64,000 bases of DNA, taken from positions 124,001 to 188,000 of the forward strand of contig NZ_VDUZ01000007.1 of NCBI RefSeq assembly GCF_008039615.1, in the 5' to 3' direction. A program made the position numbers and the translations under genes. The notes beneath the pieces are model-generated. The model searched no databases. It was not told the origin of the DNA and saw nothing but the letters and a program-made list of their open reading frames with translations. The DNA comes from Vineibacter terrae (GTDB lineage: Bacteria; Pseudomonadota; Alphaproteobacteria; Reyranellales; Reyranellaceae). Within the stretch, counting starts at the first letter, position 1. The number at the start of each line of letters is the position of its first letter. Shown here one piece after another: positions 1 through 64,000 of the stretch.

Positions 1-816
1 CCGAACTATCCGCCGTTCCGGGACGTGATCCAGACCACCGGCCGCAAGCTGATCCCGCTGGCGATGCGCGACGACGGCAGCCGCCATGTCTGCGACACGG
101 CCGAGCTTGCCGGCGTGGTCGACGGACGGACGCGTATCTTCGTGCTGTGCAATCCGCAGAATCCGACCGGTCGCGTGTTCACGCGCGCCGAGCTGCAGGC
201 GATGGCGCGCTTCGCGATCGACCACGACATGATCGTCATCTCCGACGAGATTCACGCCGATCTCGTGTATCCCGGCCATCAGCACATCCCGCTGGCGTCG
301 CTGGGACCGGAGATCGCGGCACGCACGGTCACGATCACCTCGCCGACCAAGAGCTTCAACATCCCGGGATTGCGCTGCGCGGTGCTGCATTTCGGGTCGG
401 CCCGGCTGCGCGACCGTTTCCTCGCCCGCATTCCGGCGCGGCTGATGGGCGATCCCAACGCCATCGGCGTCGATGCCACTGTCGCGGCATGGTCGGCTGG
501 ACAGCCCTGGCTCGACGCGGTGACGGCGCACCTGCTGCGGGCCCGCGACCGGCTGGTCGGCAGGCTGCAGGCGGAGCTGCCGGAGATCCGCTGCCACGCT
601 CCGGAAGGCACATTCCTCGCCTGGCTCGATTGCACGAAGCTCGGCTTCAACACGTCGGCCTTCGACTTCTTCCACGACAAGGCGCGCATCGCCTTCAGCG
701 CCGGCGAGACCTTCGATCCGGCTTGCCATCAGTTCGTGCGCTTCAACTTTGCGACGTCGATGCCGATCCTCGACAAGCTGCTCGACCGCATGGTCACCGC
801 CGTCCGGCGCAGCTAG
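1..816 (+). CDS. MalY/PatB-type PLP aminotransferase or C-S lyase, 5' end outside window
   Basis: Class I/II fold-type I PLP enzyme. The reading frame is open from base 1, so the true start lies upstream; 271 residues are visible, against about 390 for the family. The segment NPQNPTGRVF is the conserved Asn/Pro PLP-pocket loop, SDEIHADLVY supplies the Asp that contacts the PLP ring nitrogen, and SPTKSFNIPGLR carries the Schiff-base lysine (codon 349-351). The C-terminal FVRFNFATS holds the substrate-carboxylate Arg. The TPTKSFNIPGL style is typical of cystathionine beta-lyase/PatB proteins rather than aspartate aminotransferase. Substrate is not determinable. It runs toward the LysR gene and the peptide/hydantoin operon, so a link to amino-acid catabolism is plausible. 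Confidence 0.9.
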   Translation, partial: PNYPPFRDVIQTTGRKLIPLAMRDDGSRHVCDTAELAGVVDGRTRIFVLCNPQNPTGRVFTRAELQAMARFAIDHDMIVISDEIHADLVYPGHQHIPLASLGPEIAARTVTITSPTKSFNIPGLRCAVLHFGSARLRDRFLARIPARLMGDPNAIGVDATVAAWSAGQPWLDAVTAHLLRARDRLVGRLQAELPEIRCHAPEGTFLAWLDCTKLGFNTSAFDFFHDKARIAFSAGETFDPACHQFVRFNFATSMPILDKLLDRMVTAVRRS

Positions 817-846
817 TGCAGGGAATCGCGGGTAGCTGATACATCC

Positions 847-930
847 GTCATCCCGAGCGTAGCGAGGGATCTCCTGCGTGGGACACACGTGCGCCATTCG
901 CAGGGGATCCCTCGCTGCGCTCGGGATGAC
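847..930. repeat. Dispersed palindromic element, copy 1
   Basis: Two nearly complementary 25-base arms (847-871 and 906-930) reading GTCATCCCGAGCGTAGCGAG and its reverse complement flank a 34-base centre. A diverged copy lies at 37453-37537. The layout, an imperfect hairpin between convergent genes, is that of REP-like intergenic elements common in alphaproteobacteria. It could fold in RNA between the aminotransferase and LysR genes. Confidence 0.75.
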
Positions 931-1041
931 AGTCATGATTCACCTTCTACCGGTAGTCGGTATGGAGCGCGTGCGAACCCGGGGACACAGGTGCCCACCC
1001 TCTCTCGCGCAGGATGATTTCCGCCCGGGGTGGAACGCTTC

Positions 1042-1956
1042 CTAAGCGCTCCGGTCTGCGGCCGGCGCCGACGTCTGGGAAAAGATCCGTCGGGCCATGT
1101 CGGCGAGGTAGGCATATTCCCCGGCCGTCTCGCTGCCCCACCACATGACGCAGAGGTTGTGGGCCGGAATAGGCGGCTCGGCCTCGAGCACGCGCAGCTT
1201 CAGATCGCCACCGGAGAGCTTGATGATCTCGCGCGGCAGCAGTGCGGCGCCCGTGCCGGCGCCGGCGAGCCGGGCGATCACGGTCAGCGGATTGCATGTG
1301 TTGAGCCTGTGCGGCTTCAGTCCGCGGGTGCCGAACCACATCTGGATCGTCGTGAACAGCCCGGACGGCGGGCCGTTGGTGAAGATCGGCAGGTCGACGA
1401 GGTTTTCCGGCGTCGCGATATCACCCTCGAAGGGAAGGTTCGTGCCGATGACCCAGACGAGGTCGATCAGCCAGAGCGGCACGATGGTGATGCCGTCATG
1501 AGCGCGCGGCTGGGACAGAAAGGCGATATCGATCGCGCGGTCGAGGAGCTGCTGCTCGAGCCGGGTGCTGAAATCGACGGTCACATCCACCTGCAGCTCC
1601 GGCCGCTGCATGGCAAGCGACACCAGCAGATCCGGCAGGATGCGGGCGGCGAAGGAATCCGCCGCACCGATCCGCAGCAGGCTGCGGTCGGCGCTGCCAC
1701 CCGCCGACCGGCGCTGGACCTGCTCGGCATGGGCCAGGATACGCTCCACGTCGCCGTAGATCGCGTCCCCGAAAGTCGTGAGCGACGGACGATAGAGCGA
1801 GCGGTCGAAGAGCTCGGTGCCCAGGATGCGTTCGAGCTCCTTGACCCGAAGGCTCACGGTTGGCTGCGACAGGTTCAGGTGGGACGCTGCGGCGCGGAAG
1901 CCGCCCAGCCGGGCCACCCAGTAGAAGGCCTCAGCCTGGCCGAAGGTGTAGCGCAT
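1042..1956 (-). CDS. LysR-family transcriptional regulator
   Basis: A 304-residue protein with an N-terminal winged HTH (about residues 8-60; FRAAASHLNLSQPTVSLRVK is the classical LysR recognition region) and a periplasmic-binding-protein-like effector domain. I chose the ATG at 1956 because the protein then begins MRYTFGQAEAF, normal for the family; a TTG start 30 bases upstream (1986) would place the start codon on the operator palindrome. It is divergent from the binding-protein operon starting at 2099, the standard layout for a LysR activator and its target. The inducer is unknown; the operon suggests an amino-acid or hydantoin derivative. Confidence 0.93.
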   Translation of the reverse strand: MRYTFGQAEAFYWVARLGGFRAAASHLNLSQPTVSLRVKELERILGTELFDRSLYRPSLTTFGDAIYGDVERILAHAEQVQRRSAGGSADRSLLRIGAADSFAARILPDLLVSLAMQRPELQVDVTVDFSTRLEQQLLDRAIDIAFLSQPRAHDGITIVPLWLIDLVWVIGTNLPFEGDIATPENLVDLPIFTNGPPSGLFTTIQMWFGTRGLKPHRLNTCNPLTVIARLAGAGTGAALLPREIIKLSGGDLKLRVLEAEPPIPAHNLCVMWWGSETAGEYAYLADMARRIFSQTSAPAADRSA

Positions 1957-1967
1957 GACGTCAAGAC

Positions 1968-1984
1968 GATAGTTAATGACTATC
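1968..1984. promoter_or_regulatory. Candidate LysR operator
   Basis: GATAGT-TAATG-ACTATC is a perfect inverted repeat with 6-base arms and a 5-base spacer, in the divergent spacer 11 bases upstream of the lysR ATG. Its AT-rich interrupted dyad fits the loose T-N11-A LysR box. Position predicts autorepression of lysR and control of the operon at 2099. Confidence 0.55.
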
Positions 1985-2098
1985 AAGCTGCCAAGAGTTC
2001 TTATTTTAATCTGCGGCCGGGGCGATGTTAGCGTCGGGAAATTCGTGCTGACGCCGGTACCGGCGCTGCTGGCCGTGTCGTAACGGGGGGAATGCTTG

Positions 2099-3658
2099 AT
2101 GTCTAATTTCCTGGCAAATCGCCGTCGGTTTCTTGCTGCCGGCGCTGGCGGCGTGCTGGCCCCGCTGCTGCCCGCCGGCCTGCTTCACGCCCAGCCGAAC
2201 CAGGGAAAGACGCTCACGGTCGTCCTGCCGAGCAATCCCATCACGATTGATCCGATAAATCAGCTCAACCATGATGCCATGGTCCTGGGGCAGACCGTGT
2301 TCGAGAACCTGGTCGAATACGACGCCGATGGCGTGCTCAAGCCTCAGCTCGCCAAGGCTTTGCCGACCGTCTCCGCCGACAAGAAGACCTACACCTTCGA
2401 TCTGCGCGAGGATGTCACGTTCCAGAACGGCAAGAAGATGACGGCCGAGGACGTGAAGTACTCGTTCGACTACCTGCTCGATGCCGGCAACAAGGCGGCG
2501 AGGCGCTCGCTGTTCACGCGCATCAGCAAGGTCACCGTCCTGGATCCTTACAAGGTCGCGTTCGAGCTGTCGGAGCCTTATGGACCGTGGCTGTACTTCC
2601 TGACGAAGTACATGGGCATCTTCCCGGCCGGCTCGCGCCAGGAGCACGGTGACGACTATTTCAAGTCGAGGCCCGCCGGAGTCGGCACCGGGTTCGGTGT
2701 CTTCGAGACGTGGAAGCCGAACGACTACATCAGCTTCACGAAGAACAAGACCTACTGGCGCAAGGGCCTGCCGCATTGGGACAGGCTCGTCGTGAAGATG
2801 ATCCCCGAGGATGCGACCCGGGTCGCCTACCTGCTGACCAATCAGGTCGACATCATCAGCGCGCCGCCGCCGCGCGAGTTCAACCGGTTGAAGACGATGC
2901 CGGGCATCACGGGCGCCTCGCGTCCGACATTGGGCGGCGCCTTGCTCATGTACACCAACACGCTCAAGCCGCCGCTGGACGATGTGAACTTTCGCAAGGC
3001 TGTGTCCTGCGCCATCGACCGCAAGACGATCGGCGAGAAGGTCTACTACGGTTTGCTGGATCCCAGCGCCGTCCCCGCACCGCCGCGAGGCTGGTGGTTC
3101 AATGCCGACGCCGACAAGGAGCTCGCCTTCGATCTGGACCGCGCCAAGGCGTTCCTGGCCAAGTCGAAGTATCCGAACGGGGCGGAGATCGATCTCAGCA
3201 TTCAGGCCGAGCCCTATCTGCTCGATACCAAGGATGCGGCGATCTTCGTGCAGGCCCAGCTCGCCAAGATCGGGGTCAAGGTCAACCTCAAGGTCTACGA
3301 GTTCTCGGTATTGATCCAGCAGGCGATCCGCGGCGAGCATCAGATGGCGCTGCAGGTCTTCATGTCGCCCGGCGAGGCCAGCTACATTATCCAGGTCTGC
3401 CTGACACCGGGGCAGGTGCTGTCGAAGAGCACCGGCTATGACAACGCCGAGCTGAACGGCCTGCTGGCTCAGGCCTTCGCCGAAACGGAGCAGGCCAGGC
3501 TCAAGGACCTCTATGGGAAAATCCAGATGGTCGTCGCGCGTGACGCGCCGCTGGGCGTGCTCGGCTATGTCCATGCCTCCAACCTCTGGCGGCAGGGCGT
3601 TCAGGACTTCAAGGTCAATCAGGGGCTGACCATGAGTGTCGGCGAGGTCCGGGTCTGA
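2099..3658 (+). CDS. Peptide/opine-type ABC transporter substrate-binding protein (SBP family 5)
   Basis: A 519-residue extracytoplasmic binding protein. The start is the ATG at 2099, 6 bases after GGGGGGAA (2085-2092); a TTG immediately upstream is less likely. The N terminus SNFLANRRRFLAAGAGGVLA is a twin-arginine signal with a hydrophobic core and an AxA-like end before QPNQGKTL, so it is probably exported folded. The mature region has family-5 hallmarks: LVEYDADGVLKPQLAK, a KTYTFDLREDVTFQNGK segment and VKYSFDYLL. It is first in an operon with two permeases, two ATPases and hydantoinase genes. The ligand is probably a peptide, opine or hydantoin-like compound. Confidence 0.95.
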   Translation: MSNFLANRRRFLAAGAGGVLAPLLPAGLLHAQPNQGKTLTVVLPSNPITIDPINQLNHDAMVLGQTVFENLVEYDADGVLKPQLAKALPTVSADKKTYTFDLREDVTFQNGKKMTAEDVKYSFDYLLDAGNKAARRSLFTRISKVTVLDPYKVAFELSEPYGPWLYFLTKYMGIFPAGSRQEHGDDYFKSRPAGVGTGFGVFETWKPNDYISFTKNKTYWRKGLPHWDRLVVKMIPEDATRVAYLLTNQVDIISAPPPREFNRLKTMPGITGASRPTLGGALLMYTNTLKPPLDDVNFRKAVSCAIDRKTIGEKVYYGLLDPSAVPAPPRGWWFNADADKELAFDLDRAKAFLAKSKYPNGAEIDLSIQAEPYLLDTKDAAIFVQAQLAKIGVKVNLKVYEFSVLIQQAIRGEHQMALQVFMSPGEASYIIQVCLTPGQVLSKSTGYDNAELNGLLAQAFAETEQARLKDLYGKIQMVVARDAPLGVLGYVHASNLWRQGVQDFKVNQGLTMSVGEVRV

Positions 3659-3686
3659 GACGCCTCGACCAGGAGCATCGCGACTG

Positions 3687-4631
3687 ATGTTTCGTCTTCT
3701 GGCCGGCCGCTTCTTCGCTTCGCTCGGCACCCTGTTCTTCGTCGGGCTGGTGCTGTTCGCCCTGACCCGCGCCGGGCCCGGCTCGCCGGCGCGGATCGTG
3801 CTCGGCGCCGACGCGACATCGCAGCAGATCACGCAGTTCGAGCACGCCAACGGGCTCGACCGGCCCTTCCTCGAGCAATACGCCGCGTGGCTCTTCGATG
3901 TCCTGCGCGGCGATTTCGGCAAGTCGTTCGTGACCGGCCGCGACGTCGCCGGCGAGATCGCGGGCGCGTTGCCGGTCACGCTCTCGGTCGTGCTGCTCGC
4001 TTTCGTCATCGCGATCGTCGTCGGCATCGGCATAGGAAGCTTGGCGGCGTTGCGGCCGGGCGGGCCGTTCGCTTCCGTGACGCGGCTGGGTGTCGTGCTC
4101 GGCCTGTCGATACCCGCCTTCTGGCTGGGCATCGTGCTGATCCGCTTCATCGCGGTCGAGCTGCGGTGGCTGCCGCCGGGCGGATACGTGCCGCCTTCCT
4201 CCGGACTCATCGCGCACCTGCAGACCATAGCGATGCCGGCCGTCTCCCTTGCCGTCTACTACATCGCCGTCCTGGCGCGCATGACCCAGGCCAGCCTGCA
4301 GGACGCGCTGCGCGGCGACTATGTCCGCACCGCGCGCGCGATGGGCCTGTCGTCGCCTCGGATCGTCTTCTATGCGCTGCTGAACGCGCTGCCGCCCGTG
4401 ATCAATCTGGCGGCCTTGTCCTTCGGCTACATGTTCGGCTGGGCGCTCATCATCGAGCAGGTCTTCAACATCCCGGGCCTGTCGCGCGCGCTGCTCAACG
4501 CCATCTCGCAGCGCGACTTCCTGCTGCTGCAGGGCATCGTCTTCCTGTTCACGGCGATCTTTGTGCTCGCCAATCTTGGCGCCGATCTCGTCAACCGGGT
4601 GCTCGATCCGCGCCAGAGGTCGTCGGCATGA
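3687..4631 (+). CDS. DppB-like ABC transporter permease
   Basis: A 314-residue inner-membrane permease of the binding-protein-dependent family. I chose the ATG at 3687 with AGGAG at 3671-3675; a start at 3636 would overlap the binding-protein gene and add a charged non-homologous leader. Six hydrophobic segments are visible, starting with FFASLGTLFFVGLVLFALT. The EAA loop DYVRTARAMGLSSPRIVFYA contacts the ATPases. DppB traits include the PGSPARIVLGADA region and the NIPGLSRALLNAI near the C terminus. Its TGA overlaps the next ATG (ATGA). Confidence 0.95.
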   Translation: MFRLLAGRFFASLGTLFFVGLVLFALTRAGPGSPARIVLGADATSQQITQFEHANGLDRPFLEQYAAWLFDVLRGDFGKSFVTGRDVAGEIAGALPVTLSVVLLAFVIAIVVGIGIGSLAALRPGGPFASVTRLGVVLGLSIPAFWLGIVLIRFIAVELRWLPPGGYVPPSSGLIAHLQTIAMPAVSLAVYYIAVLARMTQASLQDALRGDYVRTARAMGLSSPRIVFYALLNALPPVINLAALSFGYMFGWALIIEQVFNIPGLSRALLNAISQRDFLLLQGIVFLFTAIFVLANLGADLVNRVLDPRQRSSA

Positions 4632-5512
4632 ACCGGCTGGCCAGGCTCGCGCGCGCCGCCGACTGGACCGGGTGGCTCGGCGCGGCGATCGTCGTCGTCA
4701 TGATCGGCGCCGCGCTCCTGGCGCCCCTGGTCGCGCCCTACGATCCGGTCGCGATCAGCATCGAGCATCGGCTGAGCGCGCCGGACGCGGCGCACTGGCT
4801 GGGGACCGACCAGGCCGGCCGCGACGTGCTGAGCCGTATCATCCATGGCGCCCGGGCATCGCTCGCCGTCGGTATCGGCGCCGTGATCATCGGCGCGCTG
4901 CTGGGCGTCTCGGCAGGCCTCTTCGCCGCCTACAAGGGCGGGCTGGGTGACCAGATCACGATGCGCATCGTGGACGGTGTCGCCTCCATTCCGCTGCTGG
5001 TCTGGGCCATCGCCATCGTCGGCATCCTTGGCGTCGGCCCGGTCACGATTGGATCGCTGCAGTTCCCGAACGAGGTCAAGATCGTGACGCTCGTCGGGTG
5101 CCTGTTCTCGCCCGTCTTTGCCCGCGTGACCTATGCCGTCGCCAGGCGCATCGTCGGCGCCGACTATGTCAAGGCACGCTATCTGCAGGGCGCGAGCCAT
5201 TGGCAGATCGCCCTCGGCGAGGTGCTGCCGAACTGCCTGTCGCCGATCATCGTCCAGGCGACCCTGCTCGTTGCGATCGGCATCGTCATCGAGGCCTCGA
5301 TCAGCTTCGTGGGGCTGGGCGTGCAGCCGCCCCAGCCAAGCTGGGGGACGATGCTGTCGGATGCCCGCAACGCGCTCTATTCCGGCGAGTGGTGGCTGCC
5401 GGTCTTTCCAGGCATTGCCATCTCGGTGACCGTCATCGGCTTCAATCTGCTCGGCGATGCGGTGCGCGACCTGTTCGATCCCCGCAACGAAGCCCGGACA
5501 CTGGTCGCATGA
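4628..5512 (+). CDS. DppC-like ABC transporter permease
   Basis: A 294-residue partner permease. It starts at an ATG overlapping the preceding stop (ATGA at 4628), so it is translationally coupled. The N-terminal transmembrane helix is followed by the DppC signature HWLGTDQAGRDVLSRIIHGA; the EAA-type loop is DYVKARYLQGASHWQIALGE, and the C terminus carries FVGLGVQPPQPSWGTML, all family hallmarks. With the 3687 gene it forms the heterodimeric channel for the 2099 binding protein. Confidence 0.95.
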   Translation: MNRLARLARAADWTGWLGAAIVVVMIGAALLAPLVAPYDPVAISIEHRLSAPDAAHWLGTDQAGRDVLSRIIHGARASLAVGIGAVIIGALLGVSAGLFAAYKGGLGDQITMRIVDGVASIPLLVWAIAIVGILGVGPVTIGSLQFPNEVKIVTLVGCLFSPVFARVTYAVARRIVGADYVKARYLQGASHWQIALGEVLPNCLSPIIVQATLLVAIGIVIEASISFVGLGVQPPQPSWGTMLSDARNALYSGEWWLPVFPGIAISVTVIGFNLLGDAVRDLFDPRNEARTLVA

Positions 5513-6471
5513 GCGCCCCGCTGCTCAGGATCGAGGAGCTGCGCGTCGCCTTCCGCGGCACCGGCGGCCTCATCGAGGCCGTGCGCGGCGTCGATTTCGG
5601 CGTTGCGCCCGGCGAGGTCGTCGGCATCGTCGGCGAATCAGGGTCCGGCAAGAGCCTCAGCATGCTGGCCGTGATGCGGCTGCTCGGCGCGACGGCGCGT
5701 GCCACCGGCGGGCGCGTGATCTTTGACGGCGAGGACCTGCTGGCGGCGACCGAGGCGCGCATGCGCGAGATACGCGGCCGCGACATTGCCATGGTCTTCC
5801 AGGATCCGCAGAGCTCGCTGAACCCGGCGCTGACCATCGGCCGTCAGGTCACGGACGTGGTGCGGGCGCACAGGCGGGTGTCGGCAAGCGAGGCGCGCCG
5901 GATCGCCGTCGAGGCGCTGGAGCGTGTCGGCATCAGCGAGGCGGGCAGGCGGCTCGACGCCTATCCGCACGAATTCTCCGGCGGCATGCGCCAGCGGGCG
6001 TTGATCGCCATGGCGATCGCCTGTCGCCCGCGGCTGCTGATCGCCGACGAGCCGACCACGGCGCTGGACGTCACGGTCCAGGCGCAGATCGTCGAGCTGA
6101 TCGCCGAGCTCAGGCGCGACCTTGGCCTGGCCGTGATCTTCATCTCCCACAACCTTCATCTGGTTGCCGAGATCGTCGACCGCGTGGTGGTGATGTACGG
6201 CGGCAAGGTCGTCGAGGACGGGCCTGCCGCCGACATCGAGCTCGCCGCACGTCATCCCTATACGCGCCTGCTGAGGGCGTGCGTGCCCAGCCTGCACGGT
6301 CCTCTCGGGCCGCTCGCTGCCATCGAGGGTGCTCCGCCGCGGCTCGGCCGGATGCCGGCAGGTTGTCCGTTCGCGCCGCGCTGCCCGCAGGCTGCCGACG
6401 CCTGCGAGCGCGAGATGCCGCCACTGGCGACCGATGGCGCACGCCGGATCGCCTGCTGGAGGCCGCAATGA
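5509..6471 (+). CDS. DppD-like ABC transporter ATP-binding protein
   Basis: A 320-residue ATPase; ATGA overlap with the permease fixes the start at 5509. Walker A is GESGSGKS, the signature is [12 protein letters not shown], and Walker B is [13 protein letters not shown] followed by the switch histidine in FISHNLHL. The C terminus has the oligopeptide ATPase extension with a cysteine cluster ([15 protein letters not shown]), as in DppD/OppD, where it can bind an iron-sulphur cluster. It pairs with the next gene as a heterodimeric motor. Confidence 0.95.
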
Positions 6472-7316
6472 GCGGCCCCATCCTGGCGTTGCGCGGCGTG
6501 ACCAAATCCTATCCCCAGGGCGGCCTTCTCGATCGCTTGCTGGGGCGCGCCAGCAATTTCGTCGCGCTCGACGACGTGACACTGCAGATCGCGCGCGGCG
6601 ACGTTGTCGGCATCGTCGGCGAGAGCGGTTCCGGCAAATCGACCTTGGCCAGCCTCGCGGTTGGGCTGACCCGGCCGACGACAGGCGAGATCCTGCTCGA
6701 TGGCGAGCCGCTTGCGGCGCTGATGCGCGATCATGCCGGGCCGTGGCGACGTCGCATCCAGATGGTGTTTCAGGATTCCGGCAGCGCCCTCAATCCGCGG
6801 AAGACGATCGCGCGGTGCCTTGCGCAGACGCTGGCGCTCAGAGGGGTGCCGCGCGCGACGCGGGAGGACGAGTCCATGGCGCTGCTTGCCCTGGTCGGGC
6901 TGGGCTCCGAAATGGCGCCGCGGTTGCCGCATGAGCTGTCGGGTGGCCAGCGCCAGCGGGTTGGCCTGGCGCGTGCGCTCGCGATGAAGCCCGACATCCT
7001 GATTGCCGATGAGCCGGTCTCCTCGCTCGACGTGTCGCTGCAGGCCCAGGTGATCAATCTGCTGAGCCGGCTGACGCGCGAGCTTGGCCTGACCCTTCTG
7101 TTCATCAGCCACGACCTTGCCGTGGTGCGCACGCTGTGCACGCGCATCATCGTCATGCGCAAAGGCCGGATTGTCGAGGAGGGGCCCTGCCTCGATGTGC
7201 TCGCGCGTCCGGCCCATCCTTATACCCAACTGCTGATTTCATCCGTACCGAAGGGCATCGCCGGCCGCCGCGCACCGGCGGCGGCCGCCGCTTCCGCGAC
7301 ATCCTCGGTCGGCTAG
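6468..7316 (+). CDS. DppF-like ABC transporter ATP-binding protein
   Basis: A 282-residue ATPase starting at the ATG of an ATGA overlap (6468). Walker [10 protein letters not shown], signature LSGGQRQRVGLARALAM, Walker B DILIADEPVSSLD and H-loop FISHDLAVV are all intact. It is shorter than many DppF proteins because the C-terminal cysteine extension is replaced by an Ala-rich tail (GRRAPAAAAASA). It completes the transporter; the hydantoinase genes follow after 48 bases. Confidence 0.94.
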   Translation: MSGPILALRGVTKSYPQGGLLDRLLGRASNFVALDDVTLQIARGDVVGIVGESGSGKSTLASLAVGLTRPTTGEILLDGEPLAALMRDHAGPWRRRIQMVFQDSGSALNPRKTIARCLAQTLALRGVPRATREDESMALLALVGLGSEMAPRLPHELSGGQRQRVGLARALAMKPDILIADEPVSSLDVSLQAQVINLLSRLTRELGLTLLFISHDLAVVRTLCTRIIVMRKGRIVEEGPCLDVLARPAHPYTQLLISSVPKGIAGRRAPAAAAASATSSVG

Positions 7317-7364
7317 CGCACCAGGCGCTCGCCGACGTTCCAGGCAAGCACGGAGACCAGATCA

Positions 7365-9440
7365 ATGGCGCCGCCAGGCTACAGGATCGGCATCGATATC
7401 GGCGGTACGTTCACCGATGTCGTCATCCAACGCGACGATGGGCTCGTGGAGACGCGCAAGGTTCCGTCGACGCCGGACGACTACAGCCGTGGCATCGCCG
7501 AGGCGCTGCAGGCGTTGGTGACGGAGCTCGATACCACGCCCGACCGCATCACGGGCATCGTGCATGCCACAACCGTCGCGACCAACGCCATCCTTGAATA
7601 CAAGGGCGCACGCACCGGCCTGCTGACCACCGAGGGCTTTCGCGACGTTCTGGAGATGCGTCGTCTGCGCATCCCGGTGCTCTACGATCTGCAGTACGAC
7701 AAGCCCAAGCCGCTCGCGGCGCGCAATCTGCGCCTGGAGGTCAGCGAGCGGCTGGGCCCGGACGGGTCGGTGCGTATCCCCTTGCGGGAAGCGGATGTGG
7801 TGGCGGCAGCGGCTGTCTTCCGAAAAGCGGGCGTCGGCGCCGTCGCGATCAGCTTCCTGCACGCCTACGCCAATCCGCAGCACGAGATCGAGGCCGAGCG
7901 TATTCTCCGCGCCGAGCTGGGCGACGACGTCTACATCTGCCGCGGCTCGGAGCTGCTGCCCGAGATCCGCGAGTACGAACGCACCAGCACCGTCGTGGTG
8001 AATGCCTATATCGGGCCCGTCGTACGCAACTACGCCGCGGCGCTGACGGCGCGTCTCGCCTCGATCGGCATCGGCTGCCCGGTCGAGATGATGCATTCCG
8101 GCGGCGGTATCATGCGGCTCGGTTCCGCCGTGAAGCGGGCGGCGTCCCTCGTCGAATCCGGCCCGGCGGCCGGCGTCATCGCCTGCGCGCGCCTGGTTTC
8201 CGGCAGCGAGGCGCCAAGCGTCATCTCGTTCGACATGGGCGGCACGACGGCCAAGGCGGCGCTGATCGAGCATGGCGAGCCGGCACGCACCACCGAGTAT
8301 GAAGTCGGTGCCGGCATCAACCTCTCGAGCAAGCTGGTCAAGGGCGGCGGCTACCCGATCAAGATGCCGTTCATCGATGTCTCCGAGATCGGGGCCGGCG
8401 GCGGCAGCATCGTCGCGATCGATCGTATGAACCAGGTCTCGGTGGGCCCGCAGAGCGCCGGCGCCTATCCCGGCCCGGTCTGCTACGGGCTGGGCGGCCG
8501 GCAGGCGACGCTGACCGACGCCTTCCTGACCCTGGGCTATATCAATGATGTCGCGCTCGCCGGGGGCACCTTCCCGCTGCAGGCCGACGCCGGCCGGTCG
8601 GCGCTCAATGACCAGATCGCCCGGCCGCTGGGCCTCGGCATCACCGAAACCGCCCGTGGCGTGCTGACGCTCGCCGTCACCACCATGACTCGCGCCGTGA
8701 AGGCGGTCTCGACCTATCGCGGTCGCGATCCGCGGCACGCCACGCTCGTTGCCTTCGGCGGCAATGGCCCGGTGGTCGCGACCGAGGTGGCGAGGGCGCT
8801 CGGGATCAGGCGGGTCGTGGTGCCGCGCGCGGCTGGCGTCTTCAGCGCTCTGGGCCTGCTGCGTTCCGATATCGAGCAGGAATTCGTGCGGCCCTCGCGC
8901 TGCCGTCCCGATGAGCTGGACGAGTCAGGTTTTGCCCGGCTCTACGCCGACCTGGCCGACGATGCCCGCGCCGTCCTGACCGCCGAAGGCTATGACATTG
9001 CGCAGGCCGAGTTCCGCTACGCTGCCGACCTGCGGTATGTCGGACAGGCCTATGAGCTCACCGTGCCGGCAAGGCATCTCGTGCTCGACGAGCTGGTCGA
9101 GCTGTTTCACCAGGAGCACGAGCGCACCTACGGGCACCGCTCGCACAAGGACACCGTGCATCTGGTCAATGCCCGGCTCACGGTGCGGCTGCCGGTGGTT
9201 CTGCCGCAGCAGCAGTTCGCGCCGACCCTACAGCAGAAGCGGGTCGACCGCCGCGTCTGCTTCGCAGGCACGGACGATGTCCGTTCGGTCGCCGTCATCG
9301 GTCGCGGCGACCTCGACGCCGCGCCACGGCAAGGCCCCTTCATCATCGAGGAATATGACTGCACCTGCGTCATAGCCCCGGGGCAGACCGCCCGTCTCGA
9401 CGAGATCGGCAATATCGATATCGCGCTGGAGGCCGCATGA
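7365..9440 (+). CDS. hyuA: Hydantoinase/oxoprolinase subunit A (HyuA-like)
   Basis: A 691-residue ATP-dependent cyclic-amidase subunit of the N-methylhydantoinase/acetone carboxylase/5-oxoprolinase family. The N-terminal IDIGGTFTDVVI is the ASKHA-fold phosphate loop. Other conserved blocks are HATTVATNAILEYKG, SFDMGGTTAKAALIE and the Gly-rich GAGGGSIVAID with VGPQSAGAYPGP. The start is the ATG at 7365, 8 bases after GGAGA. The stop overlaps hyuB by ATGA. It is expected to hydrolyse a hydantoin, oxoproline or similar lactam with ATP; the exact substrate cannot be read. Its position in a transporter operon suggests the imported compound is its substrate. Confidence 0.94.
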   Translation: MAPPGYRIGIDIGGTFTDVVIQRDDGLVETRKVPSTPDDYSRGIAEALQALVTELDTTPDRITGIVHATTVATNAILEYKGARTGLLTTEGFRDVLEMRRLRIPVLYDLQYDKPKPLAARNLRLEVSERLGPDGSVRIPLREADVVAAAAVFRKAGVGAVAISFLHAYANPQHEIEAERILRAELGDDVYICRGSELLPEIREYERTSTVVVNAYIGPVVRNYAAALTARLASIGIGCPVEMMHSGGGIMRLGSAVKRAASLVESGPAAGVIACARLVSGSEAPSVISFDMGGTTAKAALIEHGEPARTTEYEVGAGINLSSKLVKGGGYPIKMPFIDVSEIGAGGGSIVAIDRMNQVSVGPQSAGAYPGPVCYGLGGRQATLTDAFLTLGYINDVALAGGTFPLQADAGRSALNDQIARPLGLGITETARGVLTLAVTTMTRAVKAVSTYRGRDPRHATLVAFGGNGPVVATEVARALGIRRVVVPRAAGVFSALGLLRSDIEQEFVRPSRCRPDELDESGFARLYADLADDARAVLTAEGYDIAQAEFRYAADLRYVGQAYELTVPARHLVLDELVELFHQEHERTYGHRSHKDTVHLVNARLTVRLPVVLPQQQFAPTLQQKRVDRRVCFAGTDDVRSVAVIGRGDLDAAPRQGPFIIEEYDCTCVIAPGQTARLDEIGNIDIALEAA

Positions 9441-11179
9441 GTCCCGCAAGGATCGACCAGATCACCCTGGAAGTCATTCGCAACGCGTTGGCTTCGACGG
9501 CCGATGAGATGGCGTTGATCGTGATGCGCAGCGCCTACTCGCCGGTCGTGCGCGATATCATGGACTATTCGACCGCCCTGTGTGACGCGAAGGGACGTGT
9601 CATCGCCCAGGGCCTGACACTGCCGATCCAGCTCTGCTCCTTTCCGAGGGTCATGGGGCTCGTGCAGGAGCGCTTCGGCAACACCCTGGCCAAGGGCGAT
9701 GTCCTGATCGCCAACGATCCTTACGGCTCCGGCGGCCAGCATCTGCCTGACGTCTACATCCTGAAGCCGATTTTCGTGGACGAGCGGCTCGCGGGCTTCG
9801 CCGCCACCGTGGCGCACCATACCGACCTCGGCGGCATCGTGCCGGGCAGCGTCGCGATCTATGCCACCGAAATCCAGCAGGAAGGATTGCGCCTGCCCCT
9901 GCTCAAGCTCTACGAAAAGGGCGAGCCGGTCGAACCCATCTTCCGCATCATCGAGGCGAACACGCGCGCGCCGGTCGAGGTCCTGGGCGACATAAGGGCG
10001 CAAATCGCAGCCTGCAATGTTGCCGAGGAGGGGCTTTCCGCCCTGGTGCGGCGCTACGGCACCGAAACGCTGGATCGCTATATCGATGCTCTGCACGACC
10101 ATGCCGAAGCGATCATGCGCGACGTCATTCGCGCCTTGCCCGACGGGGTCTACCGCGCGACGGACTACATCGACGGCCTGGGGGAAAATCCCGAACCGCT
10201 TGCGATCGCCGTCACCGTGACCGTCGCTGACGACACGATCGACATCGATTTCACCGGCACTGCCGGGCAGGTCGAGGCCTCGATCAACTGCCCGATCTCG
10301 CTGCCGGAGTCCGCAGCCTTCTGCGCCATAAGGTGCCTGTCCCAGCAGGATATTCCCAATTGCGCGGGCTACCTGCGGCCGATCACCGTGCGCGCGCCGG
10401 AAGGGTGCCTGGTCAATCCACGCTACCCCGCCGCCTGCGGTGCGCGCGGCGTTGTCGGCTACCGCGTCTTCGATGCGATCATGCAGGCGATGGCGCAAGT
10501 CATTCCGGAGCGCGCCATTGGCGGCTCGGAGGGAGGTCCTTACCTCCTCGCCGGCGGCGGCACCAGCGACGGCCGGCCCTTCGTGCTCAACGAGATGGTG
10601 GTCGGCACGTGGGGCGCGCGGGCCGGCAAGGACGGCATCGAGGGCATCTCGAATCCGGCAGCCAATCTTTCCAACCAGCCGGTCGAGATGGTCGAGGCGG
10701 ACATGCCGGTCGAGGTGCTGCGCTACGGCTTCGTGCCGGATTCGGGGGGGGCCGGTGAGTTCCGTGGCGGCCTCGCCTTCATCCGCGAGTTCCGCTTTCT
10801 GGCCGATGCCCGCTTCACCCTGCGCGGAGACCGCCGCGATCATCCTCCGTTCGGCGTCGCGGGCGGCCGATGCGGAGCACCTTCCGCGCACCTCCTCATC
10901 CGTGCGAACGGCAGCCGGCAGTCTTTGCCCACGATGCCGATGGAAAGCTTCGAGGCCAGGCGGGGGGACATATTCCGGCTGACGGGGGCCGGCGGCGGCG
11001 GCTACGGCGCCCGGCTGGCGCGCGAGTCCTGGCGCGTCGCGGAGGATGTCCAGGAAGGCAAGGTCTCGATCGAGGGCGCCATGCGTGACTACGGCGTCGT
11101 CTTCCTGAGCGATGGTGTCACGGTGGACACTGCCGCAACCGATCGGGTGCGCGCAGCGCAAGCCGGAACCAAGGCATGA
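9437..11179 (+). CDS. hyuB: Hydantoinase/oxoprolinase subunit B (HyuB-like)
   Basis: A 580-residue partner of HyuA. Family landmarks are the N-terminal ITLEVIRNALASTADEMAL, the catalytic-domain segments LIANDPYGSGGQHLPDV and FAATVAHHTDLGG, and the C-terminal GAGGGGYGARLARE followed by the EDVQEGKVSIEGAMRDYGVV tail. The ATGA overlap with hyuA indicates coupled synthesis of the complex. It also overlaps the next gene by 4 bases (11176-11179), placing the PLP enzyme in the same transcript. Confidence 0.94.
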   Translation: MSPARIDQITLEVIRNALASTADEMALIVMRSAYSPVVRDIMDYSTALCDAKGRVIAQGLTLPIQLCSFPRVMGLVQERFGNTLAKGDVLIANDPYGSGGQHLPDVYILKPIFVDERLAGFAATVAHHTDLGGIVPGSVAIYATEIQQEGLRLPLLKLYEKGEPVEPIFRIIEANTRAPVEVLGDIRAQIAACNVAEEGLSALVRRYGTETLDRYIDALHDHAEAIMRDVIRALPDGVYRATDYIDGLGENPEPLAIAVTVTVADDTIDIDFTGTAGQVEASINCPISLPESAAFCAIRCLSQQDIPNCAGYLRPITVRAPEGCLVNPRYPAACGARGVVGYRVFDAIMQAMAQVIPERAIGGSEGGPYLLAGGGTSDGRPFVLNEMVVGTWGARAGKDGIEGISNPAANLSNQPVEMVEADMPVEVLRYGFVPDSGGAGEFRGGLAFIREFRFLADARFTLRGDRRDHPPFGVAGGRCGAPSAHLLIRANGSRQSLPTMPMESFEARRGDIFRLTGAGGGGYGARLARESWRVAEDVQEGKVSIEGAMRDYGVVFLSDGVTVDTAATDRVRAAQAGTKA

Positions 11180-12333
11180 CAGCCGCTCCATCAGGTGTTG
11201 CTGTCCTGAACGTGCCGCTGGTCGGCCAGGCCGGCAGCCGCAGCCGCCTCGAAACGCCCGCGGCCGTGCTCGACCTCGATATCTTCGAGCGCAACCTCGC
11301 GATGATGGCGCAGACCTGCGGGCAGGCCGGCATCGCCTTCCGGCCGCATGCGAAGTCGCACAAATGCGCCGAGATCGCGCGCCGCCAGGTGGCCTCGGGT
11401 GCCGTCGGCATCTGCTGCGCCAAGCCGGGCGAGCTGATGGCGTTGTTCGATGCCGGCATCCGCGATCTGATGCTCACGGCGCCGGTCGCCAGCGCCGTGA
11501 AGATCGACCTGCTGGCGCGCGCCTGCGCCGCGGGCGCGCGGATCAGTGTCGTCGTCGATCGTCCCGATCTGGTCATGGCGTATGCCGAGGCGGCATCGCG
11601 CCATCGAACCCGTTTCGATGTCATGATCGATCTCGATACGGGCCTTAATCGCAGCGGCGTCGCCGGGGCGAACGACGCTGTCGACCTCGCGCGCCATGCG
11701 GCGCAGCAGGCGGGCCTGCGCTATGTCGGTGTGCAGGCGTATCAGGGCAGGGTGCAGCATATCGACGGCTTCGAGGCCCGCCGGGGCGCCAACGCCGAGG
11801 CGAACCGGGTCTTGGCTGAGCTGCTTGCTGCGCTTCGGCGGGCTGCGCTGGTGCCTGGCGTCGTGTCGGGAGGAGGCACCGGCAGTCACCTGCTGGATGC
11901 GCAGGCAGGGCTGCTGACGGAAGTTCAACCCGGCTCCTACGTCTTCATGGATGAGGCCTACAACTCGGTCGACATCCATGGAAAAGGCGGACCGGGTTTC
12001 GGGCCGGCCCTGCGGATCGCTGTCACGGTGGTGGGACACAGCTCCAGAGGTTTCGCCATCGTTGATGGCGGCAGCAAGAGCTTCGCGCTTGACGGTCCTG
12101 CGCCACACGTCCTTCTCGGCCAGGACGTCGTTGGACGGGTGGAATGGTGCGGTGACGAGTTCGGTCGCATCCTGCCAGGCGCTGGCCTCGATGCATTGCC
12201 GATCGGGACCGTTGTCGAATGCACGGTCCCGCACTGCGACCCCACGATCAACCTGCACGACTTCCTGCATGTCGCATCGGGTGATCGGCTCGTGGCGCTG
12301 TGGCCGGTAGAGGCGCGCGGCCGGGCTGATTGA
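11176..12333 (+). CDS. D-threonine aldolase / DSD1-family PLP enzyme
   Basis: A 385-residue fold-type III (alanine-racemase-like) PLP enzyme. RPHAKSHKC carries the Schiff-base lysine (Lys60), as in D-threonine aldolase and eukaryotic-type D-serine dehydratase. The C-terminal CTVPHCDPTINLHDF contains the His and Asp that bind the divalent metal in that family. The start is the ATG at 11176 overlapping hyuB. The predicted reaction is retro-aldol cleavage of a D-beta-hydroxy amino acid or D-serine dehydration. As last gene of the transporter-hydantoinase operon it would handle the D-amino acid released upstream. Distinguishing aldolase from dehydratase needs biochemistry. Confidence 0.9.
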   Translation: MTAAPSGVAVLNVPLVGQAGSRSRLETPAAVLDLDIFERNLAMMAQTCGQAGIAFRPHAKSHKCAEIARRQVASGAVGICCAKPGELMALFDAGIRDLMLTAPVASAVKIDLLARACAAGARISVVVDRPDLVMAYAEAASRHRTRFDVMIDLDTGLNRSGVAGANDAVDLARHAAQQAGLRYVGVQAYQGRVQHIDGFEARRGANAEANRVLAELLAALRRAALVPGVVSGGGTGSHLLDAQAGLLTEVQPGSYVFMDEAYNSVDIHGKGGPGFGPALRIAVTVVGHSSRGFAIVDGGSKSFALDGPAPHVLLGQDVVGRVEWCGDEFGRILPGAGLDALPIGTVVECTVPHCDPTINLHDFLHVASGDRLVALWPVEARGRAD

Positions 12334-12363
12334 CCGCCGCGTCGCGCACGCAGCGATCCGCAT

Positions 12364-12680
12364 TCACCGCCGGACTAGGTCCCGCCCGCGGCTGAACAGT
12401 GTCTCGATGCTGGGCGCGAACTGTTTCCACAGCGCGTCCACGCGCCGGCCGGTACGGTGCAGTCGTACGTTGCGGCAGGCGATCGCGCCTATGCGGTAGC
12501 AGGCCAGCGCCTGGAACCGGTCCACGGCAGCAACGCGCATGCCGTGCGCTTCTTCATACAGGCCGATCAAGGCCTCGCGCTCGATCCCGACATGAGGCCG
12601 CCAGCCGACGTGCCAGTACAGCGGGGCGGCCATGATCGCGAGCCAGCCGACATCAAGGGCCTGGGCTCCGATGGCCTCTT
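12364..12680 (-). pseudogene. 3' remnant of an APH-type phosphotransferase
   Basis: The minus frame from about 12680 to the stop at 12364 reads like the C terminus of an aminoglycoside-phosphotransferase-fold kinase (family linked to acyl-CoA dehydrogenases): AIGAQALDVGWLAIM, then GLYEEAHGMRV, RFQALACYRIGAI and KLHRTGRR-like RLHRTGRRVDALW, ending LFSRGRDLV. The N-terminal kinase lobe and catalytic HxD motif are absent upstream, where the frame turns into unrelated composition. It is probably a decay product left by a rearrangement between the D-amino-acid operon and the toxin-antitoxin genes. Confidence 0.45.
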
Positions 12681-12741
12681 CCTGAGAGTCCGGCCGGGAC
12701 GCCGCCGGCACCTGGAGCGGAATCGCCGCAGGCGCGAAGGA

Positions 12742-12992
12742 ACCGCCTGGTCGATACGATCGGTAACCTGACGCTGTTGACTGCCGCCATGGACACTGCA
12801 ATGTCGAACGCGCCCTGGCCGACAAAACGGCAATGGCTCAAGGACCATGGCCTGCAGATTGTCATGAATCACAAGCTCGTTGAGGTCAACGACAGGAGCG
12901 AGGATGCCATCCTCGCGCGCAGCGTGGCCTTGGCGGATGTGGCCGTTCGGCTGTGGTCGCGTCCATCGGGAGCAATTGACCAGACAGCTTGA
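12742..12992 (+). pseudogene. Possible oxidoreductase fragment
   Basis: A plus frame reads LVDTIGNLTLLTAAMDTAMS and continues WLKDHGLQIVMNHKLVEVND. That pattern resembles the second dinucleotide-binding domain of flavin oxidoreductases of the NADH:flavin/trimethylamine dehydrogenase type, where a short loop precedes a stretch describing the altered N-terminus of the strand. No start codon with a ribosome site is seen, and the reading ends at 12992 just before the HigB leader. It is tentative and may be a chance frame. Confidence 0.25.
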
Positions 12993-12995
12993 GTC

Positions 12996-13013
12996 TATGC
13001 CTGAAAGGGCATA
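12996..13013. promoter_or_regulatory. Candidate HigBA autoregulatory operator
   Basis: TATGCCTGAAAGGGCATA is a perfect 6-base inverted repeat with a 6-base centre, ending 14 bases before the toxin ATG. Antitoxins of the HigA type usually bind such palindromes over the promoter. Confidence 0.55.
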
Positions 13014-13027
13014 TACGGGTTGGAGAG

Positions 13028-13426
13028 ATGGTGAAGCCGAGCAGCGAACGCCAACCGAAGCCGGTACGGTGGGTCGGCAGCAGCAAGGAGGACCTGAGCG
13101 GTTTCCCGGAGGAGGTGCGGCGGCGGGTGGGCGGCGCGCTGTGGGAGGCCCAGATCGGCGGCAAGGCGCCCTATGCGAAGCCGTTCAAGGGGTTTGGCGA
13201 TGCGGGCGTGCTGGAGATCGTCGATGACTTCGATGGTGATACGTTTCGAGCCGTCTACACGGTGCGGTTCGCCGGGGCCGTCTACGTGCTGCATGCCTTT
13301 CAGAAGAAATCGAAGCGCGGTGCGGCCACCCCGAAGGCTGAGCTGGACCTGATCGAACAGCGCCTCAGGCGGGCGAAAGAGGACTACGAGCAATGGTCAA
13401 AGCGAGACACGCCCGCATCCCGGTGA
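13028..13426 (+). CDS. higB: HigB-like toxin (phage Gp49-like / RelE superfamily)
   Basis: A 132-residue protein of the phage-derived Gp49-like family, which are ribosome-dependent mRNA endonuclease toxins. Landmarks are KPFKGFGDAGVLEIVDDFDG, the FRAVYTVRFAGAVYVLHAFQ beta core and the basic KKSKRGAATPKAEL that ends the fold. I take the ATG at 13028; a TTG at 12989 would run through the palindrome. The gene overlaps higA by 34 bases, the toxin-first order typical of HigBA. It is probably repressed through the 12996-13013 palindrome. Confidence 0.88.
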   Translation: MVKPSSERQPKPVRWVGSSKEDLSGFPEEVRRRVGGALWEAQIGGKAPYAKPFKGFGDAGVLEIVDDFDGDTFRAVYTVRFAGAVYVLHAFQKKSKRGAATPKAELDLIEQRLRRAKEDYEQWSKRDTPASR

Positions 13427-13743
13427 CGGCCAGCAGCGGCAATGTCTTCGCCGACATCGGCCTGCCGGAGCCCGAGGAGGAGCTGACGAAGGCGCAGCTG
13501 GCGAGCCACATCCGGCAGGTGATCAGGCGCCAGCGTTTGACCCAGGTTGCGGCCGCGGCGGTGCTGGGAATCGACCAGCCAAAGGTGTCGGCGCTGCTGA
13601 ACGGACGGCTTGCGAACTTCTCGAGCGAGCGCCTGATGCGCCTGCTGACCGCGCTGGGGCAGGACGTCGACATCACGGTCAGGGCCAAGCCGCGCAACCG
13701 CGCGCATGGCCGCATCCGTGTCATTGGTGAAGCGCACGCATGA
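13393..13743 (+). CDS. higA: HigA-like antitoxin (XRE/HTH family)
   Basis: A 116-residue antitoxin. The central LTQVAAAAVLGIDQPKVSAL is an XRE helix-turn-helix, followed by FSSERLMRLLTALGQDVDIT, a stretch shared by HigA proteins. The start is the ATG at 13393 inside the end of higB, consistent with coupled translation. It would neutralise HigB by binding and repress the operon. No other mobile genes are adjacent, but the pair sits at a scar between two decayed gene ends. Confidence 0.9.
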   Translation: MVKARHARIPVTASSGNVFADIGLPEPEEELTKAQLASHIRQVIRRQRLTQVAAAAVLGIDQPKVSALLNGRLANFSSERLMRLLTALGQDVDITVRAKPRNRAHGRIRVIGEAHA

Positions 13744-14252
13744 TCCGTCGGCGAACGATCTCCAGGACGGACGTGATCGTCGTGATCGCCCGACACGGAG
13801 CGCCGGCGTGAGCCGACCACCGGCGGCCCGTTCCAGTGTCCCGGCCGAACGGCCGACGACAGCCGCAGGCTTCTAACAAAACACTTGTTCTCCAATGGAG
13901 AATAGCATATAAGCGACGTTGAATTCGCATTCCCGTGGCTGGGTTGCCACCTCGAACGCACCTCACGTCGCCACCATCGCCTGCGCGACAGCACAACGTC
14001 ACTCTTATATGCGAGCGGACAATGATCGAGCAGAATTCCGGGTATTTTCCGGTAATTTCCGGTATCGCGACGATGCCACGCAAGTCATTGTAGTAAAATT
14101 CAAAAGAGATTTCCGGTATTGCCGGTAGAAACTTTTTTCGCGGCGCACGGCGCGCTGCATCCACGGGGGGCAGGCATGCGCCGGGGGCGCAGCGGCTGAC
14201 GCTCCGCTTTGCTAGCGTCGGTGCGGACGATGGATGGCTTGCGGAGCAGGGC
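13744..14252. other. Intergenic region with TTTCCGGTAT repeats and a small palindrome
   Basis: I see no gene. TTCTCCAATGGAGAA at 13888-13902 is a perfect inverted repeat in an AT-rich setting. Between 14034 and 14119 the motif TTTCCGGTA occurs at about 14046, 14056 and 14110, with a variant ATTCCGGGTAT at 14034. The block is clearly lower in GC than its neighbours and may be a regulator-binding array or the footprint of an inserted element. Confidence 0.5.
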
Positions 14253-15947
14253 ATGTACGATCTGGTGATTCGGGGTGGCTCGGTGATCGACGGTTCGGGC
14301 GCGCCGGCGCGCACCGCGGACGTGGCCGTCACGGACGGTCGCATCGCTGCCGTCGGCGACCGGTTGGGGCCGGCGCGGCGCGAGGTCGATGCCGACGGCC
14401 TGCTTGTGACGCCGGGCTTCGTCGACATCCACACCCACTACGATGGCCAGGCGACCTGGGACCCCTATCTCACGCCCTCGTCATGGCACGGGGTGACCAC
14501 GGCGGTGTTCGGCAATTGCGGCGTCGGCTTCGCGCCGGTGCGGCCGGGCACGACCGACTACCTGATCAACCTGATGGAGGGTGTCGAGGACATCCCCGGC
14601 ACGGTGCTGTCCGAGGGCGTGCCGTTCAACTGGGAGAGCTTCCCGCAATACATGGACGCGCTGGCAGCGATGCCGCGCGCCATCGATGTCGGTGCCCAGG
14701 TGCCGCACGCGGCGCTGCGCTTCTACGTCATGGGTGAGCGCGGCGCCGACCATGCGCAGACACCCACCGGCGAGGAGCTCGACCGCATGGCGCGCCTGCT
14801 GGAGGAGTCGCTGCTGGCCGGAGCGCTGGGCTTCACCACCTCGCGCACCACCAAGCACCGCGCCCGTGATGGCCGGCTGACGCCCAGCCTCAGCGCCCGC
14901 GAGCCCGAGCTGTTCGCGCTGGCACGGGCCATGAACCGGGCCGGCCGCGGCGTGCTGGAGGTGAATTCCGATTTCGGCCCGGGCGAGTTCGAAGCCCTGC
15001 AGGCGGCGGCCGCGATCGCGCGGCGGCCGTTGTCCTGCCTGCTGGTGCAGGTGAACAACGCGCCCGACCTGTGGCGCCAGACGCTCGATCAGATCCGCGC
15101 CGCGCGCGCCGCCGGACTGGAGGCCAATGCCCAGGTCGGCTGCCGGCCTATCGGGGTGCTGCTGGGGCTGGATACCACGGTCAATCCGTTCTCGGCCCAT
15201 CCTGTATGGGCGTCCCTGCGCCAGCTCACGGCGGCGGAACGCTACCAGCGCCTGCTGCACGATGCGGATCTGAGGCAGCGCCTCGTGGCGCCGGCGCCCG
15301 AAGGCACCGCCTCGATCTTTGCCGCCCAGCTGTCGAAAGCCTATCCGCTGACCGGGGCCGGGCTGGATTACGAGCCCGAGGAGTCGCGCAGCGTGGCGGC
15401 GCTGGCGGCGGCGCGCGGCGTCGATCCCCGGGCGCTGGCGCTGGAGCTGATGATGGCGGACGGCGGCACCGGCCTGCTGCTGCATCCGTTCGAGAATTAT
15501 TGCGGCGGCAACCTCGACGTCGTGCATGCGATGCTGACCGATGACGCCACCGTGCTGGGCGTGGCCGACGGCGGCGCCCATGTCGGCGTCATCTGCGATG
15601 CCGGCGCGCCGACCTACCTGCTGACCCACTGGGGGCGCGACCGCACGCGAGGGCCGCGCCTGCCGCTGGAATTCCTGGTGCGCAAGCAGACCCGCGAGGG
15701 CGCGCTGGCCTACGGGCTGGCCGACCGCGGCTTGCTGGCGCCCGGCCTCAAGGCCGACATCAATGTGATCGACTTCGACCGCCTGCGGCTGCGGGCGCCG
15801 CAAGTGGTCTACGACCTGCCGGCGGGCGGCAAGCGCCTGGTGCAGAGGGCCGAGGGCTACCGCCACATCTTCGTGTCCGGCGTCGAGACCTTGCGCAACG
15901 ACGAGCACACCGGCGAACTGCCGGGCCGGCTGGTGCGGTCGATGTAG
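14253..15947 (+). CDS. N-acyl-D-amino-acid deacylase (amidohydrolase family)
   Basis: A 564-residue zinc amidohydrolase that would release D-amino acids from N-acyl forms. The start is the ATG at 14253, 6 bases after GGAG (14243-14246). DIHTHYDGQ gives the HxH metal pair (His60, His62), and [11 protein letters not shown] has the bridging Cys89 characteristic of D-aminoacylase rather than a carboxylated Lys. [18 protein letters not shown] near residue 435 carries the catalytic Asp. [16 protein letters not shown] is the usual beta-sandwich entry. It fits functionally with the hydantoinase/D-threonine-aldolase operon about 2 kb upstream. Confidence 0.92.
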
Positions 15948-15950
15948 TCA

Positions 15951-16122
15951 ACCCCTCTCCCGCAAGCGGGAGAGGGAGGGGCCCGTGGCGCGCAGCAGCC
16001 TGCCCTGAGCCTGCCGAAGGGCCATGGGAGGGTGAGGGCTCAAGGACGGGGTTCCTCGTGTGTAATCCCTCACCCGCCGGACGCTTCGCGTTCGTCGACC
16101 TCTCCCGCTTGCGGGAGAGGTA
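15951..16122. repeat. Intergenic palindromic repeat pair (CTCTCCCGCAAGCGGGAGAG type)
   Basis: Two self-complementary units, CTCTCCCGCAAGCGGGAGAG (about 15956-15975) and CTCTCCCGCTTGCGGGAGAG (about 16101-16120), bracket about 125 bases that include GCCTGCCGAAGGGCC. This type of element is abundant between genes in Rhodospirillales and Rhizobiales genomes. It lies just upstream of the AAAGGAGG ribosome site of the next gene. Confidence 0.7.
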
Positions 16123-16144
16123 AAAAAACAAAGGAGGAAACATC

Positions 16145-17200
16145 ATGAAGGCCGTCGTCTTTCTCGGTGAGCGCGAGCTCGAGCTGATGGGCTTCGACGA
16201 CCCGTCGCCCGGTGCCGGCGAGGTCGTGCTCGAAATGAAAGCCTCGGGCATGTGCGGCAGCGACCTCAAATACTATCGCGCGCCGAAGGGCGGCGGTGGC
16301 GCCGCCGCGCTGGGGCTGGGGCCATTGTCCGGGCCGGTGATCGCCGGTCACGAGCCATGCGGCGTGGTCGCGGAAGTTGGCGCCGGCGTGCCCGAGGCAG
16401 TCGCGCGCCGCGGCGCACGCGTCATGGTGCACCACTACAAGGGCTGTGGCGTTTGCAAGCACTGCCTTGTGGGCTGGACGCAGCTCTGCGCCCAGAGCGG
16501 CATGATCGTGTATGGCGCGACCGGCCATGGCGGCCACGCGCCTTACATGAAGGTGCCCGCCAGCACGCTGGTGCCGCTGCCCGACCCGCTCTCCTACGAG
16601 ACCGGCGCGGCGATCTCCTGCGGCACCGGCACCGCCTTCGGCGCCTTGCAGCGCATCAACCTCACCGGACGCGACACCATCGCGATCTTCGGCCAGGGGC
16701 CTGTCGGCCTGTCGGCAACCCAGCTTGCGGCGGCCATGGGGGCGCGGGTCATCGCGCTCGACATCAGCGCCGAGCGGCTGGCCCGCGCCCGCGAGTTCGG
16801 CGCTGATGCCGTCGTGGCGCCGTCGAGCACCGATGTGGTGGCGGCGATCAAGGACCTGACGCATGGCGAAGGCGCCAGCCTCACGATGGACACGACCGGC
16901 GCCGCCGAAGCGCGTGCCCAGGCCGTGCGTGCGACCAGGATCTGGGGCACGGCCTGCTTCGTGGGCGAGGGCGGCAACGTGACCCTCGACGTCAGCCCCG
17001 ACATGCTGCGGCGCCAGATCACCATTGTCGCGTCGTGGACGTTCTCGACCGTGGGCCAGGCCGAGTGCGCGCGCTTCGTCGCCGACCGCGGGATCGACGT
17101 CGACCACCTGTTCACGCATCGCTGGAAGCTTGATCAGGCGTCGGAAGCCTATCGGCTGTTTGATTCACAGAACACCGGCAAGGGCGTATTTCTGTTGTAG
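16145..17200 (+). CDS. Zinc-binding alcohol dehydrogenase (MDR family)
   Basis: A 351-residue medium-chain dehydrogenase. The strong ribosome site AAAGGAGG (about 16129-16137) supports the ATG at 16145. SGMCGSDLKYY gives the catalytic-zinc Cys, GHEPCGVV the adjacent His-Glu pair, and GCGVCKHCLVGWTQLC the four structural-zinc cysteines. The Rossmann GQGPVGLSATQLAA is followed by an acidic strand end (ALDISAE), suggesting NAD preference. The substrate is unknown; the fold is that of L-threonine 3-dehydrogenase or polyol dehydrogenases. No operon partner follows. Confidence 0.92.
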   Translation: MKAVVFLGERELELMGFDDPSPGAGEVVLEMKASGMCGSDLKYYRAPKGGGGAAALGLGPLSGPVIAGHEPCGVVAEVGAGVPEAVARRGARVMVHHYKGCGVCKHCLVGWTQLCAQSGMIVYGATGHGGHAPYMKVPASTLVPLPDPLSYETGAAISCGTGTAFGALQRINLTGRDTIAIFGQGPVGLSATQLAAAMGARVIALDISAERLARAREFGADAVVAPSSTDVVAAIKDLTHGEGASLTMDTTGAAEARAQAVRATRIWGTACFVGEGGNVTLDVSPDMLRRQITIVASWTFSTVGQAECARFVADRGIDVDHLFTHRWKLDQASEAYRLFDSQNTGKGVFLL

Positions 17201-17393
17201 CCGGGGCAGCCCGCGACGCCGGGATTGACAACGACAGCCCCGAGGGTGTTGGGTAGCGCCACAATCGACTTTGGTCCGCCTTGACCAACCGCCGACTGCG
17301 GCGCCGTTTCAAGACTACCCAAATCGGCTTGTATCACTTCGCGGTTCCGCGCAGTGTGAATGCGCTTACGCGCTGCAACTGATGAGACTGACG

Positions 17394-17597
17394 ATGGCTA
17401 CTGGAACGGTCAAGTGGTTCAACACTACCAAGGGTTATGGCTTCATCCAACCGGACGGTGGCGGCAAGGACGTGTTCGTTCATGTCAGCGCCGTTGAGCG
17501 TGCCGGTCTGCGATCGCTGCAGGAAGGCCAGAAGGTTAGCTTCGAGATCGCCAACGAGCGGGGCCGGTCCTCGGCCGTGAACCTGCAAGTGCAGTGA
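17394..17597 (+). CDS. cspA: Cold-shock protein (CspA family)
   Basis: A 67-residue single cold-shock domain. RNP1-like [12 protein letters not shown] and RNP2-like DVFVHVSAV are present. The initiation codon is the ATG at 17394 ([10 protein letters not shown]). A leader of more than 150 bases without genes precedes it, as is usual for thermosensing csp mRNAs, and no strong ribosome-site motif is seen. It binds single-stranded RNA/DNA as an RNA chaperone. Confidence 0.96.
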
Positions 17598-17627
17598 CGT
17601 CTACGCCGATCCACGGATCGGCGGCCA

Positions 17628-17663
17628 AGCGGCGCCGGCTCCGGCCGGCGCCGCTCGCATTTT
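17628..17663 (+). terminator. Rho-independent terminator of the cold-shock gene
   Basis: AGCGGCGCCGGC (17628-17639) and GCCGGCGCCGCT (17644-17655) form a 12-bp stem with a 4-base loop, followed by CGCATTTT. The T tract is short, so termination strength is uncertain. Confidence 0.7.
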
Positions 17664-17703
17664 GCGGACACGGTCACGTTTCCCGGTAGGCAAGACGCAC
17701 GCC

Positions 17704-18594
17704 ATGGCCGACATCGAACCGTCCCAGATCGATGGGCTCGCCGGGATCGCCGATCGCTATGATGCCTTCATCGTCGATCTGTGGGGCGTGGTGCATGACG
17801 GCAAGCAGCCCTACCCGGGCGTGCTCGATTGCTTCGCCGCCCTCAAGCGAGCCGGCAAGCATACATTGCTGCTGTCCAACGCGCCGCGGCGTGCGCATGC
17901 CGCCGTCGGGCGGCTGAACGAGCTGGGCGTGACGCAGGCGCTGTACGACGAGCTGCTGACCTCGGGCGAGGACGCGTGGTTGTCATTGCGCCGCCGCGGC
18001 CAGGCCGACGCGCCGCCCTTCTACCGTGACCTCGGCCGGCGCTGCTTTCTGTTCGGCGCAGCCCGTGATCTCAGCCTGTTCGAGCAGGTCGATGTCGAGC
18101 GCGTCGCCGACATTGCCGATGCGGATTTCATCCTTTGCACCAACCTCTACGACTACGGCGAGACACCCGCCAACCATGAAGCGACGCTGCGCGCCGCGGT
18201 GGCGCGCGGCCTGCCGATGATCTGCGCCAACCCCGACCTGGTGGTGGTGCATGGCGACACGCTCGAGTACTGCGCGGGCGCCGTCGCGGAGCTCTATGAG
18301 CAGCTTGGCGGCCGCGTCGTCTATCACGGCAAGCCGCACGCGCCGATCTATGCGCGCGCCCGCGCCCTGCTGGGCGGTGCGGCGCCGGAGCGTGTGCTCT
18401 GCATCGGGGACTCGCTGCGCACCGATATCGCCGGCGCCAACGCCGCCGGCCTGGCCTCTTTGCTGGTGGTGGGGGGCATCCATCGTGCCGAGTTCACGGC
18501 TGCCGACGGCCATATCGACCCGGCGCGGGTCGCGGCGGCGGCGTCGGCGGCTCGCGCATGGCCGACGTTCCTCGGTTCCGGCTTCGTCTGGTAA
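17704..18594 (+). CDS. HAD-superfamily class IIA hydrolase (TIGR01459-like)
   Basis: A 296-residue HAD phosphatase. DAFIVDLWGVVHDG is motif I with nucleophile Asp and acid/base Asp position (DLW variant typical of this subfamily). LLLSNAPRRA is motif II, and the large C2 cap follows. YHGKPHAPIYARA supplies the motif III Lys, and LCIGDSLRTDIAGANAAG is motif IV with two acidic metal ligands. The start is the ATG at 17704. The physiological substrate is unknown; the subfamily relates to NagD. It is 42 bases ahead of the cyclase gene. Confidence 0.92.
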   Translation: MADIEPSQIDGLAGIADRYDAFIVDLWGVVHDGKQPYPGVLDCFAALKRAGKHTLLLSNAPRRAHAAVGRLNELGVTQALYDELLTSGEDAWLSLRRRGQADAPPFYRDLGRRCFLFGAARDLSLFEQVDVERVADIADADFILCTNLYDYGETPANHEATLRAAVARGLPMICANPDLVVVHGDTLEYCAGAVAELYEQLGGRVVYHGKPHAPIYARARALLGGAAPERVLCIGDSLRTDIAGANAAGLASLLVVGGIHRAEFTAADGHIDPARVAAAASAARAWPTFLGSGFVW

Positions 18595-18636
18595 GAAGAA
18601 CGCGCATGCGGGCCCTGCGATGGGGAAGACCGGCCG

Positions 18637-20436
18637 ATGGCCAAGGTCGAATGGACATGGCATTTCGAGGATCTGTCGCCGGCCGTGATCTGGCCGGTGC
18701 TGGCTGACACCAACCGGTTCAACGAGATCCTCGGCCTGCCGTCCTATCGCCTGGAGGAGGTCGCGCAGCCCAACGGTACGGTCCTGCGGCGCGGCACGGG
18801 CACCGTGGCTGGCATCGCGCTGGCGTGGGAAGAGAAGCCCTATGAGTGGGTGCTGCATCGGCGCTTCCGCCAGACCCGCATCTTCTCCAAGGGGCCGTTT
18901 CGCGTCTTTGGCCCGACCCTCGATATCACGCCGTCCGGCGCCGGCAGCACGGTCGTCTACGCCTTGCATTGGGAGCCGGTGAATTGGCTGGGCAAGCTGA
19001 GCGGCGTGCGCCTGGCGCGCAGCGCTGGCCGCACGATCGAGCGGCGCATGAGAGAGGCCGTGGCCTTCCTGCGCGGCAGCGCGCCGATAATGTTCGACTA
19101 CGCCGCGCCCGTGCTGCCAGCCGGCGTGCGCGAGCGTCTGGAGGCGATGGTGCGTGATGCCGAGGCCACCGGCTACGCCCATGGACTGGCGCGGCGCCTG
19201 GCCGATCGCCTGGTGAGCGCGATGGAGGTCGATCTGCAGCGCCTGCGGCCCAAGGCGCTGGCGGGCACGTTCGGGACGTCGCAGCGCAACGCGATCGAGC
19301 TGTGCCTGGCCGGCGTGAAGGCGCGCATGCTGGACATGAGATGGGACCTGCTGTGCGCCAATTGCCGCGGCGCCAAGGTGACGGTGCCGTCGCTCGACCA
19401 GCTGCCGCGCGGCGCCCATTGTCCGTCCTGCAATATCGACTACGGTCGCGATTTCGCGCGCAATGTCGAGCTCACGTTCGCGCCCTCGCCGCTGATCCGC
19501 ACGCTCGGCGTCGGCAGCTTCTGTCTCAGCGGGCCGGCCACCACGCCGCACGTGCTGGTGCAGCAGCTCCTGGCGCCGGGCGAGCGGCGCGTTGTCGCCG
19601 TCGACTTGCCGCCCGGCCCCTATCGGCTGCGCACGTTGCATCCGGGCCGTGCCGTCGACATCGAGCATGCCGGTGGCGCCGTTCCCGGCTTGCGCATCGT
19701 CGCGGACGGCGTCGAGGCGTTACCGCCCGGCGCAGCCGGCGAGGTCAGCTTCGTCAACGATGCCGGCTTCGAGCTGGCGGCCCTGATCGAAGCCCGCGGC
19801 TGGGTGCGTGAGGCGCTGACGGCGCACGAGGTCACCACCCTGCAAGCCTTCCGCGAGCTGTTCGCCGACGCCACCCTGCGACCGGGCGACGAGGCGGGTG
19901 TCGGTCAGGTCACGATCCTGTTCACCGACCTGCGCGGCTCGACGGCGCTCTACGAGCAGGTGGGCGATGCCGCCGCCTTCAACCTGGTGCGGGAGCATTT
20001 TGCGGTGCTGGGCCGGGCGGTCCGTGACGCCAACGGCGCCATCGTCAAGACCATCGGCGATGCCGTGATGGCGGCCTTTGCCGACCCCGCCGACGCCGTG
20101 CGCGCGGCCTTGGCGATCCGCGACGACGTGGCGGCGCTGGACCGTCGCCTGTCGGCGGACCGCAACCTCGGCACGTCCCTGGTCGTGAAGGTCGGCCTGC
20201 ATATGGGACCCAGCATCGCCGTCAACCTCAACGACCGGCTCGACTATTTCGGCTCCACGGTGAACATGGCGGCGCGCTTGCAAGGCCAGAGCCAGGGCGG
20301 CGACATCGTGCTGTCGCGGGCTGTCGCCGACGATCCCGCGGTGCGGCCGCTGCTGCTGCGGGTCGCATCGCGCGACGAGACCGTGATGCTCAAGGGGTTC
20401 GCGGCGCCGGTGCCGTTCGCGCGCATCACCGCGTAG
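18637..20436 (+). CDS. Adenylate/guanylate cyclase with DUF5939-type N terminus
   Basis: A 599-residue class III nucleotide cyclase. The N-terminal 150 residues look like an SRPBCC/START-like lipid-binding domain (WTWHFEDLSPAVIWPVLAD, then EWVLHRRF). A middle region has a zinc-ribbon-like CANCRGAK...CPSCNIDYG. The C-terminal cyclase domain has ILFTDLRGST (metal Asp), VKTIGDAVMAAF (second Asp) and DYFGSTVNMAARLQ (Asn and Arg that stabilise the transition state), so it is probably active. There is no transmembrane segment. It would make cAMP or cGMP in response to an unknown cytosolic signal. Confidence 0.9.
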   Translation: MAKVEWTWHFEDLSPAVIWPVLADTNRFNEILGLPSYRLEEVAQPNGTVLRRGTGTVAGIALAWEEKPYEWVLHRRFRQTRIFSKGPFRVFGPTLDITPSGAGSTVVYALHWEPVNWLGKLSGVRLARSAGRTIERRMREAVAFLRGSAPIMFDYAAPVLPAGVRERLEAMVRDAEATGYAHGLARRLADRLVSAMEVDLQRLRPKALAGTFGTSQRNAIELCLAGVKARMLDMRWDLLCANCRGAKVTVPSLDQLPRGAHCPSCNIDYGRDFARNVELTFAPSPLIRTLGVGSFCLSGPATTPHVLVQQLLAPGERRVVAVDLPPGPYRLRTLHPGRAVDIEHAGGAVPGLRIVADGVEALPPGAAGEVSFVNDAGFELAALIEARGWVREALTAHEVTTLQAFRELFADATLRPGDEAGVGQVTILFTDLRGSTALYEQVGDAAAFNLVREHFAVLGRAVRDANGAIVKTIGDAVMAAFADPADAVRAALAIRDDVAALDRRLSADRNLGTSLVVKVGLHMGPSIAVNLNDRLDYFGSTVNMAARLQGQSQGGDIVLSRAVADDPAVRPLLLRVASRDETVMLKGFAAPVPFARITA

Positions 20437-20524
20437 GGCGCTGGCTTGCACCGCAGCGGGAATCGCGCGAGCATCGGGCGTGCGGTGCGCATTCGGCCGG
20501 AGCGGGGCGGCCGGAGGAGAGACC

Positions 20525-22474
20525 ATGCCGCAGACCGGCAGCGGTGGCCGTTGGCTTGACGCCGTCGCCTGGCTTCGCGACTCGCCGCTCGCGCTGTGGG
20601 CTGGGAGGCTTTGGCGTCCGGTAGGATGGGCAGCATCGGTGGCCTGGCGGCCTCTGCGAAGAGGTACAGCGATAGCGTGGTCGGCGCTGGCAAGCACCAT
20701 CGCCGCCTTGCCGGACAGGATCGACCAGCTCCGCAAGCTGGTCGCTGGTCTTGCGTTGGTCGGCGGCATCGTGGTCGGCACGTGGATCATCGTCGACCTG
20801 TCGAGCAACGAGCCGCTCACCTTCGACGACATCTATGTCCACGGAACTCTCGTCGGCCAGGTACCCAAGGGCGATTACCTGGCGCAGCGCATGGGTGCCT
20901 ATTTTGATCAGGTGACGGCGAGCATCGCGCAGTTCCGCGAGATAGACACCTCGGCATCGAAGCCGGACGCGGAGCTCCCGAAGCTCGAGATTCCCGGTGC
21001 CCAGGTATCGGTTCAGGCCGTGGTGCAGATCGTCCGGCGGTTCCTGGGGTTCCGGGAGCGTCGCATCGGGGGCGACGTCTTCGTGTCGGAGCATCCGCTC
21101 GAACCGCAGCCTCCCAACGCGAGCCTGGTCGATGCGCCGGCTTGTCCCGATGGCGGGCGCGCCGTGTATGTCGTCATTCGCCTGTCGGTCAACCGCGCCG
21201 ATCTGGCTGAGCCCGTCGAGGTGCGCGTCTGCCGTGACAAGGCGCCGGACGGCAAGATCGACAGCAGCGCTCTTGACGCGCATACGTTCGAGGCCTTGCT
21301 GCAACGGGCGGCGCTACGTGCCTACGAGCGGGTGAATCCGTGCGGCAGCGCGACCTACTACTTCGCCAACTGGTACCGGCGCTTCCTCGATGGGCGTCTC
21401 GTCGATGCCGATTCGCGGCGCGCCAGCCAGATGGTCAGCACCTGCCTGGCGGCTGGCGGTGCTGACGTGGCCGCCTATTCCTATGTCATGATCGGCCGCA
21501 TTCGCCAGTTCTTCTATCAGCAGCCCGAGGAAGCCATCGGGTATTTCGAGTCGGCCGAGAACGTCCATCGGAAGGCGCACGCGCCATGGCGGCGCTACCT
21601 GCACGATCATGACTGGTGGTGGATCCGGTTTCCCAACGATTTCTACGCTCATTGGGGCGCCGCCCTGATGGATGCGCAGGAGCCGACGAAGGCGCTGGAG
21701 AAGTACGTGCTGCAGGTCAAGTATAATCCGGGCTCGGTCCTGGGCTACATCGGGGTTGGCAACGCGTTGGCCGAAATGGCGCGCAGGACCACGCCACCCG
21801 ACGGAGGACTGCTGAAGGCAGCCCGCGAGGTCTATTGCTACGCTGCCCTCGAAAATCGATTCGACACCGAGGTCCGGCATGCCATGGCCGATTTCCTCGA
21901 GAAGAACCAGACGTCCGTCGAAGGATGCCCGGACAAGTCGGGCCGGGAAGACCGGTCGGATGCCAGGAAGTACGCGCTGGTACAACGCCAGAAGACGGTT
22001 GATCTGATGCCGACGGAACCGCGGTACGGACTGGCGCTGGGCCGTTCGCTACGTGCCGGCGGCAAGCACCTGGACGCCCTTGCAGCCTTCAACCAGGTGC
22101 TGACCTTCAGCGGCCAGGAGGCTTGGGATGCGTACGCCGAGCTCGCAACGACATACGCGGCCCTGGACCAGGAGGCGAATGTCACGGCAACCTATCGGCG
22201 TGCATACGGTGCCCTGTCGCGCGCGGCGGCCCAACGTCCGTTTGATGCCGAAGTGCGCTATCACGCCGCGCTGGCGTTGCTGCGGCTCGGCGAGTTCGGC
22301 AAAGCAGAGCGATATGCCGCCGAGGCCAGCATCCTCGACCCGTCGTTGGGGGACGCGCAATTGGCGCTGGCGTGCGCACGCAAACACTTGAGAGCTGGAA
22401 AGAAGGCGTCGCTCGACGAGCCGCTCCAGGCTTGTGTGGCTGATCCAGGACCCGCCGCCGCGAAGATGCCATAG
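20525..22474 (+). CDS. Membrane-anchored TPR-repeat protein of unknown function
   Basis: A 649-residue protein. GGAGGA at 20513-20518 with 6-base spacing picks the ATG at 20525. An amphipathic, Trp-rich N terminus (residues 8-60) precedes one transmembrane helix (about 71-92, GLALVGGIVVGTWIIVDL), so most of the chain is outside the cytoplasm or on its inner face. The C-terminal third has helical TPR-like repeats (LGYIGVGNALAEMA, DALAAFNQVLTFSGQ, YAELATTYAALDQEA, YHAALALLRLGEFGKAERYA). The middle mixed alpha/beta domain I do not recognise. It follows the cyclase gene closely and may share its signalling role, but that is inference. Confidence 0.75.
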   Translation: MPQTGSGGRWLDAVAWLRDSPLALWAGRLWRPVGWAASVAWRPLRRGTAIAWSALASTIAALPDRIDQLRKLVAGLALVGGIVVGTWIIVDLSSNEPLTFDDIYVHGTLVGQVPKGDYLAQRMGAYFDQVTASIAQFREIDTSASKPDAELPKLEIPGAQVSVQAVVQIVRRFLGFRERRIGGDVFVSEHPLEPQPPNASLVDAPACPDGGRAVYVVIRLSVNRADLAEPVEVRVCRDKAPDGKIDSSALDAHTFEALLQRAALRAYERVNPCGSATYYFANWYRRFLDGRLVDADSRRASQMVSTCLAAGGADVAAYSYVMIGRIRQFFYQQPEEAIGYFESAENVHRKAHAPWRRYLHDHDWWWIRFPNDFYAHWGAALMDAQEPTKALEKYVLQVKYNPGSVLGYIGVGNALAEMARRTTPPDGGLLKAAREVYCYAALENRFDTEVRHAMADFLEKNQTSVEGCPDKSGREDRSDARKYALVQRQKTVDLMPTEPRYGLALGRSLRAGGKHLDALAAFNQVLTFSGQEAWDAYAELATTYAALDQEANVTATYRRAYGALSRAAAQRPFDAEVRYHAALALLRLGEFGKAERYAAEASILDPSLGDAQLALACARKHLRAGKKASLDEPLQACVADPGPAAAKMP

Positions 22475-22503
22475 CCGGCTGGGTTCGGGCGTCCTTCGAG
22501 CCA

Positions 22504-22737
22504 TCAACGCACAGGGTTGGAGGACGCCGATGCTCGGGGCGGCCCTGGCTTGGCAACGACGGTATCCGGAAGCGCCGGGCCGTGTTTCAGCGCGGCGGAT
22601 ATGCCCCACCGCAGGAAGTGGGTGTGGCCGCCCAGCGTCGTGCCAACCGAGATGCAGAACAATGTCAGGCCGAGCACGATCACTGCAACCGCAACGCGGT
22701 ATTCAGGAGGGACGCGGAGCCTGCCACCAGGATGCAT
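22504..22737 (-). CDS. Small hypothetical membrane protein
   Basis: A 77-residue reading frame from the ATG at 22737. It has one clear hydrophobic helix (VAVAVIVLGLTLFCISVGTT, about residues 14-33), a short WGISAALKHGP amphipathic segment and a Pro-rich tail. The ribosome site is weak. I recognise no family. It lies just downstream of the esterase on the same strand. Confidence 0.4.
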   Translation of the reverse strand: MHPGGRLRVPPEYRVAVAVIVLGLTLFCISVGTTLGGHTHFLRWGISAALKHGPALPDTVVAKPGPPRASASSNPVR

Positions 22738-22777
22738 ACCGGATGATACGCGCCGGGGCGGCAAAGCATCCCCGCCG

Positions 22778-23725
22778 CTACCGGCCGAAAAAGGCGGCCA
22801 GGACGGCGGCGGCCTCGTCGTTGGCGGCCAGCCCCTGCTTCAGGAAGCGCGTCATGGAGAAGAAGCCATGCAGGGTGCCGGGGAAGTTCGCGTAGGTGAC
22901 CTTGACGCCGGCCTGCCGCAGCTTCTCGGCATAGGCATGACCCTCGTCCTTGAGGGGGTCGTAGCCGGCGGTCAGCACGTAGGCCGGCGGCAATCCGCTG
23001 AAATCCCTGGCCAGCAGCGGCGAGAGGCGAAGATCGCTCAGGTCCTGGCCGGCCGGCACGTAGTGCTTCCAGAACCAGTCCATGAGCTGCTGGGTCAGGA
23101 AATAGCCTTCGCCCAGGGTACGTCGCGACCCGGTGACCGTCGTGCTGTCGGTAGCCGGGTAGATGAGCATCTGGAACGCCGGCGCCGCCTCGCCGGCCAG
23201 CTTCGCCTGCTGGCAGACGACGGCCGACAGGTTGCCGCCGGCGGAATCGCCGCCGACCGCGATCCGGTCGGGTCGTGTGTCGAAGGCCGCCGCATTGTCA
23301 CGGATATGACGGAAGGCGGCCAGCGAGTCCTCGACCGGCACGGGGAACGGGTGTTCGGGCGCCATGCGGTAGTCGATGGCGATCACCTGGCAGCGGCTCT
23401 TGTTGGCGATGCGCCGGCAGGTCGAGTCGTGGGTCTCCAGGTTGCCGATCACGAACCCGCCGCCATGATAGTAGACCAGGGTCGGGATCGGGTTCTCATC
23501 GACGCCGGCCGGCCAGTAGCGCCGAAAGGGGATGGTGCCATGCGGCCCCGGCACGACGCCGTCGATCACCTTGGCGACCTCGGGCGGATCGGCCTCGCCG
23601 TCGGCCGACATCTTGTCGGCCATGGCGCGCGCCTCGGCCGCGCCGAGCGTGTGAAGCTGCGGGCGACCAGCGGCGACCGCCTTTTCCATGAGGTCGAGCA
23701 CAAAGGCGGCTTCGGCATCGAGCAT
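22778..23725 (-). CDS. Alpha/beta-hydrolase esterase (hormone-sensitive-lipase type)
   Basis: A 315-residue carboxylesterase/lipase. [10 protein letters not shown] is the HGGG oxyanion loop, [10 protein letters not shown] holds the nucleophile Ser, [10 protein letters not shown] the catalytic Asp, and [11 protein letters not shown] the catalytic His, all standard for family IV (HSL). I chose the ATG at 23725, preceded by AGGAG on the minus strand; an upstream start would add residues read through the divergent promoter. It is divergent from the methylmalonyl-CoA mutase gene. Confidence 0.93.
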
Positions 23726-23841
23726 GCATGATCTCCTGTTCCGGGGAGCGGAGCACATCGCCGGGCGGCCTTCCCGCCCGGCTGATGATGCGCTATGAGC
23801 ACCCAAGATCGTGCGCAGATTGCGAGAGCCGGGGCAAGACC

Positions 23842-25995
<2,154 letters not shown>

Positions 25996-26026
25996 CGGGC
26001 CTGCTGCCCCAGGCGGGGCGGGCTGA

Positions 26027-27586
26027 TCAGAAGCTGTTGATGGTCTTGCGCTGGCCGTCCTTCATCTCCGCGATCAGCGCGTCGACGTGATAGTGCATCG
26101 CGCATTTGATAGCGTAGATCTGCAGGATCAGGGGGCTGGCGCGCCGTCGCAGCACGCGCGCCATGCGCCGCAGGTAGGCGTTGCGCAGGCGGCGGCTCGG
26201 GACGCGACGCGCCAGCCGCCAGGTGATCGCCGCCGCCTCCAGCGTCCAAGTCAGGTTCAGCTTGAGCAGCTTCAGCGGCTTGCGCCTCAGGTGGCGCAGC
26301 CGCGTCGCCTCCGGCCGGATGCGCGCCTTGAGATAAAGGTCGTCCACCCGGTCGAAATAGGCTTCGGTCTCGTACAGGGCCTCCATCACATGCAGGTAGC
26401 CGTCGCGCAGCTCCTGTCGGCCGATCTTCAGCGGAACGACATTGGTGCCGGCATCCGGGAAATCGTCGGGATCCAGGCGGCCCTCGCGCCGCAGCCGCTC
26501 GTGCAGCGGCGTCTTGGGGATCGCGTGCAACATGCCGACCATGGCGTTGACGATACGAGCGTCGCGAATGAAGGCAGGCTGGATATCGAAGATCGTCGGA
26601 TCATCGTTGTCGAAGCCCAGGATCATGCCGCACCACACCTCCAGCCCGGTCGCCTGGATGGCGTGGATCTTGTCGAGCAGCGTATGCCCCTTGCGCAGGT
26701 TCTGCAGCTTCTTCGTCTCCCGCAGCGATGCTTCGTTGGGCGTCTCGATGCCGACGAACACGATGCGCACATTGGCGTCGACCATGAGCTGCATCATCTC
26801 GGCGTCGTCGCTGAGATCCAGTGACGCCTCGGCGAAGAACGTCATCGGGTAGTCGCGGCGGCGCTGCCAGGCGACGACGTCGTGCAGGATCTCCTTGATG
26901 GCCTTCTTGTTGCCGATCAGGTTGTCGTCGACGATGAAGGCCGTATCCGTGCCGGTCGCCAGCAGCGCCTCCAGCTCGGCGATGACCTGGCGGCTGGTCT
27001 TGATGCGCGGCCGGCGGCCGAAGATCACGATGATATCGCAGAACTCGCAGGTGAACGGACAGCCGCGCGAGAACTGTACGCTGCCGACCGCGTAGTCATC
27101 CATCCTGAGCAGGTCGAAGCGCGGCACCGGCACGCTCGACATGTCGGTCCTGCCGTTCTGCTCGTAGCGATGCTGCGCCGCGCCGGCTTCGCGGTCGCGC
27201 AGGAAGCGTGGCCAGGTCTCCTCAGCTTCGCCGACGAAGACCACGTCGGCCAGCGACCCGAAGTAGTCCTCCTGCACCGAGACCCAGGGGCCGCCCACGA
27301 CGGTGTAGGCGCCGCGCTGCTTCAGCACCGTGAGGATCTCGGTCATGCGCTTGCGCTGCACGCTCATGCCGGTAAGGCCGACGATGTCGGCGCGGGCGCA
27401 CAGGTCGAAGTCGATGGGCTCGACGTTCTCGTCGATCAGCACGACGTCGTGCTCCGCGGGCGTCAACGCGGCGAGCAGCGGCAGGCAGGCGACCGGCAGG
27501 TTTGCCTTCGCGTCGAGCAGGGGCAGAGCGTGCTCAAGGCCCCAATAGGATGTTTCGAAACGTGGGTTGATGAGAACGATTTTCAT
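26027..27586 (-). CDS. B12-binding radical SAM protein with DUF4070-like C terminus
   Basis: A 519-residue class B-type radical SAM protein. Residues 1-140 form a cobalamin-binding Rossmann domain (MKIVLINPRFETSYWG, VGLTGMSVQRKRM, VVGGPWVSVQ). SRGCPFTCEFCDII gives the CxxxCxxC 4Fe-4S motif, then IVDDNLIGNKKAIKE and FVGIETPNEASL of the barrel. The C-terminal 150 basic residues match the DUF4070 type seen in hopanoid methylase HpnP and relatives. It may methylate an unreactive carbon; the domain order is HpnP-like, but I would not assign C-2 hopanoid methylation from sequence alone. It converges on scpA. Confidence 0.9.
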   Translation of the reverse strand: MKIVLINPRFETSYWGLEHALPLLDAKANLPVACLPLLAALTPAEHDVVLIDENVEPIDFDLCARADIVGLTGMSVQRKRMTEILTVLKQRGAYTVVGGPWVSVQEDYFGSLADVVFVGEAEETWPRFLRDREAGAAQHRYEQNGRTDMSSVPVPRFDLLRMDDYAVGSVQFSRGCPFTCEFCDIIVIFGRRPRIKTSRQVIAELEALLATGTDTAFIVDDNLIGNKKAIKEILHDVVAWQRRRDYPMTFFAEASLDLSDDAEMMQLMVDANVRIVFVGIETPNEASLRETKKLQNLRKGHTLLDKIHAIQATGLEVWCGMILGFDNDDPTIFDIQPAFIRDARIVNAMVGMLHAIPKTPLHERLRREGRLDPDDFPDAGTNVVPLKIGRQELRDGYLHVMEALYETEAYFDRVDDLYLKARIRPEATRLRHLRRKPLKLLKLNLTWTLEAAAITWRLARRVPSRRLRNAYLRRMARVLRRRASPLILQIYAIKCAMHYHVDALIAEMKDGQRKTINSF

Positions 27587-27673
27587 CTCGTTCTCCTCGA
27601 ATGGGCTGTGGCCGTAGGCTAGTGCGGGTCGGTGACCCCACGCTGACGGTGCGGCATGCCGCGCTGCTGCCGC

Positions 27674-28537
27674 TCACTTGTCCATCGTGCGCCGATCCTC
27701 GTCCGTCATCGGCCGCGCAGTATAGGACTTCAGCCGGCCCATCACCGTGCCGAAGCTGGTCGACATCTCCATCTTGACGGGCAGCAGCCGCTCGAAGCCG
27801 TCCAGGGCGCTGAACCAGAGCTTGGGTGGGTTCTTCTCGTAGGCGTCCTGCTTCAGGCGCTCTTCTTCGTATCCGGCGATGCGCTTCATGATGGCTTCGC
27901 AGACCGTCGCGTTGCCGACAGCGCCCTTGACCTCGCCATCGCTCAGCTTCTCGCCGTTGATCCGCCGCAGCGTGACATCGAAGCGCCGCTTGCTGTCGAA
28001 CACGGGATAGACGCGATCGCACGGATCGTGTCCGGCGAGGGCGCCCGAGATGGCCGCCGTCAGCGGATCGAAGGCGCCGCGCTTCTGGTCCGGCGATACC
28101 GTCTTGTAGGATTTGGGCGTGAACGGCGGCTTGTGCTCTTCGCCATAGGTGCCGTCGCCGCGGTAGCTGACCTGCCAGGTGCGGGTCGCGCTACGGAACT
28201 GGATCCATGACCAGCCGCCCTGCGGGCGCAGGCCCTGGGCCGTGGCCTGTCCCCAGGCCCGGTTGCTGCCATTGAAGGTCGCGGTGAGAGCGGCGGCTAT
28301 GCCTTCCTTGCTGAATTTGCTGTCGATGACGTAGCGGCTGCCCTGCATGCGCATCACCGCCTCGGCGCGAAAGGCGCGCAGGCCGCTGACGGTGAACTCG
28401 TACTCCAGCGACACCACGTGCCCCGTCGGGGATGGCGGCGTCTGCGCCAGCACCGCCGGGCTGCCGAGGCCAGCCAGGAGCGGCAGGCAGACCGCCGCCC
28501 GCGCCAGGGGGATGCCCATCACCGCTCTCGCTTGCAT
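27674..28537 (-). CDS. DUF3108 domain secreted protein
   Basis: A 287-residue protein with a Sec signal peptide (MQARAVMGIPLARAAVCLPL to VLAQ) and a DUF3108-like mature part: SLEYEFTVSGLRAFRAEAVM, SKFSKEGIAAALTATFNG and FDPLTAAISGALAGHDPCD. The family is predicted to be periplasmic; its role is unknown. The start is the ATG at 28537 with AAGGGG upstream on its strand. It is divergent from the Atm1-type exporter across a spacer with two palindromes. Confidence 0.85.
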   Translation of the reverse strand: MQARAVMGIPLARAAVCLPLLAGLGSPAVLAQTPPSPTGHVVSLEYEFTVSGLRAFRAEAVMRMQGSRYVIDSKFSKEGIAAALTATFNGSNRAWGQATAQGLRPQGGWSWIQFRSATRTWQVSYRGDGTYGEEHKPPFTPKSYKTVSPDQKRGAFDPLTAAISGALAGHDPCDRVYPVFDSKRRFDVTLRRINGEKLSDGEVKGAVGNATVCEAIMKRIAGYEEERLKQDAYEKNPPKLWFSALDGFERLLPVKMEMSTSFGTVMGRLKSYTARPMTDEDRRTMDK

Positions 28538-28580
28538 CGTCACCCCTTCGAATCTGCCGGAGCCGTTGGCGGCCGGAACT

Positions 28581-28618
28581 TTAGGCAAACGCCTAAGTCC
28601 TTGGCAACGCGTGCCAAG
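28581..28618. promoter_or_regulatory. Tandem palindromes in the divergent spacer before the Atm1-type gene
   Basis: TTAGGCAAACGCCTAA (28581-28596) and CTTGGCAACGCGTGCCAAG (28600-28618) are two perfect dyads, 3 bases apart and ending 7 bases before the exporter ATG. Their size and place suggest binding sites for one or two dimeric regulators controlling the exporter and possibly the DUF3108 gene. Confidence 0.5.
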
Positions 28619-28624
28619 ATCGCC

Positions 28625-30529
28625 ATGTTCGATGTGGTCCCTCGTCTTGCCCTGGCCGCAATGAACCCGCCTGGAAACGCCGTCAAAACCCCGATCAAGC
28701 CCACCGATGCCTGGAAGGTGATCCGGATCGTCCTGCCGCATCTTTGGCCGCGGAATGCGCCGGAATTGCGACTGCGGGTACTGGTGGGCGCCGTGCTGCT
28801 GGTGGCGGCCAAGGTCACGAATGTCGGCGTCCCGGTGTTCTACAAGCACGCCGTCGACTCGCTTTCCAACCCGCTGGCCCAGGCCGTGGCGGTGCCGATC
28901 CTCCTGCTGGTGGCCTACGGCCTCGCCCGCGTCACGGCGCAGGCCTTCGGCGAGTTGCGCGATGCCATCTTCGCCAAGGTGGCGCAGCGGGCCGTCCGCA
29001 ATCTTGCGCTGCGGACCTTCGACCACTTGCACCGGCTGTCGCTGCGCTTTCACCTGGAGCGCCAGACCGGCGGCCTGTCGCGGGTGATCGAGCGCGGCAC
29101 GCAGGGCATGAGCTTCGTCATCAGCTTCATGACGTTCAACATCATCCCCACGGTGCTGGAGATCGCGATGGTCGCGGGGGTGATGTGGTTCCTGTTCGAC
29201 TGGCGCTTCTCGCTGGTCACGATGGCCGCGATCCTGGGCTACGTCGTCTTCACCGTGCAGCTGTCGGCGTGGCGCAGCATGCTGGTGCGCCGGATGAACG
29301 ACAGCGACACCGATGCCAACGCCAAGGCGATCGACAGCCTGCTGAACTACGAGACCGTGAAGTATTTCGGCAACGAGCAGCACGAGGCCGCCCGCTTCGA
29401 CGTCGCGCGCCAGCGCTATGAGCGCGCCGCCGTGCGCAGCCGGATCTCGCTGTCGGTGCTCAATGTCGGCCAGGGCGCGATCATCTCGCTGGGCCTGGTG
29501 GTCGTGATGGCGATGGCCGGGCAGGGCGTGATCGACAAGACCATGACCTTGGGCGACTTCGTGGCGGTCAATGCCTTCCTGATCCAGCTCTACCAGCCGC
29601 TCAACATGCTCGGCTTCGCCTTCCGCGAGATCCGCGACGGCCTGGTCAACATGGAGAAGATGTTCGATCTGCTGCAGATGCCGGAGGAGGTCGCCGACAA
29701 GCCGGGTGCGCCGCCTCTGGCCGCCGGGCCGGGCGCCGTCACCTTCGAGCATGTCAATTTCCGCTACGAGGCCGACCGCCAGATCCTTCATGACGTGTCG
29801 CTCGCCGTGCCGCCGGGCCACACGGTGGCCATCGTCGGCCCTTCGGGCGCCGGCAAGTCGACCATCTCGCGCATCCTCTACCGGTTCTACGATGTCGCCG
29901 GCGGGCGCGTCCGCATCGATGGCCAGGATATCCGCGATGTCACCCAGAAGAGCCTGCGGGCGGCGATCGGCATCGTCCCGCAGGATACCGTGCTGTTCAA
30001 CGACACCGTCTACTACAACATCGCCTATGGCCGCCCCGGCACCACGCGCGATGAGGTCGAGGAAGCGGCGCGGCTGGCGCGGATCCATGATTTCATCGTC
30101 TCGCTGCCCAAGGGCTACGAGACGATGGTCGGCGAGCGCGGGCTGAAGCTGTCGGGTGGCGAGAAGCAGCGGGTCGCGATCGCCCGTACCATCCTCAAGA
30201 ACCCCCGCATCCTGCTGTTCGACGAGGCGACGTCGGCGCTCGATACCCGCACCGAGCAGGAGATCCTGGCGTCGCTGCGCGAGGTCTCGCGCGGCCGCAC
30301 GACCTTGGTGATCGCCCATCGCCTGTCGACAGTGATCGATTCGGACGAGATCGTGGTTCTGATGGCCGGCCGCGTCGCCGAGCGCGGCAGCCACGCCGCC
30401 CTGCTGGCGCGCAACGGCGTCTACGCCGACATGTGGCGCCGCCAGCAGGAGGCCGCCGCCGAGGCCGCGCGCAAGGTCGAGGAGCCGCCTTCGCTGCGCG
30501 CCGAGGGGCACCTGGCGGCGGCGCAGTGA
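28625..30529 (+). CDS. Atm1-type ABC exporter (half-transporter)
   Basis: A 634-residue fused membrane/ATPase protein. Six transmembrane helices lie in residues 45-330. The Atm1-specific SLLNYETVKYFGNEQHEA and FQLYQPLN-like LIQLYQPLNMLGFAFREI, where glutathione-type substrates bind, are present. The ATPase has Walker A GPSGAGKST, signature LSGGEKQRVAIAR, Walker B RILLFDEATSALD and H-loop VIAHRLST. Homologues export glutathione-linked sulphur or heavy-metal complexes and affect Fe-S supply. I used the ATG at 28625; another at 28661 is possible. Two palindromes precede it. Confidence 0.93.
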   Translation: MFDVVPRLALAAMNPPGNAVKTPIKPTDAWKVIRIVLPHLWPRNAPELRLRVLVGAVLLVAAKVTNVGVPVFYKHAVDSLSNPLAQAVAVPILLLVAYGLARVTAQAFGELRDAIFAKVAQRAVRNLALRTFDHLHRLSLRFHLERQTGGLSRVIERGTQGMSFVISFMTFNIIPTVLEIAMVAGVMWFLFDWRFSLVTMAAILGYVVFTVQLSAWRSMLVRRMNDSDTDANAKAIDSLLNYETVKYFGNEQHEAARFDVARQRYERAAVRSRISLSVLNVGQGAIISLGLVVVMAMAGQGVIDKTMTLGDFVAVNAFLIQLYQPLNMLGFAFREIRDGLVNMEKMFDLLQMPEEVADKPGAPPLAAGPGAVTFEHVNFRYEADRQILHDVSLAVPPGHTVAIVGPSGAGKSTISRILYRFYDVAGGRVRIDGQDIRDVTQKSLRAAIGIVPQDTVLFNDTVYYNIAYGRPGTTRDEVEEAARLARIHDFIVSLPKGYETMVGERGLKLSGGEKQRVAIARTILKNPRILLFDEATSALDTRTEQEILASLREVSRGRTTLVIAHRLSTVIDSDEIVVLMAGRVAERGSHAALLARNGVYADMWRRQQEAAAEAARKVEEPPSLRAEGHLAAAQ

Positions 30530-30577
30530 CTGGGTGACGCCCGATCTGGTATGCTGAGGCTAGGTCTGGAGCGGACG

Positions 30578-30875
30578 ATGCTGCGGGACGAGATCATTGC
30601 CAGATTGAAGCGGGAGGAGCACACATCTGCGTGCCCGTGGCGTGACTCGGTTGGCGCTGTTCGGCTCGGTCGTGCGTGGTGAGGAACGGCCCGGTAGCGA
30701 CGTCGATCTGCTGATCGATGTCGATCCCAATGTCAAATTTTCGCTGCTCGATCGTGCAGGAGTGATCAATCGGCTGGAAGATGCCCTTGGCCGACCTGTC
30801 GAGGTCTGTCGCCGTGAGATGCTGAAGCCGTTGCTGCGTGACCGCATTCTGTCGGAAGCCATGGACGTCTTCTGA
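30578..30875 (+). pseudogene. MNT-type nucleotidyltransferase, frameshifted near the N terminus
   Basis: The frame from GTG 30642 reads TRLALFGSVVRGEERPGSDVDLLIDV, the minimal nucleotidyltransferase GSxxRGxxxxxSDxDL motif, ending at 30875. The expected N-terminal helix, MLRDEIIARLKREE, is found from the ATG at 30578 but in another frame; the switch falls in GAGGAGCACACATCTG around 30618-30627 (one extra base). It is either a genuine frameshift, an assembly error, or starts at GTG 30642 (77 residues). HepT/MntA pairs are toxin-antitoxin modules; the sequence after it (from 30874) is only a vestige of a HepT start, if that. Confidence 0.6.
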
Positions 30876-31066
30876 TGCCGCCAGGACGATCGCATCTCGG
30901 ATCTCGGATCTGGTCAATTGTGACCCTGGGTCTTCCTACCTTGGAGCTTGCCGTTACGTCGATGTTGCAGGGATTGGATCCGCTTCCCTGACGCGGCCAT
31001 GCCCTTTGGAACTTTGGGCCCGCGCCACGGCTGACAATGCCGATCCGATCCGCTAGACCGGTCGTG

Positions 31067-32065
31067 ATGACCGCGCTGGCAACAAAGACGCAACCCGTGG
31101 AAGATCCCCTCTTCGCCCCGCTGCTGGCGGGCGATCGGCGGGCGTTGGCGCGCGCCATCACCCTGGTCGAGTCCACGCGCGAGGATCATCGCGAGCGGGC
31201 CGATGCGCTGTTGACGGCGCTATTGCCCCATACCGGCAGGTCGGTGCGGCTGGGCATCACCGGCGTGCCGGGCGTCGGCAAGTCGACATTCATCGAGCGG
31301 TTCGGCCTGCACCTGATCGAGGCCGGCCACAAGGTGGCCGTTCTGGCGATCGATCCGTCATCCAAGCGCACGGGCGGCTCGATCCTGGGTGACAAGACGC
31401 GCATGGAGCTGCTGTCGCGCCAGGCCAATGCCTTCATTCGCCCCTCGCCGGCCGGCACGACGCTGGGCGGCGTCGCCCGGCGGACACGCGAGGCGATGCT
31501 GCTGGTCGAGGCTGCCGGCCACGACGTGGCGATCGTCGAGACCGTGGGCGTAGGCCAATCGGAGACCGCCGTCGCCGACATGGTCGATATGTTCATCCTG
31601 CTGCTGCCGCCGTCGGGCGGCGATGACCTGCAGGGCATCAAGAAAGGCGTCGTGGAGCTGGCCGATCTGCTGGTGGTCAACAAGGCGGACGGCGACCTGG
31701 CCAGGGCGGCGCAACGGTCGGCCAGCGACTATCTGAACGCCCTGCGGCTGCTCTATCCTGTCTCCGCCGCCTGGATGCCCGAGGTGCGGACCTGCTCTGC
31801 GGTCGAGGGCCGCGGTATCGCCGAGGTGTGGGATGCCGTCGGCCGCTACCGCGCCGCGCAGGGCGAGGCCGGCATTGCCAGGCGCCGCGGCGTGCAGGCG
31901 CGGGCCTGGCTGTGGAACGAGATCGGTGAGACCTTGATGGCGGCGCTGCGCCGGCACCCCGAGGTCAAGCGGCAGCTGGCGGCGCTGGAGCACGATGTCG
32001 AGACCGGTGCCCTGGCGCCGTCAGCGGCGGCGCGGCGCATCCTGGGGACGTTCTTGGGGCGATGA
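31067..32065 (+). CDS. meaB: Methylmalonyl-CoA mutase-associated GTPase MeaB
   Basis: A 332-residue G3E P-loop GTPase. G1 is [10 protein letters not shown], the [18 protein letters not shown] switch block is typical of MeaB/Arg[10 protein letters not shown] is G3, and VVNKADGD is G4. It loads and protects adenosylcobalamin on methylmalonyl-CoA mutase (scpA at 23842). The start is the ATG at 31067; the ORF extends upstream only through low-homology residues. It overlaps the next gene by ATGA. Confidence 0.96.
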
Positions 32066-32622
32066 GCCAAGCGAAGAAAACGAACACCGCCAAGGGCGCA
32101 CGCGTGCGCCAGGCGCTGGCGCGCAAGCTGGGCGCCAAGCCCGCGGGTGGCCGCGGCCGACGTGTCGACCCGGCCAAGGTGGCCGATGAGGTGCTGCCGT
32201 TCTGGAAGCGCAAGACGTTGGTGCAGATGACCCAGCGCGAGTGGGAGTCGCTGTGCGATGGCTGCGGCAAGTGCTGCGTCAACAAGCTCGAGTACGAGGA
32301 GACCGGCGAGGTCGTGCAGACCAATACCTGCTGCCGGCTGCTCGATACCCATACCTGCCGCTGCGGCGACTACAAGAACCGCAAGAAGATCGTGCCGGAC
32401 TGCATCCAGCTCTCGCCTGATGTGGTGGCGGAGATGGATTGGCTGCCGCGTAGCTGTGCCTATCGGCTGGTGCTGCAGGGTCGCGATCTCTTCTGGTGGC
32501 ACCCGCTGGTGTCCGGCGATCCCGAGACCGTGCACGAGGCCGGCGTATCGGCACGCGGCAAGGTGATCTCCGAGCTCGAGGCCGGCGACCTCGCCGAGCA
32601 CGTGCTTGACGACTGGCTGTGA
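32062..32622 (+). CDS. YcgN family cysteine-cluster protein (UPF0260)
   Basis: A 186-residue protein overlapping meaB by [18 protein letters not shown] starts the zinc/iron-chelating CxxCxxCC cluster, continued by [24 protein letters not shown] and SCAYR, the YcgN/UPF0260 pattern. A Lys/Arg-rich leader of about 40 residues ([20 protein letters not shown]) precedes the usual start and is unusually basic. Function is unknown; a metal-binding role is inferred. Confidence 0.9.
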
Positions 32623-32636
32623 GGTTGTGGCGGCGT

Positions 32637-33650
32637 ATGGTGGCGCAGGTGGACCAGCGTTCAGCCCGGCCGCGCTGGCGCGGGCTCTTCTTTGGACTGG
32701 CGCTCCTGGTCGTCCTGGCTGGCACAGCGGCGTGGTACGGATGGCGTTCCCTCGGCGCGGTCGCCGAGCTGCCGTGCCCGACGCAGCCGGCTGACCGCGG
32801 GATCGCCAATTGCTTGACCGCCGTCACTGTGCCCGGTGCCAACCTGACTGTGACAACGACGATCGGGCTGTCTGCGGACGGCACGGTCGCCTACTTCCAG
32901 ACAGGGCCGGACCGTGCCGGTCCGGTGTCGCTGGTGGGAGTCTCGACCCGGGAGGGCCGCGAGATCTGGCGCCATCCGCTGCCGGTTCAGGCCCAGCCCC
33001 GGGGTATCGTGTTCGCGCCGTCAGGCGGGCAGGTCGCTGTGTGGGGCGGGGGCAGAAACGTGCGCGTGATGTCCGTGCCCGACGGCAAGGTGATGTCCGA
33101 CATCACGACTGCGGCGCTTTTGGATTTCGACGTCTTGTTCTCGCCCGAGGGCGATGCGATCGTGGCCCATCACCAGCGCTACAAGCTCGGCGATACGGCC
33201 GAGGCACCCATGCCGGAGCCGGGCTTCCGTGCCGACGGCCGCTGCAACACCGTCGTCGGACAGAGCAATATCGGCCGGGTGCTGAGCCGTGACCGCGGCC
33301 TCGTGGTCAAGATGACGACGCCGGGGCGCTACGCGCGCGAGACGGATTTCTGCGCGGCGAAGACCATCCTCCCGCTCGACGGACCGGAGAGCGCGTTTCT
33401 GTCCTTCGCGCCGGGCGATCGGCATGTGGCGGCGACCTACAATATCGCCGGCCGCTCCAGGAGCGATTGGAGGACCCTGGTCGAGATCTACGACACCGGG
33501 GACCGTTCCTCGTCGGCGACCCGGGTGTCCCGCATCGTTCTTGATGGCGATGTCGGCTATCGCATCGGCTGGTCGCCGGACGGCAGACGGCTCGCCGTGC
33601 TCAAGGTCAAGGATTCGGTTGCTACGGCGCAGGTCTACGCCGTGCCATAA
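32637..33650 (+). CDS. Membrane-anchored beta-propeller-like hypothetical protein
   Basis: A 337-residue protein with an N-terminal transmembrane anchor (GLFFGLALLVVLAGTAAWYG) and then WD40/PQQ-like strands: GLSADGTVAYFQTG, GIVFAPSGGQVAVWGGG, VLFSPEGDAIVAHH, IGWSPDGRRLAVLKV. These SPDG-type turns support a periplasmic propeller. Either the ATG at 32637 or a GTG at 32619 overlapping the ycgN stop could be the start. No ligand or partner is evident. Confidence 0.75.
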   Translation: MVAQVDQRSARPRWRGLFFGLALLVVLAGTAAWYGWRSLGAVAELPCPTQPADRGIANCLTAVTVPGANLTVTTTIGLSADGTVAYFQTGPDRAGPVSLVGVSTREGREIWRHPLPVQAQPRGIVFAPSGGQVAVWGGGRNVRVMSVPDGKVMSDITTAALLDFDVLFSPEGDAIVAHHQRYKLGDTAEAPMPEPGFRADGRCNTVVGQSNIGRVLSRDRGLVVKMTTPGRYARETDFCAAKTILPLDGPESAFLSFAPGDRHVAATYNIAGRSRSDWRTLVEIYDTGDRSSSATRVSRIVLDGDVGYRIGWSPDGRRLAVLKVKDSVATAQVYAVP

Positions 33651-33658
33651 TCGAGGTC

Positions 33659-34204
33659 ATGGACCGAATTGCCGTCTTGACCACCAAGCGTTTGCGCCTG
33701 CGGGCCTGGGAGGAGCACGATCTTGCTCCCTTCGCGGCGCTGAACGCCGACCCGCTTGTGATGGCGCATTTCCCCAAGTGCCTGGACCGGGCCGAGAGCG
33801 ATGCGTTCGCTGCCCGCATACGGGATCACTTCGCGCGCCACGGCTTTGGCCTGTGGGCAGTGGAAGTGCCTGGCGTCACCGGTTTCGCCGGGTTCGTCGG
33901 CCTGTCCGTGCCGGCGTTCCAGGCGCCTTTCACCCCTTGTGTCGAGATCGGCTGGCGCCTGTCCGCGGCGTGCTGGGGGCACGGCTATGCGACGGAGGCG
34001 GCGCGGGCGGCGGTGGCGTTCGGCTTCAACGACCTGGGGTTCAAGGAGATCGTCTCGTTCACGGTGCCGGCCAATCTGCCGTCACGCCGGGTGATGGAGC
34101 GGCTGGGCATGAGCCGCACGCCGGCGGATGACTTCGAGCACCCCAACCTGCCGTCGGGCCACAAGCTGCGGCCGCACGTGCTCTATCGCCTGCGCGCGCC
34201 GTAG
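33659..34204 (+). CDS. GNAT acetyltransferase (RimJ/RimL type)
   Basis: A 181-residue acetyltransferase. LTTKRLRLRAWEEHDLAPF is the N-terminal family opening, WRLSAACWGHGYATEAARAAV the acetyl-CoA-binding motif A, and NLPSRRVMERLGMSR the C-terminal motif. It is 9 bases after the propeller gene stop. Substrate is unknown. Confidence 0.9.
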   Translation: MDRIAVLTTKRLRLRAWEEHDLAPFAALNADPLVMAHFPKCLDRAESDAFAARIRDHFARHGFGLWAVEVPGVTGFAGFVGLSVPAFQAPFTPCVEIGWRLSAACWGHGYATEAARAAVAFGFNDLGFKEIVSFTVPANLPSRRVMERLGMSRTPADDFEHPNLPSGHKLRPHVLYRLRAP

Positions 34205-34205
34205 C

Positions 34206-34793
34206 TCAGCCCGGCGGTGCTGCGCTGGGTCGGATGGGCTGGCGCTCGACGGATTGGAACTTGTTGGGGCAGGAGAGCTCGGTCGGATCGATCTCCTCGT
34301 CCTGGTCCTTCATCTCGATGGCGCAGAACACGAACTCGCCGCGCGGCTCGCCGTCGATGGTGATGTAATACGAATACGTGCCCGGCGGGTCGCCGTCGAT
34401 GATGCACCAGGAACGCATCATGTAGCCGTCCACGACGCGTTCGCGCATGCGTGTGGTGGCCCGGGTCTTGTCCGGCGACACCTCGGTTTCCGGCCCGGCG
34501 ATCACGTCCTTCGCCGGCTGCGAGGTCTGCAGCACCTCGACCAGGCTCACGGTGCGATCAGGGCCGCCCAGCCATGTGCGCCAGCCGAAGCAGGCCTTGT
34601 TGATCAGCAACGGGATGGCATTGGTCTCGTAATATTTCGTCGACCCGTCGCTCTTGGTGATCGAGACGAAGGGGATGCTGCGTACCTTGGGCGCCTTGCG
34701 TGGCGACTCCTGGGCCACGGCCAGGGACAAGGTGCCAGCGGCCAGCGCCGTGGCGGCGAGGCCGGCGAGGAGGAGGCGGGCGGAGCGGCTCAT
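34206..34793 (-). CDS. Secreted paralog A of a local uncharacterised family
   Basis: A 195-residue protein with a Sec signal peptide (MSRSARLLLAGLAATALAAG to AVAQ). AGAGGA 7 bases upstream supports the ATG at 34793 over the ATG at 34799. The mature part shares with the 36419 and 36957 genes the order KACFGW, WCIIDGDPPGTY, FVFCAIE and ELSCPNKF, so four conserved cysteines and the DxDPxG box. No known domain is recognised. It is last in the minus-strand housekeeping block, after rlmH. Confidence 0.8.
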   Translation of the reverse strand: MSRSARLLLAGLAATALAAGTLSLAVAQESPRKAPKVRSIPFVSITKSDGSTKYYETNAIPLLINKACFGWRTWLGGPDRTVSLVEVLQTSQPAKDVIAGPETEVSPDKTRATTRMRERVVDGYMMRSWCIIDGDPPGTYSYYITIDGEPRGEFVFCAIEMKDQDEEIDPTELSCPNKFQSVERQPIRPSAAPPG

Positions 34794-34850
34794 GGACATG
34801 TCCTCTATGTAGCCAGCTTTTCGCGGCAAAAAAGCGGCAAGACAACCGGC

Positions 34851-35309
34851 TCAGGCCCGATGATAGGGGTGGCCGGCCAGAATCTGCTGTGCCCGGTAGA
34901 GCTGCTCGATCAGCAGGATGCGTGCCAGCATATGCGGGAACGTCATCGGGCCGAACGACAGCACCAGTGCACACCGTTTGAGCAGTGCCTCCGGATGTCC
35001 CTCGGCGCCACCGATCAGGAACGCGAGATCGCCCGCCCCGGTGTCGCGGCGGGTACCCACCCAGCGGGCAAAGCCATCGCTGTCCAGGACCTTGCCGCGC
35101 CGGTCAAGCGCCACCAGGGCCGCGTCCGCGGGACAGGCCGCCAGCAGCAGGTCGGCTTCCCGCGCCATCCGCTCCGCCGCCGGCAGCTTTCGCCGCTCCT
35201 CGACCTCGCGCAGGGCCAGAGGCCAGGCCATGCGCTGGGCGTAGGAATCGTACAGCATCTTCTCGGGGCCAGCCTTGAGCCTGCCGACAGCGGCGAGTGT
35301 CAGGCGCAT
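34851..35309 (-). CDS. rlmH: 23S rRNA pseudouridine(1915) N3-methyltransferase RlmH
   Basis: A 152-residue SPOUT-class methyltransferase. AFLIGGAEGH is the AdoMet-binding knot loop, LSFGPMTFPHMLARILLIEQ the following helix, and the C terminus ends in HPYHRA, the invariant HPYH. It modifies pseudouridine 1915 in helix 69 of the 70S ribosome. It lies 12 bases after rsfS in the conserved nadD-rsfS-rlmH order. Confidence 0.97.
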   Translation of the reverse strand: MRLTLAAVGRLKAGPEKMLYDSYAQRMAWPLALREVEERRKLPAAERMAREADLLLAACPADAALVALDRRGKVLDSDGFARWVGTRRDTGAGDLAFLIGGAEGHPEALLKRCALVLSFGPMTFPHMLARILLIEQLYRAQQILAGHPYHRA

Positions 35310-35321
35310 GGCCCGGCAACC

Positions 35322-35762
35322 TCAGGTATCGGTATCGCCGGCCTCGTCGTCAGCCGGTGCCGGCGCCTTCTTGCGGCGCGTGGCACGTGCCGGCTTGGCC
35401 TCGGCCGGACCCTCGGGGAAGCTCCACAGCCGCTCGAGCTGATAAAGCTCCCGCACTTCGGGGCGGAAGACATGGACGATGACGTCGCCGGCATCGACCA
35501 GCACCCAGTCGCCCTGTGACTTGCCTTCGACGCGCACGCCCTTGAAGCCGTTGTCCTTCAGACGCTCCGCGAGATGATCGGCGATCGCGGCCACCTGACG
35601 CGAGGAACGCCCGCTGCAGACCACCATGCTGTCGGCGACGGTGCTCTTGCCGGCAATGTCGATGACGGCGACATCCTCGGCCTTGTCCTCGGCCAGCGAG
35701 GCCAGGACCAGCTTCTGGACAGGATCGGACGATCGAGGTTGGCGTTTTGGGCGGGCGGGAAT
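35322..35762 (-). CDS. rsfS: Ribosomal silencing factor RsfS, apparently ATT-initiated
   Basis: RsfS binds ribosomal protein uL14 and blocks subunit joining during starvation. The conserved fold begins at DPVQKLVLASLAEDKAEDVA and continues IDIAGKSTVADSMVVCSGRS. An ATG start at 35627 (101 residues) would delete that whole first half. Upstream there is no ATG, GTG or TTG before the in-frame nadD stop. The ATT at 35762 follows GAGGAG (35770-35775) by 7 bases and gives 146 residues starting IPARPKRQP, so ATT initiation is likely. The tail is Lys/Ala-rich. Confidence 0.85.
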   Translation of the reverse strand: MPARPKRQPRSSDPVQKLVLASLAEDKAEDVAVIDIAGKSTVADSMVVCSGRSSRQVAAIADHLAERLKDNGFKGVRVEGKSQGDWVLVDAGDVIVHVFRPEVRELYQLERLWSFPEGPAEAKPARATRRKKAPAPADDEAGDTDT

Positions 35763-35780
35763 GGCAGGTCTCCTCGGACG

Positions 35781-36416
35781 TCAGGCAGGTCGGTGCCCGG
35801 CGCGTAATGCTGTTGCCGATAGCGGGCTCAACCTCGAATGGATGAAGCTCCAGGCCGGCGGTGCGGCGTCGGCCAGCGTTGCCGCGGCCTGTTCGCTCCG
35901 GCGGCGCTCAGGATAGCGTCGCGCCACGGCGCCGGCCAGGGCGCGTGTCCCGTTGCCTGGCCGGTCCAGCACCGCGAAGGGCGCCAGGCGGCACAGGTCG
36001 GGCCAGCGCTTCCAGCGCGCCATCTGGGCCAGGTTGTCGGCGCCCATCAGCCAGACGAAGCGCGTCGCCGGAAACAACTGCCGAAGCGCGGCCAGCGTGT
36101 CGATGGTGTAGCGCGTGCCCAGGGCACGCTCGATGTCGGTAACCCGGATCCGGGTGCCGGCAGCCTGGTGGCGGGCCTGGGCCATCCGCTGCTCCAGGGG
36201 CGCCATGCCGTCCGTTGCTTTCAGCGGGTTTTGTGGCGAGACCAGCCACCAGACCTCGTCGAGACGCAGCCGTTGCAGGGCTGTGAGGCTGATATGCCGA
36301 TGGCCGGCATGGGCCGGGTTGAACGAGCCGCCCAGCAGGCCGATGCGGCGCGGCGCGCTGCCCAGGGCAGCACGGATCCCGGCAGGCAGGTAGGGACGGA
36401 TATGGTCGCGGCGCAC
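35781..36416 (-). CDS. nadD: Nicotinate-nucleotide adenylyltransferase
   Basis: A 211-residue nucleotidyltransferase of NAD synthesis. GLLGGSFNPAHAGHRHIS is the GxFxPxHxGH motif that binds ATP, VWWLVSPQNPLK and FVWLMGADNLAQMARW are family blocks, and IHSRLSPLSATALR replaces the usual ISSTAIR. The GTG at 36416 is chosen because it gives VRRDHIRPYL just before the family start and slightly overlaps the preceding paralog B stop. Upstream gene coupling is suggested. Confidence 0.94.
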   Translation of the reverse strand: MRRDHIRPYLPAGIRAALGSAPRRIGLLGGSFNPAHAGHRHISLTALQRLRLDEVWWLVSPQNPLKATDGMAPLEQRMAQARHQAAGTRIRVTDIERALGTRYTIDTLAALRQLFPATRFVWLMGADNLAQMARWKRWPDLCRLAPFAVLDRPGNGTRALAGAVARRYPERRRSEQAAATLADAAPPAWSFIHSRLSPLSATALRAGHRPA

Positions 36417-36418
36417 GC

Positions 36419-36955
36419 TCAGGATCCCAGGAACCGGCCCTTGCAGGAGAGCGTCTCCAGCCGCACCTCTTCGCCGGGCTCCAGCCGGATGCCACAGAAC
36501 CGGAAATTGGCGACCGTCTTGCCGTCGATCAGCACGCGGTAGAGATATTCGCCCGGTGGATCGGCATCGTTGACGCACCACGTGCCGCTCACACCGCCCT
36601 GGGTACGCACGGTGCGACGCCACTCGGTGCCATCCGACGACTGGTTGATCTTGATATCCGAGGAGACGTCGAACCGGGTCGGGCCGGGCGTCCGCTGGAT
36701 CTCAGTGAGCACGACGGTCCGGTCGGATCCAGGCAGCACCACCACCCAGGTGTAGCAGGCGCGCACCGGCCATAGCGGGAAAGCGTCGCTGCGGACAGGT
36801 CCCTGGATATTCTCGCCGCGTTCGTTGCGGACGACGACATAGGTGTAGGTGTCGGTCACGCCGGGCGACGACTGGGCCCGGGCCCCTGGCGGCGCGGCCA
36901 CGGCCAGCCCTGTCGCCAGCATGGTGATGCCGATCCTCAACGACGCAGACGCCAC
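36419..36955 (-). CDS. Secreted paralog B of the same family
   Basis: A 178-residue protein with a signal peptide (MASASLRIGITMLATGLAVA to GARAQ), GTG start at 36955; an internal ATG at 36922 is possible. It shares with its neighbours IQGPVRSDAFPLWPVRACY, WCVNDADPPGEYLY, FRFCGIRL and LETLSCKGRF, i.e. four conserved cysteines. It is immediately after paralog C (1 base) and overlaps nadD, so it is part of the same transcript. Function is unknown. Confidence 0.8.
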   Translation of the reverse strand: MASASLRIGITMLATGLAVAAPPGARAQSSPGVTDTYTYVVVRNERGENIQGPVRSDAFPLWPVRACYTWVVVLPGSDRTVVLTEIQRTPGPTRFDVSSDIKINQSSDGTEWRRTVRTQGGVSGTWCVNDADPPGEYLYRVLIDGKTVANFRFCGIRLEPGEEVRLETLSCKGRFLGS

Positions 36956-36956
36956 G

Positions 36957-37559
36957 TCACGACCCCATGAACTTCTGCGGACAGGTCAGCTCACCCAGCT
37001 GGAACGGTGAGCCTGCGGGCAGGCGCACGGCGCAGAACTTGAACTCGGCGACTAGCCGGCCCTCGACATGCACCTCGAACACCACCTCGCCCTCGGGGTC
37101 GGCGTCGTTGACGCACCAGGCGCTCTCCAGCCGGCCGTCATTGCCGACATAATCGCGGCGCGTGGCCGTGGTGGTGTCCTGCGTCTCGTTGATCGTGAAG
37201 CCGCCGCCATCGAAGCGGGTCGGTGCCGGCATCTTCTGGACCTCGACCAGCTCGACGAACCGGTTGCGCTGCGGGACGGTCACGACCCAGCCGAAGCACG
37301 ACCGCACCGGCCATAACGGCACGACGTTGTTCGTCACCGGACCCTGCACGAGGCTGCCATGCTCGTCGCGGACCTCGACGAAAGGAAAATTGCCGGTCGC
37401 GGGGGCGCTGTCAGCCAGCGCCGGCGTCACCAGGCACGCGATCGCCCAACCTGTCATTCCGAGCACAGCGAGCGATCTCCTGCGGCTGACGCGTGGTGCG
37501 TCCCCTCGGAAGGATCCCGTGTCGCGCTCGGGATGACGGATTGGCTGATCGTGGATCAC
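36957..37559 (-). CDS. Secreted paralog C; its N terminus is partly encoded by a palindromic repeat
   Basis: A 200-residue protein. GTG at 37559 overlaps the proA stop (GTGA). Residues 8-35 (PERDTGSFRGDAPRVSRRR onward) are encoded by the dispersed palindromic element at 37453-37537, yet the product RRRSLAVLGMTGWAIACLV gives a good signal peptide ending ALADS. A shorter start at ATG 37457 lies inside the element. The body carries VVPLWPVRSCFGWVVTV, WCVNDADPEGEVVF, FKFCAVRLP and LTCPQKF, matching paralogs A and B. It is coupled to proA and unrelated to proline synthesis by sequence. Confidence 0.78.
   Translation of the reverse strand: MIHDQPIRHPERDTGSFRGDAPRVSRRRSLAVLGMTGWAIACLVTPALADSAPATGNFPFVEVRDEHGSLVQGPVTNNVVPLWPVRSCFGWVVTVPQRNRFVELVEVQKMPAPTRFDGGGFTINETQDTTTATRRDYVGNDGRLESAWCVNDADPEGEVVFEVHVEGRLVAEFKFCAVRLPAGSPFQLGELTCPQKFMGS
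37453..37537. repeat. Dispersed palindromic element, copy 2, inside paralog C
   Basis: GTCATTCCGAGCACAGCGAG (37453-37472) and the imperfect complement ending GCTCGGGATGAC (37526-37537) match the arms of the 847-930 element. The copy is more diverged than copy 1 and lies within a coding frame. Confidence 0.7.
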
Positions 37560-38839
37560 GGGCGCAGGGTTCCCTGGCCACGTACGACATTCTTGTAGGT
37601 GGTCAGCTCGACAAGCCCGACGGGCCCGCGCGCGTGCAGGCGGTCGGTCGAGATGCCGATCTCGGCGCCGAGGCCGAACTCGCCACCGTCGGCGAATTGT
37701 GTCGAGGCATTGTGCATCACGATGGCGCTGTCGACCTCGTCGAGGAAGCGGGTGGCGGTGGCGGCATCGGCGGTGATGATGGCGTCGGTGTGGCCGGAAC
37801 CCCAGGTCGCGATGTGCCGCATCGCGCCTTCCACGCCGTCGACAGCGGCGACGCTGATGACCGGCGCCAGGTACTCGGTGCGCCAGTCAGCCTCGCTTGC
37901 GGCCGTCACGCGCGGGTCGAGCGCCTGGATCTCGGCGTCGCCCCGCACCTCGCAGCCCAGCGCGATCAGCCGTTCGATCACCGGTCCGGCATGCGTGGCC
38001 AGGGCCGGCCGGTCGATCAGCAAGGTCTCGGCCGCGCCGCAGACGCCGACGCGGCGCATCTTGGCGTTGGCCACGACGTCGCGGGCCATCGCGACATCGG
38101 CGGCGCGGTCGACATAGACGTGGCACAGCCCTTCGAAGTGCTTGAGCACCGGCACCCGGCTCTCGGCCGACACGCGCTCGATCAGCGCCCGGCCGCCGCG
38201 CGGAACGATCAGGTTCAGGAAGCCCGTGGCCTGCAGCAGCGCGCCGACGGCGGCCCGATCGGTGGTCGGCACGAGCTGGATGCAGTCCTCGGGCAGGCCC
38301 GCTGTCGCCAGGCCGCGGCGCAGGCAGGCGGCAACGGCACGCGAGGAATGGAAGCTCTCCGAGCCGCCGCGCAGGATCACGACATTGCCGGACTTGAGGC
38401 ACAGCGCGCCGGCATCGGCTGTGACGTTGGGACGTGATTCGTAGATCACGCCGATGACGCCGATCGGCACGCGCACGCGGCTGATGCGCAGTCCGTTGGG
38501 GCGTGCCCACTCTTCGATCACCTGGCCGACGGGATCGGGCAGGGCGACGATTTCGTCGAGGCCGGCGGCCATGCCCTCGACGCGGGCGTCGTTGAGCAGC
38601 AGCCGGTCGAGCATGGCGTCGTTGAGGCCGCCGGCGCGCGCCGCCTCCATGTCGCGGGCGTTGGCAGCCAGAATCTGGCTGCGCTCGGCCCTGATCAACC
38701 GCGCCGCCTCGCGCAGCGCTGTATTCTTGGCCTCGGTCGAGGCCGTGCGCAGCGTTGCGGCGGCGGCCTTGGCGCGTTGGCCCAGATCGCGCACGATCGC
38801 TGCAGGATCGGAGTCGGCGGGCTTGGTCTGCACGTTCAT
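37556..38839 (-). CDS. proA: Glutamate-5-semialdehyde dehydrogenase (gamma-glutamyl phosphate reductase)
   Basis: A 427-residue NADPH-dependent enzyme of proline synthesis. IGVIYESRPNVTADAGALC and RGGSESFHSSRAVAACL are cofactor-domain blocks, and KMRRVGVCGAAETLLID carries the catalytic Cys. It is full length compared with about 417-430. Its stop overlaps the start of paralog C. It lies 75 bases after proB. Confidence 0.97.
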   Translation of the reverse strand: MNVQTKPADSDPAAIVRDLGQRAKAAAATLRTASTEAKNTALREAARLIRAERSQILAANARDMEAARAGGLNDAMLDRLLLNDARVEGMAAGLDEIVALPDPVGQVIEEWARPNGLRISRVRVPIGVIGVIYESRPNVTADAGALCLKSGNVVILRGGSESFHSSRAVAACLRRGLATAGLPEDCIQLVPTTDRAAVGALLQATGFLNLIVPRGGRALIERVSAESRVPVLKHFEGLCHVYVDRAADVAMARDVVANAKMRRVGVCGAAETLLIDRPALATHAGPVIERLIALGCEVRGDAEIQALDPRVTAASEADWRTEYLAPVISVAAVDGVEGAMRHIATWGSGHTDAIITADAATATRFLDEVDSAIVMHNASTQFADGGEFGLGAEIGISTDRLHARGPVGLVELTTYKNVVRGQGTLRP

Positions 38840-38914
38840 GGTTCGTCCTTCACACGCCCAGTATACGCCAAGTCGATCCGCTCTCCCATGGCGGACGGGA
38901 GGGCGGTGCTTCCG

Positions 38915-40045
38915 TCACTCCATCGCCAGGTCGTCGCGATGGATCAGCTCCTCGCGGCCGCGCCAGCCCAGCACGGTCTCGATGTCGGCGCTGCGGTGGC
39001 CGGCGATGCGGCGGGCATCGTCGGCGCCGTAGGCCACCAGGCCGCGCGCCAGGGTGTTGCCCTTGCGGTCGCACACCAGCACCGCCGCGCCGGCCTCGAA
39101 GGCGCCATTGATCGCCACCACGCCGGCGGGCAGCAGGCTCTTGCCCGCCGCCAGCGCCCGGGCGGCGCCGTCATCGACCACCAGCGAGCCGGCGGGCTTC
39201 AGCGTGCCGCCGATCCAGCGCTTGCGCGCGGCATCGGGCTTGGCCGAGGGCAGAAACCAGGTGCAGCGTGCCCGGCCGTCGAGCAGGGCGGTCAGCGGAT
39301 TGAGCCGGCCGCCGTCGACGATCGCCATGCGACAGCCGGCGGCCATGGCGATGCGCGCCGCGATCAGCTTGGTGACCATGCCGCCGTTGCTGAGCTCGCT
39401 GGTGGCGGCGCCGGCCATGGCCTCGATCTGCGGCGTGATCTTGCGCACTTCCGGAATGAACGCGGCGCCGGGGTTGCGGCGCGGGTCGGAATCGTAGAGT
39501 CCGTCGATGTCCGAGAACAGCACCAGGGTGTCGGCGCTCACCATCTCGGCGACACGGGCAGCGAGGCGATCGTTGTCGCCGAAGCGGATCTCGGCGGTGG
39601 CCACGGTGTCGTTCTCGTTGATCACCGGCACCGCACCCTGCGCCAGCAGCGTGGTCATGGTCTGGCGCGCGTTGAGATAGCGCTCGCGCTGCTCGCTGTC
39701 CTCCATGGTCAGCAGGATCTGCGCCACCACGATATCGTGCCGGGCCAGGGTCTCCTGCCAGGCATGGGCGAGGCCGATCTGGCCGACGGCGGCCGAGGCC
39801 TGCTTCTGCTCCAGGCGCAACGCGCCGCGCGCCAAGCCCAGCCGCGCGCGCCCCAGCCGCACGGCGCCGGAGGACACCACGATCACCTGCGCGCCGCCGT
39901 GGCGCAGGCGGGCAATGTCGTCGGCCAGGGCATCGAGCCACTGCTGCCGCGGATGGCCGGTGCTCTCATCGACGATCAGGGCCGAGCCGATCTTCAGGAC
40001 GATCCGCCTGGCGCCGGCGAGTCGCCTGTCGCCGCGGCTGGTCAT
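38915..40045 (-). CDS. proB: Glutamate 5-kinase
   Basis: A 376-residue amino-acid kinase with the C-terminal PUA domain. RRIVLKIGSALIVDES opens the kinase fold, VIVVSSGAVRLGRARLGL and NENDTVATAEIRFGDNDRLAA are the glutamate/ATP elements, and GTLKPAGSLVVDDGAARAL starts the PUA region. It makes gamma-glutamyl phosphate, passed to ProA. It is usually feedback-inhibited by proline. Confidence 0.97.
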   Translation of the reverse strand: MTSRGDRRLAGARRIVLKIGSALIVDESTGHPRQQWLDALADDIARLRHGGAQVIVVSSGAVRLGRARLGLARGALRLEQKQASAAVGQIGLAHAWQETLARHDIVVAQILLTMEDSEQRERYLNARQTMTTLLAQGAVPVINENDTVATAEIRFGDNDRLAARVAEMVSADTLVLFSDIDGLYDSDPRRNPGAAFIPEVRKITPQIEAMAGAATSELSNGGMVTKLIAARIAMAAGCRMAIVDGGRLNPLTALLDGRARCTWFLPSAKPDAARKRWIGGTLKPAGSLVVDDGAARALAAGKSLLPAGVVAINGAFEAGAAVLVCDRKGNTLARGLVAYGADDARRIAGHRSADIETVLGWRGREELIHRDDLAME

Positions 40046-40136
40046 GATGCCTGTCCCTGCGACCGGACCGCGCGGCTCCGGTCACGCTCATCGGCGCACC
40101 ATGAGCCCGCGGCCTGATCAAAGCGTGCTGCGTCGC

Positions 40137-41243
<1,107 letters not shown>

Positions 41244-41522
41244 CTACTCGGCCGCGAGCGGCGGCTGCGGCGCCGGTTCCACGCTGACGAACACCTTGCC
41301 GTGCGACTTGGTGGCGAACTTCACGCGGCCGTCGACCAGCGCGAACAGCGTGTGGTCGCGTCCGACGCCGACATTGGCGCCGGCGGCCATCTTGGTGCCG
41401 CGCTGGCGCACCAGCACGTTGCCGGCCAGCACGGCCTGGTCGCCGAAACGCTTGACGCCCAGCCGCTTGCTCTCCGAATCACGCCCGTTGCGCGACGAGC
41501 CGCCTGCTTTCTTGTGTGCCAT
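41244..41522 (-). CDS. rpmA: 50S ribosomal protein bL27
   Basis: A 92-residue protein; [20 protein letters not shown] is the conserved flexible N terminus reaching the peptidyl transferase centre, then [18 protein letters not shown] and [14 protein letters not shown]. Start and stop are clear. It is 36 bases downstream of rplU. Confidence 0.98.
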
Positions 41523-41558
41523 TGCCCTTGCTCCGAATTCCGCGCGCCCAGGCCTGCC

Positions 41559-41870
41559 TCAGGCGACGATCTGATCGATCTTGACCTTCGTCATGAGCTG
41601 ACGGTGGCCGTTCTTGCGCCGCGAGTTCTGGCGGCGCCGCTTCTTGAAGACCAGGATGGTGTCGCCCTTGACCTGCTCGACGATCGAGGCGGTCACCTTG
41701 GCGCCGGCCACGGTCGGCGCACCGACCTTCAGGCCGTCATCGGCGCCCACCGCCAGCACCTCGCCGAACTCGACGGCGGCGCCCTTGTCGCCGGCCAGCC
41801 GGTCGACCGTCAGCACCTCGTTGGCAGCCACCCGGTACTGCTTGCCGCCCGTGCGAATCACCGCATACAT
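41559..41870 (-). CDS. rplU: 50S ribosomal protein bL21
   Basis: A 103-residue protein beginning MYAVIRTGGKQYRV at the ATG 41870, preceded by AGGGTGG; a GTG three codons earlier is the alternative. KGDTILVFKKRRRQNSRRKN and GHRQLMTKVKI are typical bL21 blocks. It is the first gene of the rplU-rpmA unit. Confidence 0.97.
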   Translation of the reverse strand: MYAVIRTGGKQYRVAANEVLTVDRLAGDKGAAVEFGEVLAVGADDGLKVGAPTVAGAKVTASIVEQVKGDTILVFKKRRRQNSRRKNGHRQLMTKVKIDQIVA

Positions 41871-42213
41871 CGTCGCCACCCTGCCGGGGCCGGCCGCGGC
41901 GTCCGCACAGGCGGTTCCAGCGCACCAAAGGCCCGAAAATCGAAAAAGCGGGCCGCCGGCCCGCCGTGCTCAAGGCGGCGCAATATACGCACCAACGCCG
42001 CGGAGTCAACGCGACGCAGCGTCAAAGACGGCCCTGCGGCACCGATGCCCGGGTGGCGGGGCGGTCTCCGCCGGCAGCCGGATTTCCTGTTTGTCGACAA
42101 CGGGTTGGCCCGTTGCCACCCGGCAGGAGGGAAAGCCGCGATTGTTGTCACGGCGCTTGCCCCACCCGAGCGTCGCCTATATAACCCGCCCGCCCGGACC
42201 CCGCCGGGACTGC

Positions 42214-42303
<90 letters not shown>

Positions 42304-42854
42304 CTTGCCCGAATTCCGCGCGCGATTTGAAGGCGTTAGCTTTGCGGCGCGGCAGCACCCATCCACCTACCCATCCAGGCATGAACCGCCCGCTTGGTTT
42401 GGGCCAGGCCATCGCGTCACCCTGCTGGGCATGGCCGTGTCTTGCGGAGCCGAACGCATAGCCGATCATAGCGTGGCTGTGGGGTGCCGGTCGCCTGGTA
42501 GGCCTTGCCGCCGATGATGAGCTCGGCGAGGTCCGGCTGCGGGGTAGGCCTTCCGCCCCGAGCTGGCCGGCGCGCATGACGGATCGCGTCGAGAGCAGTC
42601 CGACCTCCCGATACTGCAGAAATCGCCGGTCGGATCGAGCTAGGCCTGAAGGCCACGCGACAACGCTGACGCGCGGCGATGATCGCCGGCAGTTCGACAC
42701 AACGGTCTCGCCGCCGTCGCCCGCCCGACACCCGCGCCCTCACCCCCTGGGGTACACCCGCACGAACGCGCCTGCGTCTCACGTTGACCGCTCGAGGAAG
42801 CGGCCCAATTTTCGAAGCATTTTGACAGAATGTCATAGGGGTCGTCAGCCACGT
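42304..42854. other. Gene-poor accessory DNA after the tRNA
   Basis: I see no supportable gene on either strand. One minus-strand stretch (about 42417-42540) reads DLAELIIGGKAYQATGTPQP and looks protein-like, but it has no start signal and is probably a remnant of an unknown phage or genomic-island gene. Confidence 0.4.
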
Positions 42855-42961
42855 TGAACGACGTCCTGGCCGATGCGGCCGAGGTTGAGGCAGGGCTCGA
42901 GGCCTGTCGCGCCCGGCTCGCCAAGCTTTCCGACTGGGCGAGGGGAGGGGCCGCGCCGTGA
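42854..42961 (+). CDS. Short coiled-coil phage-like ORF ahead of a holin-like gene
   Basis: TTG at 42854 starts a 35-residue frame, NDVLADAAEVEAGLEACRAR then LAKLSDWARGGAAP, ending in a TGA that overlaps the next ATG (TGATG). Size, coiled-coil look and coupling fit the small accessory genes of phage lysis cassettes. It could be a remnant. Confidence 0.35.
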   Translation: MNDVLADAAEVEAGLEACRARLAKLSDWARGGAAP

Positions 42962-43224
42962 TGCTCGACAGCCTCTTCGGCGGCTACCTCTTCGAGGCCG
43001 TGGCGGTCGCCATCTACGGCGGGCTCTGCTTCCTGGCAGGGCGGATGTCCCAGCGGCGTCGGCGAGCCAGTTACACAGCGCCCGCCGTGTCGGTCACCCC
43101 CAGTGCGGCGGGCGTTTTTCGTTTGGTGGGCTATGTCCTCCCGCTTGTCGATCGCGATCCGCCGATGGCACAATCTGCCGGTGGTCTGAAAAGAAGGCCG
43201 TGCAACCGGCTCAGGGGGAGATGA
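42961..43224 (+). CDS. Small membrane protein, holin-like phage remnant
   Basis: 87 residues from the ATG at 42961 with AGGGGAGGGG upstream. One membrane span (EAVAVAIYGGLCFLAGRM) is followed by a basic RRRRAS segment, the look of a small holin or lysis-associated protein. The downstream half is read across a terminator hairpin (43079-43119), so the original protein may have ended earlier. Its stop shares a base with the ATG of the Ntn-hydrolase gene at 43224, which may be chance. Confidence 0.45.
   Translation: MLDSLFGGYLFEAVAVAIYGGLCFLAGRMSQRRRRASYTAPAVSVTPSAAGVFRLVGYVLPLVDRDPPMAQSAGGLKRRPCNRLRGR
43079..43119 (+). terminator. Rho-independent terminator of the phage-like cassette
   Basis: CGCCCGCCG (43079-43087) and CGGCGGGCG (43106-43114) with an 18-base loop, then TTTTT. 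It falls inside the small membrane frame, suggesting that the frame is longer than the real gene and that transcription of the next gene starts afresh. Confidence 0.7.
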
Positions 43225-44513
43225 TGACGTCCGAAGTTTGCGTGATGAACAAGCAGGCATTGGTTTTGGCGGCTGACAGCGCATCGACCGTCACGGAATG
43301 GCACGACGGCAAGTCACGCGAGCGGTACTACAAGGGAGCGAATAAGATCTTTCAGTTGTCACCGTCTGAGCCGGTGGGGGTGATGCTTTATAGCAATGCC
43401 GCTCTCCATGGTGTTCCCTGGGAAACAATAATCAAGGAGTATCGCTCAACATTATCAGGTACGCGTTTCGATACACTTGAGCAATATGCTCAACATTTAT
43501 TTGTATTTGTCCAGAGTACCCTAAGTAAGATCTATGACAGCAGTGCAAGGAGTAACGATTTTCTTCGATATGCAATTCTCCAGACGTTTATCGTCGTGGA
43601 CTCTTTAACCAAAACGACCTCCTTCATTGCTGCAACCACGCTAGATGAAGCGCGAGCGGCGATCGCTGCGGAACTCGCGACAATGGCAAGGGCATTGAAC
43701 GCAAGGCCCCTCCCAACCGAAGTCACCGACGCCGATGTGTCGGCGGCGGTGGCATCACAGAAGGCGCGTTTGATTGACGCCTACAACCGGGACATCCCTT
43801 TCCATCACCCGACTTTAGAACCTCAGACTCTTGCCGCCTTTGCCGATCCGAGTGCTTTCGCGGAACTTGTGATACGCTTCGTCTACTATCGCTTTAAAGC
43901 AATCATGGATGATACGGGTGTTGTGGTAGCTGGGTTCGGAGCCAAGGAGCTCTTCCCAAGCTACTGCCACTATGAGTGCTACGGATTTCTTCTCGACAAA
44001 TTCATCGCTCCCAAACGGGAGTCCGCAGCGATCGACTTGGATACCGTGTCGCGTATCGAAGCCTTCGCTCAGACGGACGTGTCCGAGACGTTTATGACAG
44101 GCTTCAGCCCTGAGGTGCTGACATTCGTGTTGGACGCAACTCGAGAGAGTCTCGACGCGGCAGCTGCTGAGTTTGTCAAGGCTGGGGCCTCTCTCCCGCC
44201 CGATTGGGACAAAACCGTTGTGCGGATGGTTGGTGAACACCGTAAGGCCTGGATGGACAAGGCATTCGACCGACATTGGGCCCCCTTTCGCCGCGTCGTC
44301 GGGTCGCTGCCGATTCCTGATATGGCGGTCTTGGCGGAAACCTTGGTTGCACTTACGTCGTTGAAAGAGCGAGTCACACGTGGCACTGAGACGGTGGGCG
44401 GTGCCGTTGATGTGGCGGCGATCACCAGAGGTGATGGTTTCGTGTGGATACAGCGGAAGCATTACTTTGATCCGCAGCTCAATCCGAGATATTTTCATAG
44501 ATTAAGAGAATAG
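43224..44513 (+). CDS. Proteasome-like Ntn-hydrolase of unknown function
   Basis: A 429-residue protein. From the second of two tandem ATGs (43224; AGGGGG 5 bases upstream) Met removal exposes Thr: T-SEVCVMNKQALVLAADSAST. Thr1, Asp17 in LAADS and a Lys at about 40 in GANKIFQLSP match the proteasome beta-subunit Thr1/Asp17/Lys33 triad, with a 7-residue insert before the Lys. VVVAGFGAKELFPSYCHYE resembles the second half of the fold, and it ends with AVDVAAITRGDGFVWIQRKH. A long helical insert (about residues 75-200) is unlike HslV or 20S subunits. GC is visibly lower than the surroundings, so it is probably acquired. Role is unknown. Confidence 0.7.
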   Translation: MTSEVCVMNKQALVLAADSASTVTEWHDGKSRERYYKGANKIFQLSPSEPVGVMLYSNAALHGVPWETIIKEYRSTLSGTRFDTLEQYAQHLFVFVQSTLSKIYDSSARSNDFLRYAILQTFIVVDSLTKTTSFIAATTLDEARAAIAAELATMARALNARPLPTEVTDADVSAAVASQKARLIDAYNRDIPFHHPTLEPQTLAAFADPSAFAELVIRFVYYRFKAIMDDTGVVVAGFGAKELFPSYCHYECYGFLLDKFIAPKRESAAIDLDTVSRIEAFAQTDVSETFMTGFSPEVLTFVLDATRESLDAAAAEFVKAGASLPPDWDKTVVRMVGEHRKAWMDKAFDRHWAPFRRVVGSLPIPDMAVLAETLVALTSLKERVTRGTETVGGAVDVAAITRGDGFVWIQRKHYFDPQLNPRYFHRLRE

Positions 44514-44530
44514 CGGCCAAGGAGGGTGAC

Positions 44531-44758
44531 ATGGACATTCGCGCGAGCCTCTTGCACCTCCTGGATACAAGCAAGCCGGAGGAGGATCGCCCCCACCCCA
44601 CGAAGGCTGATCGAGACGCGTTCGACCTATTCCTAGGCAAGCGTCACCTGACCAAGGAAGAGAGGGGCGCCCTTGCTTACAAGGCCATCTTGCGGCGGGC
44701 TAAGCGCGAGAAGACGTCGGTTGATCCGATATCGGAGATGAGGGCGGGCAGTCGTTAG
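44531..44758 (+). CDS. Small partner ORF of the Ntn-hydrolase gene
   Basis: A 75-residue basic/acidic protein. AAGGAGGGTGAC directly precedes the ATG at 44531, a strong ribosome site, and it lies 17 bases after the Ntn-hydrolase stop, so the two probably share a transcript. DAFDLFLGKRHLTKEERGAL and KAILRRAKREK suggest a short helical, DNA- or protein-binding peptide. I recognise no family. Confidence 0.65.
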   Translation: MDIRASLLHLLDTSKPEEDRPHPTKADRDAFDLFLGKRHLTKEERGALAYKAILRRAKREKTSVDPISEMRAGSR

Positions 44759-45290
44759 CTTTGCTCTCGCATTTTCCCTTTCGGCTTCTGTTTTGGTGCG
44801 GCTTTCGCTCGCCGCCTTGCTGACGCCGCCTTCGGGGCCAGCTTGGCTTTCGGTCCATCGCGGACCGGTTTCTCCCTTCCTGGAATAGCCCAGGCCGCCA
44901 GTCGGTGCCTGGTGGTGGCGTGGCTGCGGCGCCGGGGCTCGATTCTCGGCGTGACGATCGGCCCGGACCCTGGCGGCCCCGGCTGCGGCGCCGCGCCGGT
45001 GGACAACGGTGCCGGCTGCGGCACCTTAGCCTCGTAGGTGACCGGCTCCGGCGGCGGCAGCTCGTCCTCGGCGACCTTGCGGCTGCCGGCCCCGGTAAGC
45101 AGCAGGTTCCCGGTGTCGTCGTCGATCTCCACCAGGCGCCCATCGGCCAGCCTCTTTACCTCCCGGATGAACCGGCCGCGGTCCATGCGCAACATCGCGA
45201 GCACGGCCTCGGGGCTGGCCGCACCCAGGTGGCCGTACCCCTCGATCCGGCGCTGATGCTGGCGATCGCCGCCAGGATCTTCTTCTCCAT
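44755..45290 (-). pseudogene. Winged-helix-like protein with an apparent frameshift
   Basis: A strong site (GGGAGG, 6 bases before ATG 45290) starts MEKKILAAIASIS. About 15 codons on, around 45240, the plausible continuation GYGHLGAASPEAVLAMLRMD is found in another frame (shift of one base). It continues FIREVKRLADGRLVEIDDD and LLLTGAGSRKVAE, a MarR-like wing. The C terminus is a Pro-rich linker and a Lys/Ala-rich tail to 44755. It is convergent with the small partner ORF. It may be a phage-type regulator. Confidence 0.45.
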
Positions 45291-45413
45291 GGTCAGCCTC
45301 CCGCCTTGACGCGCGCCCAGGAGGGCGCCCTCGGCTGCCGCTGCGGCAGGTCGCTGTGGGGGCAGCACGCGGTCGCTGTTGAAGGAAAGGCTGGCCACGC
45401 GGTCGCGTTGCGG

Positions 45414-46136
45414 TCACTGGCGCAGCGTAGCAACGGGAGCTGTGTGACTTGGCCGCGCCGCTGTTAACGCATAACTGATCTTTTGGGACCCAACGCGCTC
45501 ATCGCCGCAACGCGTGGAGATGAACCGATCGAGGCGCCGGTAGCAGTAGGTGCGGCGGTCGCCGGGGGTGAGGTTACGAAATTCCGTCAGGGAGAGCATT
45601 TCGCCGGACGTCCGCCACGGCTCCTCGTAAATAATGCGATCGAACCTCCTTTGGCTGCGTTCGAATCGCAAAAAGCGCCATTTGTCAGGAGCTTCGGGTG
45701 AATCCAGCGAGATCAAAAAGTCGATTGCGTCGTCGTAGAAATTTACCAACAAAAAATGCTCAAAGACGATCCGTCGAAGGTCCGTCATGTTGATGCAGTG
45801 CGAGTGGTACTCGGTCGGATATCGGACGTCGCGGAGGTTGGTCACGCGGTGAAAGACAAGCTTCTGAAGCTGGCTGTAGTGGTAGAAGAGTCGATCGAAA
45901 CAGTCTCGCACGTACCTTATTGTGTGAGCATCCGGAGCCGGCCGCACCCTGGTGGGCACACAGACGCCCTCATGGAAAAGATGACGATAGCACAGCGCCA
46001 TGAGGACGACCTCGATGTCGATGACCTCAGCGCGCGTCGAGACAACGAAGTCGGTGCCGGACTGCGCCAGTAGCCGAATGCGAGTGCCGCGGATGTCGAT
46101 CGTATCGCCGTCGATCACAGATGCACGACCAACCAA
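45414..46136 (-). CDS. Unknown 240-residue protein with a thermonuclease-like N-terminal stub
   Basis: The first 20 residues, VGRASVIDGDTIDIRGTRIR, are the opening strand of thermonuclease (SNase) proteins, but the catalytic Arg/Glu motifs do not follow. The remainder (ALCYRHLFHEGVCVPT, FDRLFYHYSQLQKLVFHR, VFEHFLLVNFYDDAIDFLIS) is coherent, aromatic-rich and unrecognised, in lower-GC DNA. It seems to be a chimera: an SNase start fused to a foreign coding segment. Start codon would be TTG 46136; a gene starting further in is possible. Confidence 0.45.
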   Translation of the reverse strand: MVGRASVIDGDTIDIRGTRIRLLAQSGTDFVVSTRAEVIDIEVVLMALCYRHLFHEGVCVPTRVRPAPDAHTIRYVRDCFDRLFYHYSQLQKLVFHRVTNLRDVRYPTEYHSHCINMTDLRRIVFEHFLLVNFYDDAIDFLISLDSPEAPDKWRFLRFERSQRRFDRIIYEEPWRTSGEMLSLTEFRNLTPGDRRTYCYRRLDRFISTRCGDERVGSQKISYALTAARPSHTAPVATLRQ

Positions 46137-46456
46137 TCCGCGTCGGGCAACTGCGTTGATCTAGGCACTGCGTCGGCTGGCTCCATGAAGGAGGGCCATG
46201 TGAGCGACTTCGCACCAGCATAAAGCATTAGCGCCGCTAGAGCGATCAGGCCAAGGAAGTCCCGGACCTTCCAATAGGTCCAGCGCCGTCGCGGTCCTCC
46301 GCCAGATCCGTGCCTTGCGCGCCGGGCAGGTGCTCCCGCGTCGCTCGGCCGCTTGTGCTCGCGAATGATATGGTCGAGCAGTTCCTTGTTTCGGCGAGAG
46401 GAAAAATCACGCACGACGCGCCACAGCTTCGAGAGGCCAACCATCGGGAGATCCAA
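46115..46456 (-). pseudogene. Membrane-anchored thermonuclease N-terminal part, frame-broken
   Basis: 113 residues: a basic N terminus, then RRRWTYWKVRDFLGLIALAA as a transmembrane segment and a linker ending SFMEPADAVPRSTQLPD. The thermonuclease opening (VGRASVIDGDTIDI) follows in the next frame at 46136, so a one-base shift has broken an anchored SNase gene. The upstream start is unclear; the coding look extends a little beyond 46456. Confidence 0.4.
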
Positions 46457-46662
46457 CGCTAGTCTTACAACGGTGTCGGCGTCTTCCGGATCTAGTCCGC
46501 CTTGGTGTCGTTCTGCCGCGACGAAGTGAGTTCGTCTACCCAGACGGCGAAGGCATCACGCCCGAAATCGCTGCCGAACCTGATCGAGGCGCTGCTGGGC
46601 GGCGACACCACGGCCGCAGCCGGGTTGATCGCACTGGCGGGCGGGTCGCCCCCGGTGGCGTA

Positions 46663-47159
46663 GAGCATGGGCGCCGTGATCGGGGCCGTCTCAAGGGGCT
46701 GCTGGGTGCCCTGGTCGACGGCCTCAACGACTGGCTGGTCCGGCGCGAGCGCGACCAGGCCATCCAGGAGAAGGGGAGGCTCGAGCAGCGTCTCTCCGAC
46801 ATGCAGACCGCGATCGAGGCGCAGGAGCGCTGGCCAAGGTCGCGGCGCGATCATTCGACCAGAAGGCCACCATGGGGAGGCTGAACGATGGCACGTTCTA
46901 GGTTCGGCCTGTGCTGCTGGCTGCGATGCTCTCGGCGTGCGTCACCAGCACGCCGTCGCCGGCACCCGTGGTCGTGGCGCCGGGGCCCAAGGCGTACACC
47001 TGCGATCAGATGCGGCGGATGGCGGCCGAGCTGGCGACGCTGCCGGCCGACGCCGAAACGCGTCATTTTATGGCCGACTACGGCGAAGAGCGCGTCGGGC
47101 TACGGGCGGGGCACCGCATGTCAGATCCGGCACCGTGCCCGGCTGGAACGGTGCCGTAG
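46663..47159 (+). pseudogene. Phage lysis (spanin-like) gene pair with frameshifts
   Basis: Between 46663 and 46905, LKGLLGALVDGLNDWLVRRE, then QAIQEKGRLEQRLSDMQTAI and, in other frames, MGAVIGAV before and LAKVAARSFDQKATMGRL after, can be joined by two single-base shifts (near 46690 and 46830). The product would be a membrane-anchored coiled-coil protein like an inner-membrane spanin. It is followed by LLAAMLSACVTSTPSPAPVV (lipobox LSAC) at 46911-47159, a small lipoprotein like an outer spanin. Both look decayed. Confidence 0.45.
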
Positions 47160-47196
47160 TGCGGGTTGCGCGATTGATCCGCCATGAGTGACGAAG

Positions 47197-47230
47197 CGCC
47201 GCCGTCCTTCAGGGTGGCGGCGTTTGTTGC
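47197..47230 (+). terminator. Terminator after the spanin-like pair
   Basis: CGCCGCC (47197-47203) and GGCGGCG (47216-47222) with a 12-base loop, followed by TTTGTTG. It resembles the arrangement at 43079-43119. Confidence 0.5.
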
Positions 47231-47867
47231 TAAACAGGTCACTTTGCCCCTATCGGCGTAGGGTTCGTGCAGGTTACCCAGAACTCCCATTCGTTCTTGT
47301 TCCGCGTCGCTCAGATTATGCCGGTGCGCAGCGGGCAGAGCACCGTGGCCGCTGGCCGGTGAGGCTGGTGAGCTACTGCCTATCCTTCGTCGAACGGCTG
47401 TGGGAGAAAATGCGGGCGCTTTACTCAGCATTCCCCTCTCTGAGTCGCGCAGCGTGGTGAGGGCAGATGCCAGCCCCAGTCGATAAGGTCCGCCGCGCCC
47501 AAGGTTGTGGGGACAAGGCCGGCCATGGAGAGCCGGACGGGTCGTGAGTGGGCGCAGCGGTGGACCTACGCGGTCCGAGTTTCGAGCGTGATGAGGTTGC
47601 CTGTCCACAGACGAATGCGAACATGGATGATGGGAGAATACGAGCGCTGGCCGTACGTTCGTCCACCCGGCGCAGTTCCATCTCCTGCCGAACCTGTTCC
47701 AACCACGCGCCTTTTATCCTCACTCCAATTCGCCAGATCTCGCCGCACAGAGCTATGCGTCGAGACAGGACCAGTATTCCGAAAGACAGTGCACGAATAC
47801 TATCCACGGCCAGCAGTGCGCCTTGTCGGACCACCGGACTACCGATCGGCAGTCCTCGCTTGCGAGC
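47231..47867. other. No clear gene
   Basis: Only overlapping short frames. A minus-strand stretch near 47640-47760 reads EIWRIGVRIKGAWLEQVRQE and looks protein-like but lacks a start signal. It is best seen as island debris. Confidence 0.4.
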
Positions 47868-48227
47868 TCAGTTGCAGTGGATCGTTCTGCCATATTGGGT
47901 GCATGAGCGACCATTGCTTCCGTAGGTAGTGTTACCGTAGGTCGTCCAGCTCTGCCCATTCGACCCATAGGTCGTGTTGCCATATCGGTTGTAACTGGAT
48001 CCATTGGACCCGTACGTCGTATTACCATAAGTCGTCCAGCTCTGCCCGTTCGAGCCGTACACCGTATTGCCATGGCGGCTATAGCTCGAGCCGTCCGATC
48101 CGTAGATCGTATTGCCGTAAGTCGAGTAGGTCTGGGCAAAGGCGGGAGCAGCTACACTGATGAGTGCCATACCGATGATTGCGCGGCGAACAAGCTTAAA
48201 GCTGGTTGAACGCAAGTCGTTGATCAC
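47868..48227 (-). CDS. Small secreted protein with 15-residue tandem repeats
   Basis: GTG at 48227 has GGAAAGG 9 bases upstream on its strand; a start at 48371 would add an unlikely leader. A signal peptide (RRAIIGMALISVAAPAFAQ) is followed by five 15-residue repeats of the form YGNTxYGSxGxSxxx, alternating SSYxR and QSWTT types, ending in a Cys-containing last unit (RSCTQYGRTIHCN). 119 residues. The DNA repeats are 45 bases and alternate in the same way. Surface or cell-wall localisation is inferred; function is unknown. Confidence 0.7.
   Translation of the reverse strand: MINDLRSTSFKLVRRAIIGMALISVAAPAFAQTYSTYGNTIYGSDGSSYSRHGNTVYGSNGQSWTTYGNTTYGSNGSSYNRYGNTTYGSNGQSWTTYGNTTYGSNGRSCTQYGRTIHCN
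47886..48130. repeat. 45-base tandem repeat array (90-base super-repeat)
   Basis: About five copies of a 45-base unit containing GTATTGCCATAAGTCGT-like core sequence, in two alternating subtypes, encode the repeats of the 47868 protein. Near identity at the DNA level suggests recent expansion. Confidence 0.6.
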
Positions 48228-48386
48228 AGCAAGTGCCTTTCCGTTATTGGGACAGTCATCTATCGGCGGAAAGTATAATTTCGCCCCCACGGGCCTGGCC
48301 AATTTGTGGATTTCATAGTGACCATGAAGATCGTGCATGGATCCAACCGGATGGCCAGTGCGCTCGAGCACGACGAGCTCAGGTGA

Positions 48387-48548
48387 TTAACGTGAGCCAT
48401 TTCGGCGCGCCGCTCGCCAATCCCAGGGCGGCTGGAACGCGCTAGCCCAGATGCCCTGACGCGCGGCCCTGGCGCGGTCCTCGTTGGCCACGTAGTCCAT
48501 GCTGTACCGGCGGAAAGCCATGGCCCAGCCGACCGCCGCCGCCATTGC
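48387..48548 (-). pseudogene. Thermonuclease C-terminal fragment
   Basis: The frame reads AAAVGWAMAFRRYSMDYVAN and then ARAARQGIWASAFQPPWDWR, the characteristic end of SNase-domain proteins (AxxGIWxGxFxxPWxWR). No SNase core precedes it; instead the autotransporter fragment joins at about 48548. It is a relic, and is not contiguous with the SNase opening at 46136. Confidence 0.6.
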
Positions 48549-48740
48549 CCAGCTGGAACGGATAGCCACCTTCCAGCGACGCGGCAACCCCGCCCCCATC
48601 CGTCTTCATCTTCGGGATGCCGCGGTGCGCATCGCTGCTCACGACGTAGATTGTGCCCTGCACGATGGCATCGAGATACCAGCCTGACGGCCCCAAATGG
48701 GTCCAGTAGGCACCCAGGCTATAGGCCTGGAAGTCGCTGT
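48540..48740 (-). pseudogene. Autotransporter beta-barrel fragment
   Basis: The minus frame from about 48740 reads YSLGAYWTHLGPSGWYLDAI, then IPKMKTDGGGVAASLEGGYP and FQLGNG, matching a strand-hairpin piece of autotransporter (type V) barrel domains. Both ends are missing. It abuts the thermonuclease tail at about 48548. Confidence 0.55.
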
Positions 48741-49233
48741 CTCCGTTGGTGCTGTCGAATCGCGCCGAGAGCAGTCAAACTTTCCCGACACTGCGGAATG
48801 CATGGTTTGATTGGCTGAGGCAGGGCCTGAACACCAGAGACCATGCTGATGCCAAGCGACGCCGACAGCTCGAATGCCATCACCGTGCTGCCGTCGCCCT
48901 CAGCGCTCCATCTCCTGGGCACCACCCGAGACAAATGCGGTCCGCGGCACGTTGTTCGCGGCCGATTTCGCCTAGTCACTGTAAACGCCAGCGTCGCGCC
49001 TGAGGTGGCATGTGGATCACGTGCGGGGCGCATCCCACTTGGCTAAGGCGCTTACCGTTCAACTCACATGTGTCGACCGTATGGGTGGTAACATCACTAA
49101 TAGCCGTAACCGCTGCAGCGTGTCACCGACCATGTCAAAGATCCCGACGCATGCCTAGCTGGTGGTGGTCTGGCAGTCGCACGACTTTTGTTGATCATGG
49201 TGGCCAGTGCGCTGCCTGGATACTCTCGGCGCC
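48741..49233. other. No clear gene
   Basis: Several short frames on both strands, none with convincing composition or start signal. Includes the 3' flank of the tamB gene. Confidence 0.4.
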
Positions 49234-52200
49234 TTAATAGTCGTACTCCCACGCTAAGCCAGCTCGGCCGGTGGAATTGATCCCTATGTCGGCATCGAGT
49301 TTGACGCGCGGCAGTATCTCAATCTGGACGGCACCGCGTCCCCCACCAAGCCCATTGAGCCCGAGCGCGCGGCGGATGAACCCAGGTGAACTCCCTGACG
49401 GGCCGATGCCAGACAGCTCGCCAACAGCCGCCATTAGTTGCCCGAGCTCGGTGGGCCCCAGTCGCGCGGTGCCTTTCCCGAAAAGAAGTTGAGCGATGAT
49501 CTCGTCCTGCGGCAACATTGGCGACGATCTCAGTTCGATCTTCGGTTCGCTCGCCGGGCCCGTCACCTTGACAACAACTGTGACGTTGCCGCCGCGGGTC
49601 GTGGGTTCAAGGTCAAGAATCGGTGCGATTCGATCTGCATTGGCGAGCGTAACAGCGCCGCGCGAGAAGGTGAGATTGCGTCCGAGCAGGCTGTAGCTGC
49701 CGCGCCTCATCTTGAGGCCGCCGACAACTGACGGATTAGCGCTCGTGCCCTTCACGGCTAGCTCGCCGCCCACCTCGGCATCGAGGCCTTGGCCGCGCAC
49801 GAACACGCCGCGTGGCGCACTGACCTTCAGGTCGAGCGCCAGCGGGCGGGCCGGTGAACCGGTCCTGTCTTTTTTGGGCGCACCGGCGCCGACCTCGCGA
49901 ACCGGCACGGACGCCACCGACTTCGCGCCGGTGCCGACGGCAGCATTGATTTCCGCCCGGTCGATCTGGATCTGGCCTTCTGCCGTCAGGCCGTCCGCCA
50001 GCGACCCGTGCAGACGCAGCGACGAGGTCAGGTCGACGATCAGGTCGCGTCGCGTCATCAAGCGAGCATTGCGCGTCTTCAGCCACAGATCTATGGCCAA
50101 TGGCAAATTCGGATCCAACTGCACCTCGCCGCCGACCACGACATCGCCCTTCCCGACTGCTGGAAAATCCACCCGCTCGACGACGATGCGCTCGCCGGCC
50201 ATTCGGATCGTGCCGTTGCCTTTCGACAGAATCATTCCTTCGCGAGGCACGCTCAACCGAACGTCTTCCAGTCGCATCGTCCCGGTGCCCGTCGGCCGGC
50301 CTCGCCTGACGGCGAGCGCCACATCGACGAGTGCGCGGCCAGCAAGCAGCTGGATGTCGGGCCCGATCAGGCTGGCGAAGATCACCAGATCGATTGGCCC
50401 GACTACTGTCAGCTGCCCATCGGGCAAAGCGCCCCGGCTCGGCAATTGCCCGGTGATCCCGATCGCCAGGCGGCTGGTGCCGGCCGCCAAGCGTGCGTCG
50501 GCGGATAGCACACGCTCTCGCATTGCTACCTTGCCAGTCAGCAAGGCGGCCGGGATCGACGCCACCGTCATGCTGCGCAACCGCGCGTCGCGCACGGTGT
50601 AGGTGCCGGCGATCTCCGGATTGGCGAGCGCGCCGCGGACCTGCAGCTGTGCTTGCACTGTGCCGTCCAGCGGCGCCTCGCCCCCGACTAGGGCCGCCAG
50701 CTCAGCCAGTTTCAGCGCCACGACGTCGACGCTAAGCTCACTGTTCGCCGCGTCGATGGTACCGGCTACCCGGATACTGCCGCCTGCTACGTTCAGCCGC
50801 AGGCCTTCGACTGTGATGCGCTCGCCCGACTGTCGCAGCCGCGTCGCACCAGCCAGACCAAACGGCCGGCCAGCGTAGGTGCCGCGCAGGCTCACGATAT
50901 CGGCGATCGCTTCGCGACCGTCACGTCGGACTGTGAGCGCGCCGTTCAAGATGACACCCGGTCCCGATGCTTCGGCACTCGCGGCAATGGCATTCCAATC
51001 GCCCGATGCCCTGACCGACAGCGTGCCTAGCCCGGCCACGCCGCGCAGCCTGTGAGCCATGATGCTGGCCTCGAAGGTGGCATCGCCCAACGGATCGCCG
51101 ATAGTGGCATCCGCGGTCAGGGTGTCCGCACCGGAGTCAGCGAGCGCCAGACCAGTCCCGCGTATGCCGAGCTTCAGTTTGCCAGCGCTGGCCACGTTAT
51201 CGGAGACGATGTCGACTTCCAGCCGCCCCGCAAGCGGCTGGCCGGTCAGCATGCTAAGCTGCTTGAGGTCTTCCACTAGAAGGCGCGCCGAACCGCGCGC
51301 CGTGGTGCGATCGACAGCCAGATCGCGGATCGTCAGGTTAGTGCCGCCCAGTGCCCCGTTGAACTCGGAAATCAGCAGCCGCTCCCCACCGACGGCCGAG
51401 ATGCGGCCACTGGCGCGCAATTGTTGCCCTGCACTGCTGCCGTCCAGCTGCAGCGTGGCGTCGACTTGATCGGCGCCAAGCACCAAGTCGGCGTCCAGCG
51501 TCAGCCGCTCAAGATTGGTGCCGTCGACCTTCGCCTGCGCGATGGCGGCTCTCAGGCTCACAGTGCTGCGCTCATCGCTCGATTGGACATGGATGTCGCT
51601 GCGCAGAGTGCCGGAAAGGCGCCGGTCCACTGCCCCAAGCCGTGGTAACATGATGATCGCGTCGAGTGTGCCATTTCCACCGGCACCCGCGCCTCGCGCT
51701 GTCGCTGAAATCGCGTCCGATGCGATGGTGGCCCACTCGAGCCGCCAACGCTGCTGCCGATCGATGCTGCCACTGGCCGAGAGGCGCAGTTCCGGTGCCA
51801 GGAGAACGTGGGGCACGTTCTGCACGATGCCATCACGGAGGGTAGCATCTACCGCCAGGACCGGCTCAGCACGCGTACCCGTCAACCGTAGCTTCACCTG
51901 AGCGGAGCCGGCCACTGGCGAGGTCATGATCGGATTGAACGCGGACATGTCAGGGACTTCGATCATCACGTTTGCCAAAACTCCGCCGTCTGTTGTCAGC
52001 GTGCCCGTGCCCGCTACGCTGAACTGCGATGAGGCAAGATCGAACGATGTCAGACCAATAGCGCCGCTGCTTTCCTGCCCGCCTGCAACAGCCACGCGCA
52101 CGTCGCGCGCCGCAAGCTCACGCCGGGCCGCATGCCATACGACCTCACCGAGGGTGCCCCTGAGCTCTCCTCGCGGCCAGACGCCGGCGGCGGGATTTGC

Positions 52201-53007
52201 TTCTCGCACGGTCGCAGTCAGGGCGAGCTCGCGCGTCGAGGCTTCAGCCAATGCAACATCGGCGGCTCGCAGAGATAGGGTGCCATCAATTGCCGTCATC
52301 GTGCCCGCGGCTTCCATGTCGAAACGTACGTCGCGCCAGGTCGCGCCAGGCACTATCGCCGCCAGCACCGCGGCATCTCCCCCGATGGCAGACAGCCGTA
52401 GCTGCAAGCGCTTGTCCGTTGGCACAAAGCGGCCGCTGGCCGTGGCCTCGAGTGGTGCCGCTTTCAGTCGAAGCGCGCGCACCGCGATGGCACCAGCCGG
52501 TTCGATCAGGATGTCGGCTTGGACCGATGCCGGCTGTGCCAGAGCTGCCTTCCACACAGGATCGGGGATCTGCCCGCCCGTAACCTGCAGTGCCAGCGCG
52601 ACCTGACGGCCGGCATCGTTGCTCCGAATACGCACAGTGCCGGTGATGCCGAGGACATCGCCACCTTCGACTGAGAGGTGCGCATCGCCAACCAGGTCCG
52701 TCAGCTGTGCCCGAAAGCCGCCGGCGATGCTCGGCAGGTCGGGGCGACCGAGCAAAGTGGCGACTATGCCACCTTCGCCTTCCTCGAACTCGCCGCGGGC
52801 GTTGAGCACACCCCGGCGACCGTCATAGCTGGCGTCCAGCAAGACGCGCCCTGTCCTGTCGTCATTGCGCGACGCATTGAGCGACAGGCTATTGACACCG
52901 TCCAAGCCCTTAAGTTGTGCGTGCCCATTGATGCGCCAGCGCGAGGCGACGCCGGCCAACGGCGAGCCCAGCCACAATTCACCGATTTCGAGCCTCTCCA
53001 CGGTCAC
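49234..53007 (-). CDS. tamB: TamB-like translocation/assembly protein, main part
   Basis: 1257 residues of repetitive beta-strand composition, as in the bridging AsmA/TamB protein that spans the periplasm and moves lipids or assists autotransporters. The C-terminal DUF490 region has PRGVFVRGQGLDAEVGGELA, EIIAQLLFGKGTARLGPTEL and the barrel-facing end AGLAWEYDY. The N-terminal anchor is in a different frame (53004-53417); the join lies in a C7 tract at 53026-53032. GTG at 53007 is a reading-frame entry rather than a known start. No TamA gene is adjacent. Confidence 0.88.
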   Translation of the reverse strand: MTVERLEIGELWLGSPLAGVASRWRINGHAQLKGLDGVNSLSLNASRNDDRTGRVLLDASYDGRRGVLNARGEFEEGEGGIVATLLGRPDLPSIAGGFRAQLTDLVGDAHLSVEGGDVLGITGTVRIRSNDAGRQVALALQVTGGQIPDPVWKAALAQPASVQADILIEPAGAIAVRALRLKAAPLEATASGRFVPTDKRLQLRLSAIGGDAAVLAAIVPGATWRDVRFDMEAAGTMTAIDGTLSLRAADVALAEASTRELALTATVREANPAAGVWPRGELRGTLGEVVWHAARRELAARDVRVAVAGGQESSGAIGLTSFDLASSQFSVAGTGTLTTDGGVLANVMIEVPDMSAFNPIMTSPVAGSAQVKLRLTGTRAEPVLAVDATLRDGIVQNVPHVLLAPELRLSASGSIDRQQRWRLEWATIASDAISATARGAGAGGNGTLDAIIMLPRLGAVDRRLSGTLRSDIHVQSSDERSTVSLRAAIAQAKVDGTNLERLTLDADLVLGADQVDATLQLDGSSAGQQLRASGRISAVGGERLLISEFNGALGGTNLTIRDLAVDRTTARGSARLLVEDLKQLSMLTGQPLAGRLEVDIVSDNVASAGKLKLGIRGTGLALADSGADTLTADATIGDPLGDATFEASIMAHRLRGVAGLGTLSVRASGDWNAIAASAEASGPGVILNGALTVRRDGREAIADIVSLRGTYAGRPFGLAGATRLRQSGERITVEGLRLNVAGGSIRVAGTIDAANSELSVDVVALKLAELAALVGGEAPLDGTVQAQLQVRGALANPEIAGTYTVRDARLRSMTVASIPAALLTGKVAMRERVLSADARLAAGTSRLAIGITGQLPSRGALPDGQLTVVGPIDLVIFASLIGPDIQLLAGRALVDVALAVRRGRPTGTGTMRLEDVRLSVPREGMILSKGNGTIRMAGERIVVERVDFPAVGKGDVVVGGEVQLDPNLPLAIDLWLKTRNARLMTRRDLIVDLTSSLRLHGSLADGLTAEGQIQIDRAEINAAVGTGAKSVASVPVREVGAGAPKKDRTGSPARPLALDLKVSAPRGVFVRGQGLDAEVGGELAVKGTSANPSVVGGLKMRRGSYSLLGRNLTFSRGAVTLANADRIAPILDLEPTTRGGNVTVVVKVTGPASEPKIELRSSPMLPQDEIIAQLLFGKGTARLGPTELGQLMAAVGELSGIGPSGSSPGFIRRALGLNGLGGGRGAVQIEILPRVKLDADIGINSTGRAGLAWEYDY

Positions 53008-53417
53008 GGGCAGCAGCGATCCGGTGGGGGGGATGCGCCTTCCGCCGACGCTGGACGCGGTGGCGCGTGTGGGGTGCGCTCGAGCAAGGCGCGGGCCGCG
53101 TGCACGTTATGGATGACCAGATGGCCGTCGAGCAGCGCCAGGAACGACCAGCGGATGTGCGCGTCCTCTGCCGTGAGCCAAAGGCCCGTTCCGTCGCCGA
53201 TTTCTATGCGGGTGAATCTAAGGTCTGTAGGGAAAAAGCCGGAAGGCCCATCGAAACGTACAGTGCGATCATCGCCGGACGCGACCGACGCGACGAGACT
53301 GAATAGGGCCCGCTGACCCTCGCCGGTCTGCAGCGCGGCGAAGAGCAGCAGCAGAGAGCCCGCAAGGCCGGTAAAGATTCTAAGAATGAAGCGCCGGACC
53401 CTCAGCACAGGTCTCAA
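53004..53417 (-). CDS. tamB: TamB N-terminal part, out of frame with the rest
   Basis: 137 residues: signal anchor (FILRIFTGLAGSLLLLFAAL), then FSLVASVASGDDRTVRFDG and the WSFLALLDGHLVIHNVHAAR block of TamB starts. The frame runs into a stop at 53004, just after a C7 tract; an eighth C would join it to PTGSLLPVTVERLEIGELWL of the main part, giving about 1,395 residues, the normal size. Confidence 0.85.
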   Translation of the reverse strand: MRPVLRVRRFILRIFTGLAGSLLLLFAALQTGEGQRALFSLVASVASGDDRTVRFDGPSGFFPTDLRFTRIEIGDGTGLWLTAEDAHIRWSFLALLDGHLVIHNVHAARALLERTPHAPPRPASAEGASPPPDRCCP

Positions 53418-53944
53418 TCCTCCCTCAGCGGTGCCGACAATGGTCCTCGCCAGCTCAAGCGCGACTTACCGTACACCCGGTACCCGACCGTGCCATACGG
53501 GCGCGGCCTCGTATGGGGCGTCCAGGATACCCGCTTCGCGCCACACGAGAGGGGAGTTTGGCCCCCGGGCCAGCCCGCACTACGCACGCGGCCCCGTATG
53601 GAGCCTACGTCGTCGTTGGGACGGACCACCCCGGGCGGGCGGACATACGTCTTGGGGCCAGCAAGTCTGAAAAGCGAGACTCAGCGAGGCGTTCAGGATG
53701 ACAGCGCTCTACGCCTTGGGACTGCAACCAGAGAAAACAAGCAAGCTGCGTATTTGCAAGATTAGGATACGTGCCGAGTTGCTTGAGATCTACCGAATCT
53801 TAATGATCCCAAGACAATGCCAGTGCGCGTCGGAAGAATAAGTGACAGGTCCGGGTTCAGACAGGCCCTCCTTCAGATCGTATCGCAACTCCTTTGAAGT
53901 CGTTGCGACAGAAAGCTGGCAATCGTTGGTGGGGAGAGAAATCT
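53418..53944. other. Porin upstream region, no gene recognised
   Basis: This is more than 500 bases with high-GC frames on both strands and no convincing gene. GGGGAGAG near 53930 is the porin ribosome site. From about 53700 on, the base composition drops, consistent with a promoter and leader. Confidence 0.5.
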
Positions 53945-55156
53945 GTGAAGAGCGTGATACTTGGCACGACGTCGCTGGTCGCTGTTGCTGCAACGCCGTT
54001 CATGGCGATGGCAGCTGATCCGATCAAGCTCCAGCTGGGCGGCTTCTGGAATGCCTACATGACGTTTGGAAAGATTGATCGGGACATCACAGGTGACTCC
54101 GTTGGCACCAGCTACCGCCCGGAGACGTTCCGGTATGAGGGGGAGATCTGGTTCTCCGGCGAGACCAGGCTCGACAACGGCACCACGATCGGCATCCGCG
54201 TCGAGCTGGAAGGCCTGTCCCAGGGTGGCGCCAACACCTCGAGAAACGACCAGCTCGACGAAGAGTATCTGTATGCCTTCGGCAACTGGGGGCGTATCGA
54301 GTTCGGCGCCAGGGATGCGGCATCCTACAAGAGCGAGCGCGGCACGCCGTCGGTCCTGCCGGGGTGGGGCTTCCACGACCCGGACTTTGCCAACAACGGC
54401 AGCGGCTTCTCGAGCGCCAACAACGGCGGCCGGGATCGCGGCACCAATCCTGGCCTTGCCGCGTCCAACTCGAACAACTCAGGTGACGCCACCAAGATCA
54501 CCTACTACACGCCGGTGGTTGCCGGCTTCCGGGCCGGCGTCTCCTACACGCCCGCGTTCAACACCAGTGGTCCGGCGGCGACGTGCTTCTTCCGCGGCGG
54601 CGGTGGCCCGGCGACGAACTGCCCGAAGAACGCCAATGCCTGGCACAACGGCATTGACGTGTCGGCCACTTACGCCGGCCAGTTCGGCGGCGTCTCGGTC
54701 GACCTGTATGGCGGCTACATGACGGCCGGCTTTGATCGCGGCACGACGACCAGTCCCGCCGACAGCGGATCGGGCCGCTACAAGAGCTGGGCGGCGGGCG
54801 GGCGCATTGGCTTCGAGGGGTTCACGTTCGGGGGCGCCGTGGGCCGTGACAACAACGGCCTGAAGGGCCGCAACGCGACCCGCTGGTATTCGGCCGGGAT
54901 CATGTACGAAACCGGCGCGTGGCAGATGTCGGCCGGCTGGTGGGGCGGGCGCAACGACGACGGCACCGCCGTCGTCGGGACGCAGAATGCGCCCGGCACG
55001 GACAAGATGGACATGTTCGAGCTCGGCGTCACCTACCTGCTGTCGCCAGGCATCAGGCTCGTGGGTGGCCTCACATACACGATGGGCTCCGGCCAGTCGA
55101 AGAGCGAGAAGGCCGACGCCTGGGCACTGCTCCTGGGCACCTCGCTGCAATTCTAG
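53945..55156 (+). CDS. Alphaproteobacterial porin
   Basis: A 403-residue outer-membrane porin. GTG 53945 follows GGGGAGAG by about 7 bases and yields a clean signal peptide (MKSVILGTTSLVAVAATPFM to AMA). The mature part alternates in barrel strands (FRYEGEIWFSGETRLDNGTT, FGNWGRIEFGARDAASYK, FGGVSVDLYGGYM, WAAGGRIGFEGFTFGG) and ends in an aromatic Phe (GTSLQF), the BAM recognition signal. Gly/Asn-rich loops are typical. It is 27 bases before the serine dehydratase gene, perhaps in one transcript. Confidence 0.92.
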   Translation: MKSVILGTTSLVAVAATPFMAMAADPIKLQLGGFWNAYMTFGKIDRDITGDSVGTSYRPETFRYEGEIWFSGETRLDNGTTIGIRVELEGLSQGGANTSRNDQLDEEYLYAFGNWGRIEFGARDAASYKSERGTPSVLPGWGFHDPDFANNGSGFSSANNGGRDRGTNPGLAASNSNNSGDATKITYYTPVVAGFRAGVSYTPAFNTSGPAATCFFRGGGGPATNCPKNANAWHNGIDVSATYAGQFGGVSVDLYGGYMTAGFDRGTTTSPADSGSGRYKSWAAGGRIGFEGFTFGGAVGRDNNGLKGRNATRWYSAGIMYETGAWQMSAGWWGGRNDDGTAVVGTQNAPGTDKMDMFELGVTYLLSPGIRLVGGLTYTMGSGQSKSEKADAWALLLGTSLQF

Positions 55157-55183
55157 GCAAGCACACAGTGGGAGGAAGCGATC

Positions 55184-56791
55184 ATGAGCACTTCAGACAG
55201 GAGTGACGAGCTGTTCGGGGCGTTGCCTGACATGTCGGCCGTCCCATCGAATATCGATCGTCGCTCGTTCTTGATGCGCAGCGCGGTCATCGGCGCTTCG
55301 GCAGCGCTGACCGGTACCGCCTGGACGCCTGAGGCGCGGGCGCAGCAGGCGGCAAAGGAGGCGGGGGCAACCAAGCTGGGTGCGACGCTTTCGCCTGACC
55401 TCAACGTCGTGAAGGCATCCAAGGGCCCGGTGATGACCGTGCTGGAGGAGTTCTACAAGGTCGGGCCCGGGCCTTCCAGCTCGCACACGATCGGCCCGAT
55501 GCGCATCACGTACGACTTCTACCAGCGCTGCACGAAGCTGCCGGCGGAGCAGCTGGCGCAGGCGACCGGCCTGAAGGTGCATCTTTTCGGGAGTCTCAGC
55601 GCCACCGGCAAGGGCCATGGCACCGAGCGCGCCTCGCTGGCGGGTCTGGTCGGCAAGGAGCCGGCGACGGTCAATCCGCTGTTCCTCGACGAGATGATCG
55701 CGAAGCCGCAGCAGACCTACCCGGTGAAGCTCGGAGGCAAGACGTTCAACCTGTCGCTTGCCGACATCATTTACGACTCGGTCAAGGGAGATTTTCCCCA
55801 TCCCAACACCATGACCTGCAAGCTCATGGCCGGCGACAAGGTGCTCTACGAACTGGAGTACTACTCGGTCGGCGGCGGCTTCATCGAGTGGAAGGGCTAT
55901 CAGCCACCTAAGAAGGGGCAGCCGAAGTATCCCTACGCGACGATGAAGGAACTGCGGCAGCATGCGGAAGCCAACAAACTCTCGATCGCCCAGGTGATCC
56001 TGGCAAACGAGATCGCGGTGTCGGGCAAGACCGAGGAACAGATCAACGCCTTCCTGGACAAGATCGCCGGCGCGATGCTCGCGACCGTGAAAACCGGCCT
56101 GTCGCTCAAGGACGACGTGCTGCCCGGACCGATCAAGCTTCGCTCCAAGGCGGCGACCGTCTGGGAGCGCGCCCAGGACGACAAGTATGAGGCCGACCGC
56201 GCGATCGCGATGGTTTCGGCCTTTGCGCTGGCTGCCTCCGAGGAGAATGCGCGCGGCCACCTGGTCATCACGGCGCCGACCGGCGGCTCGGCGGGTGTGA
56301 TGCCGGCGGTCGTGTACGCTCTCAGCGAGAGCAAGCGCAAGGTGCCGATCGAGAAGATCCGTCAGGGCCTGCTTGCCGGCGCAGCCATCGGCTATCTCTG
56401 CAAGCACAGTGCGACCCTCTCCGGTGCGGAAGGCGGCTGCCAGTCCGAGATTGGTGTCGCCTCGGCAATGTCGGCGGCCCTCATCGCACAGATCATCGAT
56501 AGCCCGCCCCAGGTGATCGAGAATGCGGCGGAGTCCGCCCTCGAGCATCATCTGGGCATGACCTGCGACCCGGTCGCCGGCTACGTCCAGGTTCCTTGCA
56601 TCGAGCGTTGCGCCTTCGGGGCGGTGAAGGCCTGGACAGCCGTCATGATCGCGACCAACGAGATCGCATCGCGCCATCGCGTCGATCTCGACACGACGAT
56701 CAAGACGCTGGCCGACACCGGTAGGGACATGTCGGCGAAGTACAAGGAGACGAGCGAAGGAGGGCTGGCCGCAAACCTTGTTCTTTGCTGA
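55184..56791 (+). CDS. sdaA: L-serine dehydratase with a twin-arginine signal
   Basis: A 535-residue single-chain iron-sulphur serine dehydratase. GPGPSSSHTIGPMR opens the beta domain, TAPTGGSAGVMPAV is the substrate loop, and CKHSATLSGAEGGCQSEIG with MTCDPVAGYVQVPCIERC holds the cluster cysteines. The N terminus contains IDRRSFLMRSAVIGASAALT and ends ARAQ, a Tat signal, which the usual cytoplasmic enzyme of about 455 residues lacks. Tat export would suit a folded iron-sulphur protein. It would form pyruvate and ammonia, perhaps outside the inner membrane. Confidence 0.92.
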   Translation: MSTSDRSDELFGALPDMSAVPSNIDRRSFLMRSAVIGASAALTGTAWTPEARAQQAAKEAGATKLGATLSPDLNVVKASKGPVMTVLEEFYKVGPGPSSSHTIGPMRITYDFYQRCTKLPAEQLAQATGLKVHLFGSLSATGKGHGTERASLAGLVGKEPATVNPLFLDEMIAKPQQTYPVKLGGKTFNLSLADIIYDSVKGDFPHPNTMTCKLMAGDKVLYELEYYSVGGGFIEWKGYQPPKKGQPKYPYATMKELRQHAEANKLSIAQVILANEIAVSGKTEEQINAFLDKIAGAMLATVKTGLSLKDDVLPGPIKLRSKAATVWERAQDDKYEADRAIAMVSAFALAASEENARGHLVITAPTGGSAGVMPAVVYALSESKRKVPIEKIRQGLLAGAAIGYLCKHSATLSGAEGGCQSEIGVASAMSAALIAQIIDSPPQVIENAAESALEHHLGMTCDPVAGYVQVPCIERCAFGAVKAWTAVMIATNEIASRHRVDLDTTIKTLADTGRDMSAKYKETSEGGLAANLVLC

Positions 56792-56805
56792 GCCAGCCAC
56801 GGCAT

Positions 56806-56831
56806 GGTCGCCACGGCTTGCCGTGGCGACC
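56806..56831 (+). terminator. Strong hairpin after the serine dehydratase
   Basis: GGTCGCCACGGC (56806-56817) and its exact complement (56820-56831) form a 12-bp stem with a 2-base loop. No T tract follows, so it may protect the 3' end or act with other factors instead of terminating alone. Confidence 0.45.
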
Positions 56832-56889
56832 TGACGGTAGCGCCTTGGGCAGAGGCAGAACCGCAACCCGCAGAGTGAGGGGGCAGCAT

Positions 56890-57057
56890 ATGGCATCTTC
56901 CGACGGCAGTGCGTCCGGGCATGCGCCGCATGCCAAGTATCAGCGGCTGATCGCGGCCGCCGGGCAGGTGCCCGTGGCGGCCACCATCGTCCTCCATCCC
57001 TGCGACGAGACCTCGTTGCGCGGTGTGCTCGAAGCTGCTGAGGTCGCGGGTGGCTAA
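56890..57057 (+). pseudogene. Truncated phosphate acetyltransferase N terminus
   Basis: 55 residues only: HAPHAKYQRLIAAAGQVPVA then IVLHPCDETSLRGVLEAAEV, the opening of phosphate acetyltransferase or enoyl-CoA hydratase/phosphate acetyltransferase fusions. The stop follows at 57057 and the catalytic domain is gone. It joins a regulator fragment within 80 bases. Confidence 0.6.
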
Positions 57058-57134
57058 CGGGACAGGTCGATCGTGTCGATCGCGGGGTCAGGCTGGATGC
57101 TCCAGCGTCACTCGGGAGCGGCTCGGTCAAACCT

Positions 57135-57284
57135 GAGATGAGACAGGTCACGACGGTCGCCTTGGACCAAAACTTCGGGAACATGAGCCGCTTCAGCAGT
57201 CACTACAGACGCTTGTTCGGGGAGTCTCCATCCCAGACGATCCGCGCGGCACGAATGACCTTTCACGCAGCTGAGCAGGATTAG
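57135..57284 (+). pseudogene. AraC-type C-terminal HTH fragment
   Basis: The frame reads EMRQVTTVALDQNFGNMSRF, then SSHYRRLFGESPSQTIRAAR, the second HTH and signature of AraC regulators. No start or ligand domain precedes. It is similar in kind to the full AraC gene at 62272. Confidence 0.65.
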
Positions 57285-57360
57285 CGTAAAATTGCGTCGA
57301 TCTTGCGCGCAGCCGACTGTTTGAGGGCGAGTTGACGGCACGGTCAGATCGGAGGGAAGC

Positions 57361-58638
57361 ATGAGCGGGATGTGCAGAGCCCTGTTCTATGCCTGGATGT
57401 CCATCGCGCTCTTTGCGCTGTCGCCTGCGTTGGCACAAGCCCCCGCCCCAAGACCGGCAACCACATCGCCCCAGCAACCCCTCTACAAGCCGGAGGAGCT
57501 CGACCAGATGCTGGCGCCCATTGCGCTCTACCCGGATTCGCTCCTGGCGCAGGTCCTCATGGCCTCGACCTATCCCTTGGAAGTAGTCCAAGCCGCGCGC
57601 TGGTCAAAGGCCCACCCCAACCTCAAGGGCGATGAGGCGGTGAAAGCCGTGCAGGAGCAGACCTGGGATGTCAGCGTGAAGTCGCTGGTCGCATTCCCCC
57701 AGGTGCTCGCCCAGATGAACGACAAGCTTGAGTGGACGCAGAGACTGGGCGACGCGATGCTGTCTCAGCACCAGGATGTTGCCGCCTCGATCCAGCGGCT
57801 GCGGAAGATGTCCTACGACGCGGGCAGACTGCAGACGGGAGACCAGCAAAGGGTGACTGTCCAGCCGGCCTCGGCGCAGACGCCCGGCGCGCCCCAGACA
57901 ATCATCATCGAGCCGGCCTCGCCGCAGGCCGTCTACGTGCCCTCCTATCAACCGTCATGGGCCTACGGTGCCTGGCCGTATCCCGCCTACCCGCCCTACT
58001 ACTATCCACCGCCGGTCGGCTACGGTTATGGCGCCCCCCTGCTTACGGGCTTCATGTGGGGCGCCGGAGTCGTCGCGGCCGGGGCGATGTTCTCGAGCTG
58101 GAACTGGGGTGGCGGCGACGTCAACGTCAATGTGAACCGGGCCGCCTCCATCGACCGCCGTTTCGATGGCAACCGGTACCAGAACGGGAAATGGAGCCAT
58201 CAGCCGGACCATCGTCGCGGCGTCGCCTACAGAGACGCCGGCAGCCGCAGCAGGTACGGCGCCTCCGTCCCCGGTGCCGACGGCCGTCGCGACTTCCGCG
58301 GCAAGGACGTCGTGGGCCGTCCGGGCGGACGCGGTGGTATCGGCCAGGGACAGCGGCCCGGTGGCGTCGGCCAGGGACAGCGGCCCGGCGGCATCGGCCA
58401 GGGACAGCGGCCTGGCGGTGTTCAAGGCCAGCGGCCAGGCGGCATCGGCCAGGGACAGCGGCCGGGCGCCCGCCAAGGCCCACAGGGCGGTGCATTTGGT
58501 GGCATCGACCGCGGCGGTCAGCGTGTCAATCGAGACGCGGCCCGGGGACGAGCGAGCGGCGGGTATCGTGGCAGTGGTGGCGCGCGCGGCGGTGGCGGAC
58601 GTGGTGGTGGCGGACGTGGAGGTGGAGGTCGGCGATGA
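57361..58638 (+). CDS. DUF3300 domain secreted protein
   Basis: A 425-residue protein with a Sec signal peptide (AWMSIALFALSPALAQ) and GGAGGG just upstream of the ATG at 57361. LDQMLAPIALYPDSLLAQVL and LVAFPQVLAQMNDKLEWTQR are DUF3300 hallmarks. A membrane-like GFMWGAGVVAAGAMF and a 120-residue Gly/Arg-rich low-complexity tail follow, with six GQGQRPGG-type repeats. It overlaps the DUF2950 gene by ATGA. The function is unknown; the pair often occurs together. Confidence 0.93.
   Translation: MSGMCRALFYAWMSIALFALSPALAQAPAPRPATTSPQQPLYKPEELDQMLAPIALYPDSLLAQVLMASTYPLEVVQAARWSKAHPNLKGDEAVKAVQEQTWDVSVKSLVAFPQVLAQMNDKLEWTQRLGDAMLSQHQDVAASIQRLRKMSYDAGRLQTGDQQRVTVQPASAQTPGAPQTIIIEPASPQAVYVPSYQPSWAYGAWPYPAYPPYYYPPPVGYGYGAPLLTGFMWGAGVVAAGAMFSSWNWGGGDVNVNVNRAASIDRRFDGNRYQNGKWSHQPDHRRGVAYRDAGSRSRYGASVPGADGRRDFRGKDVVGRPGGRGGIGQGQRPGGVGQGQRPGGIGQGQRPGGVQGQRPGGIGQGQRPGARQGPQGGAFGGIDRGGQRVNRDAARGRASGGYRGSGGARGGGGRGGGGRGGGGRR
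58338..58470. repeat. 27-base tandem repeats in the DUF3300 tail
   Basis: Copies of GGCCAGGGACAGCGGCC with a GGCATC or GGCGTC spacer encode GIGQGQRPG and variants. Copies differ in single codons, so they may vary in number between strains. Confidence 0.7.
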
Positions 58639-59606
58639 AACCGAGGTCACCCATAAACTTGCGCTACATCCTGCTGACACTGTGCTGCGTCGTGGCCACA
58701 AGCATGGCCCCGACCTTGGCACAGCAGAAGCCGCAACAACAGCAGCCTGCCGCCGCTGCCGCGCCGCCTACCGGCCAGCAGGCCTTCGAGACGCCCCAGG
58801 CGGCGTTCGACGCCTTCGTCGCCGCCGCGCGCAGCGCCGACCCCGCCCAATGGCAGAAGGTGCTGGGCGCGAACTATAAGGATCTCATCCCCGACGACAT
58901 CGAGGACGTCGAGGAGGTGCGCAAGAAATTCCTCGAGGCCTACGCCGCCGGCAACAAGATCAACATGGACGGCGATTCCAAGGCCGTCCTCGAGGTCGGC
59001 ACCCACGGCTGGACGATGCCGATTCCCCTGGTCAAGGGCGGCGACGGCTGGCGCTTCGACATCGTGGCCGGGGCCGACGAGATCGGCAACAGGGAGCTCG
59101 GCCGCAACGAGCTCGCCGTCATCCAGGTGCTGCTGGCCATCGTCGACGCGCAGCAGGAATACGCCGAGGCCGATCCGATGAAGACCGGCACGGGCCAGTA
59201 TGCGCGCCGGCTGCTGAGCTCGCCGGGCAAGAAGGATGGTCTCTACTGGTCATCGCAGCCGGGCGAGCCCGAGAGTCCGCTGGGCGATCTGATCGCGCAC
59301 GCCCAGGCTGCCGGCGCCACCGAGGGATCGGGCTACCACGGCTACCACTATCGCCTACTCTACGCGCAGGGGCCTGACGCGAAGGGTGGCGCCCGAGACT
59401 ATATCGTGAACGGCAGGATGATCGGCGGCTTCGGGGTGATCGCGTGGCCCATCACCTACGGCACGACCGGAAACACGACGTTCATCGTCAGCCAGGATGG
59501 CGAGGTCTTCGAGAAGGATCTCGGGGCGAACACGACCGCGGCTGCAGGCCAGATCAGGGCCTTCAACCCGGACAAAAGCTGGAAAAAGTCCGATACTACG
59601 CCGTGA
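58635..59606 (+). CDS. DUF2950 domain secreted protein
   Basis: A 323-residue protein starting in an ATGA overlap with the DUF3300 gene. Signal peptide SPINLRYILLTLCCVVATSM to LAQQ; then QAFETPQAAFDAFVAAARSA, GDGWRFDIVAGADEIGNREL, GKKDGLYWSSQPGEPESPLG and GYHYRLLYAQGPDAKGGARD, the DUF2950 pattern. Gln-rich leader after the signal. Function is unknown. Confidence 0.92.
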   Translation: MKPRSPINLRYILLTLCCVVATSMAPTLAQQKPQQQQPAAAAAPPTGQQAFETPQAAFDAFVAAARSADPAQWQKVLGANYKDLIPDDIEDVEEVRKKFLEAYAAGNKINMDGDSKAVLEVGTHGWTMPIPLVKGGDGWRFDIVAGADEIGNRELGRNELAVIQVLLAIVDAQQEYAEADPMKTGTGQYARRLLSSPGKKDGLYWSSQPGEPESPLGDLIAHAQAAGATEGSGYHGYHYRLLYAQGPDAKGGARDYIVNGRMIGGFGVIAWPITYGTTGNTTFIVSQDGEVFEKDLGANTTAAAGQIRAFNPDKSWKKSDTTP

Positions 59607-59767
59607 GGTATTCACGGCATTGCGCGTGGTGCCGAATCCGGGAACCACGATGTGCAACAGGATCGTCAACCGGTTGCGCTTGATGTCAGGGTTGGCAGTG
59701 CTCGGAGTACAGCGGCGGAATAGCCGCCGAGACCGTCTCGGTCTGCGCGCGGCATCGGGGGGCGGCG

Positions 59768-60643
59768 ATGAGGATACCGGTCGGTCGTCGAGACAGCTTG
59801 GCGAAATTTGTCATGATGGCCCTTGCGGTGACACTATTGTGGGTCAGCCCGGTCATGGCGGCCACGCTAGACCATATCCGCGAGAGCAAGGTAATCCGCA
59901 TCGCCTATCGCGAGGATGCACCGCCCTTCTCGTACAAGGGAGCCGACGGGCAGCCAACCGGCTTCATGATCGACCTCTGCCGCATGGTGGCGCAGCGCAT
60001 CGCGCAGCAGCTCAAGGTAGCAGACCTGACGCTGGTCTATGTGCCCGTCACTGCCGCCGACCGCTTCGATGCGATCAAGCAGGCGCGCGCCGATCTGCTT
60101 TGCGAGGCGACGACGGCAACCTTGACGCGACGCGAGGTGGTCGATTTTTCGCTCCCGACCTTCGTCGATGGCGCCAGCCTGATGGTACGTGCCGGTGCGC
60201 CGGACGATCTCAAGGGGATGGCCGGCCGCAAGATCGGTGTTCTGGGCGGCACGACCACGGAGCTGGCGCTGCGCAACGCGCTGCAGCGTGCCGCGGTAAA
60301 TGCCGAGGTGGTTCTGATGGACTCGCACCCTGAGGCCATCTCGCAGCTCGACGACGGCCGGATCGTTGCCTATTTTGCCGATCGTGCGATTCTCATGTCC
60401 CTGGCGCGAGACAGCAAGGCGCCGGACCAGATTCGGATCGCAGAACAATATCTTACAGTTGAACCCTACGCGCTAGCGATGTCGCACGGCGACAACGCGT
60501 TTCGCTTGGCCGTCGACCGCGCATTAAGCCACATCTATCGCTCGAGCGACATCGTGCGATTGTTTCAACGAGCCTTCGGCGTCAACGTCAACCAGAGCCA
60601 GCTTTTGCACTCGCTGTATGTCGCGGCCAGCTTGCCGGACTAG
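59768..60643 (+). CDS. Family 3 periplasmic substrate-binding protein
   Basis: A 291-residue PBPb-type protein with a signal peptide (FVMMALAVTLLWVSPVMA). VIRIAYREDAPPFSYKGADG and PTGFMIDLCRMVAQRI are the family entry, RFDAIKQARADLLCEATTAT and GRKIGVLGGTTTELAL the hinge blocks. No permease or ATPase genes are nearby, so it is an orphan binding protein, perhaps partner of a remote amino-acid transporter or a regulator of signalling. Confidence 0.9.
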   Translation: MRIPVGRRDSLAKFVMMALAVTLLWVSPVMAATLDHIRESKVIRIAYREDAPPFSYKGADGQPTGFMIDLCRMVAQRIAQQLKVADLTLVYVPVTAADRFDAIKQARADLLCEATTATLTRREVVDFSLPTFVDGASLMVRAGAPDDLKGMAGRKIGVLGGTTTELALRNALQRAAVNAEVVLMDSHPEAISQLDDGRIVAYFADRAILMSLARDSKAPDQIRIAEQYLTVEPYALAMSHGDNAFRLAVDRALSHIYRSSDIVRLFQRAFGVNVNQSQLLHSLYVAASLPD

Positions 60644-60802
60644 TCCTTCGATCACGAGATGGGCTGTGCAGGCTCCTCGGTTCACGACGAACCGTGGTCG
60701 TAGCGCGAGCACTGAGTATCCCGTGCGTCAGAGCAGGGGCCGATCTGTTGCGGTTCACAGTTTTCCTGCAATTTATCCCTGCCGTGGTCGACGGAGCCTG
60801 CC

Positions 60803-61258
60803 ATGAGAGTGAACGGCAATATCGGGGCCATAGAGATGAAGGCGCAACTCGTCGTGCGGCCTCTACGACCTTTGCATTCCGCAACCGACGCGCTGCGACC
60901 TGCGTTTCGCAATTTCCGCCACGTGGCCCACGCCGCAGCGCTAGCAGCATCACTCGTCGTCATATCCGCTCAGGTGCATGCCGCTGATCCACCGTCCGAC
61001 CTCGAGCGTGGCCGCTCGTTGGCGCGAACCTGGTGCTCCCAATGCCATACTGTCGAGCCCGGGGACCGGCAGCAACGCGCCGACGGGCTGGCATCATTCA
61101 GCGCCCTGGCCAACGATCCGCGGAACACACCAGATCGTCTACGTGCTTTCTTGACTCGTCCGCACGGTCGAATGCCAGACTTGAACCTTTCTCGGCAAGA
61201 CCGCGACGATCTTGTCGCGTACTTAGGCAGCATGAAAGAGGGGCGCACCACCCACTAG
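60803..61258 (+). CDS. Small c-type cytochrome
   Basis: A 151-residue protein with a single heme site WCSQCHTV (CxxCH) and a candidate distal Met in HGRMPDLNLS. The leader has a hydrophobic stretch ending AQVHAADPP, so it is periplasmic. GGAG at 60793-60796 supports the ATG at 60803; ATG 60836 is the alternative. It lies after the binding protein and may serve as an electron carrier; partners are unknown. Confidence 0.85.
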   Translation: MRVNGNIGAIEMKAQLVVRPLRPLHSATDALRPAFRNFRHVAHAAALAASLVVISAQVHAADPPSDLERGRSLARTWCSQCHTVEPGDRQQRADGLASFSALANDPRNTPDRLRAFLTRPHGRMPDLNLSRQDRDDLVAYLGSMKEGRTTH

Positions 61259-61329
61259 ACTAGCCTACAGCGGGCCCCTATCCGATCGAAGTCGCACTTT
61301 GCTTCTGCCAATTCCAGCCGCTCGCTCCC

Positions 61330-61956
61330 TCATGCCGAGAGCATCACGCTGCCGGAGAGGAGGGCTGAACGGCGGATTGTTCTTCGTCCGCTATGGAGAA
61401 CAAGGCGACGGACTGCGCGAAACCGTTGAGTTCGCGAGTGGCAAGCTGCTGTATCGGCACGACGCCGGTGGTGGGGGCGGCCACAATCCCCGGCAGGGCC
61501 GCCCTGGCGATAGCCGCTCTCGATCAGGCGGCACTGGCCGGCAAAGACCTTGGCCGAGAACTCGCGGCTGTATTCACCGGCCATGGCGCGCTTAACGCCC
61601 TTGACGATGGTCGACACCGGGCTGCCATCGTTCTCAAATTGCTCGGCGCAGTACTGGACGCTGATGCCGGCCCGGCGGCAGACGTACTCGTAGTAGGCGC
61701 TTTCGTCGGCGTCCTGAAACCGACCCCAGCGGCTTACGTCGTAAACCAGGATGGTGCTGAAGTCGGCAGTCCCGTTCTGGACGTCCTCGATCAGGCGGAT
61801 CAGGGCGTCGCGGCCGTCCAACCGCAGGCCACTCTTGCCCTCGTCGGCATAGGTCCTGACGACAATGGTCCCGCGCCGTTCACCCGCACCGGTAGCGAGT
61901 TCAGCATTCTCGGTGTGGCGTGGCAGTATCGATGGGGCGCAGGATATTGAGAACAC
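61330..61956 (-). pseudogene. Serine recombinase (resolvase) with broken ends
   Basis: The frame reads VVRTYADEGKSGLRLDGRDA, STILVYDVSRWGRFQDADES and STIVKGVKRAMAGEYSREFS, the catalytic domain of large serine recombinases. The N-terminal catalytic Ser motif is not found in this frame, and from about residue 155 (RQGGPAG) the reading no longer matches a recombinase domain, so it is truncated and frame-broken. It is a mobile-element relic near the window's right end. Confidence 0.65.
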
Positions 61957-62271
61957 TTGATGGCGATTGCGCCAACGTCAAACGCATAGGCCGGCGGGCC
62001 GATGTCCGCTCAGGGTCAATCTCTGAGGAAACTTCGCAGCGTGTCCACCGTCTGGAATTGGGTTCGCAAGCAGAAGTGAGACGAGCAAGCTTTATTGGGT
62101 TTTGAACCTAGGCTGACCGGCCTAGCGCCTAGGCGGCAGGATCGTCCAGCGCTTGATGACAGGGCTGTTAAAGCAAGCGCGCAGTTTGCAGGTTCGCAAT
62201 TCGGTTAGCAGAATCAATTCCGGCCATGCTGGGTTGTGGTCAACGCCAAGAGTATGGCGGGGGGACAGTCG
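61957..62271. other. Island debris with a short transposase-like peptide
   Basis: No complete gene. A plus-strand 25-codon frame at about 62009 reads SLRKLRSVSTVWNWVRKQK, which has the look of a transposase leader. CCTAGG occurs as inverted pairs around 62107-62132. The AraC start follows. Confidence 0.4.
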
Positions 62272-63246
62272 ATGGATGGGCTGCCGGCGCACCAGCAGGA
62301 GCGCATCGGCTTTCCGCGAACGCGATTTCGCGATAGCGACGAACTCGCTGCCGTGTACCGAGCCTGGGGTATGGATGTCATACAGCTCAATGCCGAGACG
62401 GGCGATAGCTGGACGGCAACCGGGCAGCTTGGCGACCTTCGTGTCTGGGCGACCAGTTTCACGGGCCGTTACGGCATCCGCACAGGCCTGCCGCCGGGGT
62501 CGGCGCTCGTGCAGATCAGCTCGGGCCAGCACGGCGGTAGGCGGATCGGCGGCCTGGAGCTTCAGCGCAATGATATCCTCGCCGGCTTCGCGGGACTTGA
62601 GATCACCGGAATCGTCAATCAGCAGCACCGGGGCACCAGCTTCGTGATGCCGCTCCACTATGTCACGGACGCGTTGGCAGAGCGTGCGCCCGGGTCGGAT
62701 CGGCTGACGCGAGGGACCTCACCGTTGATTGTCTCCAACAGCCGGTCCCGGGTCGCGACGATGAGCCGGCTGATCGACGCTGCGATGTCTCTTGAGAGCG
62801 AGCACGACAGGATTTTGGCGTCCAGCGATGTTGCCGACGTGCTGATCGGTACACTGCTGCTACCGTGGCATCGCGCGACGGATACAGTCTTTAGCGTGCC
62901 AACATTTCAGCGCCTGCCGATCGTGCGGCGTGCAGAAGAGTTCATGCGCGCGCGACTGGGTGATCCACTGACGCTCCAAGACATCTGCCGTGCGGCGCGA
63001 GCAAGCCAGCGTTCGGTCGAGTACGCATTCAGCGGCACGTATGGAATGGGGCCGAAGCAGTACCTGAGAGCGCTGCGCCTCAACGCCGTTTGGCGCACTC
63101 TGATATCGCAGCAGCCGAAGGGGGAAAAGATCAAGGAGATCGCGAGACGCCATGGGCTCTGGCACATGGGACACTTCTCGGCCGACTACTATCGCGTATT
63201 CGGCGAAACGCCACAGCAGACCAGAGCGCGGCGATGGTCGGGGTGA
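62272..63246 (+). CDS. AraC-family transcriptional regulator
   Basis: A 324-residue regulator. The N-terminal 180 residues form a ligand/dimer domain of the AraC-binding-2 type (FPRTRFRDSDELAAVYRAW). The C-terminal double HTH has LQDICRAARASQRSVEYAFS and IKEIARRHGLWHMGHFSADY with the family end FGETPQQTRAR. ATG 62272 has GGGGGG upstream; a GTG at 62236 would add 12 residues. Its targets are not next to it in an obvious way. Confidence 0.88.
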   Translation: MDGLPAHQQERIGFPRTRFRDSDELAAVYRAWGMDVIQLNAETGDSWTATGQLGDLRVWATSFTGRYGIRTGLPPGSALVQISSGQHGGRRIGGLELQRNDILAGFAGLEITGIVNQQHRGTSFVMPLHYVTDALAERAPGSDRLTRGTSPLIVSNSRSRVATMSRLIDAAMSLESEHDRILASSDVADVLIGTLLLPWHRATDTVFSVPTFQRLPIVRRAEEFMRARLGDPLTLQDICRAARASQRSVEYAFSGTYGMGPKQYLRALRLNAVWRTLISQQPKGEKIKEIARRHGLWHMGHFSADYYRVFGETPQQTRARRWSG

Positions 63247-63366
63247 CGACAACCAGGCTCCAAGGTCCTGCCGGCAACGGGTGGTGACTGACCGACCTTG
63301 GCCAGCCGATTTCCGGTTTGAGTCCGACGCCCTACTCCATAAAGGCGCGCAGGACGCCCGGCGCGG

Positions 63367-63645
63367 GATCCTGACGAGGTCCTGGACTATGTAATCGACT
63401 GGCGATCCAGGCTGAACAGCCTGCCGGCATCGCCGGGCGGCACTATCACCGGCGTGGAATGGAGCATCGCCCCGGCCACCGAGCTGACGCAGCGTCAGCC
63501 GGCGACAAGGACATCAACGACCACGATCGTTTGGTTCGGTGGTGGCATTGCTGGCACCATTTACCGCGCCACCTGTCGTGTAACGACGGCAAGGTCGTAC
63601 GAGGGAAGAAACATACCACCTGCCCGTGATGGATGGCGGCAATGA
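63367..63645 (+). pseudogene. Phage fiber-tail adaptor-like fragment
   Basis: The frame reads DPDEVLDYVIDWRSRLNSLP and then ITGVEWSIAPATELTQRQPA, TIVWFGGGIAGTIYRATCRV, the pattern of small phage tail-tip proteins (DPDxVLDYxxDW...TVWLSGGTAGTTY). No start signal is found, and the end (ARDGWRQ) departs from the family. A decayed phage gene. Confidence 0.5.
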
Positions 63646-63723
63646 GGCGTCATCGCCTGCCATGGGCGCCTTGTCGCGCTCGCGAAGTAGGAGCACGTCA
63701 TCATCCGTTCGCACCACAATCAT
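63514..63723 (-). CDS. Possible small ORF coupled to the zinc-finger ORF
   Basis: 69 residues from the ATG at 63723, which overlaps the preceding stop (ATGA). It reads MIVVRTDDDVLLLRERDKAP and then degrades into Arg/Asn-rich sequence antisense to the phage-like fragment. The overlap argues for it; composition argues against it. Confidence 0.3.
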   Translation of the reverse strand: MIVVRTDDDVLLLRERDKAPMAGDDASLPPSITGRWYVSSLVRPCRRYTTGGAVNGASNATTEPNDRGR

Positions 63724-63953
63724 ACGTCCGGTACCGACGATAGCCCCGGCCCGACATGGTATTCGCGATCCGAGTTGCTGCTGGCGCATGGCGCTAGCCG
63801 GCGGCGAGGCTTGGCGCTGCCGCCGATCCAAGCGTGATGATGTAGCTGCCCGCAATATGGGCATCTGATCCGTACCACCGGCATCGTGTCACTGGTTCCG
63901 GGGATCAGCTGGCCCAATACAATGGGCGCCCCATCATTTTCCCCATTGGCCAT
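63720..63953 (-). CDS. Small CPYCG zinc-ribbon-like protein
   Basis: A 77-residue protein. AAGGGGG sits 6 bases before the ATG at 63953, a strong site. VVRIRCPYCGQLHHHAWI has a CxxC with neighbouring His residues, and a further Cys-Asn region follows, so it probably binds zinc. Such small proteins are frequent in phage and genomic islands. It may be the first gene of a unit extending beyond the window. Confidence 0.6.
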   Translation of the reverse strand: MANGENDGAPIVLGQLIPGTSDTMPVVRIRCPYCGQLHHHAWIGGSAKPRRRLAPCASSNSDREYHVGPGLSSVPDV

Positions 63954-64000
63954 GGATTCCCCCTTCCCCAGGCGGCGACCGGTGTTCGTCGCACTGTTGA

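Follow-up and report, generated by a model that had tools for sequence, protein, structure and literature searches.

Iron-sulphur (Fe-S) L-serine dehydratases are regarded as cytoplasmic enzymes. Fe-S proteins are also exported by the twin-arginine (Tat) pathway, as folded cofactor proteins with an RR signal, and the familiar examples are redox proteins. In the tdc operon of Escherichia coli, TdcC is a serine/threonine symporter and TdcD an acetate/propionate kinase. The gene groups described below resemble this operon, in which an Fe-S serine deaminase, a Pfl-type enzyme, a kinase and a transporter are grouped for anaerobic amino-acid fermentation. According to excerpts of PMC7476758, sdaA, sdaB and tdcG of E. 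coli encode serine deaminases and tdcE a 2-ketobutyrate formate-lyase; excerpts of PMC9040844 also treat the Pfl-like TdcE and the tdc operon, and describe dehydratase clusters of such type as solvent-exposed and vulnerable to oxidation. Among solved structures, the best match to the protein studied here is the Legionella pneumophila enzyme 4rqo (residues 88-535 of our protein, 37-38% identity). His61 is the catalytic base and Cys458 the 'tail' ligand of this enzyme, as stated in a section of PMC12647591.

The window, i.e., the whole stretch of 64,000 nucleotides of Vineibacter terrae that was analysed, carries an sda gene for a [4Fe-4S] L-serine dehydratase that is preceded by a predicted Tat signal peptide (Table 1). 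The likeness to the exported Fe-S proteins is that of a putative folded cofactor protein with an RR signal; the difference is that the tagged Sda would be a Lewis-acid Fe-S lyase. Among the matches listed in the open-licence literature, neither an exported serine dehydratase nor a Lewis-acid Fe-S lyase as a Tat substrate was found. PMC10673610 deals with a D-serine enzyme and has no bearing on an exported L-serine dehydratase. The sequence evidence leans towards the exported deaminase of a serine-fermentation set, probably working at little or no oxygen.

Table 1. Features of the sda region, with positions in the window.
Feature	Position	Strand	Evidence
Outer-membrane porin (Porin_4)	53894..55156	+	PF13609, 1.6e-31 at 53936-55153
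Likely ribosome-binding site of sda, GGGAGGAAG	55170..55178	+	Read ahead of ATG 55184
Tat-tagged [4Fe-4S] L-serine dehydratase (sda)	55184..56791	+	Open reading frame of 535 aa, ATG; Pfam and NCBIfam profiles
Predicted Tat signal peptide, residues 1-53	55184..55342	+	TIGR01409 and alignment; ARA/Q cleavage by eye
Twin-arginine motif DRRSFLMR, residues 25-32	55256..55279	+	Sequence and alignment
SDH_beta domain, residues 89-237	55448..55894	+	Pfam, far above cut-off
His145, equivalent of Legionella catalytic base His61 by alignment to 4rqo	55616..55618	+	
SDH_alpha (catalytic) domain, residues 264-529	55973..56770	+	Pfam, far above cut-off
Cys406, clade-specific	56399..56401	+	27/27 clade rows; Tyr, Phe or Ile in 80/82 others
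Cys419, predicted Fe-S ligand	56438..56440	+	Aligned to 4rqo; 27/27 clade, 82/82 other rows
Cys461, predicted Fe-S ligand	56564..56566	+	Aligned to 4rqo; 27/27 clade, 82/82 other rows
Cys472, predicted Fe-S ligand	56597..56599	+	Aligned to 4rqo; 27/27 clade, 82/82 other rows
Cys476, clade-specific	56609..56611	+	27/27 clade rows; Asn in 82/82 others
C-terminal Cys535, aligned with 'tail' ligand Cys458	56786..56788	+	27/27 clade, 82/82 other rows
Truncated phosphate acetyltransferase remnant, 55 codons and stop	56890..57057	+	Homology search

A preliminary description had read this gene as an Fe-S L-serine dehydratase with a Tat signal (DRRSFLMRSA, a hydrophobic core and an ARAQ cleavage site), 27 bases behind a porin gene, and these readings hold. 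The porin reading frame ends at 55156; translation of the porin probably starts slightly after the TTG. Both SDH domains score far above their cut-offs, and the model of the single-chain L-serine ammonia-lyases (TIGR00720, sda_mono) gives 423.2 bits against a cut-off of 345.1. The twin-arginine motif is followed by 17 uncharged residues (33-49) and then by A51-R52-A53/Q54, and the NCBIfam model TIGR01409 (TAT_signal_seq) matches residues 24-53 with 19.3 bits (cut-off 16.7, E 0.0011). A second sda copy of this genome, on contig C48, has an uncharged stretch of 17 residues at the same place. A chance origin of the motif is rejected because only 88 of 20,000 shuffles of the first 89 residues produced RR with at least 13 uncharged residues, and because the motif is conserved.

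The leader would be bypassed by initiation further downstream, which had been named as a case against the signal. The natural 'cytoplasmic' start would be Met84 (MTVLEEF), and translation from it appears less likely since GGGAGGAAG, which is identical ahead of the copy on C48, stands before the first ATG, with the weaker AAGGG alone before Met84. The objection is thereby weakened, though not removed. An assembly artefact as the origin of the tagged gene is rejected, as the gene occurs in many separate assemblies and in two diverged copies here.

Relatives were collected with six exact peptide patterns, and 80 of the 125 matches were retained, so that the clade of the window protein may be larger than the 27 loci counted here. 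These loci have 61-98% identity, followed by a gap down to 50% or less in the species-genome scans; the window itself (L001) and L011 (the same as L003, on the same contig) are omitted, and L002 is the second copy of this genome. The pattern [DN]RR-x-F-[LM]-x-R with at least 12 uncharged residues behind it was found in 25 of the 27 clade loci (all but L028 and L032) and in none of 88 remoter members of the family, some of which start at a contig end (among them L044, L046, L047 and, by its open frame, L083), while for a few with stops or without the anchor motif a short piece alone was scanned. The Tat-tagged orthologues for which a search had been proposed do exist, and the suspicion that the leader might be missing from all close homologues falls away. 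When at least 13 or at least 15 uncharged residues are demanded, 21 of the 27 loci are retained, and the stretch is only 12 residues long in the tagged L023, L026, L029 and L031. The RR pattern itself occurs in four of the 88 distant members, but with at most seven uncharged residues behind it.

In the alignment, the leader drifts among the tagged members and [DN]RR[AST]F[LM][MIV]R is kept. Three members carry within the hydrophobic stretch what we take, by the usual rule, to be lipoboxes (IAGC in L024, LTGC in L025 and L030). TIGR01409 was listed (E up to 10) for 11 of the 25 members of alignment A1, 22 of which have RR (the others being L028, L032 and the outgroup L034), against none of 25 other Sda proteins in a like scan. 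The model leaves 14 of the 25 unlisted, including at least 11 that have RR, and so fails to pick up half or more of the tagged proteins; a Pfam scan of the 25 members listed no Tat model. TatC was found in this genome (228 bits) and, with this one included, in 21 of 22 genomes searched; the exception is a 3.1-Mb metagenome bin (G427, with locus L026). These comparisons speak for a Tat signal on what is in other respects a canonical Fe-S L-serine dehydratase, and a protein of the window type is very probably exported.

The predicted enzyme shares with the Legionella protein the fold, the cluster ligands, the catalytic His and the C-terminal Cys, and differs from it in the N-terminal extension that bears the Tat signal (about 85 residues) and in Cys476, Cys406, Gly367 and Ser369. 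The residue alignment was limited to rows 400-490 residues long that had sufficient sequence upstream, namely the window with 26 of the 27 loci (L020 was left out) and 82 of the 88 others. His145 is shared by at least 95% of the rows in each group (27 of the clade, 82 others), and Cys419, Cys461 and Cys472 presumably correspond to Legionella Cys343, Cys385 and Cys396. The Asn behind the CIER motif, which marks the other 82 rows without being a published criterion of the family, is replaced by Cys476 in the clade. Residue 367 changes from Asn (98% of the other rows) to Gly (96% of the clade rows), and residue 369 from Ala (95%) to Ser (100%). L028 and L032, which lack the tag, have Cys406 and Cys476 too. 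A structure model built from 25 sequences has a mean pLDDT of 72 and a TM score of 0.83, by target length, against 4rqo; its first 80 residues are of low confidence, with a helix at 26-43 and block means of 48-52.

In a tree of the part behind the leader, with 30 of the 88 others for comparison (12 nearest, 18 random), the 27 loci and the window group together as a single clade (support 100/100), whose stem is long, at 0.91 changes per site, and whose neighbour is a Desulfovibrio sequence. L028 falls within a group of tagged members and L032 stands at the base of one half of the clade; the tag may have had one gain and two losses or two gains and one loss. The tagged members are catalogued under Pseudomonadota, Acidobacteriota and Verrucomicrobiota, and several are metagenome bins. 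This spread makes horizontal transfer of the tagged gene likely, and bin errors may account for part of it. Spread by plasmids found no support: none of the 189 plasmid records that matched reached 60% identity. The gene is rare: a clade member turned up in 2 of 385 genomes sampled from the class, as judged by identity, and in 2 of 299 from the phylum (in both cases this genome, G000, and G005), in 4 of 37 genomes of the family including this one (3 of 33 outside the genus), and in none of three other genomes of the same genus. A second Sda (40-42% identity) accompanies the clade member in 4 of 22 genomes (G418, G427, G429 and G430), its match starting only past the extension, at query residue 77-89; the other 18 hold clade members only (E up to 0.001).

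The long stem of the clade and its changes at 476, 367 and 369, positions that are fixed or nearly so in the 82 other rows, would also agree with an exported Sda whose active site has been retuned, so that its substrate is no longer, or no longer only, L-serine, and which forms pyruvate or another 2-keto acid for Pfl from some other beta-hydroxy or beta-thiol amino acid of the periplasm. This is unlikely: the cluster ligands, the C-terminal Cys and the catalytic His are all kept, all 25 members of A1 are listed for TIGR00720, and the PflB encoded beside the copy on C48 passes the formate C-acetyltransferase equivalog (1121 bits, cut-off 994). L-serine is likely to be the substrate.

The genes beside sda set the clade apart. 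PflB is encoded near sda in 20 of the 27 clade loci, and at least one of PflB, PflA, AckA and Pta in 21, against 0 of 56 control loci in both cases. The controls were loci of other relatives (L034-L090 without L082), and these zeros are to be read with contig ends that clip loci of clade and controls alike and with queries taken from the clade, so that remote homologues in the controls could escape, though the E limit of 1e-15 is mild for such proteins. Genes for PflA (17 of the 27 loci), AckA (6), Pta (7), AspT-like proteins (16) and MFS carriers (6) were found near sda, and the searched porin type in 6 loci only (OprD in 5, Porin_4 in 1); the same queries gave no match in the controls. The fetched flanks of L021, L024, L028, L030, L032 and L092 contain no match to PflB, PflA, AckA or Pta; those of L021, L024 and L032 are short, those of the other three are not.

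The gene order is variable. In ten loci (nine of Microvirga, and L033) pflB lies directly downstream of sda, with a gap of 69-195 bases to the first aligned base; in the nine Microvirga loci it is followed by pflA and the antiporter gene. A tenth locus from Microvirga, L012, has the pfl and antiporter genes upstream of sda on the same strand. L022 and L094 carry their pfl genes on the opposite strand. L025 carries the order sda-MFS-pta-ackA-pflB-pflA. An MFS gene follows sda in L018, L023, L025, L026, L029 and L031, and a gene for an OprD-family porin adjoins it in L021, L022 and L092-L094. Two further AspT-like matches, 25-27% identical to the Microvirga one, stand in tandem upstream of the tagged sda of L023 (212-3396, + strand). 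Tested against the tdc type of linkage, the clade shows PflB in 20 and AckA in 6 of its 27 loci, with neither at the window copy itself. As read from tree and neighbourhood, the tagged Sda is a distinct subfamily linked to genes of pyruvate formate-lyase, acetate kinase and transporters.

The genome of V. terrae contains two sda copies, in the window and on contig C48, of 98% amino-acid identity, and no further match. On C48 (locus L091), sda is preceded by pflB, pflA, the gene of an AspT/YidE-type antiporter and a porin gene, and this pflB is the sole Gly_radical match of the genome. The one acetate kinase adjoins Pta on contig C13. The window copy is not beside pfl genes. The porin-sda pair is duplicated between the two places (window 53911-56798, L091 7687-10570; 94.0%), as a unit of 2.9 kb with ends close to gene borders. 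The two proteins differ at nine residues. In the core, 68 codons differ synonymously and 4 non-synonymously (dN 0.004, dS 0.242); for the first 85 residues the numbers are 11 and 5. A degenerating duplicate is rejected, based on a core dN/dS of about 0.016 between the copies.

Behind the duplicated pair, the Pta remnant retrieves, as a query, the Pta of the same genome on C13 (67% over 51 aa, E 2.9e-17); the Pta protein of L025, used as a tblastn query for the remnant, gave no convincing match. A short reading frame at 57138-57284 follows the remnant and looks, by eye, like an AraC-type C-terminus. The segment 56890-57284 (+ strand) is perhaps a rearrangement scar. Further in the surroundings, adjacent DUF3300 and DUF2950 genes occupy 57361-59606 (+ strand), and a resolvase-type recombinase gene lies at 61330-61956 (- strand), about 4.5 kb from sda. 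On the other side, a TamB-like gene (49234-53417, - strand) is divided over two overlapping frames, 49234-53007 and 53004-53417. Pfam TamB matches the large part only, and the split is likely a frameshift or an assembly error rather than two genes.

The loci differ from the tdc operon in their transporters, with AspT-like or MFS carriers and porins, and in having PflB with PflA in place of TdcE. A search for PF03222, which we take to be the SdaC/TdcC symporter family, gave no match in 19 of 20 genomes that hold a tagged member, with E. coli as a positive control; the one match, in a Sphingomonas genome, scores 22.3 bits (cut-off 22). In L091, the AspT-like protein shares the duplication domain of the AspT/YidE/YbjL family (186 bits, cut-off 72), but with 206 bits it is below the cut-off of the aspartate-alanine antiporter equivalog (547). 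Four MFS proteins that were scanned have weak matches to organic-anion models. On such scores, the substrate and the direction of these carriers are guesses.

In the proposed exported fermentation, Sda would fold and gain its [4Fe-4S] cluster in the cytoplasm, pass the Tat translocase folded and stay in the periplasm, or at the membrane as a lipoprotein in three relatives. L-serine would enter via an outer-membrane porin and be split in the periplasm to pyruvate and ammonium. An AspT-like or MFS carrier would import the pyruvate, perhaps against formate or acetate, pyruvate formate-lyase would convert it to formate and acetyl-CoA, and phosphate acetyltransferase and acetate kinase would yield ATP. 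The whole would be a tdc-like route, divided by the inner membrane because its first step is exported, in which the amino-acid symporter is replaced by other carriers and, in some loci, porins. Whether imported pyruvate feeds Pfl seems evenly balanced. More tentative is the idea that the ammonium stays outside the cell altogether and that pyruvate alone is taken up, against the fermentation acids formed from it and at no cost in ion gradient, with Cys406 and Cys476 as adaptations of the cluster enzyme to the outside; the exchange of pyruvate against formate or acetate is, on its own, rather doubtful.

Pfl and AckA are cytoplasmic, and the import of pyruvate would be needless if the leader were mostly unused or often bypassed by a downstream start, with Sda acting mainly as a cytoplasmic, tdc-like deaminase. 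The two of the 27 loci whose enzyme has no signal and the AAGGG ahead of Met84 would fit such a course. It is quite unlikely, given the RR kept in 25 of 27 loci while the rest of the leader drifts, the lipoboxes and the TIGR01409 match; the second, unextended Sda of four genomes and the missing PF03222 symporter speak against it as well.

For the exported fermentation, a hint of oxygen control is seen in part of the clade only. FNR-like boxes stand upstream of sda in 3 of the 27 loci, against 0.25 expected, though the three belong to one subclade (L021 1239-1300, L022 5895, L093 near 8760). L091 has none, and the window has one site, at 1973, far from sda, with none near the gene. FNR control as a general rule is unsupported by this distribution. 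Crp-family genes with clustered N-terminal cysteines are found in L092, L093 and L022. That Sda is exported for nitrogen scavenging, for pH defence by periplasmic ammonia or for removal of toxic serine, with the Pfl link reflecting shared anaerobic expression, is very unlikely: deamination outside would release ammonium and the FNR-like boxes would suit it, but sda of L025 adjoins a complete carbon route from pyruvate to acetate.

Set against the tdc operon, the deaminase of the exported fermentation would carry a Tat signal and work mostly without a symporter of the TdcC type. By its domains, cluster ligands and catalytic base the protein belongs to the family of Fe-S L-serine dehydratases, and in its gene company it resembles TdcG; it differs by the Tat signal, the fixed changes of the catalytic domain and the different transporters. 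If the proposal is true, amino-acid fermentation can begin outside the inner membrane. Transport energy would be saved, and the AspT/YidE-type antiporters would gain a testable role. Bare annotations as 'L-serine ammonia-lyase' would then mask the place where the tagged proteins work.
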